Source of the DNA: Chloroflexota bacterium
GTDB lineage: Bacteria > Chloroflexota > Anaerolineae > Anaerolineales > DRMV01
NCBI GenBank assembly: GCA_013153135.1
Contig: JAADFA010000059.1
Location: 1-32,612 of the forward strand
Length of the DNA stretch: 32,612 nt
Direction of reading: 5' to 3'
The position numbers and the translations under genes were made by a program. Below the pieces are notes generated by a model. It saw nothing but the letters and a program-made list of their open reading frames with translations. It made no database searches and was not told where the DNA came from. Positions 1 through 32,612 of this stretch are shown piece by piece (the first letter of the stretch is position 1; each line of letters begins with the position of its first letter).

Positions 1-1
1 C

Positions 2-1072
2 CCTGAGCGCCGCGACCCGACGCACCTGCCGCCCCCGCGCGGCGCGTCCAAGCTGCTCGAGACCTTTACCCAATACGGCGATTGGCTGCGCCGGCTGGGG
101 ATTTCGTACGTGGGCACGCTCAACGACGCCATCCAGGCCGGACGTTTGCGCCAGATTATCCTCGTAGCCGAGGCCTTGCATCAGCAGCAGCTGGCTACCA
201 TCGCCCAGACCATCGCTGAACGTCGCCGTGAGATCCGCGTCGTGCTCATCGCAGGCCCGTCTTCCGCGGGCAAGACCACCTTTGCCCGCCGGCTCGCGGT
301 GCAGCTGCTCACCCACGGCATCGCTCCCTTTGCCCTCGAGGTCGATAACTACTTTGTCGATCGCGAACAGACTCCGCGTGATGAAAACGGCCAATACGAC
401 TTTGAGCACATCGACGCGGTGCAGCGGTATCGGTTGGTGCACGACCTTAAGCGCCTTATCGCAGGGGAACGGGTGCGTTTGCCGCGCTACAACTTTGTCA
501 CGGGCCGGAGCGAGCCCGGCCCCGAAGTGCAACTCAAACCGGGCCAGATGATCATCCTCGAAGGCATCCACGGCCTCAACCCGGATCTCCTACCTGGCTT
601 CCCTCAGGAGCAGGCTTTCCGGATTTACGTTTCCGCCTTCACCCAACTAAACCTGGACCGCCATAACCGGGTGTCGACCACAGATACCCGCCTATTGCGC
701 CGCATTGTCCGGGATGCGCGCGAGCGCGGTTATCAAGCCCGCCACACCATCGCGCATTGGGATATGGTGCGCCGGGGCGAACGCCGCTGGATTTTCCCCT
801 TTCAGGAACAGGCCGATGTCATGTTCAATTCGGCCCTGGTTTACGAGCTCGCCGTGCTCAAACCCTTCGCGGAACCTCTCTTACTCCAAGTCCCTCCCCA
901 CACCCGCGAACGTATCGAGGCCAAGCGCTTGCTTTCACTGTTGGAGTGGTTCCTGCCCGTCGAGGCCGACGGCGTGCCTGATAACTCCATCCTGCGCGAA
1001 TTTATCGGCGGTTCTATCTTGAAGGATTTCACTGTGTGGGACCCACGAGGGGACCACGTGGATAAGCAGTAA
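2..1072 (+). CDS. Uridine kinase-like nucleoside kinase, C-terminal part (5' end outside window)
   Basis: Frame open from base 2 (PERRDPTHLPPPRGASKLLETFTQYGDWLRRLGISYVGTLND...); P-loop GPSSAGKTT followed by uridine kinase-like sequence (DNYFVDR, LEGIHGLNP). The GTG at 110 is probably internal. Confidence 0.85.
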   Translation, partial: PERRDPTHLPPPRGASKLLETFTQYGDWLRRLGISYVGTLNDAIQAGRLRQIILVAEALHQQQLATIAQTIAERRREIRVVLIAGPSSAGKTTFARRLAVQLLTHGIAPFALEVDNYFVDREQTPRDENGQYDFEHIDAVQRYRLVHDLKRLIAGERVRLPRYNFVTGRSEPGPEVQLKPGQMIILEGIHGLNPDLLPGFPQEQAFRIYVSAFTQLNLDRHNRVSTTDTRLLRRIVRDARERGYQARHTIAHWDMVRRGERRWIFPFQEQADVMFNSALVYELAVLKPFAEPLLLQVPPHTRERIEAKRLLSLLEWFLPVEADGVPDNSILREFIGGSILKDFTVWDPRGDHVDKQ

Positions 1073-1239
1073 GTAATCTCAAAAGCGTCACGTTTCACGA
1101 GAGCGTTGCATCTAAGCAAAGGTCGCAGTTGGAGGTATATGGAGGGGCGTTTAGCGCGTGGTTGTCAGGCTGACGGCGTTGGCTTATCTCTAACAGAAAT
1201 CTAACGCCCTTCGCGCGCGCCGTGCGCGGCGAAGCGTGC

Positions 1240-1245
1240 TACAAT
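1240..1245 (+). promoter_or_regulatory. Putative sigma70 -10 element (TACAAT) upstream of trxB
   Basis: GTGCTACAATAGG about 40 nt before the trxB start; -35 not convincing. Confidence 0.4.
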
Positions 1246-1282
1246 AGGGGCCGCAAAACGCCAGTTGGTTAGGAGGGCGGTG

Positions 1283-2299
1283 ATGTCGTTGGGTTTTCAG
1301 GTTAACAGCCTTATGTCAACGAGTGCTTCCCCCGAGGAACGAGTACAGGTTTTAATCCTAGGCTCGGGCCCCGCTGGGTTGGCGGCGGCCTTATATGCAG
1401 GGCGGGCCGAACTCAACCCTGTGGTCTTAACTGGCCTCGAGGTCGGCGGTCAGGTGACACTGACCGAAATTATCGAGAACTATCCCGGCTTCCCGGATGG
1501 TGTGAAAGGCCCAGAACTAGCCGAGCGGTTCAAAAAGCAGGCTGAGCGTTTTGGCGCGCGTTTAGTTATGGATGTCGCGACCGAGGTGGACTTGAAGCAA
1601 CGCCCCTTGGTCGTCAAAACCTACAGCACCACCTATTTGGCCGATGTGCTCATTATTGCGACGGGCGCATCCCCGCGCAAGCTCAATGTGCCCGGTGAAG
1701 AGGAGTATACCGGCCGGGGCGTGTCGTACTGCGCGACGTGTGATGGGTGGTTCTTCCAGGATAAAGACGTGATCGTGGTCGGAGGTGGGGATAGTGCGGT
1801 GGAGGAGGGCCTCTTCTTGACCCGTTACGCGCGCACCGTCACCATTGTGCATCGCCGGGATCAGCTGCGCGCGGGGCCCTTGCTACAGCGCCGTGCTCGG
1901 GCCAACCCCAAGATCAAGTACCTCTTCAATACCGTGGTTGAAGAGATCTTGGGTGACGGCGAGCAGGTGACCGGTGTCCGTCTGAAGAATCTCAAGACGG
2001 GCGAGGTGTACGAAAAGCCCATTGATGGCGTGTTCATCTTTGTTGGCTACATCCCTAACACCAAGCTCTTTGAAGGCCAATTGGAGCTGGATGAGCGGGG
2101 TTACATCAAAGTTCACGATTGGGTGTACACCAACATCCCCGGCGTGTTTGCCGCGGGTGAGGTGGCGGACCCGGTCTACCGCCAGGTAATCACCTCCGCG
2201 GGCATGGGTGCGGCCGCGGCCATCGCGGCAGGGCATTACCTTGATGAAGTGCTCTTCAGCCAGGAACAGGCCCAAAAGGCCTCTGAAAGCGCGTCCTGA
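1283..2299 (+). CDS. trxB: Thioredoxin-disulfide reductase
   Basis: GSGPAGLAAALYAGRA FAD motif, CATCDG redox motif, GGGDSAVEE NADPH motif, HRRDQLRA, FAAGEVAD. SD AGGAGG at 1271-1276 favours ATG at 1283 over GTG at 1265. Confidence 0.95.
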   Translation: MSLGFQVNSLMSTSASPEERVQVLILGSGPAGLAAALYAGRAELNPVVLTGLEVGGQVTLTEIIENYPGFPDGVKGPELAERFKKQAERFGARLVMDVATEVDLKQRPLVVKTYSTTYLADVLIIATGASPRKLNVPGEEEYTGRGVSYCATCDGWFFQDKDVIVVGGGDSAVEEGLFLTRYARTVTIVHRRDQLRAGPLLQRRARANPKIKYLFNTVVEEILGDGEQVTGVRLKNLKTGEVYEKPIDGVFIFVGYIPNTKLFEGQLELDERGYIKVHDWVYTNIPGVFAAGEVADPVYRQVITSAGMGAAAAIAAGHYLDEVLFSQEQAQKASESAS

Positions 2300-2356
2300 G
2301 CCGCGTTGTTTTTCGCGCTTGTTCGAAACTCCCTCCTCCCTCTCCCCACCTCCCTG

Positions 2357-2380
2357 AACGCCCGGCTTCGGCCGGGCGTT
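2357..2380 (+). terminator. Perfect 10-bp hairpin with UUCG tetraloop (AACGCCCGGC-TTCG-GCCGGGCGTT), likely trxB terminator
   Basis: Read directly from sequence; C(UUCG)G closing pair; weak T-tract after it. Confidence 0.6.
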
Positions 2381-2444
2381 CCTCGCGCCTTAAAGCGGTT
2401 ATACTAGCGCGTGTATCTTTGCTCTTTCCGTCAGGAGGCAATGC

Positions 2445-2729
2445 ATGGCCATAGAACGGATACACGCGCGGGTTGAAGGTCGGGTGCAGGGCGTCGGCTT
2501 TCGACACTTTGTTTGGACTCAGGCGCAAGCCTTGGGCCTGACAGGGTGGGTGCGCAACCGTCGGGATGGTTCGGTTGAAGTGGTGGCAGAAGGCCCTGCG
2601 GAGGCCTTGGACGTCCTGGTTCGCGCGTTACACCAAGGCCCGCCCGCATCGCGCGTCAAGGCCGTGCATGTGCAGCGGGGCCCCGCGACGCACGAATTCC
2701 TTACTTTTGATATCCGGCCGACGGTGTAA
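2445..2729 (+). CDS. Acylphosphatase
   Basis: VEGRVQGVGFRHFVWTQAQALGLTGWVRNRRDGSVEVVAEG is the acylphosphatase signature; SD-like aggaggc upstream. Confidence 0.93.
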   Translation: MAIERIHARVEGRVQGVGFRHFVWTQAQALGLTGWVRNRRDGSVEVVAEGPAEALDVLVRALHQGPPASRVKAVHVQRGPATHEFLTFDIRPTV

Positions 2730-2741
2730 CGTTTAGCACCA

Positions 2742-4268
2742 TTAGTGCCGAAAGTGCCGCCGGCCCGTGAAAATCATGGCTAGGCCCAAGCGGTCAGCTG
2801 CCGCGATGACCTCAGCATCGCGCTTGGAGCCGCCTGGTTGAATAATGGCCGTGACCCCAGCTTGCGCCGCGACCTCAACCCCGTCTGGGAAGGGGAAAAA
2901 GGCATCGGAGGCCAGAACCGCCCCCCGGGCCCGTTCGCCCGCTTTGTGTACAGCCAGGTGTACAGCGTCAACCCGACTCATTTGTCCCGCGCCCACGCCA
3001 ACGGTTGCCCACGCTCCATCTACTTCACGCGCGAGAACAATGGCGTTGGATTTCACATGTTTGACCGCACGCCATGCGAAAACAAGCCCTTCCCATTCCA
3101 ACGCGGTAGGTTCGCGCTGGGTCACCACGCGCCACGAGGCCGGGTCTTCGGCCGCGATGTCGGGCGTTTGCAAAAGCCACCCCGCGACCGTGGTGCGTGC
3201 ATCCCAGGGCGGGAGCGCGTCTTGTTCGGGCAAGAGAAGGCGCAAGTTTTTGGACTTGCGCTTGAGACGCTCCAGGGCCGCGTCCGTAAACCCATCTGCG
3301 GCCAAGACCTCAATAAAGAGGTCGCGCATGGCTTCGGCCGCGGCGTCATCCACCACCCCGCGCACCGCGATGACCGAGCCAAACGCAGACACCGGGTCTG
3401 ACGCGAGCGCGCGGCGATACGCATCCGCAACGCTGCTCCCCAAGCCGATGCCGCATGGGTTGCCGTGTTTGACGATTACGACCGCGGGCGCGTCGAAATC
3501 TCGACTGGCACGCCAGGCTGCGTCCAGGTCGAGCCAATTGTTATACGACATGGCCTTGCCGTGCAGCTGCCGGAATGCCCCCGTTGCTTCGCGCGGGCGG
3601 TAGAGCGCCGCTCGCTGGTGTGGATTTTCACCGTATCGCAAAACCTGCACCCGCGTTAGGTCGATCAGCACGCGCTCGGGCCAGGCTTCGTCCTCGTCGC
3701 GCTGCGCAAGGTAATTGGCAATGGCCGTATCGTACGCGGCCGTGTGCGCGAAGGCCTTGACCGCGAGCTGACGGCGCAACGTCATGTCCACTCGGCCCTC
3801 GCGTAGCGCGCGCAACACAGGTTCGTAATCCTCCGGTTGCGTGAGCACCAGCACATGGGGAAAGTTCTTGGCTGCAGCGCGCAGCAGCGCGACGCCCCCG
3901 ATGTCGATGTTCTCAAGTGCTTCGTCCAAGGTCACGCCTTTGCGGCGCACCGTGGCCTCAAAGGGATAGAGGTTCACCGCGACCACGTCAATGGTCGGAA
4001 TACCGTGGCGTTCCAGTTCGGCTTGGTCCGCGGGCGTACGACGGCTGAGGATGCCGCCGTGGATCGCGGGGTGCAATGTCTTGACGCGACCGCCCAAGAT
4101 TTCGGGGAAGCCGGTCACCGTGCTGACAGGGCGCACGGGCAACCCAGCTTCTTGCAGCACACGGGCGGTGCCGCCGCTGGCGAGCAAGGTGTAGCCCAGC
4201 TCGACCAACCCGCGGGCAAAGGGCACCAGGCCCCGCTTGTCGCTCACCGAAAGTAGCGCGTAAGGCAT
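2742..4268 (-). CDS. purH: Bifunctional AICAR formyltransferase / IMP cyclohydrolase
   Basis: ALLSVSDKRGLVPFARGLVELGYTLLASGGTARVL N-terminus; KHGNPCGIG and SDAFFPFPDGVEVAAQAGVTAIIQPGGSKRD motifs. Confidence 0.96.
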   Translation of the reverse strand: MPYALLSVSDKRGLVPFARGLVELGYTLLASGGTARVLQEAGLPVRPVSTVTGFPEILGGRVKTLHPAIHGGILSRRTPADQAELERHGIPTIDVVAVNLYPFEATVRRKGVTLDEALENIDIGGVALLRAAAKNFPHVLVLTQPEDYEPVLRALREGRVDMTLRRQLAVKAFAHTAAYDTAIANYLAQRDEDEAWPERVLIDLTRVQVLRYGENPHQRAALYRPREATGAFRQLHGKAMSYNNWLDLDAAWRASRDFDAPAVVIVKHGNPCGIGLGSSVADAYRRALASDPVSAFGSVIAVRGVVDDAAAEAMRDLFIEVLAADGFTDAALERLKRKSKNLRLLLPEQDALPPWDARTTVAGWLLQTPDIAAEDPASWRVVTQREPTALEWEGLVFAWRAVKHVKSNAIVLAREVDGAWATVGVGAGQMSRVDAVHLAVHKAGERARGAVLASDAFFPFPDGVEVAAQAGVTAIIQPGGSKRDAEVIAAADRLGLAMIFTGRRHFRH

Positions 4269-4312
4269 GCCTCGCCTCCTGAGTCCGGCGTGGGGTGGGG
4301 AGGGACGTGGGG

Positions 4313-4318
4313 ATTATA
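4313..4318 (-). promoter_or_regulatory. Putative -10 element TATAAT for purH
   Basis: Minus strand reads GCGATATAATCCCC about 45 nt upstream of the purH ATG; -35 weak. Confidence 0.4.
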
Positions 4319-4336
4319 TCGCGGCGCCGTTCGCGC

Positions 4337-6154
4337 TTAGGGCCTCGAGGGCGAAGTCAGGATGGCTGCCTTGAGCCATACTGAAACGTCGCCCCGATTG
4401 GGCTGGCACGGCGCGAGGCTGGGAAGCCACCCACGCAGCCGATACCCCGCGCGCTGCAATTGCTCTTGGAAGTCTTCCGAAAGCACGCCGCGTACGACCA
4501 GCGCGACGTCGGCTTGTTGCAGCCAGGCTTGATCGAGCTCCGGGCTCCAGTACCCCCAGCGGCGCAACATCTCCGGATCGCCCGCCAGATATCGGTTGTA
4601 CCCCAGGTTGAGCTGCTGCGGGGCCAGTTGTACGTCCGGACCGTAGAGCAATAAACTCGCGTCGTACGCGGCCCAATACACCCGTGCCCCCTCAGGGACC
4701 CACGCGCGCAAGATTGCACCCGCTTGTTCATGTTGATATAAGATATCCTCTTCGCAAAAAGCCAAATTGGGAGGTCCCGCGAGGGTGAGCCCCGCGGCCA
4801 GGGCGAGGACCAAACCGCCGAAGAAAGCGCCAAAGGGAATACGGACGCGTCCATGCAGCACGCCGATAAGGGTCCCTACGATTGCGCCAACCAGCCCAAG
4901 GCCCAAAGCGAAGATAAATCCTAATTTGAGGTGAGGGTTGTTAAGGTGAGGCGTGAGGGCGGACATATCCCAACGTAGCAACAGACCTTGAACCCAGCGA
5001 TGAGTATATTTGTGCTCTTTTAAAGCGTGCAACCAAGGACTGCCGAGACCGAAACCAGCAAAAGTGCCAATCGCGCCCCCCCATATCCCAAGCTTCAACC
5101 ACGTGTTGGAACCTCTGCTAGAGGCGCCTATAGCCCAGGGATACCAGGTTGCCAACATGGGCGCGTAAAAAGCCATATAAAAATCGAAGTTCCCAATGTC
5201 GGCCCAAGCATGGGCTAGGACGAGGCCCCAACCGAGCAATGCCCAAACTCGTGCTTGAATACGTACCTCCGGTATTTGGGCTTTAAGTGCGGCCCAGGTT
5301 ACGGCCAGCAAGCCCGCCCATGCAGCGGGATACCGGCCGACGCCTCCACTCCACAGTCGATAAAGCGTGCTAAATTCGTAATCGGGTTTGTGGAAAACCT
5401 TGGGTAGACCATGGAGGTCAGGAAATATTTCTGGCCGCGGCACCCAGCTAGGAAGCAAACGATACCATTGCCAAAAGATGCCCGGAGCATAGAGCCCATG
5501 GCCCACAAGCATGATCAGACCAAAGGGAAGCCAGAACCAGCGAGCCCGGTGCCAACCCCAGCGGTAGAGCAAGCTCAGCCCCAAGACCGCGGGGACAAGG
5601 ACCATGTTCATTCGGGTGAGCACGAGCACGGCGCTGAGTAACCCGGCCAAGGCTAGTGCATAGGCGCTAGGTGGACGGAGAATAGGGTGAGGCAATACAA
5701 ACACAATAAGCGCTAGCATAAAATTAACTAGTGGCTGCGTGATGGCCAAGCCGTAGGCTTCAAGCCATATGGGGCTTAGGGCCGCGACCGCAAGGAACCA
5801 CAAGGCCCACCCCAATCCCCGTGCCCGGTATACTGCATAAGCCCAAAGTAGAAACGCGAACAAGGTCATGCTCGCGGCCGCGTAGCGACCGGTGTCCAGC
5901 CCTGGGCCAAAAATGCGTTGGAGCCATCCTGGGATAAGAAAAGAGAGCGGCATGTGATTGGTCCACGGCCCATAGGGCTCAAAGGGCCGATAGCGCCCTT
6001 GCGCGAACAGCCATCCTTTGTAAAGGTAAAGTCCCTCGTCCAAAACAGGTGCGGCGTGATGCACAACAATCCACAACCGCACAGCAGCCAAACCCAGAAG
6101 TCCGACCGTGAGAAAACCGCCTATGATTAATAAGGCATACTTCCGAGCGTCCAT
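4337..6154 (-). CDS. Polytopic membrane protein, probable GT39/ArnT-like glycosyltransferase
   Basis: 605 aa with many hydrophobic segments; N-terminal TM followed by DEGLYLYKGWLFAQGRYRPFEPYGPWTNHMPLSFLIPGW, resembling the first loop of GT-C enzymes. Confidence 0.6.
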   Translation of the reverse strand: MDARKYALLIIGGFLTVGLLGLAAVRLWIVVHHAAPVLDEGLYLYKGWLFAQGRYRPFEPYGPWTNHMPLSFLIPGWLQRIFGPGLDTGRYAAASMTLFAFLLWAYAVYRARGLGWALWFLAVAALSPIWLEAYGLAITQPLVNFMLALIVFVLPHPILRPPSAYALALAGLLSAVLVLTRMNMVLVPAVLGLSLLYRWGWHRARWFWLPFGLIMLVGHGLYAPGIFWQWYRLLPSWVPRPEIFPDLHGLPKVFHKPDYEFSTLYRLWSGGVGRYPAAWAGLLAVTWAALKAQIPEVRIQARVWALLGWGLVLAHAWADIGNFDFYMAFYAPMLATWYPWAIGASSRGSNTWLKLGIWGGAIGTFAGFGLGSPWLHALKEHKYTHRWVQGLLLRWDMSALTPHLNNPHLKLGFIFALGLGLVGAIVGTLIGVLHGRVRIPFGAFFGGLVLALAAGLTLAGPPNLAFCEEDILYQHEQAGAILRAWVPEGARVYWAAYDASLLLYGPDVQLAPQQLNLGYNRYLAGDPEMLRRWGYWSPELDQAWLQQADVALVVRGVLSEDFQEQLQRAGYRLRGWLPSLAPCQPNRGDVSVWLKAAILTSPSRP

Positions 6155-6183
6155 GTGTCCCTCCTATGTAATCGCAGAGGCGC

Positions 6184-6192
6184 TGGTATGAT
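6184..6192 (+). promoter_or_regulatory. Putative extended -10 promoter TGGTATGAT for the pseudouridine synthase gene
   Basis: TGnTATGAT 32 nt upstream of the ATG at 6224. Confidence 0.4.
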
Positions 6193-6223
6193 TTCGGCAT
6201 CCAAATATGAGGAGGCGGTAAGG

Positions 6224-6922
6224 ATGACCGTACCAACGGTCTTGCACGCGGACGAGGATGTGTTGGTGATCAACAAACCCGTTGGGCTGTTGTCCATACC
6301 CGATGGGTACGATCCGAACAAACCGCATGTGCGCGCCCTCCTGGAACCGGAATGGGGTCGGTTGTGGATTGTCCATCGGCTGGATAAGGATACGTCGGGC
6401 GTGATGGTGCTTGCGCGCAACGCGGACGCGCATAAACGCTTAAACCGTGCGTTTGAACAGGGTGAAGTAACGAAAGTGTATCACGCGTTGGTGCGCGGGA
6501 ACCCGGATTGGCAAACCAAAGAGGCGGCATGGCCTTTGCGCCCGAACGTGGGGAGACGTAAGCGCACGGTGGTGGATCCGCGTCGGGGTAAGCCTGCGCG
6601 TACCCACTTCCGGGTGCTCGAGCGGTTTGGTTCGCACGCGCTGGTTGAAGCCATCCCGCTCACGGGGCGACGGCATCAAATCCGCGCGCATTTGTACGCT
6701 TTAGGCCATCCGATTGTGGGCGATCCGTTGTATGGACCGGGGCCGCTGCCGGAGGACCCGCTGCCGCACCTGGGTTTGCACGCGCGGCGGTTGGTCTTTC
6801 CGCACCCGCGAACGCAGGAGACGATCGCAGTAACCGCGCCTTACCCCGCGACCTGGGATCGCGCGTTCGAAGCACTGCTCTTCGAGAAGGCGTGGGTCGA
6901 CCGAGACGAGACCGAAGGCTAA
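6224..6922 (+). CDS. RluA-family pseudouridine synthase
   Basis: HRLDKDTSGVMVLARN catalytic motif, LTGRRHQIRAHLYALGHPIVGDPLYG. SD ggagg at 6211 favours ATG 6224 over 6155. Confidence 0.92.
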   Translation: MTVPTVLHADEDVLVINKPVGLLSIPDGYDPNKPHVRALLEPEWGRLWIVHRLDKDTSGVMVLARNADAHKRLNRAFEQGEVTKVYHALVRGNPDWQTKEAAWPLRPNVGRRKRTVVDPRRGKPARTHFRVLERFGSHALVEAIPLTGRRHQIRAHLYALGHPIVGDPLYGPGPLPEDPLPHLGLHARRLVFPHPRTQETIAVTAPYPATWDRAFEALLFEKAWVDRDETEG

Positions 6923-7027
6923 GGCGCGCTTGTGGGGCAGGCCGAGACCGCGCGGTCGATGCCGCGCAATGGCGCCCGCGCGGTTGGCTTAATGGGCTTT
7001 CGCCCTGGCCACAGCCTTGTTGGGGGA

Positions 7028-7049
7028 ACGCAAAAGTTGTAGAAAGGCC
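7028..7049 (+). repeat. Short repeat motif ACGCAAAAGTTGTAGAAAGGCC
   Basis: Near-identical to 12045-12066 (ACGCAAAGGTTGTAGAACGGTC); resembles the head of the dispersed repeat family (GCAAAnCTCGTAG). Confidence 0.5.
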
Positions 7050-7062
7050 AATCGCTCGCGTA

Positions 7063-7206
7063 CCGCGGGCGCCGCGGCTAGAAGCCTGTGGCTAGTTGGC
7101 ATAAAATCGCGCGTGAATCATCCGGCCCAGCGCGCAGGAACGCGTGGCCGACGGCGAGCATAGCGGGCTGGTTTCGCCGCCCGCGCATAAGATTTGCCCG
7201 CATCCC
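7063..7206 (-). repeat. Dispersed intergenic repeat, copy A (diverged, reverse orientation)
   Basis: Reverse complement TGCGGGCAAATCTTATGCGCGGGCGGCGAAACCAGCCCGCTATGCTCGCCG...GATTTTATGCCAACTAGCCACAGGCTTCTAGCC aligns along its length to the copies at 17818 and 32417. Confidence 0.8.
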
Positions 7207-7247
7207 TGCTGATGTTGGGAGGACGGGGGTAGCTCGCGGGGTGGTGC

Positions 7248-7691
7248 TTAGGGCAGGATGTGTACCTCATCGGCCAGCAGCGTGTCCGCGCTGCTTGGTT
7301 GTCCGATGGCTTGGATGCGATCGCCAGGTTGCAAGTCCTGCAGGTCGATAGGCTGACCTTCTCGCGACCGGATTACAGTTCCTGCGTGCAGGGCCACGTA
7401 TTGGATGCCCTGAATGGGCGTTTTCAGCACGATCACCTGCGCACTTATCATGACATCTTGGACAGTGCCTATAATTGCGATCGCTCCTTTGTTGACCGTC
7501 GCAACGGTGGCCGTTGTATCTGGTGGCGAAGGCGTTAGCCGCATAGACGTCACAGTGATGACGGGCGAAATTGTTGCGCGCAGCCCGGCCTGCTGGGCCG
7601 GGGCTGGTTCGGCGCGCTGACACGCGGCGGTAAGCGCGAGGAGTAGTAACACGAAGCCGATCTTTGTATGCATTGCTTGATTTCGCATCAT
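7248..7691 (-). CDS. Small secreted lipoprotein, DUF5666-like
   Basis: Signal peptide with lipobox-like LTAAC; C-terminus IIGTVQDVMISAQVIVLKTPIQGIQYVALHAGTVIRSREGQPIDLQDLQPGDRIQAIGQ resembles an OB-like DUF5666 repeat. Confidence 0.65.
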   Translation of the reverse strand: MMRNQAMHTKIGFVLLLLALTAACQRAEPAPAQQAGLRATISPVITVTSMRLTPSPPDTTATVATVNKGAIAIIGTVQDVMISAQVIVLKTPIQGIQYVALHAGTVIRSREGQPIDLQDLQPGDRIQAIGQPSSADTLLADEVHILP

Positions 7692-7770
7692 CCTTTTCCT
7701 CCTCGGAGAGCCTGAGCGGGGATGACCAGGATAAGATGGTCATCCCCGCCGAGGTCATGTTTGGCTCATA

Positions 7771-8016
7771 TCAGGGTAGATCATAGTAGTAGACCCACAC
7801 CCAGCTATTTTGCAGATAGCGCAGACCGAGGTCGGCCGCGACGGCTGGCGTGAGATCAACCGAGGACGGAACCGTAACCCGGCGCCCAAATTGATCTCGC
7901 CCCCCGTTGTAGTGGTAATTGTAGGCGTATTCGGCTTCGGACCAACAAAGCGGGATATCCCTAAAGCGACGTCGCGGGTTCGCCCCATTCGCTAAATCCC
8001 AGTGTTTAAGTATAAT
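7771..8016 (-). pseudogene. 81-codon open frame without ATG/GTG/TTG start; C-terminal double-psi beta-barrel (RlpA/3D)-like remnant or non-canonical-start gene
   Basis: Translation IILKHWDLANGANPRRRFRDIPLCWSEAEYAYNYHYNGGRDQFGRRVTVPSSVDLTPAVAADLGLRYLQNSWVWVYYYDLP*; preceded by TAA and an SD-like AGGAGAGG at 8021-8028. VDLTPAVAADLGL resembles the DLS/T-A-A-LG segment of DPBB proteins. Confidence 0.45.
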
Positions 8017-8125
8017 TTAACCTCTCCTGGTTCTATACCTGATCAATATCAATGTCTTCAGCCTCTGTGCCTTCAACATAGCACAGAGGGCATAAAATCT
8101 GTGTTAAGTTGCCCTTCTGGGTACA

Positions 8126-9331
8126 TCAAAGGGGGAGGCGAATTGTGAAGATGCTCCCTTGGTCCGGTGTGCTGGTGAGATGGAGAGTGCCCCCGTGCAG
8201 TTGAACAAGGTGGACAACGAGGGGGAGGCCCAACCCTGTTCCGTTGGGGTGGTAGGTTCGGGCTTGTCGGCCGCGATAAAAGCGTGAAAATACAAACGGT
8301 TGTTCTTCAGGGGGGATGCCAATGCCTGTATCCGCAATGGAGATCACTGCCGTGTTATCTTGGCGGTCTTGATCAAGATGAATCTGAACAAGACCACCTT
8401 GCCGGTTATAATATATAGCATTTTCGATCAAATTGCGAAAGATTATAGCGAGCAGGGCTGAGTCGCCCAGGATTGCGAGCTCGGTATCGCCCGCGAGGTG
8501 CATGGTCACACCTTTTGACGCGGCCAAGTCCTCCATATCTAAGAGCACATCTTCTAGGAGTGGCCATAAGTATACGTCCTCACGGACGATTTGGCGTTCA
8601 TTTCGAGTGAGTAGGAGGAGACGCTCTGTAATGGTCTCCAGGCGCGCTAGGGTTTTATCTAAAGATGTACATAGTCTCACGATAGGTAGCGGCTGATGCG
8701 TGAGGATTAGCGAGCGCGGTTTCTAAGGTCATTCGCAATGTTGCCAGAGGCGTGCGTAACTCGTGCGCTGCATCCGAAACAAAGCGTTGTTGTTGTTCAA
8801 ACATGCGCGACAAACGGGCGAGCATCTGATTGAACGCTTCGGTTAATTGGCGAATTTCGTCATCCGGCCCTTCTGTGGGGAAGCGTTGATCCAGGTTATG
8901 TGGGTCAACGCTCGTGACGTGTTGCGTTAATATTCGGATAGGACGGAGAACATACCCGCTTAACCAATAAATCCCTAAGCCTCCAATAACTAAAATAAAC
9001 AGCGCACCTCCCAAGGAAACCACAAAGATATGCTGCAATATATGCTGCTGAAGTTGTCGGAGTTGATGCGCTTGCTGGATCTGCCAACCTTTGATGACGA
9101 GGGGGATGTTGAGGGTAGCTTTGGGTCTGAGGGCAGAGAAGGTGACTCTGTAGGAGGCAGGGCTAGGAGAGGAGAGATGAGCACTCGAGGGAGGGTGAAG
9201 TAGAGCGTAACATTGATAAAAAGCATAAGGCCCAGGCTTGCCCCAAAGAGGAGGATGGCTGACCAAAGGGCCAAACGTGCTTGGAGCGTTAGGTTGGGTT
9301 GTCGCCAGAACTGGAAATCACGAATTTTCAT
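8126..9331 (-). pseudogene. Sensor histidine kinase disrupted by two compensating frameshifts
   Basis: MKIRDFQFWRQPNLTLQARLALWSAILLFGASLGLMLF (frame 1), then TM2-HAMP-HisKA FVSDAAHELRTPLATLRMTLE (frame 2), then HATPase N/G boxes NLIENAIYYN, DTGIGIP, GTGLGLPLV (frame 1 again). Confidence 0.8.
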
Positions 9332-10022
9332 AATTTTGTTCCTGCGGGGGCAAAAGGCAATATCCCACACCGATGATAGTTTTAATATAACGCGGTTTCT
9401 CGGGATTGTCACCTAATTTTTTGCGTAATGATCGAATGTGAACACGTACGGTGTTGGTAAAAGGGTTCACGTGGGCATTCCAAATATGCTCAAGCAACTC
9501 CTCTTGACTGATGACCTTGCCGGGGTGACGCATAAAGTATTCAAGGATAGCGAACTCTTTGCGCGTAAGATTTAGCTTCCGTTTTCCTTGCCAGGCAGTA
9601 TGGGTTATAGGGTCGAGTTTTAGGTCACCCCATTGTAGGATAGGTTTACGCCCCTCAGCCGCGCTCTGGCGACGTATCAGGGCCCGTATTCGGGCGAAAA
9701 GCTCTTGGAAATGGAAGGGCTTGACCAGGTAGTCGTCGGCGCCCAGATCTAGGCCGGTAACTTTATCCTCAATTCTCGCTCGGGCCGTGAGAATTAGAAT
9801 CAATACCTCTGGGTTTTGCTCTCGTAGGTGTTGGCAGATATCGAAGCCATCTATATCGGGCAAATTCAAGTCTAGAATAACCAGATCATAGCTATAAATT
9901 GAAGCAAAGAATAGCCCTTGTTCGCCGTTAAACGCGAGATCTACGGCGTAACCATGTTGTTGTAAGCCATGAGCAAGGGCTTTTGCAAAATCTTCTTCGT
10001 CTTCAATAATAAGCAATTGCAT
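9318..10022 (-). CDS. OmpR/PhoB-family response regulator
   Basis: MQLLIIEDEEDFAKALAHGLQQHGY...VILDLNLPDIDGFDICQHLR receiver; winged-helix C-terminus LTRKEFAILEYFMRHPGKVISQEELLEHIW. Overlaps the histidine kinase start by 14 nt. Confidence 0.95.
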   Translation of the reverse strand: MQLLIIEDEEDFAKALAHGLQQHGYAVDLAFNGEQGLFFASIYSYDLVILDLNLPDIDGFDICQHLREQNPEVLILILTARARIEDKVTGLDLGADDYLVKPFHFQELFARIRALIRRQSAAEGRKPILQWGDLKLDPITHTAWQGKRKLNLTRKEFAILEYFMRHPGKVISQEELLEHIWNAHVNPFTNTVRVHIRSLRKKLGDNPEKPRYIKTIIGVGYCLLPPQEQNYENS

Positions 10023-10054
10023 ATTTGTGTTGTTGTATTCTGATATATTTCTAT

Positions 10055-11155
10055 TCAATATCTCCTTGGGCGCTCGAGATAGTGCAGCACCCGTTCGGTG
10101 AAGGCCGAGGTTGTGCACGCGTTGCCGGGTTCGCAAGCCAGGTCGGGGGTCAGGCAGCGGCTGGCCCAGGCTGCAACCACAGCTTGTTCGACGGCCTGGG
10201 CTTCGACCTCAAGGCCCAGGCTGTGGCGCAAGAGCAGGGCCACGCTTAGCATGGCCGCGCTAGGGTTCGCGATGTCAAGCCCCGCGATATCGGGCGCACT
10301 GCCATGAATTGGCTCATAGAGCCCGCGGGGATAGCCGTGGCGGTTGCGGGCATCGCCCAACGACGCGCTGGGCAGGGTGCCCAGGGTCCCGGTGAGGGCT
10401 GCGGCTTCGTCAGTCAAAATATCGCCAAACATGTTCGCGGTGAGGATGACGTCCCACTTATTGGGGCGCCGGATGATATCCATGGCCATGGCATCGACCA
10501 AACGGTGCTCCAAGCGCACTTCGGGGTATTCGCGCTTAAAGAGCTCTGTTACCGTGCGTCGCCACAAGCGCGACGTCGCGAGTACGTTGGCCTTGTCAAC
10601 GCTGGCGACGAAGCCCTCCCGCTGCCGCGCCAGATCGCCCGCGATGCGGGCCACACGCTCGATTTCCGCGCGTGTATAATGCATGGTATCCCATGCCTCG
10701 CCCCGTTCGTTAGGTTCCTGCCGGGCGCCGAAATAGATACCGCCCGTGAGCTCGCGCACGACGATGAAGTCCGTTCCACGTAGACGATCGGGGCGCAGAG
10801 GCGAAAGGTGGAGCAAAGGCTGCCAGACGCGCAAAGGCCGGAGGTTCGCGAACGTGCCCATGGCTTTGCGCAGGGCCAAAAGGCCGCGTTCTGGGCGCCG
10901 TTCAGGTGGCAGGGCATCCCATTTGGGACCGCCCACTGCCCCCAAGAGCACTGCATCGGCGCGCAACGCAGCGTTCAAGGTTTCTGGCGGCAAAGGTTCC
11001 CCGGCCTCGTCCAGAGCCGCCCCACCAATGGGGTAGACGGCCAAATCCCACTGATGTCGAAATCGGCGCCCTACGGCTTCAAGAACCTGTTGGGCGGCCC
11101 ATAGCACCTCCGGACCGATGCCATCGCCTGGCAGGAGGACAATTCGGGCGTCCAT
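10055..11155 (-). CDS. leuB: 3-isopropylmalate dehydrogenase
   Basis: [79 protein letters not shown] before ATG at 11155. Confidence 0.97.
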
Positions 11156-11209
11156 GACCAGCCTCCTTGCATCCATCCACCCTGAGGACTTCAACGCGTG
11201 CACCCAACT

Positions 11210-11827
11210 TTAAGGTTCTACTCGGGGTGCTCGCCCTTCGCGCCGTGCTTCAAAGGCCTCGATTTCGGGGATGTGTTCTAAAAGGTAGTCTAACTCATCT
11301 AAACCGCGCAACAGGCGCATTCGTGCAAACGCATCAATGTCAAAGGGAAACGCTTGGCCATCAGGGAGTAGAACCCTTTGTTGTTCCAGGTCCACCGTGA
11401 CCGCGTCGCTCGGATGGGCTTTGGCCCAATCCAGCAAGGCTTCGAAGGTCTCAACTGTAATGCGCGCCGGCAGCAGGCCATTTTGAACTGCGTTGCTATG
11501 AAAGATGTCCGCGAAGGAGGGCGCGAGGATCGCTCGGAAGCCCCATTCCATCAGGGCCCATACCGCATGCTCGCGCGAAGACCCGCTGCCGAAGTTGGCC
11601 CCGGTCAGCAGGATCTGGGCGCCTTGGTAGCGCGGGTCGTTGAGTGGAAAGTTCGGGTCAGGCGTGCCATCGGGCCGGTAGCGCCAGCGCGCGAACAGCC
11701 CTTGGGCCAACCCGCGGCGGTTGGTGCTTTTGAGGTATATGGCTGGGATGATGTCGTCGGTGTTGATATCCTGTCGTGGCAAAGGCACCATCGGTGACGT
11801 GATGCGCGTGATTGGCCGCATAACCAT
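11210..11827 (-). CDS. leuD: 3-isopropylmalate dehydratase small subunit
   Basis: RQDINTDDIIPA, GANFGSGSSREHAVWAL, ILAPSFADIFHSNAVQNGLLP. Start is ATG 11827 or 11821. Confidence 0.95.
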   Translation of the reverse strand: MVMRPITRITSPMVPLPRQDINTDDIIPAIYLKSTNRRGLAQGLFARWRYRPDGTPDPNFPLNDPRYQGAQILLTGANFGSGSSREHAVWALMEWGFRAILAPSFADIFHSNAVQNGLLPARITVETFEALLDWAKAHPSDAVTVDLEQQRVLLPDGQAFPFDIDAFARMRLLRGLDELDYLLEHIPEIEAFEARREGRAPRVEP

Positions 11828-12044
11828 CGACTCCTGTGCTCGGGGATGGTTCGAATTGTACCCTGGGATGCGGAGATTGCTAAATGAGAAACCCTGCAAA
11901 AAGGGCGTCTAAAACATATCTATTGTGTGGGAGTTGGCAGGATGGTGGTTTGTATGTGGAAAAGTGACAGCCTGGCGTCTTTTTGCGCGACAAATAAGGG
12001 TTTTGGGTGGATTTGACGGCCATACATACATGGTCGCTTGGGGC

Positions 12045-12066
12045 ACGCAAAGGTTGTAGAACGGTC
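12045..12066 (+). repeat. Short repeat motif ACGCAAAGGTTGTAGAACGGTC (second occurrence)
   Basis: Matches 7028-7049 at all but three positions, with flanking GGGG in both. Confidence 0.5.
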
Positions 12067-12103
12067 ATGGGGCGAGGGGGAGGCGCAGGCGCCGCCGCCT
12101 GCG

Positions 12104-12142
12104 GGCCAATCTGCCTGCGGCATGGGTTTCACAAGATTGGCC
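12104..12142. repeat. Inverted repeat GGCCAATCT...AGATTGGCC
   Basis: 9-bp perfect arms at 12104-12112 and 12134-12142, immediately after another hairpin CGCAGGC-GCCGCC-GCCTGCG (12084-12103). Confidence 0.6.
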
Positions 12143-12178
12143 TGCGCCCTCACTTGACCGATACGTACGAAGGAAATG

Positions 12179-12187
12179 TGTTATACT
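12179..12187 (+). promoter_or_regulatory. Putative extended -10 promoter TGTTATACT
   Basis: TGnTATACT 59 nt before the ATG at 12246. Confidence 0.4.
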
Positions 12188-12245
12188 TTTCACCGTCTGT
12201 GGTGGGGGGCGCGTTACAAAAAATAAATTTTATACAGGGGGAGGC

Positions 12246-15200
12246 ATGGCTCGTAGATATCAACTACGTCCATGGCCTTTTTTGCTTTTTTTAGGCCTAG
12301 GCGTATCAGTGGCGTTGTTGTTTAGTGCCCGCCAACTAGGGGCCGCGTATGGTGCCGCGGTGCGGCCGTTGCGTTTGGTGAGCGGACTTACCTGGTTGCC
12401 TTCCGTGGCTCCCGATAACGTTACCGTACAACCTGAGGAATATTTCGCCGGGCTGTACTTCCGGGTAATCCAATTCCGCGAGGTGCCCCCTTATGAGGTG
12501 CGCCAGCAATGGGCCCAAGAGGGTTTGCACCTGCTGGACTACATTCCGGAAAACACCTATATCGCAGCCATTGACGCCCGTTTTCCCCTTGAGCGCTTGA
12601 AGGACTGGGCCGTAACCATTGCCCCTGTGCCAGAAACCTTGCGCGAGACGCGCGCTGTTCGGGCCCATGTGCGGGCCTTGCAAGCTTCACGCGGGGCAAC
12701 CCAGGCTCTTGAGGATAACTTGGCTCATCTAACTTTGGGCTACTACGCGGCTTTGAAGCCCGCGGATGTGCTCCGCGCGCTTAAGGCCTTGGGCGTGATG
12801 GTTGAGGCTCATCGTCCCTACTCATATCAAATTGACATCGCCCTCCCCGTGAGCCTGGTGGATGCAGTCCGTCAACAGCCATATGTGCAGTATTTAGATG
12901 TCAATCCCCGCTATCGCCCTGTGTATTTAGAAATTCTCCCCTCTGCCGACCTCACCGATGAAGGCTACGAGGGCCCAGCCTCAGGTCGCGCGAATTACCT
13001 CAACACAGGCTATATAGGCAAAGTATATCGCGGCGATGGCATTGTCATCTCCCCGGCTGAAGGGGGCATCGTGGACCCCGAGTACGCGGAGGATTTTCAA
13101 GGACGTTTGATAGAGCTCGTTGCTGACTCCGTAAGCACGCATAAAACCAACGTCGCGATTCGTATGGCCGGGGGTGGGAACCTGGACCCCTTGTGGCGCG
13201 GCATCGCCTGGGGCGCCACCATCCTTAGCCTGAATTATTTCCCCGATTACGCGGACATGATCGACCGCTACAACGCCCGTTACTTCAACCACTCGTACGG
13301 CTTTGGCGTGGAAGGAGGTTATGACGCTGCCGCCCGCGACCACGACTTGCGTATCGTTACGTATCCCAAACATATGGTGGTGTATTCCGCGGGTAATGAT
13401 GGGGGCAGTACGGGATATGCTCCTTATGATACGTTGACCGGTGGCTGGGGCACTATTACAGGTGCACGTAAGCAGAATAAAAACCACCTCGCGGTCGCTG
13501 CGCTTGATGCTCTGGATGTGGTGACCTCCTTCAGCAGCCGCGGGCCCGCGCAAGACGGCCGCATTATTCCTCAGGTCGCCATCCAGGGCCGCAGTGGTAC
13601 GTCGTACGCGGCGCCCCGCGTGACGGGTTTACTTGCCTTGCTCAATGAGGTTTTCCAAGATAAGCAAGGCTACGAGCCCCCATCCATCCTTTTGCGCGCT
13701 ATCCTGCTCGCGACGGCCGACGATGTTGACATCCCTGGCCCTGACTTCCGTACAGGATTCGGTCGTCCTAACGCACGCCGCGCCTATCGGGTCATTGACC
13801 AAGGTTGGTTCTTCGAGGGTAGCCTCACCAATACCGGCGATACGTGGACGCGCACGTTGACTGTTCCATCCAACACCAGCCAGCTGCGGGTCATGCTTAT
13901 GTGGCCAGACCCCGCGGCCGTGGTCAACGCAAACCCCGCTATTGTCAATGACCTTGACCTCACCGTCGTGGCACCCGACACGACGGTTTATCGTCCTTGG
14001 GTGCCTGACCATACTCCTGATGAAACCCGGTTGACTTCGCCCGCTACCCGCCAAGAAGATCACCTCAACACCATGGAGCTGGTTACCGTAGATAACCCCA
14101 CACCAGGCCCCTGGGTGGTAACGGTGACCGGTTATAACGTGCCTAGCGGCCCGCAGTCGTTTTATGTCGTATATGAATTTGTGCCTCAGGAGCTGGTTTT
14201 GACCTTCCCCTTGCAAGATGTGCGCTTTGATGAAGGTCAAACTTATATTATCAAATGGGATAGCTACGGCGGGAGTGATACGTTTACGCTAGAGTATCAG
14301 ATCGATGGCGGCACATGGCAGACCATCGCGACGGGCCTGTCCGCCGAAACCCGGAATTACGCCTGGACGACCCCGCGTTTGGGTTCTGGGGTGCACACCC
14401 TGCAAGTGCGTGTTCGCCAAGGTTCCAATGAGTCAGTTAGCGGCATCAACTACCTTGGCGGGGTGCCCCACGATGTGCGGGTCGATTGGGTGTGTGGGGA
14501 TACTGTCAAGCTGTCGTGGACGCCGGCCCTTGGCGTGGATGGCTACCGCGTTTACACCATGGGCGCGAAGTATATGGAGGTTATCACAACAGGGGTTACC
14601 TTTGATGGCGCGAGCGCGATCATTACCGGCGTCCCGGCAGGTCGTCAGATCTTTGCCGTCAGTGGCTACACGGGCGCGAATGAGAGCCTGCGGACGCCCG
14701 CGGCGGTCAAAACCGATGAAGATGAAGCGCGCTGCCCCTACTTGGAGACCCGGCCGTCCAGCCAGGTCGACAAATCCACCATGACGCTACGCGGCGCGGC
14801 GTCGTCCCACGGCCGCGTGTTGGATGATGTGCGGTTTGAGTATGGCGACAGCGCCATCTTGGGCAATACGACGGACCCTATCCCGGTCACAGCCAGCGGG
14901 CCGGAGCTCGAACCTGTGACCGTGGACCTGCCCTCGACCTTGCAAAGCCGGAGCGATGTACTCTACTACCGCTTGACCGGCCTGCTGGATGGTTCCTTGC
15001 TACAGGGTGCGGTTCACCAAGCTCGACTCGCACCAGGCTATATGGTTGAGTTGCTCTTCGATTCGCCGCGGCGCATCGTCAGCGAGGTTGGCCGTTATCA
15101 GGCTTTGGGCAACAATGCACGTACCCTCGCGTTCTGGTTCCTGGCTTATTCGGGCTCAGTCGGCCTGTTTGAAGAGGGTGACCCTGCGTATCCTAACGGC

Positions 15201-17750
15201 TTTTTTGCCGTGTATAACACAACTTACAGCGACACCACGTGGCACATTGTGGCCGGGAATGTGTCCTTTGACGTCGATTTGCCTGGAAGTCGCTTCTCGT
15301 GGCACCACTTGGCTTTGGTGTACGACGGCGGGGGGAACCTGTACGTGTATTATGACGGCGAACTGGTTCATACCCAGACCGGTGTTGAGCTCAACACGCC
15401 AGCCAGCGCGCTCACTTTTGGCCATGGCGGCGGGTACGATTTCAAAGGTTATCTGGACGAAATCAGCTATTGGACCCTCGCGCTGGACCAGAGCCGCATC
15501 CGTCAGATCATGCATCACCCCCTACGCGGCGATGAGGCTGGGCTTCAGCTGTACTACAACTTTGACGACCTGGATCACGCAGCCATCAACGTCGTGGATG
15601 GCCGCGAGCAGGTGCTCGAACATGGCGAGCTCACGCTCTCCAGCGCGCCGATGGGCGCGGGCGCGACCGTGCTTGCGAGCGAAACTGTGGGCCTGGTGGA
15701 CGCGAGCGCTGCGGGGGTGCAGCTGAACTTCCATACCGCCGAATCTGCAGACTTGATCGTCAGCCGCATTGATATTGACCCCTATGGCTTGAGCTCGTTG
15801 AGCAGCAGCTACACCGTTTTGGATGAGCAGTATTGGGTCATCCATCGCATCGGCGCAACAGGGACCTTTAGCGCGGATGTGACCTTCAAAGTTGCGGAAC
15901 CCCTGTCCAGCCTCGACGCCGCGCGTCCGGATCGGCTACGGCTTTACCAACGCAGCAAATCCTCTGCTTCTTCGACCGCGTGGAGCTTCGTCACGACGGC
16001 AACCCAGGTCAACTTGGCTACCAATGAGATCACCTTCCCCAACCTGACCGCGTTTGATAAGCAATTCGTTATTGTACGCGATACCAGCATTACCCCCAGC
16101 GCAGATGTCGCGGTGACCAAGGTCGCGGATGTGGACCCGGTTCTAGTTGGTCAGGAGTTGACTTACACCATCACTGTGAGCAACAACGGCCCAGACGCCG
16201 CAAGCGACGTGGTGGTTACCGATACCTTATCCTCAGATGTCACTTATGTGCGGGATACCTGTAGCGGTAGCTTGAGCGGGGACACCTGGACGTGGAACGT
16301 GGGCCTGCTCGGCAGCGGCGACACGCTTTCGTGTCAGTTGACCGTGCGGGTCGCCCTGACGGCATCTGCTCCCCTAACCAACACGGTAACTGTCGATACT
16401 TCGGCTGACGATCCGGATTCGAGCAACAACCAAACGAGCATACAAACCCAGATCTTGCAGGCTGCCGACCTCGAGCTCAGCGCGAGCGTAACCCCGACCA
16501 CCGCACAACCCGGCACTTCGGTCGTTTTCACCCTCACCCTGACGAACCAAGGACCCCTCGCGGCCACGGGGGTGCAGGTGACCGCAGCTCTGCCGTCAGG
16601 CTTTGTGTATGTGGACGCGACCGCCACCCAGGGCACCTATGATCCCGAGCGCGGCGTTTGGGAGGTGGGTACCCTTGACGCGGGCGCGCGCGCTGTGCTC
16701 ACTTTGACCGCAACCGTGCAAGATGGCGAGCATCGACTTACGGCTGAGGTCACCGCGGTGGACCAGCCCGATCCAGATTCCACGCCAGGCGATGGTATGG
16801 GCGATGACTACGTCGAGGTCACCGTTACCTATCAACCAGCCGTTGACCTTGAAGTGCACATGGATGTGCAGCCCGCGGAGCCGAGCTATCACGACGTGGT
16901 GACCTTCACTTTGAGTGTGACCAACGTTCCGCCCGCGTCCACCGCGACGGGAGTGCGCATCCAAGCCTTTTGGAACAATGGGTACGCTTACCTCGAGCAC
17001 CGCGCCAGCCAAGGTGCGGTCACGGTCACCTTCGCGTCGACCCACATCACGTGGGATGTAGGCGAAGTTGCCCCTGGGCAGACGGCGACGTTGACTGTTC
17101 GTTTGCGTGTGCTCCCCGAGCCGCCTTTGTGGGATGTGTGGGCCGAGTTGGTGGCTGTGGACCAACCCGATCTCGACTCCATCCCTGGCGATCACCAGGG
17201 GGATGACTACGCGTCCCTGCGCCTGCAACCTAAATTGCCCGCCACCGGGTTCGCACCGGGCCGGGTTACCCATCTGCCACCGCAGCCCGCGTCCTTGAGC
17301 TACGCGACCACCTCGATGGTGCTCGAGATCCCGCGGCTCGGTACCCAGGCGGAAGTCGTGGGCGTACCTTCGGGCGCAGCGGAAAGCATTGCTTACTTAG
17401 GCCCGCGGGTAGGGTATATCCAGAGCTCCACCTTCCCGACTTGGCGCGGCAATAGCGTGCTCACCGGGCACAATTATCTGCCTGATGGATTGCCCGGACC
17501 CTTCTGGGGCTTGAAGCAGCTACGTTGGGGCGACGTAGTACGGTTGCATTACCAAGGATGGGTGTACGAATACGAAGTGCGCGATGTGCGCGTTGTTTCG
17601 CCAACAGATGCATGGCCTATGGAGCCTATTGAAGATGGGCATGTTTGGTTGACGTTGATCACATGCGACGGGTATGACCCGCGGGCGCGAGCGGCCCAAG
17701 CGCGGGTCGTGGTCCGTGCGGTGCTGATGCGGGTGATGCCAGCGCCTTGA
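12246..17750 (+). CDS. Secreted multidomain protein: signal peptide, subtilisin-like S8 domain, LamG-like region, DUF11-like repeats, LPATG motif, C-terminal sortase domain
   Basis: Signal peptide WPFLLFLGLGVSVALLF; S8 elements THKTNVA (His299), YSAGNDGG, FSSRGP, GTSYAAPRVTG (Ser453); LamG-like WHHLALVYDGGGNLYVYYDGELV; DUF11-like ADVAVTKVADVDPVLVGQELTYTITVSNNGPDAASDVVVTDTL; LPATG at residues 1664-1668; sortase LTGHNY (His1742), TLITC (Cys1807), ARVVVRA. Confidence 0.88.
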   Translation: MARRYQLRPWPFLLFLGLGVSVALLFSARQLGAAYGAAVRPLRLVSGLTWLPSVAPDNVTVQPEEYFAGLYFRVIQFREVPPYEVRQQWAQEGLHLLDYIPENTYIAAIDARFPLERLKDWAVTIAPVPETLRETRAVRAHVRALQASRGATQALEDNLAHLTLGYYAALKPADVLRALKALGVMVEAHRPYSYQIDIALPVSLVDAVRQQPYVQYLDVNPRYRPVYLEILPSADLTDEGYEGPASGRANYLNTGYIGKVYRGDGIVISPAEGGIVDPEYAEDFQGRLIELVADSVSTHKTNVAIRMAGGGNLDPLWRGIAWGATILSLNYFPDYADMIDRYNARYFNHSYGFGVEGGYDAAARDHDLRIVTYPKHMVVYSAGNDGGSTGYAPYDTLTGGWGTITGARKQNKNHLAVAALDALDVVTSFSSRGPAQDGRIIPQVAIQGRSGTSYAAPRVTGLLALLNEVFQDKQGYEPPSILLRAILLATADDVDIPGPDFRTGFGRPNARRAYRVIDQGWFFEGSLTNTGDTWTRTLTVPSNTSQLRVMLMWPDPAAVVNANPAIVNDLDLTVVAPDTTVYRPWVPDHTPDETRLTSPATRQEDHLNTMELVTVDNPTPGPWVVTVTGYNVPSGPQSFYVVYEFVPQELVLTFPLQDVRFDEGQTYIIKWDSYGGSDTFTLEYQIDGGTWQTIATGLSAETRNYAWTTPRLGSGVHTLQVRVRQGSNESVSGINYLGGVPHDVRVDWVCGDTVKLSWTPALGVDGYRVYTMGAKYMEVITTGVTFDGASAIITGVPAGRQIFAVSGYTGANESLRTPAAVKTDEDEARCPYLETRPSSQVDKSTMTLRGAASSHGRVLDDVRFEYGDSAILGNTTDPIPVTASGPELEPVTVDLPSTLQSRSDVLYYRLTGLLDGSLLQGAVHQARLAPGYMVELLFDSPRRIVSEVGRYQALGNNARTLAFWFLAYSGSVGLFEEGDPAYPNGFFAVYNTTYSDTTWHIVAGNVSFDVDLPGSRFSWHHLALVYDGGGNLYVYYDGELVHTQTGVELNTPASALTFGHGGGYDFKGYLDEISYWTLALDQSRIRQIMHHPLRGDEAGLQLYYNFDDLDHAAINVVDGREQVLEHGELTLSSAPMGAGATVLASETVGLVDASAAGVQLNFHTAESADLIVSRIDIDPYGLSSLSSSYTVLDEQYWVIHRIGATGTFSADVTFKVAEPLSSLDAARPDRLRLYQRSKSSASSTAWSFVTTATQVNLATNEITFPNLTAFDKQFVIVRDTSITPSADVAVTKVADVDPVLVGQELTYTITVSNNGPDAASDVVVTDTLSSDVTYVRDTCSGSLSGDTWTWNVGLLGSGDTLSCQLTVRVALTASAPLTNTVTVDTSADDPDSSNNQTSIQTQILQAADLELSASVTPTTAQPGTSVVFTLTLTNQGPLAATGVQVTAALPSGFVYVDATATQGTYDPERGVWEVGTLDAGARAVLTLTATVQDGEHRLTAEVTAVDQPDPDSTPGDGMGDDYVEVTVTYQPAVDLEVHMDVQPAEPSYHDVVTFTLSVTNVPPASTATGVRIQAFWNNGYAYLEHRASQGAVTVTFASTHITWDVGEVAPGQTATLTVRLRVLPEPPLWDVWAELVAVDQPDLDSIPGDHQGDDYASLRLQPKLPATGFAPGRVTHLPPQPASLSYATTSMVLEIPRLGTQAEVVGVPSGAAESIAYLGPRVGYIQSSTFPTWRGNSVLTGHNYLPDGLPGPFWGLKQLRWGDVVRLHYQGWVYEYEVRDVRVVSPTDAWPMEPIEDGHVWLTLITCDGYDPRARAAQARVVVRAVLMRVMPAP

Positions 17751-17789
17751 GGTTGGTCTCGGCGGAAAGCGCGGTTGACGTAATGGACG

Positions 17790-17815
17790 GCCGGGGTATG
17801 GTCACCCACCCCGGC
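17790..17815 (+). terminator. Hairpin GCCGGGGT-(10 nt)-ACCCCGGC downstream of the multidomain protein gene
   Basis: 8-bp perfect stem, 40 nt after the stop; no strong T-tract. Confidence 0.45.
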
Positions 17816-17817
17816 TG

Positions 17818-17956
17818 TTCATGTGAGTGCAGGCAAATCTCGTAGCGGGCGGCGGAAGCCGCCCGCTATCCTCGCTGCCCGCGCGTTGGGCTGAACTACC
17901 CGCGTGTAATTTTATGTAAACTAGTCGCAGGCTGAAGCCTGCGGCGGCGCCAACGG
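17818..17956 (+). repeat. Dispersed intergenic repeat, copy C
   Basis: Contains hairpin TAGCGGGCGGC-GGAA-GCCGCCCGCTA and palindrome CGCAGGCT-GA-AGCCTGCG; its last ~75 bp nearly match 32612-terminal copy D. Confidence 0.85.
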
Positions 17957-17974
17957 CGATAGCCCCTGTTCATG

Positions 17975-19342
17975 TTATTGGGGCCGCGTGTTCTTTCGTG
18001 AGGGGAAGTCAGGAATTTGCGACTGCAGCCATGCGAGCGCGTCATCCCGGGTGCGCACGTGGCCTTCGATTTGGGCCATTCGTAACGCGCGCAGCAGCTC
18101 ACCGAAGCGTGGACCAGGCTTCAGGCCCAGGGCACGCAAATCGTGACCGGTGAGCAAGGGCTTGAGGTCGCGGTCGTGACGCAGGTAGCGGTCCAGCGTG
18201 GCACGCAACGGGGGTGACGCAGCCAGCGCGAGGGCAGCCACTGCGGGGCGGGGGTACTGATCCAGGTGCAAGGCCAAGGCGCCAGGTCGCAGGGTAGCCC
18301 AGCGCGCGCGGGTACGCCAGAGCTCAGCCGCGGCGTGCACCGTGGTGCGCAGGGCCTTGGGACACGCGAGGCGTTGGCATAGGCCCGTGAGGGCAGCGTC
18401 CGAGAGCGGGAGCCACCACAATGCGTAGCCTACCGCGCGTCGCGTGCGCTCGGGCAAGCCCCACTCGGCCATTCGTGTCGCGTCCAAGGCCCGGAGGTGA
18501 GCCACGCGCTGTTGCGCGTCTGCATCGGTGGGCAGGGCTGGGTGTACCGCGTGCGCCACGCCGTCGGTGCCCAGGCGGCCGATAACTGGGCCTGGGGTCG
18601 GTTCGTCCAGGATGCGGTCCAGCTCGTGCCGTACCCGGTCGCCCGAGAGCCGAGGAATATACGTCACGCCGGAGGGGATCAGCGCTTGGGTCTCGGGTTC
18701 CCATTGGAGTTGATAGCGAACGAGGTAGCGTGCGCCGCGGAAAAGGCGCGTGGGGTCATCCCGAAAAGAAGCGGGATGCAGCACCCGCAGCCAACCTTGT
18801 GCCAAATCCTCCCGGCCGCCGAAGGGGTCGATGAGGGCATCGCCATGCGCAAGGTCGATGGCCATGGCGTTGATGGTGAAATCTCGGCGGTAGAGGTCAC
18901 TGAGCAGCGAACCGGGTTGAACCTGGGGTAACGCGGCCGGTTGGGGGTAGCGCTCGCGGCGTGCTGTGACCAGATCTAGGTGGTCGGGCCATGGGGCCTC
19001 CGCGCGGTGAGGTGTGTGCAAGGTGCGCGCGATAGCTACTGCGGAGGGAAGATGCCAGACCGCGGTACCAAACGCGCGGTGCAGGTGCACGCGGCCGCCA
19101 AAACGGCGTTGCGCTTCACGCGCGAGGACAGGCGCGGTCCAGGCACCGTGGCGGCCTTCAAAGACCAGGTCCAGGTCGAGGCTGGGGCGCCCTAAGAGCC
19201 AATCGCGCACAAAACCTCCTACCAACCGCGCGCGCCATCCTCGGCCCTCGGCCATGTGAGCCAACGCACGCACCAGCGCGGCCAGCGCAGGGGATACCGT
19301 CTGGTGCCAGGGTGGGAGCGGCGAAGCAAGGCGAGGCGCCAT
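17975..19342 (-). CDS. tRNA nucleotidyltransferase / poly(A) polymerase family protein (A-adding-like subtype)
   Basis: RLVGGFVRDWLLGRPSLDLDLVFEG, LLSDLYRRDFTINAMAIDL, IDPFGGREDLAQGWLRVLHPASFRDDPTRLFRGARYLVR. Confidence 0.9.
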   Translation of the reverse strand: MAPRLASPLPPWHQTVSPALAALVRALAHMAEGRGWRARLVGGFVRDWLLGRPSLDLDLVFEGRHGAWTAPVLAREAQRRFGGRVHLHRAFGTAVWHLPSAVAIARTLHTPHRAEAPWPDHLDLVTARRERYPQPAALPQVQPGSLLSDLYRRDFTINAMAIDLAHGDALIDPFGGREDLAQGWLRVLHPASFRDDPTRLFRGARYLVRYQLQWEPETQALIPSGVTYIPRLSGDRVRHELDRILDEPTPGPVIGRLGTDGVAHAVHPALPTDADAQQRVAHLRALDATRMAEWGLPERTRRAVGYALWWLPLSDAALTGLCQRLACPKALRTTVHAAAELWRTRARWATLRPGALALHLDQYPRPAVAALALAASPPLRATLDRYLRHDRDLKPLLTGHDLRALGLKPGPRFGELLRALRMAQIEGHVRTRDDALAWLQSQIPDFPSRKNTRPQ

Positions 19343-19345
19343 GGT

Positions 19346-19630
19346 TCACTCAGAGATCGGGCTGAAGCGGCGGCGTCGATAGAACCACACGATCAGCCAG
19401 AGCGCCAGGGTGACCAACGGACCAGCGAGCACGGCCAACGAAATCCAAACAAACTGCCGCCAATCGGGCGGTCGCCATTCCACTTGAACCGGCCGCGGGT
19501 CTTCAATGGCCAGCCGTCGGTAGACCCGCTGCACAAACGCGGGGTCAGCCTCAACAGGCACAAGCTCCCGAGCTAACCACTGTTCCAGCTCTTCAATTTC
19601 CGACGCGGTTGGGGACTTGCGGTTGCGCAT
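19346..19630 (-). CDS. Small single-pass membrane protein of unknown function
   Basis: 94 aa; one C-terminal TM (FVWISLAVLAGPLVTLALWLIVWFY) followed by RRRR; tightly packed between genes. Confidence 0.7.
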   Translation of the reverse strand: MRNRKSPTASEIEELEQWLARELVPVEADPAFVQRVYRRLAIEDPRPVQVEWRPPDWRQFVWISLAVLAGPLVTLALWLIVWFYRRRRFSPISE

Positions 19631-19665
19631 ACGTCCTCCCGGTGGCTCGCACGGGGTTGGCGGGG

Positions 19666-20520
19666 TTAGAGGGCAACATCGTGGGGGCAGGCGACCAGGC
19701 CAACCGCATCGGGGCCGAGGTGTACGGTTAGGGCCAAGGAGATGGGCTCACGGATGAGCTCCACCACATGGGCCTGGGCTTGCGCGCGTTGCGCGAGCTC
19801 ATGAGCCCATTCCGACGCGCGCGCGTGCATCACGCCGAGGTGCAAGGGTGTATCCCCGTAGCGTTCCTGGAGCCAGCGCAAGAGCCATTGGGTCGCGCGC
19901 TTGCGCGTGCGCACCTTATCCACGATGGGCAGGCGGCCATCCCGTAGCTCGATGATAGGGTGAATGCGTAACATGCTCGCGAAGAACGATTTGGGCCCAC
20001 TGATGCGGCCGCCGAGCCGGGCGAATTCCAGGTTACTCAAAGTCAACGCAATGCCGATGCGCTCACGCATTCGTTTGAGATGATCCACAATGCGGTCCAA
20101 CGACCAACCTCGCTCGCGTGCGATCGCGGCCGCGCGGGCCATGAATCCCATCATCAACGAGCCGCCGCGGGAATCAAAGGGCACTACATGGAAACGTTCG
20201 GCCAAATCCCGCGCCGCGAGCACCGCGGATTGGAAAGTGCCAGAAAGCTTGCTGGTCACGTGAATGGAGAGGATGGTGTCACCAGGCTGCGCGATGCGTT
20301 CGTAAAAACGCTTGAATTGCTCGGGCGAAGGTTGGGATGTGCGCGGGATTTGCTGATGTTCTTCGATCCAGCGGAAAAAGGCTTCCCGGGTGAGGGTGCC
20401 GTCGTCGGGCACGACCTGATCGCCCAGATGTAAATTGATTGGAATGACATGAATGCGGTAGCGTTCACGCCAATCCGCGGGCATGTCGCCCACGCTATCC
20501 ATCACAATATGCAAGGTCAT
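19666..20520 (-). CDS. DegV family (fatty-acid-binding) protein
   Basis: MTLHIVMDSVGDMPADWRERYRIHVIPINLHLGDQVVPDDGTLTREAFF, TSQPSPEQF, SIHVTSKLSGTFQSA. Confidence 0.92.
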   Translation of the reverse strand: MTLHIVMDSVGDMPADWRERYRIHVIPINLHLGDQVVPDDGTLTREAFFRWIEEHQQIPRTSQPSPEQFKRFYERIAQPGDTILSIHVTSKLSGTFQSAVLAARDLAERFHVVPFDSRGGSLMMGFMARAAAIARERGWSLDRIVDHLKRMRERIGIALTLSNLEFARLGGRISGPKSFFASMLRIHPIIELRDGRLPIVDKVRTRKRATQWLLRWLQERYGDTPLHLGVMHARASEWAHELAQRAQAQAHVVELIREPISLALTVHLGPDAVGLVACPHDVAL

Positions 20521-21128
20521 TCGCCACCTCCGGCGCGTTGGCGGCCTGAGCGTGGGGCTTGGGGCGCTTGGGCCGCGTCGTCATCCATCTCGGCTAGCAG
20601 ACGGCGGAGCGCAACCAACGTGCGATGGTACAGGCTTTTGATCGCGCCCTCGCTCCGGCCCATGATTTGCGCGATCTCTGCATTGGACAGACCCTCGACG
20701 AACTTGAGGATGAGCAGGGTTTGCCGTTCGGGGGGCAAGCGCCGCAGGGCCTCGAGTAGACGCTGATTGGTTTCTTCCCGCAAGACTTGATGCTCGGGGG
20801 GGAGCGATGTGTCTCGCAGGTTCCAGACCAAATCCAAGGGGAGCTCGGCCCGGCGTTGGTTATCCCGATGCCAGTTAGCTACGACGTTGTGAGCGATGCG
20901 ATACAAGTATGCAGAAAACGGCAACCCTCGATCCTCGTAACGATGGATGTTGCGCAACGCTCGGTAGAATACCCGAGCTGTAAGGTCCTCCGCGTCGTGA
21001 TGATTCGCGACGCGATAGTAAATATACGTGTAAATGCGTTGTACGTAACGACGATATAGCTCGCCGAAGGCCTCCCGGTCACCGGCGATCGCGCGCGCCA
21101 ATACCTCATCGTCAGGCCAGTCCTGCAC
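20517..21128 (-). CDS. ECF-type RNA polymerase sigma factor
   Basis: AFGELYRRYVQRIYTYIYYRVANHHDAEDLTARVFYRAL (sigma2) and LRRLPPERQTLLILKFVEGLSNAEIAQIMGRSEGAIKSLYHRTLVALRRLL (sigma4); GTG start; 4-nt overlap with DegV gene. Confidence 0.93.
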   Translation of the reverse strand: MQDWPDDEVLARAIAGDREAFGELYRRYVQRIYTYIYYRVANHHDAEDLTARVFYRALRNIHRYEDRGLPFSAYLYRIAHNVVANWHRDNQRRAELPLDLVWNLRDTSLPPEHQVLREETNQRLLEALRRLPPERQTLLILKFVEGLSNAEIAQIMGRSEGAIKSLYHRTLVALRRLLAEMDDDAAQAPQAPRSGRQRAGGGE

Positions 21129-21297
21129 GGCCGACCTCCTGGCTGGCCGGGCATAATCTATAACCCGGCAGCGGGATAAAAGTTACACGGCCACCGCTTC
21201 GCAGCAAGTATACCTCGCCATGGATGGCCGGATCTTGGTTCCGGTTTGGGGTGCCACGTAGCGGCGCGGGGCCGGCGCGAGCTTTGGTGATCAAGGG

Positions 21298-22500
21298 CTA
21301 GCTTGACACGTTGGGACTCGGGTGCCCCTGGTACCGCCGCATTCCCTCGACCAGGACCCGGCTAACTTCAGGCCGGGTGAACTCGGGCGGCAGCATTTCC
21401 CCGCGGCGGAGCATGGCTCGCACCTGGGTGCCGGAGAGATGGAGCCATTCCTCCGGCCCGTGGGGGCACGTTTTGGCCGTGACCACTGCCCCGCACGAAC
21501 GGCAGTAAAACGCGTGCTCAAAGCGCAGAGGCACAATGCCAATATCCTCGGGCGGGAATTCGTCGAAGATGCGTTGCGCGTCGTACGTGCCGTAGTAACG
21601 GCCTACGCCCGCGTGGTCGCGGCCGACGATGAAGTGGGTGGCGCCGTAGTTCTTGCGCGCAAGCGCGTGCATCACGGCCTCGCGCGGGCCCGCATAGCGC
21701 ATGGCCGCGGGAAAGACAGCCAACAGCACCCGGTCCTTGGGGTAGTATTTCTCCAGCACCACGCGGTAGCTCGCGATCCGTACATCCGCGGGGATGTCGT
21801 CGGGTTTGGTCTCGCCCACCAAGGGGTGCAGCAGCAGGCCGTCCACAATTTCGAGCGCGCTCTTTTGGATGTATTCGTGCGCGCGGTGGATGGGGTTGCG
21901 GGTTTGAAACGCGACCACCTGACGCCATCCCCGTTCTGCAAAAATGCGCCGCGTTTGCGCGGGGGTCAGGCGCAGGTCAGGGAATTCTTCGCGCGCGGCC
22001 CGTGGCCAATCAAACAGCCAAATGTCACCGCCCAGGAGATAGTCGCCCTGTTGGTAGAGCCGCGCGACCCCGGGGTGGTTGGGGTCGGTGGTACGGTAGA
22101 CTTCACGCGCCTCGCGTTCTTTATCATAAGGGTAAATTTCGTCAATGTGCAAAATGGCCAGCGGGCGTTCGCCCTCGGCCAGGGCCACATCTTGCCCGGG
22201 TTTGAGCGCGCGGGCAGTGGCTTCATCCACCGCCAGGGTGACGGGAATGGGCCAGACAATCCCATTGGTGAGGCGCATTTCGTCCACCACTCGCTCGTAA
22301 TCCGCGCGGCGTAAGAAGCCCGTCAAAGGGCTGTAGGCGCCTATGGCGATCATCTCCAGGTCGGCCAGGGATGAGCGACGCAGGGGAATGCGCGGGAGGG
22401 TTTGTGCGCGTTCGCGCGCAGCGTCACGCAGCGCGCCCGTGAGCACGCGATTGACAAGGGTGCCGCCATGGGGCGGGATGAGTCGCGAGGGATGAGGCAT
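21298..22500 (-). CDS. sat: Sulfate adenylyltransferase (ATP sulfurylase)
   Basis: VVAFQTRNPIHRAHEYIQKSALE, GRDHAGVGRYYGTYDAQ, CRSCGAVVTAKTCPHG, HLSGTQVRAMLRRGE. Confidence 0.96.
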   Translation of the reverse strand: MPHPSRLIPPHGGTLVNRVLTGALRDAARERAQTLPRIPLRRSSLADLEMIAIGAYSPLTGFLRRADYERVVDEMRLTNGIVWPIPVTLAVDEATARALKPGQDVALAEGERPLAILHIDEIYPYDKEREAREVYRTTDPNHPGVARLYQQGDYLLGGDIWLFDWPRAAREEFPDLRLTPAQTRRIFAERGWRQVVAFQTRNPIHRAHEYIQKSALEIVDGLLLHPLVGETKPDDIPADVRIASYRVVLEKYYPKDRVLLAVFPAAMRYAGPREAVMHALARKNYGATHFIVGRDHAGVGRYYGTYDAQRIFDEFPPEDIGIVPLRFEHAFYCRSCGAVVTAKTCPHGPEEWLHLSGTQVRAMLRRGEMLPPEFTRPEVSRVLVEGMRRYQGHPSPNVSS

Positions 22501-22534
22501 GGGGCTCCTCCTTGGCGGGGGTCATTAAGGGGCC

Positions 22535-23302
22535 TTAACCGGCGGCCCATAGCAGGCGCACACCAGCGGCCACAATGATCAAGCCCAACAGCGCGCGCAA
22601 GCGTTGTGTGGGCCAGTGCACCACGAGGCGCGCACCAAGCCAGACACCAGGCAGCGCACCAAGCCATAGCGCGGGTAACACGTGCCACGCCACTTGATTA
22701 TGCAGCGTGTAGGGGATGGCCGCGGTCCCCGAGAGCAGCGCGCCGTGGAGCACATCCAGACCGACCAGGTGCGCCGGGGGCACATGATACCACAGCAGAA
22801 AGGCCGCGGAGATCAATACGCCGCCACCTACCGAAGTCGCGCCCACCACCAGGCCACCTACGAACCCAATAAGCCACGCTGCCCGAGCCGAGGGCCAACG
22901 TTCCCTCCCTTCCGCACGCGCGCGCATCCAACCCATGCTGCGGGCCAGGATGTAGAGCCCGACCAGGCTCAACGTCAGGCCCAAAAGTCGGGGAAAGATC
23001 ACCTCAACCCATTGCGGATCGGCCATGCGCAGCACCCACCAGGAGCTGAGCCACGCGCCCGGCAGGCTGCCAAGGCTGAGGTAGAAAATCGGTCGCAACC
23101 ACACGGTCTTTTGGCGGCGGTGCTGAATGCTGCCGACCAAACGGGTTACCGTTGTGAAAACCAGATCCGTACCGACCGCGGTCACGGGGGGCAGTCCAAG
23201 GACCCACAGCAAAAACGGGAGCGCGAGCGCGCCGCCGCCCATGCCGGTCAGGCCCAAAACAAACCCGATCCCCGCACCCGCGAACGTGGCGGTTATCCAC
23301 AT
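22535..23302 (-). CDS. TauE/SafE-family sulfite exporter-like permease
   Basis: GAGIGFVLGLTGMGGGALALPFLLWVLGLPPVTAVGTDLVFTTVTRLVGSIQHRR; second half IGFVGGLVVGATSVGGGVLISAAFLLW. Confidence 0.9.
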   Translation of the reverse strand: MWITATFAGAGIGFVLGLTGMGGGALALPFLLWVLGLPPVTAVGTDLVFTTVTRLVGSIQHRRQKTVWLRPIFYLSLGSLPGAWLSSWWVLRMADPQWVEVIFPRLLGLTLSLVGLYILARSMGWMRARAEGRERWPSARAAWLIGFVGGLVVGATSVGGGVLISAAFLLWYHVPPAHLVGLDVLHGALLSGTAAIPYTLHNQVAWHVLPALWLGALPGVWLGARLVVHWPTQRLRALLGLIIVAAGVRLLWAAG

Positions 23303-23317
23303 GGCAGCCTCCTTGGG

Positions 23318-24949
23318 TTAAGGCTCCGTGGGTTCGAGGCAGGCGGCCCGAGGTCGCAGCAACATGCCGTCCGCGTACACGCGTGTGGGCACAAAGCAGC
23401 GCGTATAAGTCGCCAGACGGGACCGTTGGGTCGGATCAACCATGATCCAAGCGATCTGCCCTCGCACCCGGGCCACCTGCTGGGCCAACGCCCGGAGCCA
23501 AGCGTCGTCATCTCCCTGGGCCGCGGGTCCTATATCTTTCCAGCGGCCCGTAATGGGGTCGTATACCCAACGTCGGCCCTCCCGGGTGACATGCCCCATG
23601 GGCAGCTGAAAGGCCGGGTGGTCGGTATAATACAACGTTTCTGGTAGTTCGTTCGTCCATAAAGGAACATCGGGCGGTAAGCGTCGGATGCCGTGCCAGA
23701 CGGCCGCGGTTTGCCACGCACGGTTGCGCAGCGCACCACCGATGTGGTGCATTCGGTCGAGCAGGTAAAAGCCGTCATAGGTCCAGGTAATGCGCGCGAG
23801 GCGGTAGACAACCCAGATCAGCAGCAATATGGTAACCCAGTGTCGCGCGAGGGTGACCCACGAGGCCAAGGCCAAAACGATGACCAACACGACGAACACG
23901 GGTGCGAGCAAGCGCCAGTCCATGGGCGTGGACGCGTCGACCAGGGTAATGGCCCCTACGAGACCGAACAGGTACCAGCCGATGAACGCGAGCCAGCGCC
24001 CCAGATCCGGCCGGATCGCGGGCTCTCGGTGCCAAGCCCACAGCACCAATCCCGCGCTAACCAGCACCACCGTGGCCGCGAGCGCCCATGTTTGGCTCGG
24101 CGTGCGGGTGGCATACCACGGCCGCACCCAATCCGCGAGGGTTTCGGCCGCGACGCGCCATTTTTCAAACCCAGGTGGGTGCCAGGCCAAAGGGCGATTG
24201 ACCGCGTTGCCCGCGACCAGGCGATTGCGCAGCACCCACGCGGCTACGGGTAAGGTATAGCCCAGCAGCAATACGATGATGCTGCCCCGCAGGTGTCGTG
24301 TATGCCAGGCGCGACGTATAAGGGAGCTGACTACCCAAAAAAACAGCACCCCGCCGATCCAGCGGACCAGCGTTCCCGCGGCCGCGAGCCCGGCGAGCCA
24401 TGCTGCCCGGCCGCGGCTCGGGCGCTCGTGCCAGCGGGCCAGGGCCCATCCGGTCAGCAGGACTAGCAGGATAAACGGCGCTTCGGAAAATACCCAGGTG
24501 ACAATGCGTTGCCAAGGATACGCGAGGCCGAGATAAAAGGTTACCACCGCCGCGGGCGCGAGGTGCCGTGTGGTTCGAAAGACCAACAGCCCCGCCAGAC
24601 CGGGCACCGCGAGAGCTAAACACGCGTGCAGCCACCACGCGGCCGTGTCCACGTCCACTGCGGCAAGGCGCATCAGCCCCGCAATCAACGCGGGGTAGCC
24701 CGGCGGGAAGTGGGTCATGGGTTTCCAGCCGCCCAGAGGCGTGGGCCGACCGTAACCCCAACCGCGCGCGAGATTGCGCGCGAGTACAAGGTAGGTCAGC
24801 CCGTCCGAATTCGCGCCCAGGCCCCACGTTTGGGTCGCACGGTAGAAAATCCACCCAGCCACCAGCAGGCCGGGGAGCAAAGCCAACCCAAACCCTAACG
24901 GCGCGCGCCAAAAAGGGGCTTGTTGGAGACGTTCCCACAATCGTTGCAT
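23318..24949 (-). CDS. Polytopic membrane protein, probable GT-C (GT39-like) glycosyltransferase
   Basis: Multiple TMs, NSDGLTYLVLARNLARGWGYGRP...FPPGYPALIAGLMRL typical of dolichol-phosphate-mannosyltransferase-like proteins. Confidence 0.6.
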   Translation of the reverse strand: MQRLWERLQQAPFWRAPLGFGLALLPGLLVAGWIFYRATQTWGLGANSDGLTYLVLARNLARGWGYGRPTPLGGWKPMTHFPPGYPALIAGLMRLAAVDVDTAAWWLHACLALAVPGLAGLLVFRTTRHLAPAAVVTFYLGLAYPWQRIVTWVFSEAPFILLVLLTGWALARWHERPSRGRAAWLAGLAAAGTLVRWIGGVLFFWVVSSLIRRAWHTRHLRGSIIVLLLGYTLPVAAWVLRNRLVAGNAVNRPLAWHPPGFEKWRVAAETLADWVRPWYATRTPSQTWALAATVVLVSAGLVLWAWHREPAIRPDLGRWLAFIGWYLFGLVGAITLVDASTPMDWRLLAPVFVVLVIVLALASWVTLARHWVTILLLIWVVYRLARITWTYDGFYLLDRMHHIGGALRNRAWQTAAVWHGIRRLPPDVPLWTNELPETLYYTDHPAFQLPMGHVTREGRRWVYDPITGRWKDIGPAAQGDDDAWLRALAQQVARVRGQIAWIMVDPTQRSRLATYTRCFVPTRVYADGMLLRPRAACLEPTEP

Positions 24950-25031
24950 CGGCACCCTTGCGTGGGATGAAGTTGGCCGCAACCGGCGCGAGCCAGTTGC
25001 AGCACGCCTCCATTATACGCGGCTCTCCTCT

Positions 25032-25040
25032 TGCTATAAT
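25032..25040 (+). promoter_or_regulatory. Putative extended -10 promoter TGCTATAAT
   Basis: Consensus TGnTATAAT about 42 nt upstream of the XdhC-like start. Confidence 0.5.
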
Positions 25041-25081
25041 GAAGGCACCCGTTGACTGCAGCGCGTTCTGAACGAGGTCCG

Positions 25082-25921
25082 ATGATGGTCGACCCACAAG
25101 AAACCCGCGCCTGGTTGGAGGCAATGCAGCAGGCCCTGGCTGCTGGCGAACCGATCGCGTGGTGCGTGGTCGTTGAGGCCCAGGGCTCGACCCCGCGCCG
25201 CGCGGGGAGCAAAATGCTTGTGTTCGCGGATGGGCGCACGGTGGGCACCGTTGGGGGCGGCGAAACCGAGCACCGGGTAATCCAAGCGGCCCAACAGGCC
25301 ATGCAGGATGGTCGGCCCCGGGTCGAAACCTATCGTTTGGTTGACCCTGCGCGCGGAGACCCCGGAGTATGCGGAGGGCAAATGCGCGTGTATATCGAAC
25401 CCGTTCTGCCGCCGCCGCAAATCGTTGTGGTGGGCGCAGGACACGTAGGCCGCGCGGTGGCTGAGTTGGCCCACTGGCTCGGGTTTCGGGTCATTGTGGT
25501 GGATGACCGTGCGGGCTGGTGCGAACATCAACCCATCCCTGAGGCTGATGCGTGCGTGGAGGCCCCGCCTGAGGCCATCCCTGAACACGTGCACATTACT
25601 CCCCAGACCTTCATTGTCTTGGTAACTCGCGGTTCGCCAGTGGATGTGGCCGCGTTGCCCGCGTTGCTGCAGACGCCCGCTCGTTATATTGGTGTCATTG
25701 GCTCCCGACGGCGCTGGCTCACTACCGCGCGTGCATTACGCGAGCGCGGGGTGCCAGAGGACGCGCTGCACCGGGTTCGCACGCCCATCGGGTTGGATAT
25801 CGGCGGCGAGACGCCCCGAGAGATCGCATTGAGCATTATGGCCGAGATCGTGGCCGAGTTGCACGGCCGTGGCAAGCAAGGCGCGGCAACCCAGCCTGAA
25901 CGCAACGAGGGAGCACAGTGA
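25082..25921 (+). CDS. XdhC/CoxI family protein
   Basis: AQGSTPRRAGSKMLVFADGRTVGTVGGGETEHRVIQ; Rossmann IVVVGAGHVGRAVAELAHWLGFRVIVVDDR; YIGVIGSRRRW, IGLDIGGETPREIALSIMAEIVA. Confidence 0.93.
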   Translation: MMVDPQETRAWLEAMQQALAAGEPIAWCVVVEAQGSTPRRAGSKMLVFADGRTVGTVGGGETEHRVIQAAQQAMQDGRPRVETYRLVDPARGDPGVCGGQMRVYIEPVLPPPQIVVVGAGHVGRAVAELAHWLGFRVIVVDDRAGWCEHQPIPEADACVEAPPEAIPEHVHITPQTFIVLVTRGSPVDVAALPALLQTPARYIGVIGSRRRWLTTARALRERGVPEDALHRVRTPIGLDIGGETPREIALSIMAEIVAELHGRGKQGAATQPERNEGAQ

Positions 25922-26535
25922 TGCCATCCCCGCAAACCTTGCACGCGTTTTTGCGTTCCCGGCGTTCGGTGCGGCGGTTCATGGCCCGGGCGGTGCCGCG
26001 CGACGTAATCGCTCGGGTGCTCGATACAGCCCGTTGGGCTCCGTCGGCGCATAACCGGCAGCCATGGCGTTTTGTGGTCCTATCGCGTGACGGGGCCGCG
26101 CGGCGCGCATTGGCTGAGGCAATGACCACGGCCTTTCGCCGTGACCTTGAGGCCGATGGCCTGCCCCAAAACGAGATCGAGGCTCGCGTGGCGCGTGCAC
26201 GCCAGCGCTTGCTCGAGGCACCGGTGGCCATTGTATTGGCCGCGGATCGAGCGACCATGGACGCGTACCCTGATCCCCGGCGTCAACGCGCGGAGCACAT
26301 CATGATGGTGCAAAGCGCCGCGCTGGCTGGATTGCAATTGCTCCTGGCCGCCCACGCGGAAGGCTTGGCTGGCGTGTGGACGTGCGGCCCCCTCTTCGTG
26401 CCCGAGTTGGTGCGGCAGGTGCTGGCCTTGCCCGCGACGTGGGAGCCGCAAGCGCTCTTCTTTTTAGGCTATCCCGCGCGCATTCCTGAGCCGCCGCCGC
26501 GCCATGACTTGGATGAGATTGTGTGGTGGCGCTAA
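25921..26535 (+). CDS. Nitroreductase family protein (FMN; CofE/FbiB C-terminal domain-like)
   Basis: FLRSRRSVRRFMARAVPRDVIARVLDTARWAPSAHNRQPWRFVVL; ...WEPQALFFLGYPARIPEPPPRHDLDEIVWWR. Start overlaps the upstream stop (TGATG). Confidence 0.9.
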   Translation: MPSPQTLHAFLRSRRSVRRFMARAVPRDVIARVLDTARWAPSAHNRQPWRFVVLSRDGAARRALAEAMTTAFRRDLEADGLPQNEIEARVARARQRLLEAPVAIVLAADRATMDAYPDPRRQRAEHIMMVQSAALAGLQLLLAAHAEGLAGVWTCGPLFVPELVRQVLALPATWEPQALFFLGYPARIPEPPPRHDLDEIVWWR

Positions 26536-26618
26536 GCCGCGCTCCCAACCCGTGGGGTATACTTGGAACGTCGCCCGATACGCCTTCTAACTGGTAGCCC
26601 TGATTGAGGAGGGGAACC

Positions 26619-27236
26619 ATGACTGGTTGTTTGCCCGGGGGCCGGATTGAGGTCATCGTTGGCCCTATGTTCAGCGGAAAGACGGAAGAGCTCATCCGCC
26701 GTTTGCGCCGCGCGGTCATCGCCAAGCAAAAGGTGCAAGTCTTCAAGCCGCGCATCGACACCCGCTATCACCCTACTAAGCTCACATCGCACAATGGCGA
26801 TCAATTCCAGGCGCTGCCTGTGGCGGACACCGCGGAGATGCGCCAACACATTGAGTCGGATACGCGTATCGTCGCGGTGGACGAAGCCCAGTTCTTTGAC
26901 GAAGAGATTGTGCAATTGGCGCGTCAGCTCGCATGCCAGGGCAAGCGGGTTATCCTGGCAGGATTGGATATGGACTTTCGTGGCGAGCCGTTCCATCCCA
27001 TGCCTGCACTTATGGCTATCGCGGACCAGGTGGATAAGCTCCAAGCGATTTGCATGGTATGCCGCCAAGAGGCCACGCATACGCAGCGCCTTATTGAAGG
27101 CAAGCCCGCGAGTTACCACGACCCAGTCGTGCTGGTCGGCGCGCAGGAGATGTATGAGCCTCGTTGCCGCGCCCATCACATTGTGCCCGACCATCCCGCA
27201 TTCCGCACGGAGGCGGCATCTGAGGTTGAGGGCTAA
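26619..27236 (+). CDS. tdk: Thymidine kinase
   Basis: [70 protein letters not shown] gaggagggg before ATG 26619. Confidence 0.96.
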
Positions 27237-27317
27237 TCTTGCGGCCCGGTTCGCATTCCCCGACCCACGAGCCCTGTCGCGGCCAGGCCTGGGTCGTGTA
27301 GCGAAAAAGGAGGCGGC

Positions 27318-27926
27318 ATGGCGATCCAAGACTATCGCGAGTACCTGCAGGAGATCCTCATCCCTGAAGACCGCTTGCAAAAACGTATCGCGGAGCTCGC
27401 GGAAGAAATCAGCCGCGATTATGAAGGTAAGGATTTGGTCTTGGTTTGCATCCTGCGCGGCGGGGTTATGTTCTTGACGGATTTGATGCGCCACCTTACT
27501 GTGCCGCACGAGATCGAATTTATGGCGGTTGAGTCCTACGGCAAAGGCGCGCGCGAACCGGGCGAATTGCACATTACCATGGATTTGCGCACGGCCATCA
27601 CCGGCCGCGATGTCTTGTTGGTAGAAGATATCATCGACAGCGGCCATACGGTCGCTCAGGTGCTCCAGCTGCTCAAGATGCGCCAACCGCGCTCGCTCAA
27701 GGTGTGCGCGTTGTTGGATAAACGCGCGCGGCGTCAGGTGGATGTGCCCATTGATTATGTTGGCTTTGAGATCCCTAATTATTTTGTGTTTGGGTACGGC
27801 TTGGACATGGATGGATATTGGCGCAATTTGCCCTTTATTGCCATCCCAGATTTGAAGCGTTACCGAGGGCATGTGCCTGACGACGCGACCGATGAACCTG
27901 AACCATCGGGGGAGGAGGATGCGTAA
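27318..27926 (+). CDS. hpt: Hypoxanthine phosphoribosyltransferase
   Basis: LVLVCILRGGVMFLTDLMRHL; PRPP loop VLLVEDIIDSGHTVAQVL; VDVPIDYVGFEIPNYFVFGYGLD. Confidence 0.95.
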   Translation: MAIQDYREYLQEILIPEDRLQKRIAELAEEISRDYEGKDLVLVCILRGGVMFLTDLMRHLTVPHEIEFMAVESYGKGAREPGELHITMDLRTAITGRDVLLVEDIIDSGHTVAQVLQLLKMRQPRSLKVCALLDKRARRQVDVPIDYVGFEIPNYFVFGYGLDMDGYWRNLPFIAIPDLKRYRGHVPDDATDEPEPSGEEDA

Positions 27927-29457
27927 TCCTCACTTGCGCCCGTTGCCCGAGTTGGCTCTGCAGGTGCGTAGCCTCGGAGGGGCCGACGCGGCGTTGTACC
28001 TGGTCGGTGGCGCGGTGCGGGATTGGCTCTTGGAGCGACCCATCGGTGATCTTGATTTTGTCTTGCCGCAGGGCGCCATTGCTTTTGCCCGCCGCGTGGC
28101 CGATGCCCTCAACGCCGCGTTTTTTGTGCTCGACGCCGAGCGCGATGTGGCGCGCGTGATCGTGCATAAGGGTCCCGAGCGCACGCCCTTGTTCCTGGAT
28201 TTCGCCGCGTTCCGCGGCGCGAACTTGGAGGAAGATTTGCGCGCGCGCGATTTCACCATCAACGCCATGGCCATCGACCCCTTCCAGCCCGAACGTTTGC
28301 ATGACCCAACCCACGGTTTGCAAGACCTTAAGGACAAAATCGTGCGCGTGTGCTACCCTGATGCATTTCGCGATGACCCTATCCGCGTCTTGCGGGCCGT
28401 TCGCTTGGCGGTGCAGCTGGAATTCAAAATGGATCCTGAAACTCAACGTCGACTGCGCGACGACGCGACGCTGCTTGCCCGCAGTACGCCTGAGCGCCAA
28501 CGGGATGAACTTATCCGTATGTTGGCCCATCCCAAAGCCGATAGCGCGTTGCGCGTGGCCGCGGCCTTGGATGCCTTGCCAGTTATATGGCCCGAAATCA
28601 GACTGCTGAAAGATGTGGCCCTCTTCCCCGATCGACCCATGCCAGGATGGGATTACGCGTTGGCCACGGTGCACTATGTGCATCGCCTGATGCAAACTCT
28701 CAGCCGTGAGCACAATCCGGAAGCTAGCGCGAATTTCGCGTTGGGTATGGTCTCGTGGTTGTTGGGGCGTTACCGACGTCAATTGGCTGAGCACTGGACG
28801 ACGCGGTTGCATCCGTATCGTGATGTGCGACCGCTGGTCGTATGGGCCGCGGTATACCACGCGTGGGGCATGACTCAGGTGCGTCCGGTCGCGACGGCGC
28901 ACGGGTGGCAGTATCCAGGTTATGCTGAACACAGTGCGCGCGCGGCCGAGGCACGCGGCCAAGCGCTGCGTTTGAGTCGGGCCGAGGTGCGCCGTTTGGT
29001 CCGCGTGGTTCGTTATCATATTGAACCCCTGCACTTCGCGGAGGATGAGACCGCGCTGGACGATCGAGCCATCCATCGCTTTTTCCGCGCAGCAGGTGAG
29101 GCAGGCATTGATGCAGTATTCATTGCGTTGGCGAGCGTCTTAGCCCGTTACGGGCTCACACCGCCCCATGACCTGTGGGAACGTCACGTGCGGGTGGCTC
29201 GGCGTTTGCTCGAAGCCTGGTGGGAGCGCTACGATCAAGTGATCGAGCCACCAACTTTGTTGCGTGGGGATGAGGTGCAGCAGATTTTGGGCATCCCCGC
29301 GGGGCCAATGGTGGGCTTGGCCTTGCGCGCGCTGCAAGAGGCCCAAGCCGCGGGTGAGATCCACAGCCCTGAGGACGCGACGCAATGGTTGAAGGCTTGG
29401 TATCAAGGCTACCGCTCACGTGATGAGCGAGGTCACACCGCACCTTTGGCCCGTTAG
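27919..29457 (+). CDS. CCA tRNA nucleotidyltransferase / poly(A) polymerase family protein (second family member)
   Basis: LYLVGGAVRDWLLERPIGDLDFVLP, LEEDLRARDFTINAMAID, DPTHGLQDLKDKIVRVCYPDAFRDDPIRVLRAVRLAVQL. SD ggaggagg before ATG 27919, overlapping hpt by 8 nt. Confidence 0.9.
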   Translation: MRNPHLRPLPELALQVRSLGGADAALYLVGGAVRDWLLERPIGDLDFVLPQGAIAFARRVADALNAAFFVLDAERDVARVIVHKGPERTPLFLDFAAFRGANLEEDLRARDFTINAMAIDPFQPERLHDPTHGLQDLKDKIVRVCYPDAFRDDPIRVLRAVRLAVQLEFKMDPETQRRLRDDATLLARSTPERQRDELIRMLAHPKADSALRVAAALDALPVIWPEIRLLKDVALFPDRPMPGWDYALATVHYVHRLMQTLSREHNPEASANFALGMVSWLLGRYRRQLAEHWTTRLHPYRDVRPLVVWAAVYHAWGMTQVRPVATAHGWQYPGYAEHSARAAEARGQALRLSRAEVRRLVRVVRYHIEPLHFAEDETALDDRAIHRFFRAAGEAGIDAVFIALASVLARYGLTPPHDLWERHVRVARRLLEAWWERYDQVIEPPTLLRGDEVQQILGIPAGPMVGLALRALQEAQAAGEIHSPEDATQWLKAWYQGYRSRDERGHTAPLAR

Positions 29458-29468
29458 GAGGGGAGCGG

Positions 29469-30248
29469 ATGCACGTACAGCATTTTCACCCGCGCGGCCG
29501 TCGCGGGACGGTACTTTTTCTGCACGGCCTTGGTTCGGCTGGGGAAGCGTGGGCAGGTCAAGCACCGGTGCTGCGCGCGTTGGATTTGCAAGGTCTGGCC
29601 CCCGATTTGCCAGGGTTCGGACGTTCACCTTGGCCCGGAGGCCCCATTACGTTGTCCCGCTTTGCAGCCTTCGCGCGTGAAGTGCTCGACCAGCATGGCG
29701 TCGAACGGGCTCACGTGGTCGGTATTTCCTTCGGCGGGGTGGTGGCCCAGCTTCTCGCCCTGCACGCGCCTGAACGGGTCGCGACGCTGACCCTGGTCAA
29801 CACCTTCGCACGACTGCGGCCTCGAGGATGGCGCGACTGGGGTTACTTCCTGGCCCGGGCCGCGTTGGCCTTCCTTCTTTCGCCTCGCTGGCAGGCCCCC
29901 TTGGTCGCTCGGCGCATCTTCCCCAAACCCGAACATGCGGCTTTTCGGGAGATTCTGGCCCAGCACATTCGTATGGCTGACCCGCGGGTGTACCGTGGGG
30001 TAATGTGGGCTTTGCTCCGGGTGGATTTGACCCCTCGACTGCCCGAAATTCAAGCGCCCACCCTGGTGATTTCTGGCCTGGAGGATACGACCGTCTCGCT
30101 GGAGGATCAGGCTGTCTTGGCGCAACGTATTCCCCATGCGCAGTGGGTCAAGCTGCCAGGCGGCCATGGCCTCATCGCAGACCAAGCCGACGCGTTCAAC
30201 CAGGCCTGGATGGCTTTCCTCCAGAAGCATATACCCGCCTCAGACTGA
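29469..30248 (+). CDS. Alpha/beta hydrolase
   Basis: VLFLHGLGSAGEAW, APDLPGFGRS, nucleophile elbow GISFGG, LVISGLEDTTV, LPGGHGL. Confidence 0.92.
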   Translation: MHVQHFHPRGRRGTVLFLHGLGSAGEAWAGQAPVLRALDLQGLAPDLPGFGRSPWPGGPITLSRFAAFAREVLDQHGVERAHVVGISFGGVVAQLLALHAPERVATLTLVNTFARLRPRGWRDWGYFLARAALAFLLSPRWQAPLVARRIFPKPEHAAFREILAQHIRMADPRVYRGVMWALLRVDLTPRLPEIQAPTLVISGLEDTTVSLEDQAVLAQRIPHAQWVKLPGGHGLIADQADAFNQAWMAFLQKHIPASD

Positions 30249-30291
30249 CCGCTACGCGCCCAGCTTATCCATGCCTTACGTAGAGGAAGGC

Positions 30292-31140
30292 ATGAGCCAC
30301 TACGACGTGCCTCGTGTGCAAGGTTTGTGGGTGTATCCGGTCAAGTCGCTCCAGGGCATGGCCGTTACCCGCTGGCCCCTGACGCGACTTGGTCTGGTCT
30401 TTGATCGGCGATGGATGCTCGTTGACCCCAAAGGCCATTTCTTGAGCCAACGTCGGGTGCCCCGCATGGCCCAGTTGCAGGCCCGCGTGCGCCTGCAGGA
30501 CGCCTTGGCCGGGCGTCCGCGGCTCCTTCTGGTCGATGCTCAGGGCTATACTTTCGCGGTGCCCGAGCCCGACCCCGCGCGGCCGCGCATGCGGGTCCGC
30601 GTGTGGCGTGATGAGGTCGACGCAATTTGGGTTTCGGACGCGGTGGACGCGTGGCTGCAGGCGCGCCTGGGGGTGCCCGCGCGGTTGGTGTACTTCCCCG
30701 ATGACGCCCATCGTCCCCTTTCGCCCAAATACGGCCTGCCCGGCGAGGGAACCACGTTTACTGACGGCTACCCCATCCTTATCGTGACCCAGGGCTCGCT
30801 GGACGACCTCAACCGGCGCTTGCGCACGCCTGTAGGCCCCGAGCGTTTTCGCCCCAATGTGCTCATTGGTCCCACTGCCGCGTACGAAGAGGACACTTGG
30901 CATCGCGTGCGCATCGGCCGCGTGCCGGTGCGAGTGGTCAAGCCGAGCAAACGCTGCGTCATTACAACTTTGGACCCGCGCACAGGCAAGCGATTGGGGA
31001 AGGAACCCTTGGCCACATTGGCGACGTATCGCCGTTGGCAGGGCGGAGTAATCTTTGGCCAAAACGCGGTGCCCGAGGCCGAGGGCGTGTGGGAACTCGG
31101 CCAGCGAGTGGAGGTACTGCGGCCGCGGGTCGCGTGGTGA
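30292..31140 (+). CDS. MOSC domain-containing protein (MOSC_N beta-barrel plus MOSC)
   Basis: GLWVYPVKSLQGMAVTRWPLTRLGLVFDRRWMLVDPKGHFLSQR; FRPNVLIG; VKPSKRCVITTLDPRTGKR. SD gaggaagg favours ATG 30292. Confidence 0.9.
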   Translation: MSHYDVPRVQGLWVYPVKSLQGMAVTRWPLTRLGLVFDRRWMLVDPKGHFLSQRRVPRMAQLQARVRLQDALAGRPRLLLVDAQGYTFAVPEPDPARPRMRVRVWRDEVDAIWVSDAVDAWLQARLGVPARLVYFPDDAHRPLSPKYGLPGEGTTFTDGYPILIVTQGSLDDLNRRLRTPVGPERFRPNVLIGPTAAYEEDTWHRVRIGRVPVRVVKPSKRCVITTLDPRTGKRLGKEPLATLATYRRWQGGVIFGQNAVPEAEGVWELGQRVEVLRPRVAW

Positions 31141-31155
31141 GGTGGGAGGTGCCAG

Positions 31156-32397
31156 GTGGCGCACGGGCTGGCTGCCGCGAGCGCGAGCTATCAAGGCCGT
31201 TGGGGGAGTATGATTTTCCGCGTGCGCACGTTCCCCGGCGGTATCACCATCAGCTTGGGGCTGCACGCGCGGGTGCAGGTGTATACCTACGAGGCCAGCG
31301 GTCGTCCATGGACGTTTATCGTGGATGGCCGGATCTATCGTCGCGCGCTCAATGGGACCATGTTGGTCAAATGGCGGCCACCGGGCCAGCCGCGACAGCG
31401 AACGCGCTTGAATCAGGACGAAGCGCTGCAGGTCGAGGCCGCCGCGCGCAAGCGCATCCAGGCTTTCACCGAGGCTTGGGACCGGGGCGCGCTGCGTTTT
31501 GATCACGAGCCTCCGCCGCGGCAGGTCCGCACCCAGCTGGACCGCATCCTCGCTTGGGATGCTACGCGCTCCCGGGCTGACGCGCAGCGATATACCCAGG
31601 TCTACAAGCCCATCGGCATTCTGCCCCCGGACCAATACCTGGCCGTGGTGGTGCAGATCACCGAGGGTTGCTCTTTCAACACGTGCACTTTTTGCACCTT
31701 CTACCGGGATCGCCCGTTTCGCATCAAAGGGCCGGATGAGGTGCGCGCCCACATCGCGGCCATCCGAGATTACCTCGGCCCCGGACTGCCTTTGCGGCAC
31801 GGAGTGTTCCTGGGCGACGCCAACGCACTGGTCGCACCCATGCCCCGCTTGCGCGCGCTGCTCGCAGAGGTGCGCCGGGGCTTCCCGGAGCCAGGATTCC
31901 GTGATCTATACGCGTTTTTGGACGGCTTCAGCGGCGAGCGCAAGCGCGCGGAGGACTACGCAGCCTTGGCCGCGTACGGCCTGCGTCGGGTCTATATTGG
32001 CCTGGAAAGCGGTCACGCGCCCTTGTTGCGCTTTTTACGCAAGCCCGGCACGCCCGAGGACGCGCTGGCCGCGGTGCGCGCGATGAAGGCCGGCGGACTC
32101 GCGGTGGGGGTCATCGTGCTCTTGGGCGCGGGTGGCAAGCAGTACGCAACCGGCCACGTGCGGGATACGATCCGCGTGGTGAATGCGATGGGCTTGGGTC
32201 CAGAGGACATCCTTTATTTCTCCGAGCTCGTGGTGGAGCCGGATATGCCCTACGCGCGCGAAGCCCTCCGCGCAGGTATCGAGCCGTTGACGCCCGAAGA
32301 GCAACGCGCACAGCAAGCGGCTATTGTACAAGGGCTCCGCTTCCCCCAGGGGCGCCCGCGCATCAGTCGCTATGATATTCGCGAGTTCGTGTATTAA
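31156..32397 (+). CDS. Radical SAM protein with about 130-aa N-terminal extension
   Basis: TEGCSFNTCTFCTFYRDRPFRIKG [4Fe-4S] motif; GLRRVYIGLESGH; GVIVLLGAGGKQY. GTG start with SD gggagg. Confidence 0.88.
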   Translation: MAHGLAAASASYQGRWGSMIFRVRTFPGGITISLGLHARVQVYTYEASGRPWTFIVDGRIYRRALNGTMLVKWRPPGQPRQRTRLNQDEALQVEAAARKRIQAFTEAWDRGALRFDHEPPPRQVRTQLDRILAWDATRSRADAQRYTQVYKPIGILPPDQYLAVVVQITEGCSFNTCTFCTFYRDRPFRIKGPDEVRAHIAAIRDYLGPGLPLRHGVFLGDANALVAPMPRLRALLAEVRRGFPEPGFRDLYAFLDGFSGERKRAEDYAALAAYGLRRVYIGLESGHAPLLRFLRKPGTPEDALAAVRAMKAGGLAVGVIVLLGAGGKQYATGHVRDTIRVVNAMGLGPEDILYFSELVVEPDMPYAREALRAGIEPLTPEEQRAQQAAIVQGLRFPQGRPRISRYDIREFVY

Positions 32398-32416
32398 ATC
32401 CAGCAACTCGCCCGTG

Positions 32417-32612
32417 TCCATGGGTGCAGGCAAAGCTCGTAGAAGCCCATGCCGCGGGCGGCTGGACGCGCGCTTGACCCGCGGGCGGCGAAACCCGCCC
32501 GCTATCCTCGCCGTTCCATGTCCCGCGCGCCTCGCGCGTTGGGCTGAACTACCCGCGTGCAATTTTATGCAAACTAGCCGCAGGCTTCAGCCTGCGGCGG
32601 CGGTGCCAACGG
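32417..32612 (+). repeat. Dispersed intergenic repeat, copy D (reaches the window edge)
   Basis: TCCATGGGTGCAGGCAAAGCTCGTAG...GCGGGCGGCGAAACCCGCCCGCTATCCTCG...GCGCGTTGGGCTGAACTACCCGCGTGCAATTTTATGCAAACTAGCCGCAGGCTTCAGCCTGCGGCGGCGGTGCCAACGG. Confidence 0.85.

Follow-up and report, generated by a model that had tools for sequence, protein, structure and literature searches.

A family of palindrome-bearing MITEs, probably mobilised by an ISKra4-family transposase, upstream of promoters in a Chloroflexota genome

Three places in a 32,612-nucleotide contig from a Chloroflexota bacterium carry the same ordered set of sequence blocks, among them GC-rich hairpins. What kind of entity is this repeat, and what accounts for the positions it occupies? 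A first, sequence-only reading of the window (by which we mean the whole 32,612-nucleotide stretch, contig C150) offered two answers, a non-autonomous mobile element (MITE or REP-like) or a family of structured RNAs or terminators, and pointed to compensatory base changes, target-site duplications and a cognate transposase such as TnpA_REP as informative; an absence of further copies, or an origin of the copies in larger segmental duplications, would have spoken against it. The window belongs to a 1.77 Mb draft genome (G000; 161 contigs, 72% complete), and the element, module and flank statistics reported here were computed on fetched loci. Our answer, which we hold with a probability of about 0.93, is that the repeat is a family of MITEs mobilised in trans by an ISKra4-family transposase and inserted, with a 9 bp duplication, at sites upstream of promoters.

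The shared blocks are present in order at all three places and can be aligned over ~110 bp. Copies C and D, described as nearly identical over their last ~75 bp, are 89% identical over 80 nt; the three copies are real, but the window holds four. Used as a query against its own genome, copy C returned 83 matches, dozens of which span most of the element, with a best non-self E-value of 2e-40: the repeat is far beyond chance, and the fear that no further copies exist genome-wide is put to rest. A search of the same genome for half-sites of the terminal inverted repeats (TIRs; pattern GGTGCASGCAAAKNTNGT, up to two mismatches allowed) found 155, as against 8 for a reversed control pattern. Segmental duplication was rejected: the flanks of different copies are unrelated and the copies have target-site duplications of their own.

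A complete copy is a MITE of 110–540 bp with a GC-palindromic interior, bounded by imperfect TIRs of ~23 bp (GGGTGCASGCAAAKNTNGTMGAA). Its sequence reads GGGTGCAGGCAAATCTCGTAGAAGCCCATGCC, a GC hairpin, TATCCTCGCCG, a spacer, GCGCGTTGGGC...AATTTTATG...CTAG and a palindrome; after the palindrome come GGCGACAGCC...CCTCGCC... and TTCTACAACATTTGCGTGCACCC. The loci read contain 77 non-identical inverted TIR pairs, lying 109–541 bp apart. A near-perfect direct repeat of 7–10 bp flanks 26 of the 74 pairs for which both flanks are available; with flanks shuffled between elements the mean is 0.4 and the maximum 3. With the ends placed at GGG/CCC, most of the clear cases show a duplication of 9 bp (TTCGCCAGG, TGCGCAAGC, GTTGGGAAG and others). 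Target-site duplications (TSDs) of the kind that the first reading had recommended looking for are accordingly present. The elements are dispersed, shorter than 600 bp and devoid of a complete transposase ORF, of which only a 3'-end remnant is retained. Nearly all complete copies are intergenic.

The interior is built from a module of ~105 bp, one to three per element, which always points the same way with respect to the two TIR types (44/44 elements). Among the 69 distinct modules in the loci read, 39 have a TIR on both sides, 21 have a TIR on one side and a contig end on the other, 8 have one TIR beside them and 1 stands at a contig end without a TIR; none of the 69 is free-standing away from contig ends. 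The module is present in two genomes, G000 and G003. Elsewhere in the family and order, the MITEs of other genera have these TIRs around different, unrelated interiors that are also rich in hairpins. At two loci of G003 relatives (L112, L116) a pair of TIR-bounded elements stands head to tail, from a few to ~150 bp apart, which suggests repeated insertion in one region.

The boundaries first given to the copies in the window were too short, both element ends having been missed because the terminal repeats went unrecognised: the GTGCAGGCAAAnCTCGTAG block is the left TIR, and the matching repeat on the right was overlooked. Copy C occupies positions 17825–17966 (plus strand) and comprises a left TIR (GAGTGCAGGCAAATCTCGTAG), the interior module and a truncated right end. 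Bases 17818–17824, at which it had been made to start, are part of the left TSD and lie outside the element; this TSD (TGTTCATGT) spans 17816–17824 and recurs at 17967–17975 (TGTTCATGT), where its last base falls within the stop codon of the minus-strand gene at 17975–19342. The module contains GC-rich hairpin 1 at 17845–17866 (plus strand; GCGGGCGGCGGAAGCCGCCCGC) and is closed by a GC-rich palindrome at 17926–17943 (plus strand; CGCAGGCTGAAGCCTGCG). The right TIR and ~45 bp of the IS-derived arm have been lost, and ...GCGATAGCCC runs almost directly into the TSD; a deletion that took place at a CCC microhomology after insertion probably accounts for the loss.

Copy D (32422–32612, plus strand) has a complete left TIR (GGGTGCAGGCAAAGCTCGTAGAAG); the contig stops before its right end is reached. 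Copy A (7022–7206, minus strand) is older and diverged; both terminal repeats are recognisable and no TSD is discernible at its flanks. Its neighbours are a pseudouridine synthase gene (6155–6922, plus strand) and a convergent ORF. The fourth copy, missed by the sequence-only reading, is an element of ~110 bp at 12039–12149 (minus strand) in which the IS-derived arm is present and the interior shortened. It lies upstream of a gene at 12246–17750 (plus strand), whose 1834-aa product is an unusual single-chain fusion of a subtilase domain, a LamG-like domain and DUF11 repeats with a sortase domain at the C terminus.

A TIR scan across 84,980 species genomes identified an intact IS of 1.53 kb, bounded by a TIR pair with no mismatch, on contig JALSGR010000060.1 (L102). 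The IS encodes a 447-aa protein that scores 245.5 bits against NF033572, the NCBIfam model of the ISKra4 transposase (cut-off 205), and 97.8 bits against the ISLre2 model, below the cut-off of 200. The record is binned as Methylothermaceae; its flanks match the window's own family at 73–82% over 0.5–0.9 kb, and it is therefore taken as a misbinned Chloroflexota contig. Both L102 and L091 (JAADDM010000118.1) are filed under gammaproteobacterial MAGs and carry the Chloroflexota element or its parent IS; at least L102 looks misbinned. Two candidates were set aside, a sequence in a different MAG that resembles the TIR but lies within a ribosomal-protein-like coding sequence (L105), taken as a chance match, and a 1.9 kb TIR pairing (L104) that encloses no recognised ISKra4 transposase.

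The assembly of the window's own genome contains no complete transposase gene, the IS being present only as ends at contig breaks. On contig C117 the 5' end of the transposase adjoins the TIR shared with the L102 IS; on contigs C26, C33 and C88 it is the 3' end that adjoins the TIR. Both IS ends thus lie at contig ends, which is where they should fall if the assembly has collapsed the copies of a multicopy IS. The transposase fragments match the L102 protein and are too short to reach the NF033572 cut-off. At two places in this genome (C59:4885–4973, L215, and C52:20726–20983, L007) ~57 bp of an ISKra4 left end stands immediately next to a MITE's left TIR, so that two TIRs follow each other in tandem; C59 and C52 are probably continuous at this junction. 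The right arm of the MITE aligns with the IS end over ~65–70 bp, and therefore contains the 3' end of the ISKra4-family transposase gene; indeed, a protein search with the IS transposase recovers MITE copies through this very stretch. The proposal of a non-autonomous mobile element, specifically a MITE, finds strong support in the TIRs, the 9 bp TSDs and the cognate IS.

The distribution of the elements is informative in its own right. Reading outward from each junction and allowing at most one mismatch to TATAAT, we found a -10 hexamer at 36–40 bp in 88 of 248 flanks; the same test shifted by 6–30 bp gave 1–8 of 248, and random positions 0.6%. The -10 hexamers peak at 37–39 bp from the junction and -35 hexamers at 15–16 bp. 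In the window's own genome (72% complete) an element end lies just upstream of a -35 box in at least 46 flanks. By the strict -10 test 17 of the 31 complete elements of this genome have a promoter on at least one side, and 14 are without. Both ends face promoters (21/62 left-type and 24/59 right-type flanks, own genome), and the direction of the first outward ORF is away from the element in 37 of the 43 flanks with a promoter, as against 38 of the 69 without one. Targets include tRNA genes with visible promoters (Ala, Thr-Tyr, Asn, Leu, Pro); elements stand immediately upstream of tRNA genes at six loci, L002, L017, L022, L044, L056 and L206 (Ala, Thr-Tyr, Asn, Phe-Gly-Cys, Leu and Pro).

The gene context of complete copies in this genome is tandem in 13 cases, divergent in 7 and convergent in 3 (n=23), which makes the convergent placement of copies A and C atypical; copy C, between convergent genes, is an exception to the usual placement of the family. 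No promoter stands at the expected distance from the readable ends of copies A, C and D, which belong to the promoter-less half of the population or have decayed. An orthologous empty site for copy C was found in none of four genus relatives; the comparison says nothing either way, since in these genomes the gene has other neighbours or stands at a contig end.

Insertion 13–17 bp upstream of the -35 box of sigma-A promoters has been described for the ISKra4 group; where the two IRs of an IS resemble each other, either end may face the promoter (Guerillot et al. 2014, PMC3942029). The MITE distance of 15–16 bp falls within this published rule. A published sequence signature of the group's transposases, a conserved Asp between N1 and N2, is linked to promoter targeting. 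Genome G008 has another ISKra4-type IS, with the end GGAGCACTCATAAGTTGTAGAA, at many contig ends (contigs C7, C20, C27, C39, C40 and C53; L154, L232–L237); 6 of 8 right-type flanks in G008 have a -10 at 36–40 bp.

With TIRs, TSDs, ends held in common with the IS, copy number and promoter-relative position all legible in the DNA itself, the mechanism that we propose is as follows. The parent transposase would be a Mutator-like enzyme of the ISKra4 family (p-MULT 4). From its 1.5 kb IS the MITE retains ~25 bp of the left end and the ~65–70 bp of the right end, the latter including the final codons of the transposase gene and its stop; between these IS-derived ends sits the palindromic module, which is specific to the clade. 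A transposase of the L102 type would recognise the terminal repeats in trans and insert the element with duplication of 9 bp of target, preferring sites 15–16 bp upstream of the -35 box of sigma-A-type promoters and placing either end toward the promoter. Movement of the MITE would be recent or ongoing.

Proximity to promoters might instead reflect survivorship, insertions within genes having been lost and those near promoters having remained. The intergenic location of nearly all complete copies is in keeping with this, but purifying selection would not yield a peak 3–5 bp wide at 36–40 bp, from which shifts of 6 bp reduce the count from 88 to 6–8 of 248; moreover, published insertions of autonomous elements, those of the ISKra4 group and TnGBS, lie at the same distance (PMC3942029). 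We consider survivorship improbable, and infer that targeting acts at insertion and not by later selection alone.

Still less credible is a family of structured RNAs or transcription terminators conserved for an RNA fold. The hairpins are strong, and 94.8% of structure cells are paired across 53 copies. Compensatory changes do exist, but essentially at one pair: 11 of the 14 double-sided changes, which are spread over 4 pairs, fall at a single pair and therefore probably stem from one or few events, and pairs with a double-sided change are no commoner than in shuffles (134 of 500 reach the count). Coming mainly from one pair, these changes make no good case for selection at the RNA level. An Rfam scan of the window gave 0 matches, and relatives' MITEs share the TIRs yet have unrelated interiors. 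Nor do the gene contexts fit terminators, for there is no enrichment between convergent genes (3/23).

The notion that the hairpins are themselves the mobile unit, a REP/BIME-type repeat spread by TnpA_REP (RAYT, a Y1 transposase), can draw on GC-rich palindromes, intergenic sites and copies with two or three consecutive modules, but it is every bit as implausible, given that no module of 69 lacks a TIR away from a contig end, that 9 bp TSDs are not expected of REP/RAYT spread, and that a PF01797 (Y1_Tnp) search of G000 and G003, the two module-bearing genomes (72% and 67% complete), found no match.

The MITE family resembles several known systems and differs from each. Its TIRs and subterminal sequence equal those of an IS that passes the ISKra4 model, and it shares with ISKra4-family ISs insertion 13–17 bp upstream of -35 and promoters on either side (PMC3942029); unlike these ISs the 110–540 bp MITEs are without transposase and have a palindromic module unrelated to the IS. 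Like IS-derived bacterial MITEs (PMC3852290; MITEAba12, PMC6382973) they are short and numerous, lack an ORF, and have TSDs and the TIRs of a parent IS, but here the parent is of the ISKra4 family, targeting is promoter-upstream at a fixed distance, and the interior is more than a deletion product of the parent. With REP/BIME elements and REPINs (PMC2817692, PMC3116915) they have in common intergenic GC-rich palindromes, sometimes several in succession; in contrast to those, they are bounded by TIRs and 9 bp TSDs, no RAYT was found, and the partner is of DDE type, not Y1. TnGBS/ISLre2 elements (p-MULT 3; PMC3942029) likewise have a Mutator-like transposase and insert ~15–17 bp upstream of sigma-A promoters, but their transposase family is different (97.8 bits against the ISLre2 model, cut-off 200), and in most of them it is always the same end that faces the promoter, whereas the MITE uses both.

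MITEs, ISKra4 ISs and promoter targeting by the ISKra4 group are all already known, promoter-upstream targeting having been described for autonomous ISs of the group (PMC3942029). An ISKra4-derived MITE family did not emerge from our search of the literature, ISfinder lying outside that search; as far as that literature goes, what is new is such a family, amplified upstream of promoters and containing a palindromic module specific to its clade. The second terminal repeat, the link to ISKra4 and the promoter-upstream placement were all lacking from the sequence-only reading. In the present case the family that has multiplied with the geometry of autonomous ISKra4-group ISs is a non-autonomous one, and many copies stand where they could alter the switching of genes. 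The outcome is a natural experiment in which everything upstream of about -50 has been replaced at many promoters, including tRNA promoters. There is also a practical use: the -35 box can be located from the element end, which gives a promoter finder for a lineage that has not been cultured. Many contigs break off within the element or its parent IS, and this probably accounts for part of the fragmentation of these draft genomes.

As to the hairpins, we would guess that they are carried along passively and may insulate promoters from upstream sequence. A more far-reaching possibility, which we think unlikely, is a genome-wide regulatory layer in which a hairpin cassette at dozens of promoters insulates or regulates, its interior being kept for a host function. 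If this were so, then dozens of protein and tRNA promoters would carry one cassette ending 15–16 bp upstream of -35; the cassette would cut them off from native upstream control or provide a regulatory site common to them all, and its GC-hairpin interior, renewed again and again, would be kept for insulating or for binding a host factor.

One further repeat was noted in the window. A 34-nt inverted match (97%) links positions 18853–18886, within the PolyA_pol-head gene at 17975–19342, to positions 28246–28279 in another gene, which is probably a second nucleotidyltransferase-type gene in the window.
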